Origin: Nitrososphaerota archaeon
GTDB taxonomy: Archaea > Thermoproteota > Nitrososphaeria_A > Caldarchaeales > JAVZCJ01
Direction: 5' to 3'
DNA length: 39,533 bases
Assembly: GCA_038817485.1 (NCBI GenBank)
Contig: JAWAZL010000014.1
Coordinates: 1-39,533 of the forward strand
Below, one piece after another: positions 1 to 39,533 of the stretch. Each line of letters begins with the position of its first letter. The stretch's first letter is position 1. A program made the position numbers and the translations under genes. The notes under the pieces are model-generated. The model had not been told where the DNA came from. It made no database searches and saw only the letters and a list, made by a program, of their open reading frames with translations.

Positions 1-26
1 AAATTTTAAATATTTTATTTAACTAA

Positions 27-58
27 TATATAAAAGTTTATAATAATATTTAAATATT
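27..58 (+). promoter_or_regulatory. TATA box and putative autoregulatory operator of the ArsR gene
   Basis: An archaeal TATA-like sequence (TATATAAAA) lies at 27-35. A perfect 14-bp palindrome, AATATTTAAATATT, covers 45-58. With transcription expected about 25 bases after the TATA box, the palindrome sits between TATA and the predicted start site, where an ArsR dimer would block initiation. The low complexity of the region weakens the operator call. Confidence 0.4.
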
Positions 59-78
59 GCTATATACTACTTTATATT

Positions 79-399
79 ATGAATGAAGAAGTCAATATAA
101 ATAAGTTTCGAGCAAAAATTTTTAAAGCATTATCAGATCCTATTAGACTTGAAATAATTAGTCTTTTACGTAAAAAAGAATGGTGTGCTTGCGACTTAAT
201 TCCATATCTTAATATAGTTCAACCTTTAGTTTCTAGGCACTTAAAAATTTTAAAAGATTGTGGAATAGTAGTTTATAGAAAAGAAGGAAATAAAAGAATA
301 TACTCAATCACAGATAAAAGAATACTTAAAGTAATCGATACTTTATCACCAGAACTAATTAAAAGCATTTCAAAACATATAGTTAAGCAAATAATTTAA
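79..399 (+). CDS. ArsR/SmtB-family metal(loid)-sensing transcriptional repressor
   Basis: A 106-residue winged-helix DNA-binding protein of the ArsR family, close to the usual family length. The N-terminal half has the typical 'KALSDPIRLEIISLL' helix, and the recognition helix follows at about 46-62 (IVQPLVSRHLKILKDCGIV). Cys36 and Cys38 in 'EWCACDL' match the CxC motif that binds As(III)/Sb(III) in classical ArsR (ELCVCDL). By family knowledge the dimer releases its operator when metal is bound. No arsenate reductase, ArsB or ArsM gene lies in view: the next gene is convergent and unrelated, so the regulon must lie upstream of the window or elsewhere. The start at 79 follows a TATA box at 27-35. 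The family is secure; the inducer is inferred. Confidence 0.88.
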   Translation: MNEEVNINKFRAKIFKALSDPIRLEIISLLRKKEWCACDLIPYLNIVQPLVSRHLKILKDCGIVVYRKEGNKRIYSITDKRILKVIDTLSPELIKSISKHIVKQII

Positions 400-515
400 T
401 AACACTCTTAATATGTTTTTATATTAATTTCCTCTAAGTCTTATGATAGTATTTAAAAATACTTAAAATGATCCTTTAACCCTCTTATTATAATAATACT
501 TTAATTTTCTACTTT

Positions 516-1997
516 TCAAAACTCTCTATTTAATTCTCCCCTCTTTACTTTATATTTTATTAATTTAACAAAAAATTTATAAAATGGTCGTAATATTTTT
601 GTACGTCCTCCCTTAGCAAAATATAGATTAATTAAACTATCTATCCAATAAAGATCATGTTTTAAACACTTGATTAAAAGCTCTTTATGTAGATATTTTA
701 TTTTAGTTCCTTTAAACCAATTTTCATTTTTTAATTTACCCATTGGAACAAAAAATAATGGCACTATTAAGCTTCTTATTCCTTTAAGATCATCGATCAA
801 CTCTATTGTTTTAATGATATCATCTTCAGTCTCTCCTGGTATGCCAATTATTAGAGTACACGCAGGTATTAGTTTATAATCATGCATTAAACCTAATCCT
901 ACTCGAACTATTTCTGGCCACTCTTCTGCTTTAAATGGATGTACTTTCATTGGCATAATCTTTTTTACGAGTTCTACAGAACCAGTTTCTATACCTACTT
1001 CAGCACCCCACCATGATTGTTTTTGTAATATAATCTCAGAAATTTTTGAGAAAAGTTTTGGTTTTAATGTAATTGTTGCAAGTGAGCAATGACTCCACCC
1101 TATTCTTTTACTTTCTTTTAAAACCATTTCATGAAGTTTAATAAGTTTTTCATCATTTGGAATAGTGTTTTTTGAACCATAAAGCATTACATCTTCAGCA
1201 TGAAGACATGTACCTTCATTTACTTTCATGTTAACTTTTATTTCTCTTAAAATTTTTTCGTAAGAATACCATCTTAATGGCCTTAAAGTTACACTACAAA
1301 ACTTGCAACTTCGACAACAACCACGTCCAATTTCTATTAAACCATTAATTGAAGGTGCTACAATTTCTGGTATTTCATCTAAACTCGGCACTTCTTTAAT
1401 TGATACTTCATAATACTGTGGAAGTTTTTCATTATCTAAAACAGCTTGAACAATTTTCCCAATAATTTTTTCAGCTTCTCCATCAATTACGCAATCTATT
1501 TTATGTTCTTTAATAAATTTTGGTCTATATTTAAATTGCCAAGCACCCGGGCCTCCAATTATTATTTTTAAACCCTGTTCTTTTGCTTTTTTTATCTCTG
1601 GCTTTTCTATTAATATACGAAAGTATTGAGCTAAAAAGGGCTCTTTCTTAAAAATAAATGTAAAAGTACTTGATGCTGGTCCTAAGCCAAATGGATCCAT
1701 TACATAAATTCCCAAGACTTTTGTATCGTTAATATACTTTCCCAGATGGTCTGGATCTACTATTGCTACGTTAAACCCCTCTCTTAATAATTGAGCTTCA
1801 ATTTTTCTTAAACCATAGGGTGCAGCAATCGGCAATCCATTATTCGTTTTAATAGACGGGAAGAAAAGAAATTTATAAAGCCAATCTGGAATAACATTTG
1901 AAGGAGCACATGTTCCAAAACCTATGAATTCATGATTATGATAATCACTCATAAGAGTTCTATCAGCAGTTAAAATAATATCATATTTCTTACTCAT
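516..1997 (-). CDS. B12-binding-domain radical SAM protein (COG1032 type)
   Basis: A 493-residue radical SAM enzyme with an N-terminal cobalamin-binding-like Rossmann region (about 60-200) and a central SAM barrel. Cys227, Cys231 and Cys234 in 'GRGCCRSCKFC' form the CX3CX2C motif for the [4Fe-4S] cluster; Cys228 is an extra neighbour. 'IIIGGPGAWQFK' (145-156) and 'DCVIDGEAEKI' (168-178) are hallmarks of the B12-binding radical SAM group. No DxHxxG cobalamin motif is obvious, so cobalamin may bind base-off without the lower histidine, or not at all. A late 'CTLIIGIPGETEDDI' segment is the usual COG1032 barrel strand. The substrate is unknown; the family holds methylases and C-C bond-forming enzymes. 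The gene stands alone, convergent with arsR, with the decayed IS region upstream. It is AT-rich like its neighbours and shows no damage. Confidence 0.85.
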   Translation of the reverse strand: MSKKYDIILTADRTLMSDYHNHEFIGFGTCAPSNVIPDWLYKFLFFPSIKTNNGLPIAAPYGLRKIEAQLLREGFNVAIVDPDHLGKYINDTKVLGIYVMDPFGLGPASSTFTFIFKKEPFLAQYFRILIEKPEIKKAKEQGLKIIIGGPGAWQFKYRPKFIKEHKIDCVIDGEAEKIIGKIVQAVLDNEKLPQYYEVSIKEVPSLDEIPEIVAPSINGLIEIGRGCCRSCKFCSVTLRPLRWYSYEKILREIKVNMKVNEGTCLHAEDVMLYGSKNTIPNDEKLIKLHEMVLKESKRIGWSHCSLATITLKPKLFSKISEIILQKQSWWGAEVGIETGSVELVKKIMPMKVHPFKAEEWPEIVRVGLGLMHDYKLIPACTLIIGIPGETEDDIIKTIELIDDLKGIRSLIVPLFFVPMGKLKNENWFKGTKIKYLHKELLIKCLKHDLYWIDSLINLYFAKGGRTKILRPFYKFFVKLIKYKVKRGELNREF

Positions 1998-2512
1998 TTT
2001 TTTGTAGCTTATTATTATTTTATGCTAATATTTTAAATTTTAAAACATTTAATTTTTAAAATTTTTTATTTATATAATATCGATTTTTATTAAAAAGAAC
2101 TTAATTCTAAATCATTTAAATCTTACTAAGAATATTTTTCTCGAGTCTTTCTAATAAAGAAATCGATAAAATTTAAAATACTACTAAATCCTATAATAGA
2201 AATTGAAAATTCTTTTAGAAAAAGGCAGATGATATCTCAGATCCAACCTCAAATGAATAAAAAATTAAGGTTTAGATACTCAATCTAAAACCTCACTCAA
2301 GCACAATAAACATTATGCAAATCAACAAAAAGTTGATTAAAGTATTCGAAGGATATTAAACGAACATAGCTAAAAATATAAATCATTAGCATTAAAAAGG
2401 AAGAGCTGAGGTTTAGAGGAAAAATTTAAAATGATAATATAATAGAGACGAAATATTATTAATTTCATTCTAACTAATTTTAATACTTTAAATTTAAATA
2501 TTTACTTTGAAT
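1998..2512. other. 515-base stretch without an intact gene
   Basis: All frames on both strands are broken by stops. It holds an imperfect hairpin: AGGTTTAGAT at 2268-2277 pairs with ATCTAAAACCT at 2283-2293 (one extra A, loop ACTCA). The 9-mer AGGTTTAGA recurs at 2409-2417. The promoter of the radical SAM gene must lie near 2000-2050 on the minus strand. The rest looks like decayed sequence beside the IS5 remnant; I could not assign any of it. Confidence 0.5.
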
Positions 2513-3140
2513 TCAATCCAAAATTCTTACTTCATTCCTTAAATGAATTAATATTGAAGCAATAGTAACTATTGCTTTATACATAATAGAAAGCTTTTCA
2601 TATCTTATTATTACTCTTCTAAATCTTTTTAAAAATGAAAAGAATCTTTCTATTGCAGATCTTATAACTTTATTTTCTCTTATTTTTATTATTATACATT
2701 AAATTTCATTTAGCTTATTTTTTAATTTAGAAACTAATAATATAAGCATTTTAGAATCATTTTCATTACTTGACAAATTTCTATAGCTAAAGGCTTTCCT
2801 TTCTTTTTTCTAAATCCATCATATCTTGCATTCTCCCCTTTTTTTGCTTCTACTGTTGAGCTATCTGTTGCAATAGCTTTAGGATTCTTAATAGATACTA
2901 AAAAATTGAATATTTTATCCCATATTCCTTTTTCTTGCCATTTCTTTAACCTTCTCCATGCAATTTTATAAGAACCATATATAATAGGCATATCTTCCCA
3001 TTTACATCCAGTAGTTATAACATAAATTATTCCATTAATTATTATTTATCATTAAATCTAGGCTTTCCTATTTTATTTTTTGGAAGTAATAAAGGCTTTA
3101 TTAAAGACCATTCTTTATTTGATAATTCTTTAAAAAATAT
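2513..3140 (-). mobile_element. Decayed IS5-family insertion sequence (transposase pseudogene)
   Basis: Reading the minus strand with frame changes restores an IS5-type DDE transposase. Pieces in order: 'ELSNKEWSLIKPLLLPKNK' (about 3128-3070), a stop and frame change near 3045, then 'INGIIYVITTGCKWEDMP', then 'AWRRLKKWQEKGIWDKIF' and the first catalytic Asp in 'ATDSSTVEAKKG' (within 2734-2991). About a dozen residues seem missing before 'PLAIEI', a frame change follows near 2770, then 'SNENDSKMLILLVSKLKNK'. The segment that should hold the second catalytic Asp is deleted near 2690-2700. The C-terminal block with catalytic Glu is intact: 'RSAIERFFSFLKRFRRVII' and 'RYEKLSIMYKAIVTIA', ending at 2513. 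At least two frame lesions and two deletions make it inactive. I found no convincing terminal inverted repeats or target duplication. Confidence 0.85.
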
Positions 3141-3239
3141 ATAGAATGAATTATTAAAAGATTAATTTAAGAATTAAATATTTTGAGATGAACTCTTTAA
3201 ATAAATAATTCAGGAAATACTAACTTACTTATTCTATTC

Positions 3240-3887
3240 TTATTTTTTACTTAATTCTTTGCTTCTATTTAATAAATCAATTACTTCTTCATCTTCTAAT
3301 TGCTCAAATCTTTCATAAAATTGTCCTATAGCAAAAAATGGTTCAGGAGTTTGTAAGCAAACAATTTCATCAGCATATTCTTTAATTTTTTCTAAGCTTT
3401 CAGGTGGAGCTACAGGAATAGCAACAACAATTTTTAAAGGTTTCTTTTTTCGAATAGAAACTATTGCAGCAATCATTGTTGCTCCAGTTGCTATACCATC
3501 ATCAACTATAATAACAATCTTATTTTCTACATTGGGTTCAATAGTACTTCCTTTATATTTTATAAGTCTTCTTTCAATTTCTTTTTTCTGCCTTTCAGCT
3601 TCAGCTTTTATATAATTTTCAGGAATAGGTAAATAGCTTACTATATCTTCATTTAAAATAATTGTTCCATCTTGTGTAACAGCGCCTATAGCAAGTTCAG
3701 GTTGATAAGGTGCACCTATTTTACGTGGTATTATTAAATCTAATGGAGCATTTAACACTTTTGCTATTTCATAAGCAACTACAACTCCCCCTCTTGGAAT
3801 AGCTAATATTATTACATCTTTATCTTTATATTCTAATAATTTTTCAGCAAGCCTTTGTCCTGCTTGAGTTCTATCTTTAAATAGCAT
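3240..3887 (-). CDS. Phosphoribosyltransferase-fold protein (COG1926)
   Basis: A 215-residue type I phosphoribosyltransferase-fold protein. The PRPP-binding loop is 'IVIIVDDGIATGATM' (about 148-162), with the two acidic residues followed by GxATGAT. 'AIPRGGVVVAYEIAKVLNAP' near residue 30 and 'RKIGAPYQPELAIGAV' near 55 are typical of COG1926, predicted phosphoribosyltransferases with no settled substrate that are sometimes fused to hydrolases. The start has a Shine-Dalgarno-like AGGTG overlapping the stop of the deacetylase gene 8 bases upstream, so the two are almost certainly co-transcribed. The protein is intact and cytoplasmic (no signal). A role in nucleobase salvage or regulation is possible; the sequence does not decide. 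Confidence 0.85.
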   Translation of the reverse strand: MLFKDRTQAGQRLAEKLLEYKDKDVIILAIPRGGVVVAYEIAKVLNAPLDLIIPRKIGAPYQPELAIGAVTQDGTIILNEDIVSYLPIPENYIKAEAERQKKEIERRLIKYKGSTIEPNVENKIVIIVDDGIATGATMIAAIVSIRKKKPLKIVVAIPVAPPESLEKIKEYADEIVCLQTPEPFFAIGQFYERFEQLEDEEVIDLLNRSKELSKK

Positions 3888-3895
3888 AAAAACAC

Positions 3896-4975
3896 CTATT
3901 TAAAACATTTCCAATATCTTTTAAAAGTATTCTTAACTTCTTTAATAACATTTTTTGTTTCTTCAATTTTTAAAATAGATTTTTCATAAACCCATTTTGG
4001 AATTTCTAAAGGTTCTTCAAGAGGAATTTCTATTCTACATAATCCAAGTATTATTGAAAGCCATGCATATGGTAAAACTTTTGGGTTATAACCACTTCCA
4101 CATAAATCTATAACTTTACCGTTACAAACTTTCTCAGAAACTTCTCTAATAGTTTCACCAATCATTCTAAATCCTTTGAGAGTTAAACATAAATTAGTTA
4201 ATTGATCTGCCCAATGCGGATCTGAACCGCCATTACGAATTATTATTTCTGGCTGATATTCTTCAGCAATAGGTTTAAAAATTTCTTCAAGAACAATTTT
4301 ATAGCATTCATCTCCTGCATATGGAGGAAGAGGAATATTTACTTTATATCCTTCCCCTTCTCCAATTCCAAATTCGTAAATAAAACCTCTTCCTGGATAA
4401 AGAGTTCTAGGATCTTGATGGATTGAAATTAATAAAACTTTTGGATCATCATAAAAAATATCCATTGTTCCATCAGCTGCGTGAGCATCAGTATCGATTA
4501 TTAAAATTTTCTTCAATCCATATTTTTTAATAAGCATTTTTGCACATATTGCCACATCATTAAAAATACAAAATCCTCCTCCTCTATCAGCTGCTGCATG
4601 ATGCAATCCTCCCCCTATCCCTTCCGCAATTTTTATTTCAGGATTATCCATTACAATTTTTCCAGCAAGAATTGAGGAACCAACTATTGCTTTTGCACCC
4701 TCAATTATTTCCATATTTATTGGCGTATCCGGTGTTAAAAAGCTTCTATACTTTGCAAGAGTGTATACCTCATTTATATATTCTTGATCATGAACTAAAA
4801 GAATATCTTCATTAGAAGCATCTATTCCTTCAATAATAATAAATCTTGGATCTTTATGTAATCCTAAATTTTTAAAAAGATTCATAAAATTTATAAATCT
4901 ATCTCCTCTAAATGGATGACCTTCTCCAAAATCATATTTTATAATTTTCTCGTTGAAAATTATTGCAATAGGCAT
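3896..4975 (-). CDS. Histone deacetylase-family (AcuC-like) zinc deacetylase
   Basis: A 359-residue arginase/deacetylase-fold protein of the HDAC/AcuC family, close to normal length. The active-site parts are visible: the His pair His125-His126 in 'GGGLHHAAADRGGGFCIFND', zinc ligands Asp163 and His165 in 'DTDAHAADG', a third Asp252 in 'NGGSDPHWADQ', and Tyr296 in 'LCGSGYNP' where the transition-state Tyr is expected. The usual 'DAHHGDGT' reads 'DAHAADGT'. All ligands are kept, so it should be active. In archaea such enzymes may deacetylate proteins such as acetyl-CoA synthetase or Alba, or small acetylated compounds; the substrate here is unknown. The phosphoribosyltransferase gene follows after 8 bases. 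The site-2 protease gene ends 39 bases upstream, with an AT-rich promoter-like gap between, so their co-transcription is uncertain. Confidence 0.88.
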   Translation of the reverse strand: MPIAIIFNEKIIKYDFGEGHPFRGDRFINFMNLFKNLGLHKDPRFIIIEGIDASNEDILLVHDQEYINEVYTLAKYRSFLTPDTPINMEIIEGAKAIVGSSILAGKIVMDNPEIKIAEGIGGGLHHAAADRGGGFCIFNDVAICAKMLIKKYGLKKILIIDTDAHAADGTMDIFYDDPKVLLISIHQDPRTLYPGRGFIYEFGIGEGEGYKVNIPLPPYAGDECYKIVLEEIFKPIAEEYQPEIIIRNGGSDPHWADQLTNLCLTLKGFRMIGETIREVSEKVCNGKVIDLCGSGYNPKVLPYAWLSIILGLCRIEIPLEEPLEIPKWVYEKSILKIEETKNVIKEVKNTFKRYWKCFK

Positions 4976-5014
4976 AATAAAATATATTAAAATTAAAATA
5001 AATAAATATTTCTT

Positions 5015-6334
5015 TTAAAATTTGAAGAAAACTAAAAGTCGAGGAACAATTATTTGCATTAAAATAAGAATTAAAAATATTATAGAAATGGTATAAGAAA
5101 TAATTTTAACATAATGCTCCCTTTTCTCAATAGTGATGTTCTTAAAGAATTTAATTATTAGAAAATCTAAACTATCTTTAAATATCCACCCTCCATCTAA
5201 AAATATTATTGGCAATATATTTGTTAAACCGAGCGCTAAATTCATCCAAAAAATCCAATAAACTATATTAGCTAAAATCCAAAATAAATTGCTCGGAATA
5301 GGAGTACTATAAAACTCTGTTTCTGGAAACTCTACTGGAGACATTCCACGAAAAGGAAGACTTATAAAAAGAAGTAATGAAGTAGGCATATTAGATAATG
5401 GTTCCTTTAAGTTATCTAAAAGATAATTAATATCTTTTACTCCTATACCTAAAAATCCTTTTCCAAAATCTTCAATATTTTTAGTAAAATCATATTTATT
5501 TCCTAAAATTACTTCAAAAATCTTTCCATTCGCTGTATGTATAACTATTCTTTCATACGCTTTTCTTTTTGATAAGGAATTTTGAAAACTCTCTATATCA
5601 ATAATTTTTTCTTCATTAATCATTGTAATAATCATTCCAGGTTTTAAACCAGCTAAAGAAGCTGGAGAATTATCTAAAACATATCCTATTCCAACTCCTT
5701 CTGAAATAGGATTTACAAATGGTATTAAAACATAAGAGAATATTAATAAGAAAATAATAGCAAGAGAAATATTTGCGATGGGCCCAGCTGCACAAATCCT
5801 AGCTCTTTTGATTCTTGAAGTATTTTTCATTTCTTCTTCATTAGGCTCAACAAAAGCACCTAAAGGAACAATAAAGTAAATTACTCCAAGATAATCAACT
5901 TTAATATTATTTACTCTAGACTCTATTCCATGGCATAATTCATGAATAATTATTGCAATTGGAATGCTTATAATTCCATACCAAAATGGTATGATGGGAT
6001 TAATTATAGGTAAACCTATAAGCATTTCAGGTCTAGGAGCAATTTCTGGAGGAATATTAAATGAAGCAATTGCTGATCTAACGATCATAAAAGTGACTAT
6101 TAAAACTAATATTGGAGATATTGCTATAGCAGCGTTTCCATATAATAACCAAAATTTTTTATATTTTGCGATAGATTCTATAAAATTTCTCCCACGTATT
6201 GTACGAAACAATATGAATGGCCCAGTGAAAGATATACTTTTATTTTTTTTAAGAAAACTCTTTTTCCATAAAATTAAAGAAAGTGAAAGATGGAAAATTG
6301 ATAGTATTATAAGAGCTAATATACTAATGTCCAT
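5015..6334 (-). CDS. Site-2 protease family (M50) intramembrane metalloprotease with PDZ domain
   Basis: A 439-residue multi-pass membrane protein. The zinc motif HExxH is 'HELCH' at 131-135, inside a hydrophobic helix. The second motif is 'LTNILPIIFLDGG' near residue 370, the NPxxxxDG-like element carrying the third (Asp) ligand. Between them is a PDZ-like region (about 210-290) with 'GIGYVLDNSPASLAGLKPG', which normally restrains or positions substrate. Several hydrophobic helices precede and follow the core. By family knowledge it cleaves transmembrane segments of substrate proteins, often anti-sigma or regulatory membrane proteins. No candidate substrate is adjacent. It is upstream of and on the same strand as the AcuC-like gene, and divergent from potA. 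Confidence 0.9.
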   Translation of the reverse strand: MDISILALIILSIFHLSLSLILWKKSFLKKNKSISFTGPFILFRTIRGRNFIESIAKYKKFWLLYGNAAIAISPILVLIVTFMIVRSAIASFNIPPEIAPRPEMLIGLPIINPIIPFWYGIISIPIAIIIHELCHGIESRVNNIKVDYLGVIYFIVPLGAFVEPNEEEMKNTSRIKRARICAAGPIANISLAIIFLLIFSYVLIPFVNPISEGVGIGYVLDNSPASLAGLKPGMIITMINEEKIIDIESFQNSLSKRKAYERIVIHTANGKIFEVILGNKYDFTKNIEDFGKGFLGIGVKDINYLLDNLKEPLSNMPTSLLLFISLPFRGMSPVEFPETEFYSTPIPSNLFWILANIVYWIFWMNLALGLTNILPIIFLDGGWIFKDSLDFLIIKFFKNITIEKREHYVKIISYTISIIFLILILMQIIVPRLLVFFKF

Positions 6335-6451
6335 TTTCTTTCAACCATTTTCGTTAATTTCTTTCTAAATTTTTTTAATACCTAAACTTATACTTTTTTA
6401 TAATTTGATACAATTTATTTTTTTATTTATACTATTCTTTATGAAGGGGAA

Positions 6452-6509
6452 ATTCTAAATTGTTTGTAGCTCATCTGAACTGTTTTAGAATAGTAAGATT
6501 TAAATCTTA
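6452..6509 (+). promoter_or_regulatory. Inverted repeat plus 16-bp palindrome upstream of the polyamine transporter operon
   Basis: ATTCTAAA at 6452-6459 is complementary to TTTAGAAT at 6484-6491 (24-base loop). It is followed at once by the perfect 16-bp palindrome TAAGATTTAAATCTTA at 6494-6509, 31 bases before the potA start. TATA-like tracts lie further upstream near 6421-6432. The palindrome is suitable as an operator for a dimeric regulator, and the larger inverted repeat could be an RNA hairpin in the leader. No regulator is identified. Confidence 0.45.
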
Positions 6510-6540
6510 GTATTTAAATTTTTTATTAGAAAAAAATAAG

Positions 6541-7617
6541 ATGGGAAAAGAAGATTATATTAATATTGTAAATTTAAGTAAAAGCTTCGGAAACATTAAG
6601 GCACTCGATAACATCAATTTATCGATCAATAATGGAGAACTTCTAACGATTCTTGGACCAAGCGGATGTGGAAAAACAACTTTATTGAAAATAATTGCTG
6701 GTCTTGAGAAACCGGATGTTGGAGACATCTTTATAGATGGAATTAGGATTAATGATGTGCCTCCTTATAAACGAAACATTGGGATGGTTTTTCAAGACTT
6801 AGCTCTTTTCCCACATTTAAATGTAGTAGAAAATGTTGCATTTGGACTTAGGATTAAGAAAATTCAAGAAAATGAAATTAAAGAAAAAGTTTCTAAAATT
6901 CTTGAATTGGTAAAACTACCAATTGAAGAATATGGAGATAGGAAAGTCACGCAACTTAGTGGAGGGCAACAACAAAGAGTTGCTTTAGCAAGAGCATTAG
7001 TATTAGAACCAAAGGTTCTTTTATTAGATGAACCATTTAGCCATTTAGATTATAAAATAAGGCAAGAGCTTATGGTTGAACTTAAGAGAATACAAAGAAG
7101 TTTAAATATTACAACTATATACGTAACTCATGATCAAACTGAAGCAATGTTTATGTCAGATAGAGTAGCTATAATGTATAATGGTAAAGTTTTTCAAGTT
7201 GGAAAACCAAATGAAGTTTATGATAATCCAATAAATACTTTTGTTGCAACATTCTTTGGAGAAGTAAATATAATAGAAGGAAAATTGAATAATGGTTTTA
7301 TAATAGTTGATGGTTGGAAACCAATTAAGCTTAGGAATAATATTAAAATAAATAATAATGGATCAGATCATGTACATATTATTTTAAGACCTGAAAAAAT
7401 AAAAATTGGAAATGTTAATAAGAATAATTATATTGCTAAAGGAAAAATTGAAGATGTCATTTTCTTAGGACCATTTGTAAAAATAGACATTAAAGTAAAT
7501 GATAAGCAATATATTAAAGTATTAACCCCTCGTGATTCATGCAAAGAAGCTATTATTGGAAATGAAGTTAGCATTAATTGGTCTTTTAATGATATGAAAA
7601 TATTTCCAGGAGACTAA
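6541..7617 (+). CDS. potA: Spermidine/putrescine-type ABC transporter ATP-binding protein
   Basis: A 358-residue ABC ATPase of the PotA/CUT1-like group that powers import through the PotB/PotC pair. Walker A is 'GPSGCGKTT' (39-47), the Q-loop region is 'NIGMVFQDLALFPHLNV', the signature is 'LSGGQQQRVALARAL', Walker B is 'VLLLDEPFSHLD', and the switch His lies in 'TIYVTHDQTEAM'. The last 110 residues form the TOBE-like regulatory domain with 'HIILRPEKIKIG'. Only 6 bases separate it from potB, so it is the first gene of a potABC operon. A palindrome lies directly upstream. Substrate assignment rests on the permease and binding-protein types; ferric or other organic cation import cannot be excluded. 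Confidence 0.9.
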   Translation: MGKEDYINIVNLSKSFGNIKALDNINLSINNGELLTILGPSGCGKTTLLKIIAGLEKPDVGDIFIDGIRINDVPPYKRNIGMVFQDLALFPHLNVVENVAFGLRIKKIQENEIKEKVSKILELVKLPIEEYGDRKVTQLSGGQQQRVALARALVLEPKVLLLDEPFSHLDYKIRQELMVELKRIQRSLNITTIYVTHDQTEAMFMSDRVAIMYNGKVFQVGKPNEVYDNPINTFVATFFGEVNIIEGKLNNGFIIVDGWKPIKLRNNIKINNNGSDHVHIILRPEKIKIGNVNKNNYIAKGKIEDVIFLGPFVKIDIKVNDKQYIKVLTPRDSCKEAIIGNEVSINWSFNDMKIFPGD

Positions 7618-7623
7618 AATAAA

Positions 7624-8385
7624 TTGTTCTCCTCATTGAAACTACTTACTACTATATCAATTATTTTTCTATTTGTCTTTTTCTACATTCCATTAATAGG
7701 AATGTTTATTTATAGTTTAAAAAGTGAAAATCCAATAGAAAATTATGTAAGTATTTTAAAGAACCCTCTTTATATTAGAATAATAGGGTATTCTTTATTA
7801 ATATCCTTTTTAACAACTATAATAAGCTTATTAATTTCTTATCCTATAGCATATTATTTAGCCTTTATTGTAAATGAAAAATTTAAATCAATAATTTTAA
7901 TAGCATTTATAGCTCCATTTTGGGTTAATTTTTTGCTTAGAACTTATGCATTATATAATGTTTTATATATGATTGGTATTATAAACAATTTTATAGCATT
8001 ATTAATAGGGATGGTTTATGATTATTATCCATATATGCTATTATCCATATATGCTGCATTATCAAAAATTAGTAAATCCATTCTTGATGCTTCTTTCCTT
8101 TTTGGGGCATCTCCATTTCAAAGATTTACTAAAATTATTTTACCATTAAGCACACCTGGAATAATCGCCGGTTCGATATTTGTTTCTCTCACAACAATGA
8201 CTGAATTTGTTGTTCCATCAATGCTTGGAGGAATTGAAGGATATACTGTAGGATATTTAATATGGGATTTATTCTTAAAATATAGAAATTGGTTTAAAGG
8301 ATCTGCTTTATCTATTATTATAATTTTTATAGCTTTAATAATTTCATTATTCTATTCTAGGAAAGCTAAAGTGGTTTTAATATGA
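7624..8385 (+). CDS. potB: Spermidine/putrescine-type ABC transporter permease PotB
   Basis: A 253-residue inner permease with about six membrane helices. The ABC-contacting EAA loop is 'DASFLFGASPFQRF' followed by 'ILPLSTPGIIAG', with Asp-Ala-Ser in place of Glu-Ala-Ala. 'PFWVNFLLRTYALYNVL' is typical of the PotB/HisM-type fold. The chosen start is TTG at 7624, with AGGAG (7608-7612) overlapping the end of potA. The stop overlaps the potC start in ATGA (8382-8385), which indicates translational coupling. It is slightly shorter at the N terminus than bacterial PotB (about 275-285), but the first hydrophobic helix is complete. Confidence 0.88.
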   Translation: MFSSLKLLTTISIIFLFVFFYIPLIGMFIYSLKSENPIENYVSILKNPLYIRIIGYSLLISFLTTIISLLISYPIAYYLAFIVNEKFKSIILIAFIAPFWVNFLLRTYALYNVLYMIGIINNFIALLIGMVYDYYPYMLLSIYAALSKISKSILDASFLFGASPFQRFTKIILPLSTPGIIAGSIFVSLTTMTEFVVPSMLGGIEGYTVGYLIWDLFLKYRNWFKGSALSIIIIFIALIISLFYSRKAKVVLI

Positions 8386-9155
8386 AAACAAAAATAATTT
8401 GGATGATTTATACGATTGCTTTGCTTTCTTTTTTATATATTCCAATCTTTATGATGGTAATACAATCTTTTAATAATTCAAAATATTTAACAGAATGGAA
8501 AGGGTTTACATTAAAATGGTATATTAAATTATTTGAAAGTAATGAAGTATGGCTTTCTTTTATAAATAGTTTTACTATAGCTTTAGCGTCTGCTTTAACT
8601 TCAACTTTTTTAGGTATTACATTGGCTTATACTTATATTAGAAGTAAAAGTAAAGTATACGATTTTTTAGATATTGCAATGTATACTCCAATTATTATTC
8701 CTGAAATAGCTGAAGCAGTTTCATTAGCTTTATTTTTCTATCTTTCAAATATTAGTTTTGGTTGGTATACAGTTTTTATAGGACATACAGCATTTAATAT
8801 TGCTTTTGCATATTTTACTCTAAAAGCTCAATTATCATTAATAAGCAAAAATGTTGAAGATGCTGCATTAATTTTAGGAGCTAAGCCAATAAAAGTTTTA
8901 TTCTCAGTATTGCTTCCAATCGCTATGCCAGCAATAATTGCTTCATTGATTATAACATTTACTTTATCTTTTGATGATTTTATTAAAAGTGTTTTCACTA
9001 CAGAGCCTGGCTTTCCATTGCTTCCAATACTTATATGGACAAGAGCTGCACGTGCACGTGCAACTCCGGATTTAAATGCTTTAGCAACAATAATGATAAC
9101 TATATCTTTATGTTTAGCATCATTGTATACATATTATATGTATAGGCGTTCATAA
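8382..9155 (+). CDS. potC: Spermidine/putrescine-type ABC transporter permease PotC
   Basis: A 257-residue second permease of the transporter, with six predicted helices. The EAA loop is well kept: 'EDAALILGAKPIKVLFSVL' then 'LPIAMPAIIAS'. 'SFDDFIKSVFTTEPG' near residue 195 is characteristic of PotC, where it usually reads SFDDFVIS. The first residues 'IWMIYTIALLSFLYIPIFMM' form the first helix. It is the last gene of potABC and faces the binding-protein gene, whose end is 48 bases away on the other strand. The presence of both PotB- and PotC-type subunits plus PotD-like protein makes this a complete importer. Confidence 0.9.
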   Translation: MKTKIIWMIYTIALLSFLYIPIFMMVIQSFNNSKYLTEWKGFTLKWYIKLFESNEVWLSFINSFTIALASALTSTFLGITLAYTYIRSKSKVYDFLDIAMYTPIIIPEIAEAVSLALFFYLSNISFGWYTVFIGHTAFNIAFAYFTLKAQLSLISKNVEDAALILGAKPIKVLFSVLLPIAMPAIIASLIITFTLSFDDFIKSVFTTEPGFPLLPILIWTRAARARATPDLNALATIMITISLCLASLYTYYMYRRS

Positions 9156-9203
9156 AGAAAATCAATTAGATAAAAAATTAGTAAAAAATAAAAAATAAAG
9201 GAA

Positions 9204-10271
9204 TTAAGCACCTTTTACTTCGATTGTAATTTCTTCAATTATTTTAATTTCATTCTCGGTTAGTATTGGTTCAAATTGAAGTTTCTCCATAAATTCCTTA
9301 CTTGGATACAGTATACTTTCTTTTAATAAATCTTCAGGCATTAATTCTCTTTTTAAAGAATTTGTGTAATGTACTGCTCTAGTATTTTTTTCAGCTATTT
9401 TAGGTTCAAGCAAAAAGTTTATCCATTCATATGCTAAATCGACATTTTCCGACCCCTTAGGTATTACCATGAAATCTATAAATCTTACGGTCCCCTCTTC
9501 AGGTAAAATATATTCTATAGCTTCTTCATCTTCTTTTGCTATAAGAATATCTCCATTCCAAGCTTGTGCAATATATACTTCACCTTTAGCAAGTCCTGGA
9601 ATATATTGACTTGCCCCCCAATATCCTATAAGGTATTCTCTTTGTTTCTTTAATAATTCTTTAATTTTTTCAACACTTTCGCTACTCCAATCATTTAATG
9701 GAATTTTTAAATAGAATTTTGCTGCGTTAATTGTATCTACAAAATCTTCAAGCATTGAAATTTTTCCCTTATATTTTTTTAGAAATTCTTCATTAAATAA
9801 TTGTTCCCAACCTTTAATTTCATCTTTTACATATTTAGTATTTACACCTATTCCCACGCTTCCCCACATATATGGTATACTATAGCTTAAACCATTATCG
9901 TAGGGATTATTAACAAGTTCTTCATCAATATTTTTAAAATTAGGTATTTTACTATGATCAAGTTTTTGAACATATCCTTCTTTTATTGCTTGCTGCAAGA
10001 ATGAATCTGAAATATATATAACATCGTATCCTCCACCACCAATCTTAAGTTTAGCGAATGCTTCTCCAGATTCTTCATATGTATCATAAACAACTTTTAC
10101 ATCATATTTTTCTTCAAATTCTTCTATTACACTTTCATCAATATAATAGCTCCAGTTATAGATTTTAAGAGTTCTTTCTTTTTTTATGAGTATATTATAG
10201 CTTAAAAATATGCCAACACCAAGAGCAATGATAATCAATGACACTATTAATAACTTATACAATTTTTTCAT
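9204..10271 (-). CDS. potD: Spermidine/putrescine-type extracellular binding protein, membrane-anchored
   Basis: A 355-residue periplasmic-binding-fold protein of the PotD/PotF type. It begins with a short basic end and a hydrophobic helix (about 6-28). No lipobox cysteine is visible, so the helix itself probably anchors the protein outside the membrane. 'LKIYNWSYYIDESVIEEF' opens the mature domain as in PotD, 'IAQAWNGDILIA' matches the ligand-contact strand (AWNGD/E), and 'RFIDFMVIPKGSENVDLAYE' matches the conserved W/F-x-D-x-x-x-IPKGAxN block. Trp and acidic residues there bind polyamine amines in characterised PotD. The gene is transcribed towards potC, so it is controlled separately from the ATPase and permeases. 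A TATA box lies at 10303-10314. Confidence 0.9.
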   Translation of the reverse strand: MKKLYKLLIVSLIIIALGVGIFLSYNILIKKERTLKIYNWSYYIDESVIEEFEEKYDVKVVYDTYEESGEAFAKLKIGGGGYDVIYISDSFLQQAIKEGYVQKLDHSKIPNFKNIDEELVNNPYDNGLSYSIPYMWGSVGIGVNTKYVKDEIKGWEQLFNEEFLKKYKGKISMLEDFVDTINAAKFYLKIPLNDWSSESVEKIKELLKKQREYLIGYWGASQYIPGLAKGEVYIAQAWNGDILIAKEDEEAIEYILPEEGTVRFIDFMVIPKGSENVDLAYEWINFLLEPKIAEKNTRAVHYTNSLKRELMPEDLLKESILYPSKEFMEKLQFEPILTENEIKIIEEITIEVKGA

Positions 10272-10302
10272 TCTTTTTTCTTGAGATATTTTTAAAAATA
10301 AG

Positions 10303-10314
10303 CCAATATATAAA
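10303..10314 (-). promoter_or_regulatory. TATA box for the PotD-like gene
   Basis: On the minus strand the sequence reads TTTATATATTGG, about 35 bases before the ATG at 10271, in the 49-base gap after the THUMP gene. It suggests that the binding protein has its own promoter even though it follows the THUMP gene on the same strand. Confidence 0.45.
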
Positions 10315-10320
10315 CTTTAT

Positions 10321-10830
10321 TTATAATTTATGCACATTGAATATTTGATCATTTTTTATTATCGAAATTCCAGTATATTTACCAATAATTTCAATAAGAA
10401 TTATTTTATCAGGATTTTCTAAATTAACTTTTCTATTTACTAAAGCTGCAACAGCTTTGATTATATCCATGCTTGAAATATTTGTTCTTCTTTTCTCGAC
10501 AGTAATTCTAAATGTTTCATTTTCTTTTATAGAATCTATTAAAGGTAAAGTTGCTTCTACTATTTTTTCAATATTTGTTTCAGTTAAAACTTGTATTGGA
10601 ATAACTCTTTTTAAATAAAAAATTTTATCAGGATTTTCAATGTATATTTTCTTAAGATCTTCAATTATTTTAAATGGATCTAAAGAAGTTTCTGCGATTA
10701 TTAATCCTAAAATATTTGTAGTATTAACAATAGCATTGGCATCTCCTAAATCTTTTAATAAAGATTTAAGTTCATTACATGCTTGAATTTCTAATCCTCT
10801 ATCAGTCGTAGCTATTATATTAAATTTCAT
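10321..10830 (-). CDS. THUMP-domain RNA-binding protein (Tan1-like, COG1818)
   Basis: A 169-residue protein consisting of one THUMP module with its N-terminal ferredoxin-like part. 'FNIIATTDRGLEIQACNEL' starts it; 'IEDLKKIYIENPDKIFYLKR' and 'ETFRITVEKRRTNISSMDII' (about 105-125) are typical THUMP segments, where 'F.v...RR.t' precedes the helix that contacts RNA; 'VNLENPDKIILIEIIGKYTG' closes the domain. No catalytic domain is fused, which matches the Tan1 group required for N4-acetylation of C12 in tRNA-Ser/Leu; it would work as an adaptor for a separate acetyltransferase not in the window. The ATG lies about 26 bases after a TATA-like sequence, suggesting a leaderless message. Confidence 0.82.
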   Translation of the reverse strand: MKFNIIATTDRGLEIQACNELKSLLKDLGDANAIVNTTNILGLIIAETSLDPFKIIEDLKKIYIENPDKIFYLKRVIPIQVLTETNIEKIVEATLPLIDSIKENETFRITVEKRRTNISSMDIIKAVAALVNRKVNLENPDKIILIEIIGKYTGISIIKNDQIFNVHKL

Positions 10831-10875
10831 ATAAAAAATAATAAAATTACTTATATTTAAATCATTATTTTAAAA

Positions 10876-10882
10876 TTTATAA
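10876..10882 (+). promoter_or_regulatory. TATA box of the HTH gene (leaderless start)
   Basis: TTTATAA is centred 27 bases before the ATG at 10906, exactly where transcription would begin at or next to the start codon. No Shine-Dalgarno sequence precedes the ATG, as expected for a leaderless archaeal mRNA. Confidence 0.5.
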
Positions 10883-10905
10883 GGTAGAATAACATCGTTA
10901 TAAAT

Positions 10906-11226
10906 ATGAAAACACCATGCGAAGAAGTTATTAAAGAAATAATTCCAACTATAAGAGCATTAATAGCTAAAGAGTTATGTCTTAAATATGGTTTTAAACA
11001 AATTGAAGCTGCTAAAAAATTGGGTATTACACAAGCAGCTATAAGTCAATATATTTCTTTAAAAAGAGGTGGAAAAAAATTAAAGAAGTTAAAAGCATTA
11101 CCAGAAGTTAAATCATTAATAAAAGAAACATCAAAAAATATTGCTGAAGGAAAAGTTTCAAAGAAAGAATTAAGTAGTAAAATATGCACGATTTGTAAAG
11201 CTATGAGAAAAGAATTTATTAAATAA
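10906..11226 (+). CDS. Small HTH transcriptional regulator (COG2522 type) with C-terminal CxxC
   Basis: A 106-residue cytoplasmic protein. The helix-turn-helix is at about 31-54 ('FKQIEAAKKLGITQAAISQY'), an XRE-like motif as in the archaeal COG2522 family. A basic linker (RGGKKLKKLKAL) follows. The C terminus has 'KICTICKAMRKEF', a CxxC that is usual in this family, plus Cys5 and Cys25; these four cysteines could bind metal or sense redox, but that is inference. It is divergent from the THUMP gene, and its 3' end is 6 bases from the end of the convergent metallopeptidase gene. Its targets are unknown. Confidence 0.75.
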   Translation: MKTPCEEVIKEIIPTIRALIAKELCLKYGFKQIEAAKKLGITQAAISQYISLKRGGKKLKKLKALPEVKSLIKETSKNIAEGKVSKKELSSKICTICKAMRKEFIK

Positions 11227-11232
11227 AGAAGA

Positions 11233-12450
11233 TTATATTTTTAATATTTCTTTAAAAATTTCTTCATTATTTGAGCCAATTAAAAGAATTTCATTCTTTA
11301 AAAATTTTAAAGATAAAAATCTATTTTTATTCTTCCAAACATCTTTTATAATTTCTATAGAATTAGTTTTATTCATCATTTCTCTAAAACAATTATAAAA
11401 TTCTAATGCATCTTCTTCTATATCCCAAACAATTTTCCAAAAGAAAACATAATTACTTACATTATTTTCTCTTATATAAAATGTAAAATTATCTCCACCC
11501 CATCCTTCAGCTGCTTTTTCTGATAAATTTTCATCAATCCAATTTGATAGCATAATTCTTAAAAAATATTCTCCATATGTTTCTGTTTTAGCAATAGACC
11601 ATTCTGAGATATTTAATTTTATTCCATCAACTTTTATTGGTTCTTCATATATCAAATATTTTTCTGGATGTAATATTTGCTCAGTTGATTTTGGAATATT
11701 TTCATACGCTTGATTAACTTTATTCCATCCTCCCAAATTATATAAAAATAAAACAAAGTTCTCGCCATATTTATAAGGGAAAAACAATATTTCATCTAAT
11801 ACATTTTTACTATTATAAGATTTGGAAAACAATAAACTTAAATTGATTTTATCCTCTTTTATTCTTTCAATAAATTTTTTAGAAGTTAACCCAGCATCAC
11901 CTTCAATAAGTGCAGACCATGCTTGTATTTCATCGTGAGTTTTAAGAGATGGAGTTTTAAAATATTTACTTTGAATAATATGAGTAATTTCATGAGATAA
12001 AATTTCATAAGCTTTCTCTAAATCATAAGGATTAAAATATTCTCTAACTATGTATATTACTCCACCACTTGTAGCAGCTAAAACATATCCTGATTGTTTA
12101 ATCGTAGCTTCTTTTAAACTAATATTTTCAGGAATTAAAAAAAGAGCTTTATATATTTCTTCTTTAATCTCAATCTCTTTTAAAGAAATTTCAACTTGTT
12201 TCTTGCCCCAATTTTCTTTAACCCAATCTATCGTAACTATTTCAATTCTAGAATCGTTTGGGGGCTCTAAACCTCTAACTTCTTTAATATTAGATAAAAC
12301 ATTTTGGAAAATTTTTTCAGATTCTTTTCTATATTCGTCTGGAAAAATAATTTCACTTAAGAAATTTTTTATTTCATAATAATAAAAGCTAAATATGAAA
12401 CCAATTAATATGGATAGTATTATTGTTAATACTAATATTCTTTTTCTCAT
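11233..12450 (-). CDS. Membrane-anchored gluzincin-like metallopeptidase, surface-exposed
   Basis: A 405-residue protein with an N-terminal basic end and single hydrophobic helix (about 5-25), so it is either anchored outside the cell or secreted. The zinc motif is 'HEITH' at 153-157 and a downstream Glu183 in 'ALIEGDAGLTS' is at gluzincin-like spacing; the pattern HExxH...A..ALxEGDA is known from archaeal putative neutral zinc peptidases. The C-terminal half (about 220-405) has no motif I recognise; it includes 'AAEGWGGDNFTFYIRENN', which in that type of protein is a conserved W-G-G-D segment. The substrate is unknown. It lies beside the Thr-rich surface protein (80-base gap, same strand), so work on the cell envelope is plausible. 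Confidence 0.75.
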   Translation of the reverse strand: MRKRILVLTIILSILIGFIFSFYYYEIKNFLSEIIFPDEYRKESEKIFQNVLSNIKEVRGLEPPNDSRIEIVTIDWVKENWGKKQVEISLKEIEIKEEIYKALFLIPENISLKEATIKQSGYVLAATSGGVIYIVREYFNPYDLEKAYEILSHEITHIIQSKYFKTPSLKTHDEIQAWSALIEGDAGLTSKKFIERIKEDKINLSLLFSKSYNSKNVLDEILFFPYKYGENFVLFLYNLGGWNKVNQAYENIPKSTEQILHPEKYLIYEEPIKVDGIKLNISEWSIAKTETYGEYFLRIMLSNWIDENLSEKAAEGWGGDNFTFYIRENNVSNYVFFWKIVWDIEEDALEFYNCFREMMNKTNSIEIIKDVWKNKNRFLSLKFLKNEILLIGSNNEEIFKEILKI

Positions 12451-12530
12451 TTCTTATTAGATAAAAAATTAATTTGAATAAAAATTTTTAAAAAAGAGGG
12501 GAGAATTTTAAATTTTTTATACTATTATCT

Positions 12531-13526
12531 TTATCGGCGTTTTCGCATAATAAGATAAAGGAACATTATAATAGCGACTACAATGACGGCTATAATTCCC
12601 AAAGTCATTACATCAAAACCAGCTGGTGCTGTGGTTGTAGGAGTTATTGTAATCGGGGTTGTCGTCGTTATTGGAGTTTTAGTGGGTGTAGTTACTTCTG
12701 TAGTTGTAGGAGTTGTTAAAGGTGGAGGTGTAGCAGGTGTTTTTGTTGTAGTAATTACAATAGTTTCTGTTATCGTAGTCCCTGGTTTTATGATTACGCT
12801 TGTGATTGTAGTCCCTTTAACTACGCTTGATATATACTCAGTTGTTCCTGGAAAACTTATAGTAGTCTTATAAGTAGTGCCTTTTAAAGTTTCAGTTTGT
12901 ACAACAGTTGTTTCAATGGGTATCGGTAAAGTCATAGTAATTCCAGGAACAGTATAAGTTGCTCCTGGAATTGCTACATAAAAAGTCGCAGGTACTTTTT
13001 CTGCTATATAGCTCATTACTCTCTTAATAGTTATTTTATTGCAAGATTGTATAATTTCACCATAAATTGGAAAAGGCATTTTAATAGTAGTAATTCTGGG
13101 GATTTCCGTTTCAATTTCTACTGTAGCAACACCAGTTGTAGTTAAAATTGTTCCACCAGTTGTTTCTAAAAAAGTAGTAGCATATGTAGGAATTGTAATA
13201 ATTGTACTATAAGCTGTCCCTGGAACAGTAATAGTTGTTCCAGGAATGGAAAATACTGCTTCTGGTAAAGCTTTAATTGTTTTAATACATACTTGATCGG
13301 GTCGTTCTTCTTCCATAATGATTATATAACCTGGCATAATCATAGTTGCTATAATAGTAGTATCAGGTTGTTGAATTGTAGTAGTAATAGTTGTTCCAGG
13401 AATTGTAGTAACTTTAGTTGTTGTAATCGTAACAACTTGTTGGCCAATCACTATCTTTGTAAAAAATATAGAAATAATTACGATAATAGTCAAGTGCAAA
13501 ACTTTTTTAATAATATTTTTATTCAA
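12531..13526 (-). CDS. Thr-rich surface protein with signal peptide and C-terminal membrane anchor
   Basis: A 331-residue protein I do not recognise. It starts at TTG with a strong GAGAGGAG site just upstream. The N terminus (about 5-28) is a signal-like hydrophobic helix ending near 'FFTKIVIGQQ'. The body is built from variations of a P-G-T-T/A-x-T unit: 'IPGTTITTTI', 'IPGTTITVPGTAYST', 'IPGATYTVPGITMTLP', 'FPGTTEYISSVVKGTTITS', 'IKPGTTITETI'. A Thr/Pro-rich stalk (about 265-298) follows, then a C-terminal helix 'LGIIAVIVVAIIMFLYLIM' and the tail RKRR that stops transfer. Only two cysteines are seen, one in 'DQVCIKTIKALPEAV' and one in 'EIIQSCNKITIKR', and could form a disulfide. The Thr-rich stalk is a likely O-glycosylation region, as in archaeal S-layer stalks; this is inference. 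Confidence 0.7.
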   Translation of the reverse strand: MNKNIIKKVLHLTIIVIISIFFTKIVIGQQVVTITTTKVTTIPGTTITTTIQQPDTTIIATMIMPGYIIIMEEERPDQVCIKTIKALPEAVFSIPGTTITVPGTAYSTIITIPTYATTFLETTGGTILTTTGVATVEIETEIPRITTIKMPFPIYGEIIQSCNKITIKRVMSYIAEKVPATFYVAIPGATYTVPGITMTLPIPIETTVVQTETLKGTTYKTTISFPGTTEYISSVVKGTTITSVIIKPGTTITETIVITTTKTPATPPPLTTPTTTEVTTPTKTPITTTTPITITPTTTAPAGFDVMTLGIIAVIVVAIIMFLYLIMRKRR

Positions 13527-13700
13527 GCTACTCCTCTCTTTTTTGGTTATTATTTTTTAAGAACTATTTATACTTTTAGGTAAAAATTCTTAATATAATT
13601 CTTAAGATAAAAGTTAAGTATTTGTTAAAAATTTTTAAATAGAAATAAGTTATTTTTAATTAATTAAGACCTTAAAGAAAATTAATAGGTAGAAAATTAA

Positions 13701-15068
13701 ATGAAGATTAAATATTTTGGCACTTCAGGCATTAGAGGAATTGTTGAAGAAAATCTTACACCCGAATTTACTGTAAAAATAGGTCTTTCATATGCTAGAT
13801 TTTTAGGAAATAAAGGAAGTATCGCTTTAGGGAGTGATCAAAGACTCGGTTCAAGAGTTGTTAAACATTCAATTATATCTGGATTAATTGCAGGAGGAGT
13901 AAATATCATCGATTTAGGAATTATTCCAACTCCAGCTTTATGTCATTATATTAAGGAATTTAAATTAGATGGGGGAATAATGATTACAGGAAGCCATACT
14001 CCTCCAGAAATAACTGGAATAATGTTTTTTCAAAATGATACAGGAGAATTAAGGCCAGAGAATGAAGAAAAAATAGAAGAAATAATCATTAAAGAAAAAT
14101 ATAAAAGAGTTCCTTGGAACGAAATAGGAAAAATAGAAAAAGATGATAACGCAATAGAAATATATATTAAAAATGTTTTAAGAAATTTTGGAAAAAAATT
14201 TTCATTGAATGAAAAAATTGCTATCGATTGTTGCAATGGCCCTCAATCCTATGCTTTACCTAAAATAATTGAAGAAATAAATTGCATACCTATAATTTTA
14301 AATGGAGAAATAGATGGAAGATTCCCAGGTAGAGACCCTTATCCAAGACCTGAAAATTTAAGAGAAATATGCAATATTGTAAAAAAAGAAAAAGCTATTT
14401 TAGGACTTGCTTGTGATGGAGATGGAGATAGAGCAATATTTATTGATGATGGTGGAAATGTTCTATGGGGAGATATTACAGGAGCAATTTTTTCTGAAGA
14501 AGAATTAAAAAAACATAATGGAGGAATAATTGTTTGTCCAATAAATACTTCAAAAATTATAGAAGATGTAGCTCATAAAAATAATGGAAAAATTATTTTT
14601 ACAAAAGTTGGTCCACCTGCAATAATAGAACAAGTTGTAAAGAATATTGATAAAGTTGTTTTTGCATTTGAAGAAACAGGCAAATATATATGGAAAGAAA
14701 ATATTTTGTATGGTGATCCATGTTATTCTCTTTTAAAAATTATCGAAATAATTAATTCTAGAGGATATTTAAGTAAAATAACTCAATCATACATGAAATA
14801 TTACAGTAAAAAAATAGCACTACCTATAAAGAAAAAAGATAAAAAAAGAATTTTAAATGAAATCGAGAAAAAGATAATTAAGAAATCAAAATATTTAAAT
14901 ATGGATAAATTAGATGGATTTAAGATTTATTTAGATGAAGATACATGGATTCTTCTAAGACCCTCAGGTACTGAACCAGTTTTTAGAATATACATTGAAG
15001 GGAAAGAGAAAGAAAAGATTGAAAAAATATTAGAAGAATATGTGAGAAAAATTAAAAAAATTATTTAA
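13701..15068 (+). CDS. glmM: Phosphohexomutase, probable phosphoglucosamine mutase
   Basis: A 455-residue alpha-D-phosphohexomutase that moves a phosphate between C6 and C1 of a hexose or hexosamine phosphate. The N terminus 'FGTSGIRGIVEENLTPEF' is diagnostic. The phosphoserine loop is 'MITGSHTPPEITG' with Ser98 (TASHNP in most relatives). The Mg-binding loop is 'ACDGDGDRAIF', the sugar-binding loop 'FAFEETGKYIW', and the phosphate-binding loop 'LLRPSGTEPVFRIYIEG'. Archaeal enzymes of this family act on glucosamine-, glucose- or mannose-phosphate; the EETG-type sugar loop does not settle which. The product feeds UDP-GlcNAc and glycan synthesis, in keeping with the surface genes on both sides. 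An AGGT site lies upstream of the ATG. Confidence 0.88.
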   Translation: MKIKYFGTSGIRGIVEENLTPEFTVKIGLSYARFLGNKGSIALGSDQRLGSRVVKHSIISGLIAGGVNIIDLGIIPTPALCHYIKEFKLDGGIMITGSHTPPEITGIMFFQNDTGELRPENEEKIEEIIIKEKYKRVPWNEIGKIEKDDNAIEIYIKNVLRNFGKKFSLNEKIAIDCCNGPQSYALPKIIEEINCIPIILNGEIDGRFPGRDPYPRPENLREICNIVKKEKAILGLACDGDGDRAIFIDDGGNVLWGDITGAIFSEEELKKHNGGIIVCPINTSKIIEDVAHKNNGKIIFTKVGPPAIIEQVVKNIDKVVFAFEETGKYIWKENILYGDPCYSLLKIIEIINSRGYLSKITQSYMKYYSKKIALPIKKKDKKRILNEIEKKIIKKSKYLNMDKLDGFKIYLDEDTWILLRPSGTEPVFRIYIEGKEKEKIEKILEEYVRKIKKII

Positions 15069-15130
15069 AAATCTTTAATTAATAAAAAATTATAGCAATC
15101 GTTAAAGCAGATAGTACATCTATATTGACA

Positions 15131-16612
15131 TTATGCTGGAATGTATCTGTATTCTTTATAATACATCCAAAACTCTATATAAGCATCTGGATCATCACTA
15201 GTAAAATGGCAATATGCATAAATCCAGACTGCATATTGATTTGGACCAGAATTTTTATCTCCCCACCATGCATTACCATTACCATGTGTATCATATTTAT
15301 AGCTTACCATTTCGATCCACCATCCAGAATCTGCAAGTTTAATTAATATATTTTGTTGATTTTTCTCATCTTTCCTTACAGCTTTCCAATACACATATCC
15401 GGTTTTTTCTTCACGACTATAAGAAGTGGTAGTTTGAGTGATCGTATAAGTTACAGTTGTGGTAGGAGGATTATAAGGAGATGTAGAATACCCAAAATAT
15501 CTTTTTAATTTATAATTTCCAAACATTGCAAATGATATTGAATTTGAAGTTGTTTCTAATATCTTTCTTATTTCATTTCCAAATTGATCCAATTCCCAAA
15601 GCTCCATTTTTGATACATACATATATAATTTTCCATATGCACCTATAGAATTATAGCCATTAGTTACATAAATTCTATCCCATTTCCAAAAACAAGGGAA
15701 TGATTTAAATGAATGAGATATTGTTAATAATATTCCTGCAGGATAAACATATTCTCCATCATCATATCTTCTTCCATAAGGATCGCTATTTGGTTGTATG
15801 CCATCTCCCCATACATCATGATAATGTTCATCATTACTTTGATCATCCTTCTCTCGTATTTTATACCATGTTGGCTTATCATCTCTTGGAGAAATTTGAA
15901 ATGGGCCATGAGATTCTATTTTTAAAGTATAATTTCCATAAAAAGTAGTGGTAAATGTTTGATTTATAGTTTCTGTAAAAGTAGTTCGATAGAATGTTAT
16001 TATTTCTCTTTCAGCAGTTTTAGTTATTGGCTTTACAGGATAATAAGCAGAACCAAACGTATTTCCAAGCATTGTATGTAAAGTAATGCATCTTATTTTA
16101 TTTTTGAAAAACCAGAAATCTTCTGCATATTTAGAATCATTTAATTTAAACGTGCTTATTATATCATTCCCTTTTAATACTATCTCTTCTCCTGCCTCTA
16201 AAACTATATTTAATTCTCCTTTAGAAATTATTCTATTATCCCAATCTTCTATTACAAAATAATCTATTACACTTGTTTTTCCCCATTGATTTGTAATAGT
16301 TATTCTTGTTTCATATTTTTTATTTATAAGTGATGTATTCGTAGCTATTATAGAAGTAGTTGTATTTAAAATTGTAGTATACGTTATTACAATACTAGAA
16401 TTTTCATATTTTTCATCTATGCTTATGTATATTCTTATTAATTCATTCCCAGCTTCAGCTTCACTTTTAATAGCTTCTTTTGAAGTAATAGATATTCTAC
16501 CAATTATTGTTATTCCTGTTATAAAACTTAAAATAATCATTAATAATATTAATGCTGTTATTAATGGATTAAAAATAGATGCTCTAACTTTCTTTTTACT
16601 TATTTTATTCAT
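15131..16612 (-). CDS. Large type IV pilin-like surface protein with C-terminal extension
   Basis: A 493-residue protein, last of a four-gene pilin-like operon. The N terminus has a basic stretch then a hydrophobic helix, 'KKKVRASIFNPLITALILLM', like an archaeal class III signal peptide followed by the pilin assembly helix. Residues about 60-195 match the beta domain of the 166-residue protein encoded upstream ('VIDYF' ... 'LHTMLGNTFGSAYYP'). Beyond about 200 comes an extension of some 290 residues with no family I recognise: a Thr-rich linker, a charged 'HYHDVWGDGIQPNSDPYGRR' segment, many Trp/Tyr residues, and a second Thr-rich linker. It is much longer than ordinary archaeal pilins (100-200 residues), so a tip or adhesive subunit is a reasonable inference. 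An AAAGGAG site directly precedes the ATG and follows a perfect hairpin. Confidence 0.7.
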   Translation of the reverse strand: MNKISKKKVRASIFNPLITALILLMIILSFITGITIIGRISITSKEAIKSEAEAGNELIRIYISIDEKYENSSIVITYTTILNTTTSIIATNTSLINKKYETRITITNQWGKTSVIDYFVIEDWDNRIISKGELNIVLEAGEEIVLKGNDIISTFKLNDSKYAEDFWFFKNKIRCITLHTMLGNTFGSAYYPVKPITKTAEREIITFYRTTFTETINQTFTTTFYGNYTLKIESHGPFQISPRDDKPTWYKIREKDDQSNDEHYHDVWGDGIQPNSDPYGRRYDDGEYVYPAGILLTISHSFKSFPCFWKWDRIYVTNGYNSIGAYGKLYMYVSKMELWELDQFGNEIRKILETTSNSISFAMFGNYKLKRYFGYSTSPYNPPTTTVTYTITQTTTSYSREEKTGYVYWKAVRKDEKNQQNILIKLADSGWWIEMVSYKYDTHGNGNAWWGDKNSGPNQYAVWIYAYCHFTSDDPDAYIEFWMYYKEYRYIPA

Positions 16613-16621
16613 TTCTCCTTT

Positions 16622-16650
16622 CTTTCTTTAAGTGTTCAACTTAAAGAAAG
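16622..16650 (-). repeat. Perfect 12-bp hairpin inside the pilin-like operon
   Basis: CTTTCTTTAAGT (16622-16633) and ACTTAAAGAAAG (16639-16650) are exact reverse complements with a 5-base loop. The hairpin fills most of the 41-base gap between the third and fourth genes, and on the minus strand the ribosome binding site AAAGGAG of the fourth gene follows at once. No T-run follows on the minus strand, so it is not a standard terminator; an RNA processing, stability or translation-control element fits better. Confidence 0.7.
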
Positions 16651-16653
16651 GGT

Positions 16654-17154
16654 TTAATTAAATTCTAAATGGGGTATTTCATATTTAGAAGTAAATAAAT
16701 TTCCATTTATAGTATGAAAAACTATTAATTCAATGTATTTCTTAAAAATACGCCAATCATTCATATATTCAGGTAAACCAATCTTTTTAATATCAATATT
16801 CTTTTTATCTCCTTTCTCTATTTTTAAATTTATTATCCCCTTAATCAATAACTTTCCATCTTTTGAAATAATATAGAAATAATCTATTACAACATCACAT
16901 CCAGAAAGATTTACTATTAAAATGTTTGTGTTACTTGAATTTTTCCATCCATATTTTGTTATGCTTCCATTATAAATATAAATTTCTAAATTTTCTTTCA
17001 TTTTTTCATTCTTCATCATATGTTGCATTTCTGCTTTTTCTTGAATTTTAGAAAATCCAATTCCAATGAATAAAAATGATATGGAAAACATTGTAACTAT
17101 TATTATAATCATTGGAATGAAAATTATGCTTATTCCATATTCTTTTTTATTCAT
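16654..17154 (-). CDS. Type IV pilin-like protein
   Basis: A 166-residue protein with a short basic N terminus 'MNKKEYG' and a long hydrophobic helix 'ISIIFIPMIIIIVTMFSISF', as in archaeal pilins processed by a class III signal peptidase. The extracellular part is a small beta domain: 'CDVVIDYFYIISKDGKLLIK', 'INLKIEKGDKKNI' and 'IVFHTINGNLFTSKYEI' align by eye with the 493-residue and 230-residue products of the same operon. It overlaps the upstream gene by 8 bases (ATGAATAA). Its length is normal for a pilin. No PilB-type ATPase or PilC-type membrane protein lies in the window, so assembly would use machinery encoded elsewhere. Confidence 0.7.
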   Translation of the reverse strand: MNKKEYGISIIFIPMIIIIVTMFSISFLFIGIGFSKIQEKAEMQHMMKNEKMKENLEIYIYNGSITKYGWKNSSNTNILIVNLSGCDVVIDYFYIISKDGKLLIKGIINLKIEKGDKKNIDIKKIGLPEYMNDWRIFKKYIELIVFHTINGNLFTSKYEIPHLEFN

Positions 17155-17839
17155 ACAAAAACCTTTTTAGGAGAATTCTTATAGATTTTTTATTCTTTAT
17201 TTTAAAGTTCAAGAAAGAGTTTATAAAACATGACGCTATTAAGAAAATATTTTTCATGAATTCTAAAGGAATGGAACTAATAGTTACTCCTTCTTTTATT
17301 ATTTGAATAGAAGTATAATTCATTGTAGTTGTAACATAAGAAGTGACCGTTATAGTTAGTGTATAAATAGAAGTTAAAATAGTAGAAATATAGGAGGTTA
17401 GTGTTATTTCACTTGGTAAATTTTCAATCCAAATTCTTTCCATTGTAGTAAATTCTTTCTTAGTAAATTTAAAAAAATTTCCAGACAATGTTTCAATCAT
17501 TAAGTTTTTTCCATATGGTATTAAAATTTCTCTCTTCTCATGTGGATTAATAATTATTAAATCATTTGATCTATCTATAATATTATCATCTACATATATT
17601 CTCTTTATCGCTATTTTTATTTCTCCATCATTTGATAAAATACAATACTCTGGTCCCCAATAAATTAATGATATTTTCTCTAATATTTTTCCCTCTTCTT
17701 TTTCTAATTCACTTGTTATAACTTTACTTGTTATCTTTGTTTGATAAATGGAAAAGTAAGCTATAAAGCTTCCAATTGATAGAACAACTATTGTTAAAGC
17801 AATATATGATAACACATTACTTATTCCTTTTTTATTCAT
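17147..17839 (-). CDS. Type IV pilin-like protein with Thr-rich linker and second membrane helix
   Basis: A 230-residue protein with the clearest class III signal of the group: 'MNKKGISNVLSYIALTIVVL', where cleavage is expected after Gly5. A pilin-like beta domain (about 45-130) ends with 'LMIETLSGNFFKFTKKEF', similar to the HTxxGNxF segment of the two downstream proteins. A Thr/Ser-rich segment (about 140-180, 'TLTITVTSYVTTTMNYTS') follows, then a second hydrophobic helix 'FMKNIFLIASCFINSFLNF' and a strongly basic tail. A C-terminal anchor is unusual for a pilin and would tether the subunit or serve as an assembly base. Its ATG overlaps the stop of the first gene in ATGA. Confidence 0.68.
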   Translation of the reverse strand: MNKKGISNVLSYIALTIVVLSIGSFIAYFSIYQTKITSKVITSELEKEEGKILEKISLIYWGPEYCILSNDGEIKIAIKRIYVDDNIIDRSNDLIIINPHEKREILIPYGKNLMIETLSGNFFKFTKKEFTTMERIWIENLPSEITLTSYISTILTSIYTLTITVTSYVTTTMNYTSIQIIKEGVTISSIPLEFMKNIFLIASCFINSFLNFKIKNKKSIRILLKRFLYE

Positions 17840-18264
17840 GGCATTACCACTACGTTTGTAATTGTTTCTATCGTTTTTCCATCTTGATCTATTGAACCAA
17901 CAATTATTGTAAGTTTTTTACCAATTTCTTGATAAGGAATAATTGCTTCAATTTCATAGTTTTCTGATGGTTTAAGATTTTTTGAACCAATCCAAATATT
18001 TCCAATTTCCTTAATGCTTATTGCACATAATGTAATTTTTGTATTTCCAATATTTGCAATATTCATTTTTATTAACGTTTTTCCATTCCATTGAGTTGCT
18101 CTTGCTTCAATTATTTCAATTTTAGGATTGTAAGAAAGATTTTTAGAATATGTCATTGAAAATAACCCTGTTAATGAAATAATTGAAAATGAAATAATTA
18201 TTAATAATATTTCTGAAAATATTCTTGACATCGCTTTATTTAAAAATTTTACTTTATACATCAT
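17836..18264 (-). CDS. Type IV pilin-like protein, first gene of the operon
   Basis: A 142-residue protein. A basic leader 'MMYKVKFLNKAMSRIFSEI' runs into the helix 'LLIIISFSIISLTGLFSM', typical of archaeal pilins or archaellum-like subunits. The rest is a single beta domain: 'NIANIGNTKITLCAISIKEI' and 'KKLTIIVGSIDQDGKTIETI' resemble the 'n.G...i.l..i.......g' strands of such domains. A TATA box about 30 bases upstream of the ATG marks it as the head of the four-gene operon. It is the most ordinary of the four and might be the major subunit; that is inference. Confidence 0.65.
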   Translation of the reverse strand: MMYKVKFLNKAMSRIFSEILLIIISFSIISLTGLFSMTYSKNLSYNPKIEIIEARATQWNGKTLIKMNIANIGNTKITLCAISIKEIGNIWIGSKNLKPSENYEIEAIIPYQEIGKKLTIIVGSIDQDGKTIETITNVVVMP

Positions 18265-18290
18265 ATTGTTATACTAAATAGAAAATTTTT

Positions 18291-18302
18291 TATTTATAAA
18301 AA
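18291..18302 (-). promoter_or_regulatory. TATA box of the pilin-like operon
   Basis: The minus strand reads TTTTTATAAATA, centred about 33 bases before the ATG at 18264. Transcription would start about 7 bases before the ATG, giving a nearly leaderless operon mRNA. Confidence 0.5.
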
Positions 18303-18435
18303 TAGAAATATAATTATTAATTACTTTAAATTTACTAAATACGTGAAATATTAAAGATGAAAATATGAATTTTTCAAATTTTTCCATTTTGCACTTCTAT
18401 ATTTTAAAAGGAAAATAAAATTTATAAGCACCACT

Positions 18436-19575
18436 TTATTTTTCTAATATTATAATGCTCTCTCTTGCTTTACCAATTTTTATTGTTCTTTCACGTGTAG
18501 CAACTCTTTCATTTACGACTATTATTTTTTCAATTTTAAAACCTATGTCTTTAGCAATTTTAGCTAAAAGTATATCTGATTCAACAATTCTATTTGGAAA
18601 TACTCCTTCTGCAACTACTATAGCTGCCTTACCATTATTTTTTAAAACTCTATACATTTCATTTAAAGCCATTTTCATATCATAAAAATATGCTTTTGCA
18701 ATATCTGGTAAATTTAATTCAGGAAAAACATCTTTAACATTTTTAAGATTTAAACCTATGTATGATCTTACAGGATCAACTTTTACATGTCCAAAAAATA
18801 ATTCATATTCTATTCTATACATTTTTGTATATTCGATTTTATTTAAATAGGGTGGAGAAGTAATTATTGCATCAAAGAAGCTATCCTCTAGAAAATCTAA
18901 TTTTCTAGCATCTCCAAGCCTTATGTTTAATTCGCATTTTTTAAATTCAATTTTTTCAATATCTTTAATCATTCTTTTTACTATTCTTTTAAAATATTTT
19001 CTAAAAGGCGGAACAGGTTTTTTAAAAATTTTTATTACTGCTCCATTTTTAAAAGCGTAAGAAACATCCATTGCAGATTTCATTAATGCAAGAGTAAAGA
19101 AATTTTTAATTTTAATATCTTCAATTTCTCTAATTATTTCACGAAAGAAAATTATATCTTCAAGGGAATATTTTGAAAATGCTTTTCTTATAAATGGATT
19201 TATAGAAGCTAAGCTAGGTTTTTTAAATTTTTCACTAAATATTTTTTTAGCATATTCTTTTAATTCGTTCATTTCATAATCAGCAGTTTTTACTTGAGAA
19301 ACAAAAATTGCAAGAGGAGCTGCATCTACTCCTACTCCATTTATTCCTTTTTCTTTAGCTGCTAAAAGAGTTGTTCCAACTCCTAAAAATGGATCTAAAA
19401 TCCAATTCCCCTCTTTTAATTTAAAATAATCCATAAATTTTATTACGAAATCTCTTGAAAACCCCTCTTTAAAATAAAACCAATTATATATTGGCAATTT
19501 TTCATTAGGAATAAAAGTAACTAATTTTCCTAAATCATATTTTTTCTCTATTTTAAAATTACAATCCTCAAACAT
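18436..19575 (-). CDS. SAM-dependent DNA/RNA methyltransferase (N4/N6 type), solitary
   Basis: A 379-residue amino-methyltransferase. Motif I (SAM binding) is 'ILDPFLGVGTT' at 59-69, followed by 'GVGVDAAPLAIFVSQV'. The catalytic motif IV is 'TSPPYLNKIEYTKMYRIEYE' starting at 239, and 'RLGDARKLDFLEDSFFDAII' lies between. Motif I precedes motif IV; in many DNA modification methylases with a TSPPY motif the order is the reverse. By family knowledge TSPPY enzymes methylate the exocyclic amine of cytosine or adenine (DNA), while related archaeal enzymes act on guanine in tRNA. No restriction endonuclease or specificity gene is nearby, so it is an orphan methylase, either housekeeping DNA methylation or RNA modification. 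It is complete and AT-rich like its surroundings. Confidence 0.78.
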   Translation of the reverse strand: MFEDCNFKIEKKYDLGKLVTFIPNEKLPIYNWFYFKEGFSRDFVIKFMDYFKLKEGNWILDPFLGVGTTLLAAKEKGINGVGVDAAPLAIFVSQVKTADYEMNELKEYAKKIFSEKFKKPSLASINPFIRKAFSKYSLEDIIFFREIIREIEDIKIKNFFTLALMKSAMDVSYAFKNGAVIKIFKKPVPPFRKYFKRIVKRMIKDIEKIEFKKCELNIRLGDARKLDFLEDSFFDAIITSPPYLNKIEYTKMYRIEYELFFGHVKVDPVRSYIGLNLKNVKDVFPELNLPDIAKAYFYDMKMALNEMYRVLKNNGKAAIVVAEGVFPNRIVESDILLAKIAKDIGFKIEKIIVVNERVATRERTIKIGKARESIIILEK

Positions 19576-19731
19576 AAATAAATTGCGTATTTATCATTAA
19601 ATTACTTAATTAATAAATTTTTAATTTTTAAAACTATAAAATTAGAATGAATTCTTAATTTTAGAAAAAATTCAATATTTCCTTTAATGAATATAAAAAT
19701 ATTGAAAGAAATATATTTTTAAAATGAAAAA

Positions 19732-19740
19732 TTTATAAAA
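19732..19740 (+). promoter_or_regulatory. TATA box upstream of the PEPCK gene
   Basis: TTTATAAAA, with transcription expected near 19760. This gives a leader of about 60 bases before the PEPCK ATG, long enough to include the short reading frame at 19768-19794. Confidence 0.45.
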
Positions 19741-19767
19741 TATTACTTCTTGAAAACAAGGAGTAAA

Positions 19768-19794
19768 ATGAAAATTAATAATTCATTATCTTAA
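19768..19794 (+). CDS. Possible 8-codon leader peptide in the PEPCK 5' region
   Basis: An ATG at 19768 preceded by a consensus AAGGAG (19758-19763) opens a frame encoding MKINNSLS and stops at TAA 19792-19794. It lies 26 bases before, and in a different frame from, the PEPCK ATG at 19821, which has its own GAGG site. The ribosome site is better than that of PEPCK itself. It may be a regulatory upstream frame or chance. Confidence 0.3.
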   Translation: MKINNSLS

Positions 19795-19820
19795 AAATCA
19801 AAATAATAGAGGAAAAATAA

Positions 19821-21713
19821 ATGCAAAAAATGAATGCCTATATTGAAATATTACAATCTAGAATGGATAAAAATAATTATGAAAAACTTTGTGCAATAAT
19901 TGATCCTAGAATTCATAAATTTATTGCCGAAGCTGCTGAACTTTGTAATCCTAAAAATATTTTTATTTGCGACAATTCTGAAAAAGATAAAGCTTATATA
20001 CGAAATCAAGCAATCGTTACTGGTGAAGAAAAACCTTTAGCAATTCCTGGACATACTGTTCATTTTGATGGACAATATGATCAAGGAAGAGATCGTGAAG
20101 TTACAAAGTATCTTGTACCAAAATGGGATTATTTAAGTAAGAATATTAATCAAATTGATCGTGAGGAAGGATTAATAGAAATAAAAAGTTTACTTAAAAA
20201 TTCTATGCAAGGACGTACAATGATTGTTTGTTTTGCTTCATTAGGCCCTCCCAATTCTATATTTAGTATTCCTTGTATAGAATGTACAGATTCTTGGTAT
20301 GTAGCTCATTCTATTAATTTGCTTTATCATTCAGCTTATGAAATGTTTAAACAAAAAGAAATTCAAAATTTTGAAATATTTCGTGTATTACACTCTGCAG
20401 GAAAAATGGATGAAAATATGATAAGCATAGAACCAGAAAAGAAACGCATTTATATCGATTATATTGAAAATACTATATATAGTGTTAATACTCAATATGC
20501 TGGTAATACTATTGGATTTAAGAAATTAGCTCTTCGTCTTGCTATACGTAAAGCTGATAGAGAAGGATGGTTGGCAGAACACATGATGATTACAGGAGTA
20601 TATGGCCCAAATGGTCGTAAAACATATTTTGCTGGAGCTTTTCCAAGCGCATGTGGTAAGACTTCTACTGCTATGATTCCAGGTAATACTATTATGGGAG
20701 ATGATATTGCTTTTCTTCGAAATATTAATGGTATTTGCCGTATAGTAAATGCTGAATTTGGAATTTTTGGAATTCTTCAAGATATTAATCCTATTGATGA
20801 TCCATTAATTTGGGAAGTACTTACAAATCCTGGTGAAGTTATTTTCTCAAATGTACTAGTAAAAGATGGAAAACCTTATTGGTTAGGCATGGGTTGCGAA
20901 ATACCTAATGAAGGAATAAATTTTACCGGATATTGGAAAAAAGGTAAAGTTAATGATAAAGGTGAAGAAATTCCACCAGCTCATAAAAATGCTCGTTATA
21001 CAATATCTCTTAAAGCATTAAAAAATTGTGATCCTGAATTAGATAATCCTTTAGGAGTTGAATTAGGAGGCATAATTTATGGTTGTCGTGATGCTAGGGC
21101 TTATGTTCCAGTTCAACAAAGTTTTAATTGGGAACATGGAATTATTGCTTATGGTGCATCATTGGAAACAGAAACAACTTTTGCTATTGTAGAAGAAGAA
21201 GGTAAATATGAAATAAACATAATGAGTATTCAAGATTTTATTTCTATTCCTATAGGCAAGTATATTCATAATATTTTAGAATTTGGAAAGAAACTTAAGA
21301 AACAACCTCTTATTTTTGGAGTTAATTATTTCTTGAGAGATAGAAAAACGGGCGAATATGTAAATGATAAAAGAGATAAGCAAGTATGGATAAAATGGAT
21401 GGAATATAGAGTACATAATGAAGTTGAAGCTATAAAAACTCCTACTGGATTAATCCCTAAATATGAAGATTTAAGAAAGTTATTTAAAGAAGTGCGTGGT
21501 ATAGATTATACGAAAGAAGATTATATTAAACAATTTACTATTCGTGTTAATGAGAATCTAGCTAAAATTAAGCGAGTAGAAGAATTTTATCAAAATAATA
21601 TTCCTGATGCTCCATATGAACTTTTTCAAATATTAAATCAGCAACGTGAAAGATTGATAAAAGCTAAAGAAGATTTTGGTGAATATATTTCACCTTTTAA
21701 TTTTGAAGAATAA
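19821..21713 (+). CDS. pckG: Phosphoenolpyruvate carboxykinase (GTP)
   Basis: A 630-residue GTP-dependent PEPCK, the usual length of this class (the ATP class is about 530). It interconverts oxaloacetate plus GTP with PEP, CO2 and GDP in gluconeogenesis or anaplerosis. The nucleotide P-loop is 'FPSACGKTSTAMI' (about 274-286), containing the reactive Cys278 of GTP enzymes; the metal-binding 'MGDDIAFLR' (292-300) and the aromatic guanine pocket 'PVQQSFNWEHGIIAYGASL' are present. The N-terminal 'PGHTVHFDGQYDQGRDREVT' holds the substrate arginine. The ATG at 19821 is followed by a second ATG nine bases later that also could start. The gene is single, forward, with its own TATA box, and its neighbours are not in the pathway. 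Confidence 0.95.
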   Translation: MQKMNAYIEILQSRMDKNNYEKLCAIIDPRIHKFIAEAAELCNPKNIFICDNSEKDKAYIRNQAIVTGEEKPLAIPGHTVHFDGQYDQGRDREVTKYLVPKWDYLSKNINQIDREEGLIEIKSLLKNSMQGRTMIVCFASLGPPNSIFSIPCIECTDSWYVAHSINLLYHSAYEMFKQKEIQNFEIFRVLHSAGKMDENMISIEPEKKRIYIDYIENTIYSVNTQYAGNTIGFKKLALRLAIRKADREGWLAEHMMITGVYGPNGRKTYFAGAFPSACGKTSTAMIPGNTIMGDDIAFLRNINGICRIVNAEFGIFGILQDINPIDDPLIWEVLTNPGEVIFSNVLVKDGKPYWLGMGCEIPNEGINFTGYWKKGKVNDKGEEIPPAHKNARYTISLKALKNCDPELDNPLGVELGGIIYGCRDARAYVPVQQSFNWEHGIIAYGASLETETTFAIVEEEGKYEINIMSIQDFISIPIGKYIHNILEFGKKLKKQPLIFGVNYFLRDRKTGEYVNDKRDKQVWIKWMEYRVHNEVEAIKTPTGLIPKYEDLRKLFKEVRGIDYTKEDYIKQFTIRVNENLAKIKRVEEFYQNNIPDAPYELFQILNQQRERLIKAKEDFGEYISPFNFEE

Positions 21714-21818
21714 AAGAAAGGAAGTAAAAATATCTTAATTTTAATTTAAAATAAGTTATTTTATAAAAAAGGTTTTAAAAACTTTAAAAAGGCTAAAAAT
21801 TAATAATTTTATAGAATT

Positions 21819-22949
21819 ATGAAGGAAAATTTTTTAGAGAGAAAAATATTATCATTATTAAGACCAGATAGTTATACTGTATGGCAAAATGAAGAAGTAA
21901 AAAAGAGACTTAATTGGTATTATAAAGTAATGAAGAATGAAAAACCAGCAAAATTTTTAATATGTAAAAAAATTCCAATAGAAATAGACTTAAAAGAAAA
22001 TAATGAAGAATTATGGAAAGAACATGAAAAAGCATCTAAAACTTTTAATCAAATATATAATAAAATAAAGAAAAATGAATTAAAATTAGAAGAATTAGAA
22101 AATCCAGAACAAAATTTTTTAGAATTAAAAATAGAATTAGTAAAAAGAATGCTAAAAAATTGCTGTTATTGTGAAAGAAGATGTGGGAAAAATAGAGAAA
22201 AAGGAGAGAAAGGCTTTTGTGAATTAAATGAAAAAACAAGAGTAGCAACATATTTTTTACATACAGGTGAAGAGGCACCTTTGGTTCCAAGTGGAACAAT
22301 ATTTTTTACAAGTTGTAACTTTCATTGTGTAGGTTGTCAAAATTGGGATATTTCAACAGATCCATTAAATGGAGTTGAAGTAAATCCTCGTAAATTAGCA
22401 TTAATTTCAAAAGAATTAAGAGTGAAAGGTGCATTAAATATTAATTATGTTGGAGGAGAACCAACTCCAAATTTACATACGATTATAGAATCGTTAAATT
22501 TTCTTAATATAAATGTTCCATTACTATGGAATAGTAACATGTATTGTAGTTTGGAAACAATGAAAATATTAGTAGAATTAATAGACATATGGCTTCCAGA
22601 TTTCAAATATGGTAATGATGAATGTGCATGGAGAATTTCTCAAGTTAAAAATTATACCGAAATAGTTAAGAGAAATCATTTAATAGCTCATGAAAATGGA
22701 GATATAATTATAAGACATTTAGTACTCCCAAACCATATAGAATGTTGTACTCGTCCAATTTTAGAATGGATATCTAAAAATTTACCCAATGCTCTTGTAA
22801 ATGTAATGCAACAATGGCGTCCTGAACATTATGTTGCTCAATATCCTGAAAAATATCCAGATATTGCTAGGAGATTAACAAGAGAAGAAATATTAAAAGC
22901 ATATAAAATTGCTAAAGAATTAAATATTGTTTTCGAACCAGTGTCATAA
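21819..22949 (+). CDS. Radical SAM protein of the PflX type (COG1313)
   Basis: A 376-residue radical SAM iron-sulfur protein. The cluster motif is 'SCNFHCVGCQNWDIS' with Cys166, Cys170 and Cys173 (CX3CX2C). Upstream 'NCCYCERRCGKN' and 'KGFCELNE' (Cys115-134) give an extra cysteine cluster typical of COG1313 and of the activating-enzyme superfamily, likely binding a second Fe-S centre. 'NYVGGEPTPNLHTIIESL' is the SAM-contacting GGE strand. PflX proteins are annotated by similarity to pyruvate formate-lyase activases but have no proven substrate, and no glycyl radical enzyme is in the window. The first 100 residues are charged and helical, longer than in bacterial relatives. An oxidoreductase and an aminotransferase follow on the same strand. 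Confidence 0.82.
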   Translation: MKENFLERKILSLLRPDSYTVWQNEEVKKRLNWYYKVMKNEKPAKFLICKKIPIEIDLKENNEELWKEHEKASKTFNQIYNKIKKNELKLEELENPEQNFLELKIELVKRMLKNCCYCERRCGKNREKGEKGFCELNEKTRVATYFLHTGEEAPLVPSGTIFFTSCNFHCVGCQNWDISTDPLNGVEVNPRKLALISKELRVKGALNINYVGGEPTPNLHTIIESLNFLNINVPLLWNSNMYCSLETMKILVELIDIWLPDFKYGNDECAWRISQVKNYTEIVKRNHLIAHENGDIIIRHLVLPNHIECCTRPILEWISKNLPNALVNVMQQWRPEHYVAQYPEKYPDIARRLTREEILKAYKIAKELNIVFEPVS

Positions 22950-22951
22950 TT

Positions 22952-22960
22952 TTTATAAAT
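22952..22960 (+). promoter_or_regulatory. TATA box of the Gfo/Idh/MocA gene
   Basis: TTTATAAAT starts three bases after the stop of the PflX-type gene. Transcription would begin near 22985, giving a leader of about 40 bases. The oxidoreductase may therefore be transcribed apart from the radical SAM gene. Confidence 0.4.
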
Positions 22961-23027
22961 ATTAAAAAGTAAGTTTTAAATATTTTAGTATTCTTAATTT
23001 TAAAATAGATATTGAAAGGTGATTTTT

Positions 23028-24296
23028 TTGAAAGAAAAACTTGGAATAGGCTATATTGGAGCAGGATTTGTCACGAATACTTATCATATACCATCTTGGA
23101 GAAATATAAGGAATGCTGAAATAAAAGCAATATGTGCAGCTCATGAAGAAACTGCGAAATATTCTGCAAATCTTTGCAAAGAAATTGGAGTTGGAAAACC
23201 AAAAGTTTATACAAATATTAGAGAAATGGTAAATGATCCTAATGTAGATGCTATATGGATAACTACTCCACACTATCTTAGAATACCTATAATGGAAGTA
23301 ATAGCTGAAGAAGTATTACAAGGTAAAAGCAATTTAATAGGAATTGCATGTGAAAAACCATTAGCAAGAAATGTAAAGGAAGCAAAAGAAATGTTAAATC
23401 TTGTAAAAAAATGTGGATTATTGCATGGATATTTAGAAAATTATGTATTTGCACCACCAATAATTAAAGGAAAAGAAGTTTTATGGAAAAGAGGAATTCC
23501 TATTGCTGGAAGACCATATCTTATAAGATGTGCTGAAGAACATAGTGGTCCACATAAAGCTTGGTTTTGGGATGGAAAAAGACAAGGTGGAGGAGCATTA
23601 ATAGATATGATATGCCATAGTCATGAATCTGCAAGGTCTTTAATAATAGGTCCAGAAGATGAAAAGAAAGATTTAAAACCATTAACTATTTCAGCTGAAA
23701 TAGCTTGTCTTAAATGGATAAGACCAAAATATATTGAAATTTTGAAAAATATGACAAAGGGAGAAATAGATTATTCTAAATCTCCTGCAGAAGATTATGC
23801 AGTTTCAATGGTTTTATATGAAGCACCAGATGGTTCATTATGTATGATCGAAGCAACAAGTTCATGGTGTTTTGTAGGACCAGGATTAAGAATGAGTGTA
23901 GAAGTTCTAGGTCCAGAATATTTTATGCAAGTTAATACATTAAATCCAGAGCTTTTTATATTCTTTAGTAGAGAAATAAAAGGTGAAGCTGGAAAAGATT
24001 TAATAGAAAAACAAACTGCAGATCATGGATTAATGCCAGTTTTACCAGATGATTGTTATACTTATGGATTTGTTAATGAAAATAGACATATGGTTGAAAG
24101 TTTCTTAGCTGGAAAAATGCCTATGGAAAATTGGGAAGATGGATTATTTATTATAGAAATCCTTATGGCTAGTTATATGGCTGCTGAAAAAGGAAAGAAA
24201 CTTAAGTTTCCACCAGAAGGATTAGATGAATATATTCCAAAAGTTGCTAAAGGAGAATGGAATGCTAAAAGTGTTATAGAAGTACCTTCTAAGTAA
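23028..24296 (+). CDS. Gfo/Idh/MocA-family NAD(P)-dependent oxidoreductase
   Basis: A 422-residue dehydrogenase for a sugar, inositol or sugar-nucleotide. The Rossmann motif is 'IGYIGAGFVTNTYHIPSW' at the N terminus. 'GIACEKPLARNVKEAKEM' contains the EKP motif whose Lys lies at the active site, and 'GGGALIDMICHSHESARSLI' matches the G-G-G-x-x-x-D-x-x-x-H catalytic helix. The TTG at 23028 is chosen because AGGTGAT stands six bases before it; a GTG at 23019 would lie inside that ribosome site. It is longer than the usual 330-380 residues, with an added loop near 200-240 ('MTKGEIDYSKSPAEDYAV'). The DegT-type aminotransferase gene follows 59 bases on. A dehydrogenase plus a PLP aminotransferase is the classic pair that makes an amino sugar or aminocyclitol. 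Confidence 0.85.
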   Translation: MKEKLGIGYIGAGFVTNTYHIPSWRNIRNAEIKAICAAHEETAKYSANLCKEIGVGKPKVYTNIREMVNDPNVDAIWITTPHYLRIPIMEVIAEEVLQGKSNLIGIACEKPLARNVKEAKEMLNLVKKCGLLHGYLENYVFAPPIIKGKEVLWKRGIPIAGRPYLIRCAEEHSGPHKAWFWDGKRQGGGALIDMICHSHESARSLIIGPEDEKKDLKPLTISAEIACLKWIRPKYIEILKNMTKGEIDYSKSPAEDYAVSMVLYEAPDGSLCMIEATSSWCFVGPGLRMSVEVLGPEYFMQVNTLNPELFIFFSREIKGEAGKDLIEKQTADHGLMPVLPDDCYTYGFVNENRHMVESFLAGKMPMENWEDGLFIIEILMASYMAAEKGKKLKFPPEGLDEYIPKVAKGEWNAKSVIEVPSK

Positions 24297-24355
24297 CTAT
24301 AATGTTAGATAAAGTTTAAATATTATATTCTTCTTTAAAAAATTGAGGTTTTAAT

Positions 24356-25624
24356 ATGAAAAAAGAAAAGCTTGCTATTAAAGGAGGAAAACCTATAAGA
24401 AAAAAAGTTTTACCATTTGTTCCAATAGAAGCAGACGTTACTCAAAAAGAAATTAACGAAGTAATAAAAGTTTTAAAAAGTAAGAAACTTTCACAACTTG
24501 TTAGTGAAAAAGTAAGTGAATTTGAAGAAGCATTTGCAAAATATTATAAAGTAGAATATGCTATTGCTGTAAGTTCTGGAACTACCGCACTTCATGTTGC
24601 CTTAGCTGCTTCGGGTGTTGGTCCAAAGAATGATGTAATTCTCCCGCCTTATACATTTATGGCTACAGCAAATGCTATATTACATCAAGGTGCTGTACCA
24701 AATTTTGCGGATATAAATCCAGAAACATATACTCTTGATCCAGAAGATTTTGAGAAGAGAATAACTCCAAAAACAAAAGCAGTTATTCCTGTTCATATGC
24801 TTGGACATCCAGCTGATATGGATCCAATAATTGAAATTGCAAGAAGGCATAATCTTATAGTAATTGAAGATTGTGCACAAGCAAATGGTGCAGAATATAA
24901 AGGCAAAAAGGTTGGAACATTTGGAGATTTTGGTTGTTTTAGCTTTTATTTAAATAAGCATATGACTACTGGAGGAGAGGGTGGAATGATTATTACACAT
25001 GATGAAAAATTAGCTAAGAAAGCAAGATCTATTGCAAATCATTGTCGTGTAGAAGTTTCTCCATACCCAAATGTTCCTGCCCATAATGTTTATTGGGGAA
25101 TAGGATATAATTATAGAATGACAGCTTTACAAGCAGCTATGGGAATTGTTCAACTTAAAAGGCTTGATAAATTCATAGAAGCTAGAAGAAAAAATGCAGA
25201 ATATTTAACAAAAAATTTGAAGGGAATTATAGGTATTAAACCACCTTTTGTTTCAAAAGATGTTAAACATGTTTATTGGGCTTATGGAGCTTTAGTAATA
25301 GAAGAAGAGCTTGGAATTTCAAGAGATAAATTTGCAGAAGCACTTTTAGCAGAAGGGATTAGAGCAGAAGGTTATTGTCCAATACCAGTCCATCTACAAG
25401 ATGTATTTAAAAATAAAGTTGGATATGGAAATACAACATTTCCATTTGAAAATCCATTGTATGGAAATGGTTTTTCATACCAAAAAGGTTTATGTCCAAA
25501 AGCAGAAAAATTATCTTCACAAGACTTACTTTTACCAGTATACCATTCACTAACTAAAAAAGACTTAGATGATGTTATTAATGCTATAAAGAAAATCGTA
25601 AACAATATAAATGAATTAAAATAA
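24356..25624 (+). CDS. DegT/DnrJ/EryC1/StrS-family PLP aminotransferase
   Basis: A 422-residue sugar or cyclitol aminotransferase that converts a keto group to an amine with PLP, usually from Glu or Gln. 'SSGTTALHVALAASGV' (73-88) binds the PLP phosphate, 'VIEDCAQANGAEYKGKKVG' (169-187) has the Asp that contacts the pyridine N, and the Schiff-base Lys201 is in 'FSFYLNKHMTTGGEGGMI'. 'YNYRMTALQAAMGIVQL' is the usual family block. The closest described types include StrS-like inosose aminotransferases and UDP-keto-sugar aminotransferases; the sequence alone does not choose. GAGGT precedes the ATG by 6 bases. It probably works with the Gfo/Idh/MocA enzyme encoded immediately upstream. The PRC-barrel gene converges 27 bases away. 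Confidence 0.88.
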   Translation: MKKEKLAIKGGKPIRKKVLPFVPIEADVTQKEINEVIKVLKSKKLSQLVSEKVSEFEEAFAKYYKVEYAIAVSSGTTALHVALAASGVGPKNDVILPPYTFMATANAILHQGAVPNFADINPETYTLDPEDFEKRITPKTKAVIPVHMLGHPADMDPIIEIARRHNLIVIEDCAQANGAEYKGKKVGTFGDFGCFSFYLNKHMTTGGEGGMIITHDEKLAKKARSIANHCRVEVSPYPNVPAHNVYWGIGYNYRMTALQAAMGIVQLKRLDKFIEARRKNAEYLTKNLKGIIGIKPPFVSKDVKHVYWAYGALVIEEELGISRDKFAEALLAEGIRAEGYCPIPVHLQDVFKNKVGYGNTTFPFENPLYGNGFSYQKGLCPKAEKLSSQDLLLPVYHSLTKKDLDDVINAIKKIVNNINELK

Positions 25625-25651
25625 ATCTTAAAATTCCTTTTATTTTTTAAA

Positions 25652-26536
25652 TTATTCCATAATTTCATCTATGGATTTATTAAGTAATACAACATCTCCA
25701 ATTGTTTTAATTTCTGACCAAGGAACAATTTTTGGATATTCTTGTTCCTCTTCTAAAGTTACTTCTTTCATAGGAATTTCAACTCCTGTTCTTTTAGCAA
25801 ATTCTAAAATATTATTATTTCTTAAAGCTAAGTTTTTAGGTACTTTTAATAATGAAGAAATATTTTCTTCAAGATTTTCTTCTGAAGCATAAGTAATTAT
25901 TAAAAGCCTTTTTAATTCTTCTATATTAGGTACAAGATTAGAACCAACTCTTTTTTGAACAATTTTTATTCCAAGTCCATTTATGCTATATAAAACATCT
26001 GCTACATTTCCTATTATTCTAGCATTTTTATCTATTATCATTTTCCCAATAATTTCATGCTCTGGAACATAATAAGAAGTTGCTTCTTTTTCTTTAAAGA
26101 ATTCTTTCTTTAATAGAATACATACTCCGAAAATGCTTTCATTAATATTTTCAATATCTTCCCAAGAAACTTCACCCATATCTACTTCAATTTTTTCAAT
26201 AATTTCTTTTTTAGGAATTTCGATATTTTTTGATTCAGCATATTTTATTAAAACTTGCTCAGAAACTTTTTCTTTCATTTCTTTCTCGATTTCTTCATAT
26301 AAGTCTTTTATTGTTTTTTTACCAAATCTCTTTTTACTCCTTTGAAGAAGCAAAGAGTGCAATGCATCAAAATCTATAACTATTTTTGACTCTTCTTTTA
26401 TTTTATAAATTCTCAAACTTACTTTATTTGGAGGATTAATTATTATATCTTTTACATATCCAACTATAAAACCATTTGAATCTATTACTAATGAATTAAT
26501 TATTTCTTCTCTTTTCCAATATCTTAATTCGCTCAT
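25652..26536 (-). CDS. PRC-barrel domain protein with internal duplication
   Basis: A 294-residue cytoplasmic protein with two PRC-barrel-like units. Unit 1 begins 'LVIDSNGFIVGYVKDIII' (16-33) and unit 2 'MIIDKNARIIGNVADVLYSI' (about 167-186). The duplication runs on past the barrels: 'YAESKNIEIPKKEI' matches 'FAKRTGVEIPMKEV', and 'EVSWEDIENINESIFGV' matches 'IVPWSEIKTIGDVVLL'. The protein is therefore a tandem repeat of about 140 residues, each with a barrel, a helical linker and a short SWxEI tail. PRC barrels occur in RimM, photosynthetic reaction centre H subunits and archaeal cell-division-linked proteins (CdpB); an exact role is not known. It stands alone, convergent with the aminotransferase gene. 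Confidence 0.72.
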   Translation of the reverse strand: MSELRYWKREEIINSLVIDSNGFIVGYVKDIIINPPNKVSLRIYKIKEESKIVIDFDALHSLLLQRSKKRFGKKTIKDLYEEIEKEMKEKVSEQVLIKYAESKNIEIPKKEIIEKIEVDMGEVSWEDIENINESIFGVCILLKKEFFKEKEATSYYVPEHEIIGKMIIDKNARIIGNVADVLYSINGLGIKIVQKRVGSNLVPNIEELKRLLIITYASEENLEENISSLLKVPKNLALRNNNILEFAKRTGVEIPMKEVTLEEEQEYPKIVPWSEIKTIGDVVLLNKSIDEIME

Positions 26537-26652
26537 TTTTCATTAATATTATTTATTCTTTATTTTTAAATATTAAGTTATTTTCCCATTTTTAAGGATA
26601 ATTTATTAAGCCATTTTATAAAATTAATATATTGTTTTATAAATTATTGTTG

Positions 26653-27799
26653 ATGAAGAAAGCCTCATGTAGTGATTTTTTATTAATCATATTAAGTTTA
26701 GGGCGCAATCAGTACTTCCTTATTTTATAAAACAAAAGAAGAAATCGCTTCAACTACTTGTACAAAAATAATAAATGAAGGCCCAACTATAGTTTCTACT
26801 TATTTACAAAACCAATACATATACAGTAATGTACACTATAACTAAAGAAGAGAACAATTACTCAAAACAAAACTAAACTATTACTTCCACTTCTTCAACA
26901 AATCATTTAAGTATTCTACGTAAAGAAAATATAGATAAGGTGGTTCATAGAGCAATAAAATTAGTAGGAAGATTAAAAATCTTACTCCTGGAAAAATGTT
27001 TTAATTAAGCCAAAATGTTAATTTTAATGCTCTTTACCCTGCTACGACTAATCCTGAAATAATTAGAAGTATTATTAAAATAGTTAAAGAATATAAACCT
27101 AAGCGTATAATTGTAGCTGATTGTTCTAATGCAAGCTATAGGCTAACTATTGAAAGTATGAAAAATGTAGGGATTTATCAAGCTGCAATTCAAGAAGGTC
27201 AAAAGTAATAGGATTAGAAGATATGGAATTGGAAAATATTAACCCAAAAAAGTAATTAATTGGCCAGATGGAATTGAAATTACAAAAATATTAAAACAAA
27301 TAGATTATTTAATAATTGTTCCAGTAATAAAAACACATTATATTGCTACATATTCGATGCTATTAAAAATAGTGTTAGATTAATAAGCGATAAAAATAGG
27401 TCATTATTGCATTATTATGGAGAACCAAAGTTTGGAAGTATGTTAGCTGAAATAAGTTTAATTCACCCATCAGATTTTATTATATTAGATGGAACAAAAG
27501 CATTTGTTACTGGAAGACCATTTACAGGAGAAGTAAAGCAACCAAATATTATTATTATAGCCACTTCAGATCCTATAGCAGCAGACGTAATGGGATTAGC
27601 TATTTTAAAATATCTTGGAACAACTAAAAATATTGAAGAAAAATCCATATGGGAGCAACAAATTAAAAGAGCTATTGAAATTGGTTTTAGGATATCTAAT
27701 GCAAATCAAATTATTATTCATGATGAAAATATAAACGGAATTTCTCAAATAAAAAATTCTTATTTGAATAGAGAAAGAGTTAATAATAACGGTAAATGA
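26653..27799 (+). pseudogene. Broken DUF362-family protein gene
   Basis: A decayed gene read in pieces with changing frame. It starts at ATG 26653 with a signal-like 'KKASCSDFLLIILSLG', then after a shift 'AISTSLFYKTKEEIASTT'. Later pieces are 'KENIDKVVHRAIKLVG', 'NLTPGKMF' (then an in-frame TAA) 'LSQNVNFNALYPATTNPEI', 'VKEYKPKRIIVADCSNASY', and after further shifts near 27205, 27250 and 27365 'INWPDGIEITKILKQIDYL', 'IVPVIKTHYIATYSM' and 'KNSVRLISDKNRSLLHYYGE'. The final piece (27407-27799) is intact and carries 'LDGTKAFVTGRPFTGEVKQP' and 'SDPIAADVMGLAIL', which are signature DUF362 segments. At least four frame lesions and one nonsense codon are seen. DUF362 proteins often have Fe-S clusters and unknown function. 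The functional AmrS-type gene follows. Confidence 0.85.
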
Positions 27800-27831
27800 T
27801 TATAGTATATAATAATTTAGGAGATGAAAAA

Positions 27832-28851
27832 TTGCAAGTCGAAACTTATAAGTATGAAAAACTTGAAGATAATAAAGTCCAATGCCTTATTTGCCCTCAT
27901 AAATGTATAATATTTCCAGATAAACTCGGAATTTGTAGAACAAGAAAAAATATTGATGGAAAATTATTTAGTATAGCATATGGAGAAATAACTTCAATAG
28001 CAATGGATCCGATTGAGAAAAAGCCATTATATCATTTTTGGCCTGGAAACTATACTTTAAGTATATCTACTTTTGGTTGCAATTTTCGTTGCCCATGGTG
28101 TCAAAATTGGAGTATTTCTCAAGTTAATTTTGAAGAAGCATATACCAGAAGTATGAAACCTGAAGAAATTATTTTAATTGCAAAAAGAGAAGGTTCTCGT
28201 ATAATTTCATATACTTATAATGAGCCTCTTATATGGTTTGAATTTGTTATGGATACTGCTAAGCTTGCAAAAAAGGAAGGAATGAAAAATGTTCTTGTTA
28301 CAAATGGTTATACTTTAATAGATACTTTTAAAGATTTAGCACCATATATAGATGCAGCTAATGTAGATATTAAAGGGTTTACTAAAGATTTTTATAAAAA
28401 ATATTGTGGAGGAGAAATGGAATATGTTTTAGAAGCAACTAAGTATATGAAAAAAAGCGGAATACATGTAGAAACAACATATTTAATAGTAACAACAGTA
28501 AATGATTCACGTGAAGAAATTAAAAAAATGTGCGAATGGCATTTAAATGAACTTGGATCAGATACTCCTTTACATTTTAGTAGATTTTTCCCAATGTATA
28601 AATTTACTGGAGTTGAAGCAACACCAATAAAAACTCTTGAAATGGCAGCAGAAATTGCAAAATCTTATGGTATAAAATATGTTTATTTAGGAAATATTCT
28701 TGGAAGCGAATTTGAAAATACTTATTGTCCAAAATGTGGAAGAGCTGTAATTGAAAGAGTTGGATATGATATAGTTAGTTGGAGTTTAGATAAAGATAAT
28801 AAATGTACGAATTGTGGTGAAAAAATACTTATAATTGGAGAAAAAGGGTAG
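27832..28851 (+). CDS. amrS: AmmeMemoRadiSam-type radical SAM enzyme (COG1180)
   Basis: A 339-residue radical SAM enzyme. Cys83, Cys87 and Cys90 in 'FGCNFRCPWCQNW' form the CX3CX2C cluster motif. The N terminus has 'QCLICPHKCIIFPDKLGICR' (Cys18, 21, 25, 35), as in the AmmeMemoRadiSam family. The C terminus carries a zinc-ribbon-like unit, 'YCPKCGRAV' and 'KCTNCGEKI', which is also usual there. I prefer the TTG at 27832 because AGGAGAT stands six bases upstream; an in-frame ATG at 27796 would overlap the dead DUF362 gene and adds 12 residues with no match to the family start. The usual AMMECR1 and Memo partner genes are not in the window. The reaction is unknown. prs follows after 5 bases, so the two are probably co-transcribed. 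Confidence 0.85.
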   Translation: MQVETYKYEKLEDNKVQCLICPHKCIIFPDKLGICRTRKNIDGKLFSIAYGEITSIAMDPIEKKPLYHFWPGNYTLSISTFGCNFRCPWCQNWSISQVNFEEAYTRSMKPEEIILIAKREGSRIISYTYNEPLIWFEFVMDTAKLAKKEGMKNVLVTNGYTLIDTFKDLAPYIDAANVDIKGFTKDFYKKYCGGEMEYVLEATKYMKKSGIHVETTYLIVTTVNDSREEIKKMCEWHLNELGSDTPLHFSRFFPMYKFTGVEATPIKTLEMAAEIAKSYGIKYVYLGNILGSEFENTYCPKCGRAVIERVGYDIVSWSLDKDNKCTNCGEKILIIGEKG

Positions 28852-28856
28852 AATCT

Positions 28857-29744
28857 ATGTTAATTGTACCAGGTCCAGCATCTAAAAAATTAGCTGAAGA
28901 AATTTCTGAAATAACTGGTTTTAAACTTGCTTTAATAGAACATAAACTATTTCCAGATGGAGAATCATACATTAGATATTTAGAAAAAATTTATGGAGAA
29001 GATATCGCTATAATTCAGACAACTTATCCAGAACAAGATAGAAAGCTTTTGCAACTTTTCTTATTAAGTAAAACTGCTAAAGAAGCTAATTGTAATAATA
29101 TTATTGCAATAGTTCCTTATCTTGCCTATTCAAGACAAGATAAAGCTTTTAAAAATGGTGAAGCTATTAGTATAAAAGTAATTCTAAGCATTCTAAAAGA
29201 TTGTGGAATAAATGAAGTTGTAACAATAAATACTCATAGTCCATGGATATTTAAAGAAATTGATATAAAAGCTAAAGATTTATCTGCAATTCCATGTTTA
29301 TCAAAGTATCTTTTATCAATGAATCTTAATAATCCAATAATTTTTTCTCCAGGAAAAAAAGGTTCTTTAATGAGTAAAGAAGCTGCAAATATTATTGGAT
29401 GTGATTTTTCTTCTGTAGAAAGTAAAAGGAATATTGATACTGGAGAAGTTGAAGTTGAAATAGAAAATGTAGAAAATATTAAAAATAGAGATGTTATAAT
29501 AATTGATGATATAATAAGCACGGGTGGAACCATTTTAAGTATTATTAAAAAAATGCTAAAATTTAAACCTAATAGGATAATTGTTGGTTGCATTCATCCA
29601 CTTCTCATAAATAATGCTGATAAAAAAATTTTAGAAGCAGGAGCTGAAACAATAATAGCTACAAATACTATTGAAACTATTTATAGTAAAGTCTCAATAG
29701 CTCCATTAATAGCTGATTATTTAAAGAATAAGTTAAATGTATAA
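28857..29744 (+). CDS. prs: Ribose-phosphate pyrophosphokinase (PRPP synthetase)
   Basis: A 295-residue enzyme that makes PRPP from ribose 5-phosphate and ATP, feeding purine, pyrimidine, His and Trp synthesis. The PRPP-binding loop is 'VIIIDDIISTGGTI' near 215-230. 'PYLAYSRQDKAFKNGEAIS' (about 87-105) is the catalytic flexible loop, with a Ser-Arg-Gln-Asp core. 'ISGVDTHSP'-type segments correspond to 'VTINTHSPWIF'. It is shorter than bacterial Prs (about 315), as in archaea. It lies between amrS (5-base gap) and the tRNA methyltransferase gene, which it overlaps by 8 bases. Confidence 0.92.
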   Translation: MLIVPGPASKKLAEEISEITGFKLALIEHKLFPDGESYIRYLEKIYGEDIAIIQTTYPEQDRKLLQLFLLSKTAKEANCNNIIAIVPYLAYSRQDKAFKNGEAISIKVILSILKDCGINEVVTINTHSPWIFKEIDIKAKDLSAIPCLSKYLLSMNLNNPIIFSPGKKGSLMSKEAANIIGCDFSSVESKRNIDTGEVEVEIENVENIKNRDVIIIDDIISTGGTILSIIKKMLKFKPNRIIVGCIHPLLINNADKKILEAGAETIIATNTIETIYSKVSIAPLIADYLKNKLNV

Positions 29745-30771
29745 AGTATTTTTTAGACTTTCTGGAAAATATCCATCTCTTCCTTTAGCTGAATTAAAAG
29801 CAATTCTAGAATCTTTAGAATATGAATATAAAATTCTTGAAGAAAATTCTTGTATAGTATTAATAGAGTTAGATAAAATCTTTTTAGAAAAAGTAATAGA
29901 AAAAGCAGCTTATACAAAAGCTGCTTACATGCTTTTATCTATGGGAGAAAATTATAATGAATTAATTGAAAATATAGATGAAGAAAAAATTGAAAATTTC
30001 ATTCCAAAAAATGCAAGATTTGAAGTACGTGTAAAAAGAATATTTGGAGCAAGAATTGATACATTAAAAACAGAAAAAATGCTTGGAGAAATTTTTATTA
30101 AGAAATTAAAAGAAGCTAAAGTAGATCTTACAAATCCAACATATAGAATACATTGCTTAGCTACTCCATCAAAACTTTACCTTGGATTATTATTAAGTGA
30201 AAAAGAGAAAAAATGGGTTCATAATAGAAAACCTATTAATAGGCCATTTAATTTACCAAGTAGTTTACAACCAGAATTGGCAAGATGTATGGTTAATCTA
30301 GTAAGATGTAAACCTGGAAATATTATTCTAGATCCATTCGCAGGAACTGGAAGTATATTAATTGAAGCAGGATTAATGGATTATAAAGCTATTGGTTTAG
30401 AATTAAAAAGATGGATTTGTGATGGAGCATTAAAGAATCTTAAGCATTTTCTTAATGATTATTTAGGAATAATAAATGCTGATGCTAGATGCCCTCCATT
30501 AAAAAAATCTATTGATGCAATAGTAACGGATCCACCTTATGGAAGATCTGCTACATTAATGGGTAAAACTCTTGAAAATCTTCTCAAAGATTTTTTTAAT
30601 TCAATAAGAGAAATATTAAAAAAAGGAGCATATATATGTTTTGCAATACCAAGTGAAACAAATTTAGAAAATATAATAAATAATATGAATTTAAAAATAA
30701 TTGAAACATACGATATTATAGTGCATGGTTCATTAACACGTAAAATAATTGTTTTACAAAATTTTTATTAA
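29737..30771 (+). CDS. trmG10: tRNA (guanine(10)-N2)-dimethyltransferase
   Basis: A 344-residue THUMP-methyltransferase fusion (COG1041, Trm11/TrmG10). Residues about 1-160 are the THUMP part ('ARFEVRVKRIFGARIDTLKT'), which grips the tRNA acceptor stem. The Rossmann methyltransferase follows, with the SAM motif 'ILDPFAGTGSILIEAGLMD' and the catalytic 'VTDPPYGRSATLMGK' (the DPPYG motif of amino-methylating enzymes). It makes m2G/m2,2G at position 10 of tRNA, a hallmark of thermophilic archaea. The ATG overlaps the end of prs. Adjacent RNase Z is also a tRNA maturation enzyme, which supports the assignment. Confidence 0.92.
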   Translation: MYKVFFRLSGKYPSLPLAELKAILESLEYEYKILEENSCIVLIELDKIFLEKVIEKAAYTKAAYMLLSMGENYNELIENIDEEKIENFIPKNARFEVRVKRIFGARIDTLKTEKMLGEIFIKKLKEAKVDLTNPTYRIHCLATPSKLYLGLLLSEKEKKWVHNRKPINRPFNLPSSLQPELARCMVNLVRCKPGNIILDPFAGTGSILIEAGLMDYKAIGLELKRWICDGALKNLKHFLNDYLGIINADARCPPLKKSIDAIVTDPPYGRSATLMGKTLENLLKDFFNSIREILKKGAYICFAIPSETNLENIINNMNLKIIETYDIIVHGSLTRKIIVLQNFY

Positions 30772-30822
30772 ATTTGTAAAATATAAAAAGTTATAAATTA
30801 AGAAAAAAAGGTGAATAATAAA

Positions 30823-31746
30823 ATGAGTAATTTAAAAATCATTTTTTTAGGAACTAGTGGTGGTATGCCCTCAAAAAAGAGAAATTTACCATCTATAGCT
30901 ATAAGATATGAAGGAGAATTAATTTTATTTGATTGTGGAGAAGGGACTCAAAGACAAATGCTTTTAGGAAAAATAGGTTTTAAAAAAGATTTTAAAATAT
31001 TTATTTCTCATCTTCATGGAGACCATATTTTAGGAATTCCAGGATTATTATATACTATGAATATGCTTGATAGAAAATATTCTATTCAAATATTTGGTCC
31101 AAAAGGAATAAAAGATTCTATTGAAAAATTGATGAATGCAAGTATTGGGAAAATAAATTTTCCAATGGAAATATATGAAATTGATGAGGGATATATTCTT
31201 GAAACAAAAAAATATTTTATTAAAGCTATTAATGGTGATCATGTAATAAAATCTCTTGCATATTGTTTTGAAGAAAAGCCTAGACTAGGTAAAATGATTA
31301 TAGAAAAACTTAAAGAATTGGGAATACCACGAGGACCACTATGGGGTAAACTTCAAAGAGGAGAATCCATAAATTTTAAGGGAAGAATTATACATCCTAA
31401 TGAAGTTGTTACTCCACCAAGGCCTGGAAGAAAAATTGTTTATAGTGGAGATACTAGACCATGCGAAAAAATATTAAACATAGCGAAAAATGCTGATGTA
31501 TTAATACATGATTCATCTTTTGATAATTCTCTTAAAAATAAAGCTTTTGAAGAAGGGCATTCTACTTCTTTAGAAGCTGCAAATATAGCAAAAGAAGCTA
31601 ATGTAAACAAATTATTTCTATTCCATATAAGCCCAAGATATGAAAAAGATGATAGTATTTTATTAAAAGAAGCAAGAAAAGTATTTCAAAATTGTGAAAT
31701 AGCTGAAGATTTTCTTACATATGAAGTGCCATATAGGAATTCTTAA
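30823..31746 (+). CDS. rnz: Ribonuclease Z (tRNA 3'-end endonuclease)
   Basis: A 307-residue metallo-beta-lactamase-fold nuclease that trims tRNA precursors at the 3' end, needed where CCA is not encoded, as in the tRNA-Gly of this window. The zinc motif HxHxDH is 'ISHLHGDHILGIPGLL' with His63, His65, Asp67 and His68. 'SGDTRP' is the further Asp ligand, 'HEGHST'-type 'FEEGHSTSLEAA' contains a catalytic His, and 'LFHISPRY' the last ligand His. The ATG at 30823 is chosen because GGTGA lies 8 bases before it; an upstream GTG falls inside that site. It is complete. The next gene converges after 17 bases. Confidence 0.93.
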   Translation: MSNLKIIFLGTSGGMPSKKRNLPSIAIRYEGELILFDCGEGTQRQMLLGKIGFKKDFKIFISHLHGDHILGIPGLLYTMNMLDRKYSIQIFGPKGIKDSIEKLMNASIGKINFPMEIYEIDEGYILETKKYFIKAINGDHVIKSLAYCFEEKPRLGKMIIEKLKELGIPRGPLWGKLQRGESINFKGRIIHPNEVVTPPRPGRKIVYSGDTRPCEKILNIAKNADVLIHDSSFDNSLKNKAFEEGHSTSLEAANIAKEANVNKLFLFHISPRYEKDDSILLKEARKVFQNCEIAEDFLTYEVPYRNS

Positions 31747-31763
31747 AAAATAATAATTTTAAA

Positions 31764-32546
31764 CTACTTTTTTAAAAAATCGATAATTCTATTTAAACTC
31801 TCAAAAGGATTTTCGATATCTTCTATAGTCATGTAATTTTTATATTCTTTTCTTTTTAATATTTCTATTATTTTATACCAGTCTACTTTACCTTTTCCAA
31901 CAATTTGATGAGAATCAAAAGATCCGTCATTATCATGTATATGAATATTTATTATTTTATCAAATAGTTCTAAAATGTATTTCTCGATTTTCCCATTTAT
32001 ATTGGCATGTCCAATATCAAGACAAAAGCCAATATTTTTATAATTAATAATATCATATTTAAAGAAATTAATACAATCTGATAAATCAGAGAGCATATAA
32101 GATAAATTTTTTAAACCATTTTCTACAAGTATTAATATTCCATATTCTCCAGCTTTTAATGCTAATTCTATTATTCCATTTTTTGCATATTCATATTCTT
32201 TTTCATTATCAATACCATATTTTTTCCCAGGATGAATAACTATATATTTTGAATTAAGTTTATTAGCCCAATCTAATGTTTCATATAAAATATTTAATAT
32301 TCTTTTTCTCTCATTTATATCAAGAGAAGAATAAGTATTTGCATTAAATGGAGCATGAATATTTATTTCAATTCCAATTGATAATAAATCTTTTAATTTC
32401 TTAAAAATTTTATCATTTATTTTTAATGTGCCTTCATTAGGGATTTCCCAGAATTTAATTTCTGAATTTTTTATTATTTCTTCAATATAATCTATTGATT
32501 TATTAATAAGGAAGAGAGAAGATATTGAGAAAATCAAGAATATCAC
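31764..32546 (-). CDS. Xylose isomerase-like / AP endonuclease 2-family TIM-barrel protein
   Basis: A 260-residue TIM-barrel protein of the sugar phosphate isomerase/epimerase superfamily. Segments fit the barrel: 'FSISSLFLINKSIDYIEEII' at the start, 'EINIHAPFNA' (strand with His), 'SKYIVIHPGKK', 'ILILVENGLKNLS' (Glu metal ligand), 'IGFCLDIGHANIN' (Asp-x-Gly-His), 'KIINIHIHDNDGSFDSHQIV' and 'NYMTIEDIENPF' (final Glu). These metal ligands are all kept, so it should be active on an unknown sugar or on AP DNA. The GTG at 32546 overlaps the stop of the upstream UPF0201 gene as GTGA, which suggests coupled translation; a TTG at 32561 is the alternative. Confidence 0.78.
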   Translation of the reverse strand: MIFLIFSISSLFLINKSIDYIEEIIKNSEIKFWEIPNEGTLKINDKIFKKLKDLLSIGIEINIHAPFNANTYSSLDINERKRILNILYETLDWANKLNSKYIVIHPGKKYGIDNEKEYEYAKNGIIELALKAGEYGILILVENGLKNLSYMLSDLSDCINFFKYDIINYKNIGFCLDIGHANINGKIEKYILELFDKIINIHIHDNDGSFDSHQIVGKGKVDWYKIIEILKRKEYKNYMTIEDIENPFESLNRIIDFLKK

Positions 32547-32929
32547 TCTGAAGTTAACCAATCTATTATTTTGTAAGGATCATCATTTTCAATTATAACT
32601 TTAATTGGTCCAAGAGGAGATTCTCCCATTGGTTCTGAAAACGATACTTGCCCAACTGAAGCTACTTGCTTATTTAAATAAAAAATAATCTTTTTCCCTT
32701 CAATACCTTTAAGAAATATTGCTTTTGCAGCTGCTCTAATTTTTCTAATTTTTAATAATGTTTTAAATTTTTTTAAATCTTCTAAATTTTTTAATTCGGC
32801 TTCTAAAAATTTTTCTTCATTTCTATTAATTAAATTTATATTAGCTGTTGGAAAAATATTTTTAATAGCTTTCTCAACTTTATCCTTATTTTCTGTATTA
32901 TTAAGGATAGAAGAGATTTTAATAATCAT
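32543..32929 (-). CDS. UPF0201 family protein (COG1325)
   Basis: A 128-residue archaeal protein of the UPF0201 family. It is recognised by the opening 'IIKISSILNNTENKDKVEKA' with 'IKNIFPTANI' and the conserved block 'SFSEPMGESPLGPIKVIIE' near residue 100. The fold is known to be an RRM-like/dsRNA-binding-like domain and COG1325 is listed as a predicted exosome-linked RNA-binding protein, but function is unproven. I take the ATG at 32929; a TTG three codons earlier precedes a weak GGTGA. The downstream TIM-barrel gene overlaps its stop, so they form a two-gene operon. Confidence 0.82.
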   Translation of the reverse strand: MIIKISSILNNTENKDKVEKAIKNIFPTANINLINRNEEKFLEAELKNLEDLKKFKTLLKIRKIRAAAKAIFLKGIEGKKIIFYLNKQVASVGQVSFSEPMGESPLGPIKVIIENDDPYKIIDWLTSE

Positions 32930-33047
32930 TTTCACCAATCCATTAATAATTGTAAATTCAAATAAGATTCATGCTTGAATAAATATTTTCAATTTTAATA
33001 ATTAAAAAATGAGATAAAAATTAAGAGAAAAAGGAGTATATTATAGA

Positions 33048-33098
33048 AGAGCACGGTCACTATGTAAGCACTTTTTGTAGCTTTTACGTAGATGCTCT
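33048..33098 (-). terminator. Long hairpin downstream of the broken vWA gene
   Basis: AGAGCA (33048-33053) pairs with TGCTCT (33093-33098). Inside, CTATGTAA (33060-33067) pairs with TTACGTAG (33084-33091), with one U-G wobble, and GC/GC continue the stem past a two-base bulge. The loop is short and AT-rich. On the minus strand a T-rich run (CCTTTTTCTC) follows some 13 bases later, so it could end transcription of the vWA gene. It is visibly richer in GC than the flanking spacer and sits at the edge of the foreign segment; a structured RNA is an alternative. Confidence 0.45.
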
Positions 33099-33130
33099 AA
33101 AGAAAGAGATTTTAATAAGAGTTACTTTTC

Positions 33131-35235
33131 TTACGTCTTTCCAAAGGCAGCGTAAGATAGCATTTCTGCTTTATCTCCAAGCGTATTTATACAATCTACT
33201 TCAAGGCCAAATTCTATTGCTCTTGGTATTATTTGTATTCCATCTAGTGCAGCAATTATACCACGAACTGCTTTTGCTTCATCCTTGAATGGTGGATAGA
33301 AGCCTCCTAAAGTATCAAGAGCATCAGCAAGAAAATCAAGAATGTCTGCTAATCCCTTAAGCCTTGTTGCCCAATTTTCAATATCTCCCTGTATCTTCAA
33401 CGCATTCCAGGACGTGTCCTGTACAGAATCTACAATTGCTCTATAATCATAGAAATCCCAAAACATTCCCTCTTCCCAATCATCATAGTTTTCTCCTTGA
33501 GGCACATAGCTCTTAGCACTCTCTAAAGCTGCATATAGACCTGTTTTAGCTCTATCGATATAATAGACCTTAAAAATACTTTCAATGAACCATTTTTCAT
33601 AGTATGGCATTATTTCATTAACAAACTTTTCTTCAATTTCAACTTCGCTTATATTGTCAGACTCAGCTAGCTCCTCTAAGCGTGCAAGCTTTATACAATC
33701 GAAAAACATTTGCATGAGAGGTGGCTTGTAAGGTCCATCTGGAATCTGTTCCGAAACTTTTTCAACAAGGTCGAGTATGAGCTTTGTTCCAATATATACC
33801 ACTAGGCGCTCAAGCCCTTTTTCAACAGCTTCCTTAGCTGCTGTAAATCTGCCGCCTGTTAGAATATCATAAGCTAACTCCAGTACTGCTGCTAATATCT
33901 TTTCGAAAGATGCTTTTCTAGTAACCTCGAATCCTCTTAACATCTTAATAATTTTATAAATGTCTCGCAGTATTTCCATGAAATCTTCAATCGCATTTTT
34001 AAGTTCACGTTGAGCATATTCATTAAAGTTTGCATAACCTGAGAGAGCAACGTAAAAACGTTTGATAGCAATCATTTCTCGCCATGTGATTCCATCTGCT
34101 TCTAGCTCATTTAACCACTTCTCAGCTTCAGCTACAAAATCTTTAAATGGGCTACCAGGCAGAGTAGATTCATCCAAGTCTTTTAGCAACCCTCTTGCCT
34201 TTGCAAGTTCCATTTCTTTTTCTCCAGTTTTAACCCTTAATGTGAAATTCAACCCCTCTGCTGGAACATCAATCCTACGTCTTTCTTCATATCTAAGGGC
34301 ATGGTATTCATATACTGGATTACCATGTGTACGGGTAATTAGATAGTAACTACCAATAGGCATTCTATCAATGATAATTAAACCATTTTTCGGTTTCTCT
34401 TGTGATCGGGTACATATCTTACGATCTCCCATTTCTCTATAAAAGTATAACCAAACATCATCAGTAGGATTTCCACCTTCATCATAAACATTAATCATAA
34501 GTTTTGCTGTTTGTTGATAAGGAACATAAGAAAAACTACATTCTACCCATTCACCAGAACGATTAGGATCTTTAGCTTCAATTGTAACTTTTACAGTATA
34601 ATTATGCGGGTCTCTTGGTATCTTAAGCTGACTTTTCTATGCAAAAAAGTATTGACTTTCTACGATTTGACCACTTTTTATCTTAATATCCTCTTGTTTG
34701 AATGGCCATGATATTCGTATTCCAAATGTTTCGAAGCCAGCCATTGCTTTTGGGTTTATATTAGCATCAAAATATCCTTCTAAATGCTTTAGCTTCTCAG
34801 GTTGACTATATAATATTTCAAAACCTTTATCTTTAAGAAATAGCTCAACAGCTGATAAAGTTGCAGCAGAACAATCTACAGCATACCAAAAGGTTCCATA
34901 TACACTTTTTGCTGGAGAATCGGTAATAATCACAATAACTTTTCGTGCATCTTTTCTAAAATCAAATTCACTTACTACAAACATCAATTGATCATAGCTT
35001 GCAGCAGGATCCCACCATTCCCCACCACTTAACTGTACATTATCCAACATTGATGAATTTCTTCAGCTTCCATAACACCACGAAAAGGCATCGTGAATGC
35101 CCAATTAGTATATGATGCGGCAGGAGAATTTTCCACAGTACTTCCTTCATATTTTACAACTGCCATACGAAAATCAACATGCTTAGATAGAAGTCTATCA
35201 ACAAATTCATGAAGCTCAGAATGTATTCCAGGCAT
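33131..35235 (-). pseudogene. Broken von Willebrand factor A-domain protein gene of foreign composition
   Basis: A gene in three readable parts. Part 1 (35235-35029) encodes 'MPGIHSELHEFVDRLLSKHV' and 'DFRMAVVKYEGS', the first helix and strand of a vWA domain; the expected start with the MIDAS DxSxS is missing, since the frame upstream reaches a stop after 'YVSYKFKKDG'. Part 2 (35050-34637) follows after a one-base frame change near 35045 and holds 'DARKVIVIITDSPAKS', a typical vWA strand. It ends in TAG at 34637-34639, and the same frame continues as 'KSQLKIPRDPHNYTVKVTIE' into part 3 (34498-33131): a beta-rich unit ('NVYDEGGNPTDDVWLYFYRE') then about 370 mostly helical residues I do not recognise. 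Codon use is much less AT-biased than neighbours: 33781-33840 has 27 G/C of 60. Parts may come from one horizontally gained protein now decaying. Confidence 0.72.
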
Positions 35236-35496
35236 TCCATCCTTTTTAAACTTATAAGAGACATATTAAGTTATAGCATTTAGAATCAAATTAGTAATGA
35301 ATAAACTGCAAAATTTTAAGAATACAATTCAATAAAATAAACTTTAGAAAATGATAGAATTAATAAGAAAAATTTAGAATAAAACATTATTAAAAAAAGA
35401 AAATATTCAATATAAAATAGATGAAAAATTTTTAAAAAATATAACAAAAATATTTCTCAATTTTTAGTCATTAGATAATTTTTCATTAAGAAAATA

Positions 35497-35571
<75 letters not shown>

Positions 35572-35574
35572 TTA

Positions 35575-35596
35575 CCATTATTTAAAAAAATAATGG
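35575..35596 (-). repeat. Perfect 9-bp inverted repeat next to the tRNA-Gly 5' end
   Basis: CCATTATTT (35575-35583) and AAATAATGG (35588-35596) are exact reverse complements around AAAA. It lies 3 bases upstream of the tRNA 5' end, in its promoter/leader, and its AT core may include the TATA-like element. Possibly a control site or a 5'-leader structure; equally possibly chance. Confidence 0.35.
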
Positions 35597-35656
35597 GAAT
35601 TTATTACTTTTTTTAATTAAAATTTTATTTATTAGTATTTTTCTAAAAAACTCAAT

Positions 35657-35956
35657 ATGTTGCCTTTTTTTCTTTCTCTTTTAGCTGGAATATTTTTAGG
35701 ATATCTTTTAAGAAGGAAAGAGAAAATCTTTTCAGTAGATAAAATATTATCTTTTATTGTAATACTTCTTATTTTCTTTACAGGTATTAAAATAGGTTCA
35801 ACTAATGAAATAAAATCTATGGGAAATATTTGGTTTGAATCGATTATTTTTTCAATATTTTCTATATTTTGTAGTATTTTAATAGCTATGTTTATAGAAA
35901 AATTTTATTGGAGGAAGAAAAATGTTTATAATAAAAGTAATAATAGTTCTTATTAG
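35657..35956 (+). CDS. lysO: LysO-family lysine exporter, N-terminal half (DUF340)
   Basis: A 99-residue membrane protein with about three helices, matching the N-terminal half of LysO (YbjE in E. coli, 299 residues). 'FFLSLLAGIFLGYLLRRKEK' is a typical first helix and 'FIVILLIFFTGIKIGSTNEI' the second, with the G-x-x-I-G block. The second half is encoded separately by the next gene, overlapping by 35 bases: 99 + 200 residues equal the bacterial single-chain length, so this is a split transporter rather than a truncated one. It exports lysine (or toxic analogues) in characterised bacteria. Confidence 0.72.
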   Translation: MLPFFLSLLAGIFLGYLLRRKEKIFSVDKILSFIVILLIFFTGIKIGSTNEIKSMGNIWFESIIFSIFSIFCSILIAMFIEKFYWRKKNVYNKSNNSSY

Positions 35957-36524
35957 TGGAATATTAATTGGTTCTATTATTTCTCCTCAAAATATTTTAC
36001 CTTTTTTAGATTATTTAATAAATCTCAATCTTTGCTTTTTATTATTTTTTGCAGGATATGAAATTGGAAAAGCACCAAATATAACTAAGGGTTTAAAAGA
36101 AGCAAGTTCAATAGTATCTTTAATTTTATTATCAACAATTTTTGGAAGCATAATTGGAGCTTTTATTGCAGGTCAAATAATTGGTTTTAATCCATTATAT
36201 TCAATGAGTATAGGAGCTGGATTTGGATGGTATAGTTTAACAGGCCCTTTATTAATGCAATATATTAATCCATATATTGGTGCTATTGGTTTTACAGCTA
36301 ATATTTTAAGAGAAATTTTAACAATATTACTTTTTCCATATTTTGAGAAAATTTTTGGAATTTTTGCAGCAATTTCTATGGGTGGAGCAACTACTATGGA
36401 TTCTACTCTTCCAATAATTATTAAAACTGTTTCTGATAAAAAATATATTTTAATAGCTTTTATTCATGGAGCAATTCTTACTATTTTAGCACCAATTCTT
36501 ATACCTTTTATTTTATCTATTTAA
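35922..36524 (+). CDS. lysO: LysO-family lysine exporter, C-terminal half
   Basis: A 200-residue membrane protein with about six helices. 'LLFFAGYEIGKAPN' mirrors the G-x-x-I-G helix of the first half, as expected for the internal repeat of the family, and 'SIGAGFGWYSLTGPLLMQYI' plus 'FTANILREILTILLFPYF' are the strongest LysO segments (GFGWYS, NxxRE). 'SMGGATTMDSTLPII' is the conserved re-entrant-like motif. The ATG at 35922 has GGAGG seven bases upstream, inside the coding region of the first half, so the split is deliberate: an independent ribosome start with coupled translation. The two subunits presumably form one exporter. Confidence 0.78.
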   Translation: MFIIKVIIVLISGILIGSIISPQNILPFLDYLINLNLCFLLFFAGYEIGKAPNITKGLKEASSIVSLILLSTIFGSIIGAFIAGQIIGFNPLYSMSIGAGFGWYSLTGPLLMQYINPYIGAIGFTANILREILTILLFPYFEKIFGIFAAISMGGATTMDSTLPIIIKTVSDKKYILIAFIHGAILTILAPILIPFILSI

Positions 36525-36536
36525 AAATCCATATCG

Positions 36537-36674
36537 TTAATCTTTTAAAATACGAGATAAAAGTTTAAAGAATAAAAGTAAGATAAGAATGGGTACAGAT
36601 ACTATAGTTATACAAATAATTATAAATACATTAATTGCTTCTTTGAATATTTTTTTAATATAAAAAGAAAGCAA
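36537..36674 (-). CDS. Possible 45-residue single-pass membrane peptide
   Basis: A TTG at 36672 opens a frame of 45 codons ending in TAA at 36537-36539, 7 bases after the Lrp-type gene on the same strand. It has a basic start 'LLSFYIKKIFKEA', a hydrophobic helix 'VFIIICITIVSVPILILLLF' and a basic end 'KLLSRILKD'. The layout is that of a true small membrane protein, but AT-rich DNA yields such frames by chance, and no ribosome binding site is evident. It fills the gap between lysO and the regulator gene. Confidence 0.3.
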   Translation of the reverse strand: MLSFYIKKIFKEAINVFIIICITIVSVPILILLLFFKLLSRILKD

Positions 36675-36681
36675 AGTTTAT

Positions 36682-37212
36682 CTATTTTTTAGATTTTCCT
36701 TGACGTACTACTAATTCTTTAACATTTGGAATTTCAATATTAGGAGTTTCTTTTGTTGAATCAAAAACCATGCATGTTAATGTTTTTTCTATTCCTTTTA
36801 CTGTTCTAAGTTTATCTATAACAAATTTACCTATTGATTCAACATCTTCTGCTCTAACTTTAATTAATAAATCCCAATCTCCGCTTATAATATGTACTTC
36901 TTGTACTTCTGGGAAAGAAGCAATTTCTTTAGCAACTTCTCTTTGAGAAAGGAGAGTTTCAAGTTTAGGATTTGAATAAGCAAAAGAAGCTAAAATGAAA
37001 GCAGTTGCACCTTTACCAATTGCTTTAGGATTTATTAATGCATTATAGCCCTTTATTATACCTAGCTTTTCCATTCTTTTTATTTTAGCATATACAGTAG
37101 TTGTTGGACTTCCTATTTCTTGAGCAATTTCTTTGGCAGATAATCTACAATTAAATTGTAGTATATTTAGTATTTTTATATCTTTTTCATCAAGAGTTAC
37201 TTTTCTACTCAT
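36682..37212 (-). CDS. Lrp/AsnC-family transcriptional regulator
   Basis: A 176-residue regulator. The N-terminal HTH is 'DEKDIKILNILQFNCRLSAK' with recognition helix 'GSPTTTVYAKIKRMEKLGII' (about 31-50). The RAM ligand domain follows with 'EVQEVHIISGDWDLLIKVRA' (about 103-122), whose G-D-W/Y-D is the family mark. A short tail 'GIEKTLTCMVFDSTKETPNI' and about 20 extra residues lie beyond the usual end. By family knowledge it senses an amino acid; the convergent LysO exporter makes lysine export a natural but unproven target. It is separated from the possible small membrane frame by 7 bases and from the MobA-like gene by 84. Confidence 0.85.
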   Translation of the reverse strand: MSRKVTLDEKDIKILNILQFNCRLSAKEIAQEIGSPTTTVYAKIKRMEKLGIIKGYNALINPKAIGKGATAFILASFAYSNPKLETLLSQREVAKEIASFPEVQEVHIISGDWDLLIKVRAEDVESIGKFVIDKLRTVKGIEKTLTCMVFDSTKETPNIEIPNVKELVVRQGKSKK

Positions 37213-37296
37213 GGCAAATCATTGCTTTTTATCAATTTTAAGATACTTATAAATTTTTCATTTTTTTAGTAAAAATATAAATAATTATTAGTCAAA

Positions 37297-37929
37297 TTAA
37301 ATAAATGTCTTCTTTTTAATAAGATTTTCTATTTTCTTAGCATCGCTTATTGTAGAGATATCTTTAAATAATAAAAGATCTTCATCAAAATTTTTAAGAG
37401 CTGAAGTTAATATATAAAGAACATTTCTCATATTTTTTACTACACTATTTATTGAATAATCCTTCTTTTCTAAAATTTTTTCAGAAGCTTCTAAAAAAGG
37501 CTTTATTCTATAAGAAGCACAAAGAAATTCTGTTTTATCATCTGGCCATCTAGGAATAACAGCATTAAATTTTGTAGAAGCTTCTAATAAAAAATTTAGA
37601 AAATCCATTGTTAAAAGTGGCAAATTGCATTTTAAAACAATAGAAGAATTAGAAGATATTTTCTTAAAACAATTGATAATGCTTATTAAAGGAGAATCTA
37701 TTGAAGAATCATCAATAATTACTTCTGCAAAATATTTTTCAGAAATATTTGAAATTTCTTCTAAGTATTTTTTATCTTTAAGAGAAATAATTATTTCAGT
37801 AACATAATCTGGAATAGCTTCTAATACATATTCTATTATAGGTTTTTCATTTATTTTTATAAGAGATTTTTCTGCTCCATATGGTTTTCCTTCTTTATTT
37901 ACAAGTATTATTGCAGCATGCTTTTCCAT
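37297..37929 (-). CDS. Degenerate MobA-like nucleotidyltransferase-fold protein
   Basis: A 210-residue protein with the MobA/GlmU-type Rossmann-like fold. 'AAIILVNKEGKPYGAEKSLI' at the start corresponds to the family LAGGxGxRMGxxKxLL loop, with the glycines changed but Lys21 kept. 'IVLKCNLPLLTMDF' (97-110) corresponds to the metal-binding 'CDMPFL' strand, but Asn102 replaces the Asp. 'FNAVIPRWPDDKTEFLCASY' fits the later 'vp...g..epl.a.Y' part. With the glycine loop and the Asp gone, nucleotide and metal binding are doubtful, so it may be a regulatory or structural homologue. It follows the UDP-sugar dehydrogenase gene by 41 bases on the same strand. Confidence 0.7.
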   Translation of the reverse strand: MEKHAAIILVNKEGKPYGAEKSLIKINEKPIIEYVLEAIPDYVTEIIISLKDKKYLEEISNISEKYFAEVIIDDSSIDSPLISIINCFKKISSNSSIVLKCNLPLLTMDFLNFLLEASTKFNAVIPRWPDDKTEFLCASYRIKPFLEASEKILEKKDYSINSVVKNMRNVLYILTSALKNFDEDLLLFKDISTISDAKKIENLIKKKTFI

Positions 37930-37970
37930 TAGAAATCAACTTTTAAAATTTATTTTTTTAAAAAAGATTA

Positions 37971-39359
37971 CTATTTTTCAATAATTTCTCCACCTAAAGG
38001 TACATATAAAATTTTTGATGGTAAAGTTGATTTATCGAGAATATTTCTACCATCTATGATAATTTTTAATTTTTCATTTGAAAAATCATAAATTTCTTTT
38101 ATATTAATTTTTTTAAATTGATCATGCTCTGTAGCTACAATTAATATTTCAGCATTTTCTAATGCTTCTTTAAGGTTTTTGCATTGTATTCCACCTCTTT
38201 TTTTAACTTCTTCATCTTCCCATGAAATGAATGGGTCGAAAACATAAACTTTAGAATTTAATTTATTAAGTTTATCAATCAATTCATAAGATGGAGAAAG
38301 CCTTGTGTCGGAAATATTCCCTCTAAAGCTTAATCCTAAAATTGCAATTTTAGAATTTTTCAAATAAATATTTTTTTCATTTGCAATAGAAATTAAAAGT
38401 TTAATAATATAATTTGGCATTTCTTCATTTATTTTTCTAGCAATTTTTATAAGAGATGTATTAAACCCTTCTTCTTCAGCAATTTTTGATATAAAGTATG
38501 AATAAAATGGTAAGCAATATCCTCCTACTCCAACACCAGGAAGATGTAAATGACAAAATGGTTGACTATTTGCAGCATTGCGTGCTTCTAAATAATCTAT
38601 TCCAAAAATATTACAAAAGATTGCTAATTCATTTGCTAAAGCAATATTTACATCTCTATAAATTCCTTCAAATAATTTTTCAGCTTCAGCAGAAATTGTT
38701 GAACTCATTTTAATAACGCCTTTTTTAGCAATGCATTCATATATTGCAGAAGCAACATTAAGACTTTTTTCATCATCAGCACCAACTATTTTAGGATAAT
38801 TTTCAGTAATATCTTTAAGAGCTCTTCCTTCATATATTCTTTCTGGACTATATGCTAAACCAAAATCTTTTCCAGCTAATAAATTGCTTTCTTTTTCTAA
38901 AATTGGCTTAATGATTTTTCTTGTAGTTCCAGGAGGAATGCTTGTTTCAGTAATAACAATATCTCCTTTCTTTAAACCTTTTCCAATTTTAGAATGAACA
39001 TCTATTAAATTTGAGAAATCTATTGAATTTTTATCTTTATCATAAGTTACAGGAACTGTTACAATTTTAATAATAGATTCCATAGATGCTTTTATAGCAT
39101 TTGTAGTAGCTTCAAAAGAATTTGAATTAATATGTTTTTTCAAAGCTTCATTTATACCAGGTTCATCTTGCATTTTCTTAAAAGATAAAATTTCTTTAAT
39201 AGATTCTTCTGTTCTAGCTACACCAATAACTTTTGCACCTGCATTAAGAAAAGCAATAGCTAAAGGTAAACCAACTCTTCCAATTCCAAAAATAGCTATT
39301 TTAATTTCTCCTTTAGTGATTTTTTCTTTTATTTCTTTAGATTCTAAATTGAAAACCAT
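37971..39359 (-). CDS. wecC: UDP-sugar 6-dehydrogenase, UDP-ManNAc / UDP-GlcNAc type
   Basis: A 462-residue nucleotide-sugar dehydrogenase that oxidises C6 of a UDP-hexose twice with NAD to the uronate. The N-terminal NAD motif is 'IAIFGIGRVGLPLAIAFLNA' (21-40). 'TSIPPGTTRKIIKPILE' and 'YSPERIYEGRALKDITENYP' (170-189) are the WecC-type blocks. The catalytic Cys282 is in 'GVGVGGYCLPFYSYF', where most relatives have GGHCxPxD. The C-terminal third is the UDP-binding domain with 'AILGLSFRGNISDTRLSPSY' and 'VATEHDQF'. The SPERxxEG block favours UDP-N-acetylmannosamine or GlcNAc over UDP-glucose. The product would serve surface polysaccharide or protein glycosylation. The MobA-like gene follows. 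Confidence 0.85.
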   Translation of the reverse strand: MVFNLESKEIKEKITKGEIKIAIFGIGRVGLPLAIAFLNAGAKVIGVARTEESIKEILSFKKMQDEPGINEALKKHINSNSFEATTNAIKASMESIIKIVTVPVTYDKDKNSIDFSNLIDVHSKIGKGLKKGDIVITETSIPPGTTRKIIKPILEKESNLLAGKDFGLAYSPERIYEGRALKDITENYPKIVGADDEKSLNVASAIYECIAKKGVIKMSSTISAEAEKLFEGIYRDVNIALANELAIFCNIFGIDYLEARNAANSQPFCHLHLPGVGVGGYCLPFYSYFISKIAEEEGFNTSLIKIARKINEEMPNYIIKLLISIANEKNIYLKNSKIAILGLSFRGNISDTRLSPSYELIDKLNKLNSKVYVFDPFISWEDEEVKKRGGIQCKNLKEALENAEILIVATEHDQFKKINIKEIYDFSNEKLKIIIDGRNILDKSTLPSKILYVPLGGEIIEK

Positions 39360-39510
39360 GCTACTTCACTTTTTTTATAATTAAAAAATTAAAGCAAGAT
39401 AAATATATTAGTTTTCTTAAATTATTAAAAATATTATAGTTTTAAGAATTCCCATTTTTTAAAAATTATATGTAAAAATTAATTTAGAACTTTATAAGTT
39501 AATTATTATA

Positions 39511-39533
39511 GCCGGGTTGGCAGAGAAGAAGCA
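39511..39533 (+). tRNA. Probable 5' end of an RNA gene, likely a tRNA, cut by the window edge
   Basis: The last 23 bases start with a GC-rich GCCGGGT in otherwise AT-rich DNA. TGGCAGAGAAG matches the internal A-box form TRGCNNARNNG, with T at position 8 and A-G at 14-15 as in tRNA. A TATA-like TTTATAAG lies at 39491-39498, about 16 bases before. The sequence ends before the anticodon, so the identity and even the tRNA class are open; the D loop lacks the usual GG so far. Confidence 0.4.

Follow-up and report, generated by a model that had tools for sequence, protein, structure and literature searches.

Two systems of the Sulfolobales, Ups and Bas, are the closest described relatives of the locus analyzed here. 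Ups, the UV-inducible pilus system characterized by UV induction, cell aggregation, and DNA exchange, consists of UpsX, E, F, A, and B; UpsA and UpsB are both apparently major pilins (PMC3892339), and in S. acidocaldarius their processing sites are KAIS and KGIS, respectively (PMC4371748 Table 1). Bas consists of BasA, B, C, E, and F; BasABC form no visible pili, and the binding proteins that are displayed are far larger than pilins (PMC2910488, PMC4371748). Pilin loci that lack ATPase and TadC genes are known from Vulcanisaeta, Caldivirga, and Thermofilum, where the partner was assigned by genomic inference, and a case for pilin sets as interchangeable modules was made in 2016 (PMC4858521). 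In Haloferax volcanii, the adhesion pilins pilA1-6 are also unlinked, with a partner known by genetics (PMC4371748). A literature search on type IV pili in Aigarchaeota yielded, in the text consulted, no more than a general reference to pilin genes (PMC10547907).

The subject of this analysis is an operon for four pilin-like proteins (p142, p230, p166, and p493) in the window, the whole stretch of 39,533 nucleotides studied, together with its most likely assembly locus, sysB, elsewhere in the same genome. Like Ups, it has an UpsA-like and then an UpsB-like pilin, with processing sites that agree with those of Ups, and its ATPase and TadC come from the same wider family; unlike Ups, its pilins and machine are unlinked, sysB has no adjoining UpsX, an extra p166/p493 family is present, and all window and sysB scores fall below equivalog cut-offs. 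Like Bas, it pairs a single ATPase and a single TadC with several small pilins, p230 being BasA-like and p142 UpsA/BasC-like; unlike Bas, it has BasE and BasF scores far under the cut-off and no substrate-binding domain match in p493. By curated cut-offs, the locus belongs to neither Ups nor Bas, although it would work like them. With the loci of Vulcanisaeta, Caldivirga, Thermofilum, and Haloferax volcanii it shares pilin genes unlinked to a machine, but the pilin families and lineages are different, and here linked versions in sister families indicate the partner. Archaeal pilin loci without ATPase or TadC were already known; what is added is that sister families keep the linked state, which names the partner, so that an operon of orphan pilins becomes one of two loci whose pairing can be tested. 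The machine is of an ordinary type; what is unusual is the arrangement of its genes, and one of its subunits, the large p493, is unfamiliar. The case illustrates clearly, in the poorly studied order Caldarchaeales, how archaeal type IV pili evolve as modules and by splitting.

A conserved operon of four pilin-like proteins

The window derives from a metagenome-assembled genome (MAG) of the Caldarchaeales (formerly Aigarchaeota); the host is a hot-spring archaeon. Four neighboring minus-strand open reading frames, overlapping or closely packed, encode proteins of 142, 230, 166, and 493 residues; p142 and p230 overlap by ATGA (17836-17839), p230 and p166 overlap by 8 bases (17147-17154), and a 41-base gap separates p166 from p493. 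All of these values agree with a first-pass annotation made from the sequence, which had also proposed a search for the same gene set in relatives. The one same-genus MAG compared (G001) showed full synteny, with the same four genes, order, overlaps, and surroundings, and sizes of 141, 230, 167, and 493 residues. Amino-acid identities between the two genomes were 89% for p142, 81% for p230, 88% for p166, and 92% for p493, and the corresponding dN/dS values of ~0.28, ~0.31, ~0.18, and ~0.34 indicate purifying selection. Because order, overlaps, and sizes are kept in the relative and purifying selection is evident, the four reading frames are not due to chance. Among the other genes nearby is one for a Thr-rich anchored protein (12531-13526).

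Class III leaders were sought by a strict rule, with a charged residue at −2, G, A, or S at −1, and an uncharged H-domain next. p142, p230, and p493 have such a site, as does no other of the 37 window genes. The earlier assignment of class III-type leaders to all four proteins therefore held for these three; p166, with leader MNKKEYG followed by IS (17134..17154, minus strand), has a non-charged −2 residue and fails the strict rule. The same YG/IS site occurs in the sysB pilin.

The first gene, p142 (17836..18264, minus strand), encodes an UpsA/BasC-like class III pilin of 142 residues, which matched NCBIfam UpsA at 5.6e-7 (29.8 bits, compared to a curated cut-off of 130) and is homologous to the sysB pilin; its family profile matched the archaeal type IV pilus 8fk7 at 1.7e-5. 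Cleavage of its leader (18232..18264, minus strand) is predicted after KA, before MS in the window and before IS in the relative. A match of p142 to DUF2393 (1.4e-6) was judged incidental. p230 (17147..17839, minus strand) combines an UpsB/BasA-like class III pilin domain (~residues 1-135) with a lineage-specific tail. It matched NCBIfam UpsB at 2.8e-4 (21 bits, cut-off 70), and its family profile matched 8fk7 as well as BasA and genes adjoining UpsF in the Sulfolobales. Its leader (17825..17839, minus strand) is predicted to be cleaved after KG, before IS. UpsA KAIS is thus identical to the p142 site of the relative and UpsB KGIS to the p230 site. The p230 tail (17150..17422, minus strand) is Thr-rich and has a hydrophobic end segment with basic residues; within this comparison it is confined to the two genus members, the p230-like proteins p133 of Ca. 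Caldarchaeum and p141 of Ca. Terraquivivens lacking it. The profile searches recommended in the first-pass annotation thus produced UpsA and UpsB matches for p142 and p230, both under the curated cut-offs, and none of p166, p230, and p493 received an assignment at curated level from Pfam or NCBIfam.

The AlphaFold2 model of p166 (16654..17154, minus strand; pLDDT 79) consists of a long N-terminal helix and a beta domain, which carries the VIDYF and HTxxGNxF motifs. Structure prediction had been another suggested check, and the best PDB match of this model is a solved archaeal pilus subunit, 8fk7 (Foldseek E 7.4e-5, probability 1.00, with modest TM-scores of 0.38-0.45), listed in the structure library as a flagellar-like archaeal type IV pilus of Pyrobaculum calidifontis; the Pyrobaculum arsenaticum pilus appeared lower among the structural matches. 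p166 and the p493 N-terminus form one family (38% identity over 89 residues, E ~1e-10). A beta block common to the last three genes, as had been noted by eye, is therefore borne out for p166 and p493, whereas p230 has only a vague 'TLSGNFF'; we rejected p230 as a carrier of this domain, since it belongs to the separate UpsB/BasA-like pilin family.

p493 (15131..16612, minus strand) is a large class III protein in which a p166-like N-terminal part is followed by a long C-terminal region. Its leader (16580..16612, minus strand) is predicted to be cleaved after RA, before SI, and the beta domain in common with p166 (~residues 60-192) lies at 16037..16435 on the minus strand. The C-terminal extension of ~290 residues (residues 200-493; 15134..16015, minus strand), made up of Thr-rich linkers and a Trp/Tyr-rich part, is 92% identical in the relative and is a candidate binding domain; searches of Pfam gave p493 no family and no substrate-binding-protein domain. 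A match to adenosine deaminase (0.008) was judged incidental, and a full-length AlphaFold2 model built from 2 sequences was unusable (pLDDT 30). With p493 as sole query, matches among 61 genomes were confined to the same genus, and a scan of genome contigs with it returned 0 matches. p493 is probably a large, rare subunit, adhesive or ligand-binding, located at a tip or protruding.

Assembly machinery and linked counterparts in sister families

None of the ATPase or TadC-type matches of the genome falls within the window, consistent with the original observation that assembly genes are missing beside the operon. Three pilus-type ATPase/platform systems are encoded elsewhere in this draft assembly (1.44 Mb, 38 contigs; G001 is likewise a draft): sysA and sysB on contig C11, and the Tad-like sysC on C4. 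An ATPase match on contig C25, weakly similar to pilus ATPases, was set aside. The genome also encodes two A24 prepilin peptidases, on contigs C9 and C4. sysB (C11, 29.2-34.3 kb) contains an UpsA-like pilin, an ATPase, a TadC, and a 355-residue anchored protein with a B-repeat domain. Against the archaellum ATPase model, the sysB ATPase scored 288 bits, below the cut-off of 550, and among the neighbors of the operon and of sysB no archaellum gene was noticed.

Searches with a p142 profile and with a p166/p493 profile both led to genomes of two other Caldarchaeales families, Ca. Caldarchaeum subterraneum (G007; CALHAG010000002) and Ca. Terraquivivens tikiterensis (G015; NDWU01000008). In each, one continuous same-strand cluster encodes UpsA-like pilins, a p230-like pilin, p166/p493-like pilins, large proteins, an ATPase, and TadC. 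At whole-genome scale, p230 matched Caldarchaeum p133 at 9e-10 and Terraquivivens p141 at 1e-6, and p166 matched Terraquivivens p177 at 1.5e-5. The matches of p142 to Caldarchaeum p146 (phmmer 4.5e-5, blastp 0.013, also at whole-genome scale) and of the p493 N-terminal part to Caldarchaeum p618 (2e-4) are weak singly and are strengthened by position. Caldarchaeum p265, which occupies the p166 position, gave no significant match, and weak matches of the p166/p493 profile in two further genomes (G285 and G104) were excluded. The two clusters thus resemble the window operon in their p230, p166 and/or p493, and, weakly, p142 counterparts, in gene order, and in a sysB-type ATPase and TadC; they differ in that pilins and machine are joined, in having more pilins and larger accessory proteins, and in the C-terminal parts of their large subunits, which are unlike that of p493.

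The machinery of these clusters is orthologous to sysB. Matches to them at whole-genome scale were 1e-104 or better for the sysB ATPase, 1e-71 or better for TadC, and 1e-16 or better for the 355-residue protein, which matched p763 at 2e-16. In ATPase and TadC trees, sysB groups with exactly these two clusters (SH-aLRT 99 and 96). A sysB-type TadC scoring at least 917 bits was found in 4 of the 44 genomes of the order, and the same 4 have a p166/p493-type match; this TadC profile derives from the very genomes it singles out, and the informative part is the gap between 917 bits and the next score, 99 bits. Because counterparts of the operon sit together with orthologous machinery in both sister families, the operon and sysB together correspond to one cluster cut in two. 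Their separation is at least ~24 kb in the window's genome; in the relative, where neither locus is close to an end of its contig (166 and 104 kb), it is at least ~98 kb by contig positions. The lack of neighboring assembly genes would thus go back to a split, particular to this lineage, of a pilus locus of the Ups/Bas type, and the linked versions in sister families suggest that the split state is the derived one.

The p230 profile extended this comparison to 398 Thermoproteota genomes, of which 93 contain relatives. A p230-type gene lies within 10 kb of a sysB-like TadC in 23 of the 32 cases in which the genome has both, and p230-like genes were found within 10 kb of 21/44 TadCs scoring above 150 bits compared to 2/99 lower-scoring TadCs (Fisher p 4e-11, uncorrected for kinship). 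In G392, a genome of Sulfolobales type, the p230 profile matched curated BasA and a gene adjoining UpsF. A layout of 2-3 small pilins, one large class III-like protein (405-850 residues), an ATPase, and TadC recurs (loci L090, L093, L095, and L099), and the window operon joined to sysB would have this same layout.

Proposed function and alternatives

We assign a probability of roughly 0.78 to the reading that the operon supplies filament and accessory pilins to an archaeal type IV pilus of the Ups/Bas type, the locus for which was split in this lineage; the alternatives are not exclusive of it, as a bindosome-like arrangement and a different choice of machine can both overlap with this reading. 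The suggestion of a fiber of unequal subunits or minor pilins is upheld with respect to pilin-like subunits by profiles, fold match, and synteny, but there is no need for all four to be minor, as p142 and p230 resemble Ups/Bas filament pilins. sysB most likely assembles the pilus from the operon subunits, and it can be named as partner because sister families keep pilins and machine together. The machinery would thus be encoded elsewhere in the genome, as had been supposed, but rather than being generic it would be a probable dedicated partner. In the proposed pathway, prepilins would be exported by Sec, a PibD-type peptidase would trim their leaders just before the hydrophobic helix, and the sysB ATPase would power the TadC platform, so that the helices stack up as a filament whose subunits are UpsA/UpsB-like. 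p166 and p493 would be low-copy pilins with a common beta domain, p493 exposing its large C-terminal region.

The main rival is a bindosome-like display, in which a short base would be built from the small pilins and p493, a class III protein for surface binding, would be displayed close to the membrane; no long filament would be formed. The Sulfolobales Bas locus is a cluster of the same kind (BasA-B-C-E-F), p230 is BasA-like, and p493 is large, as are the proteins displayed by Bas. We nonetheless consider this arrangement unlikely: sysB scored 288 bits against BasE (cut-off 1000) and 150 bits against BasF (cut-off 1300), is nearer to UpsF (191 bits, cut-off 400) than to BasF, and includes a clear UpsA-like pilin (3.9e-16 against NCBIfam UpsA), and Pfam detects no substrate-binding-protein domain in p493. 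Assembly by sysA, by sysC, or by any of the three systems appears improbable; compatibility of archaeal pilins with more than one ATPase/TadC pair has been proposed (PMC4858521) and sysA is complete enough for pilin assembly, but sysA and sysC each possess their own pilin sets, and in other genomes the operon homologues adjoin sysB-type rather than sysA-type systems. That the products keep their N-terminal helices uncleaved and are membrane-anchored proteins of the wall or associated with the S-layer, rather than pilins, is very hard to credit, since the non-canonical p166 leader, the Thr-rich p230 tail with its hydrophobic segment, and the Thr-rich anchored protein encoded nearby are set against matches to the UpsA and UpsB profiles, a pilin fold match, class III sites in p142, p230, and p493, and homologues in the pilus clusters of relatives.

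Two possible non-coding elements accompany the pilin operon. A perfect 12-bp inverted repeat with a 5-nt loop lies between p166 and p493 (16622..16650), just before the ribosome-site-like sequence AAAGGAGAA; 0 such repeats are expected by chance in the window. The hairpin is single-copy both in the window's genome and in G001, where the stem is unchanged and the loop differs. It is a doubtful but conceivable extension of the pilus reading that p166 and p493, with p230, make up a lineage-specific tip complex, in which a large adhesive pilin with a new-fold C-terminal domain would be served by the dedicated, unlinked ATPase and TadC, and its dose would be set by the conserved p166/p493 hairpin. 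Upstream of the operon, ~27-34 bases before the p142 start, TATAAATA (18291..18298, minus strand) is a possible promoter, weak and in a 73% A+T context; its counterpart in the relative is the similar TATAATA.

Start and leader of the sysB pilin

The pilin of sysB, the pilus-type ATPase/platform system that is the probable partner of the operon, is encoded on contig C11 of the window's genome, G000 (locus L017, 11867-12319), and its annotated start is probably too far upstream, because the counterpart gene in the same-genus relative G001 has an upstream stop codon and an ORF that starts MKNKIYGIS. With this start, the sysB pilin would carry a YG|IS site identical to the leader site of p166, the 166-aa operon protein.

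Surroundings of the operon and an intergenic repeat

In the gap between the genes for p166 and the 493-aa protein p493 lies an inverted repeat (window 16622-16650), whose 12-bp arms match perfectly and enclose a loop of 5 nt. Compared to G001, the stem is identical and the loop differs, and each of the two genomes has one copy; judged from sequence, the repeat could be an RNA processing element, a dosage element or a protein-binding site.

Upstream of the operon, on the same strand and 171 bases away, lies a gene for an N6/N4-type methylase-like protein (18436-19575), a neighbour kept in G001. Two further window proteins matched no family in Pfam searches: a Thr-rich protein (12531-13526) with a C-terminal transmembrane helix and an RKRR end, which by its sequence appears to be a wall or S-layer stalk protein, and a membrane-anchored protein of 405 aa (11233-12450), with a metalloprotease-like HEITH motif observed in the G001 copy.

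Other pilin genes and a Tad-like system

Several stand-alone pilin genes of the type found in sysA, another G000 system, are dispersed over G000 contigs C26, C6 and C21 (L069, L070, L073) and G001 contigs C10 and C11 (L071, L072). Some adjoin genes for ~385-485 aa proteins that carry a signal at the N-terminus and a transmembrane helix at the C-terminus. The scattered pilins are possibly alternative sysA pilins.

The G000 genome, at just 1.44 Mb, also holds a third, Tad-like system on contig C4 (L018, 7826-14498), which comprises a 659-aa ATPase, two TadB/C-type proteins, one prepilin peptidase and five pseudopilin-like genes.
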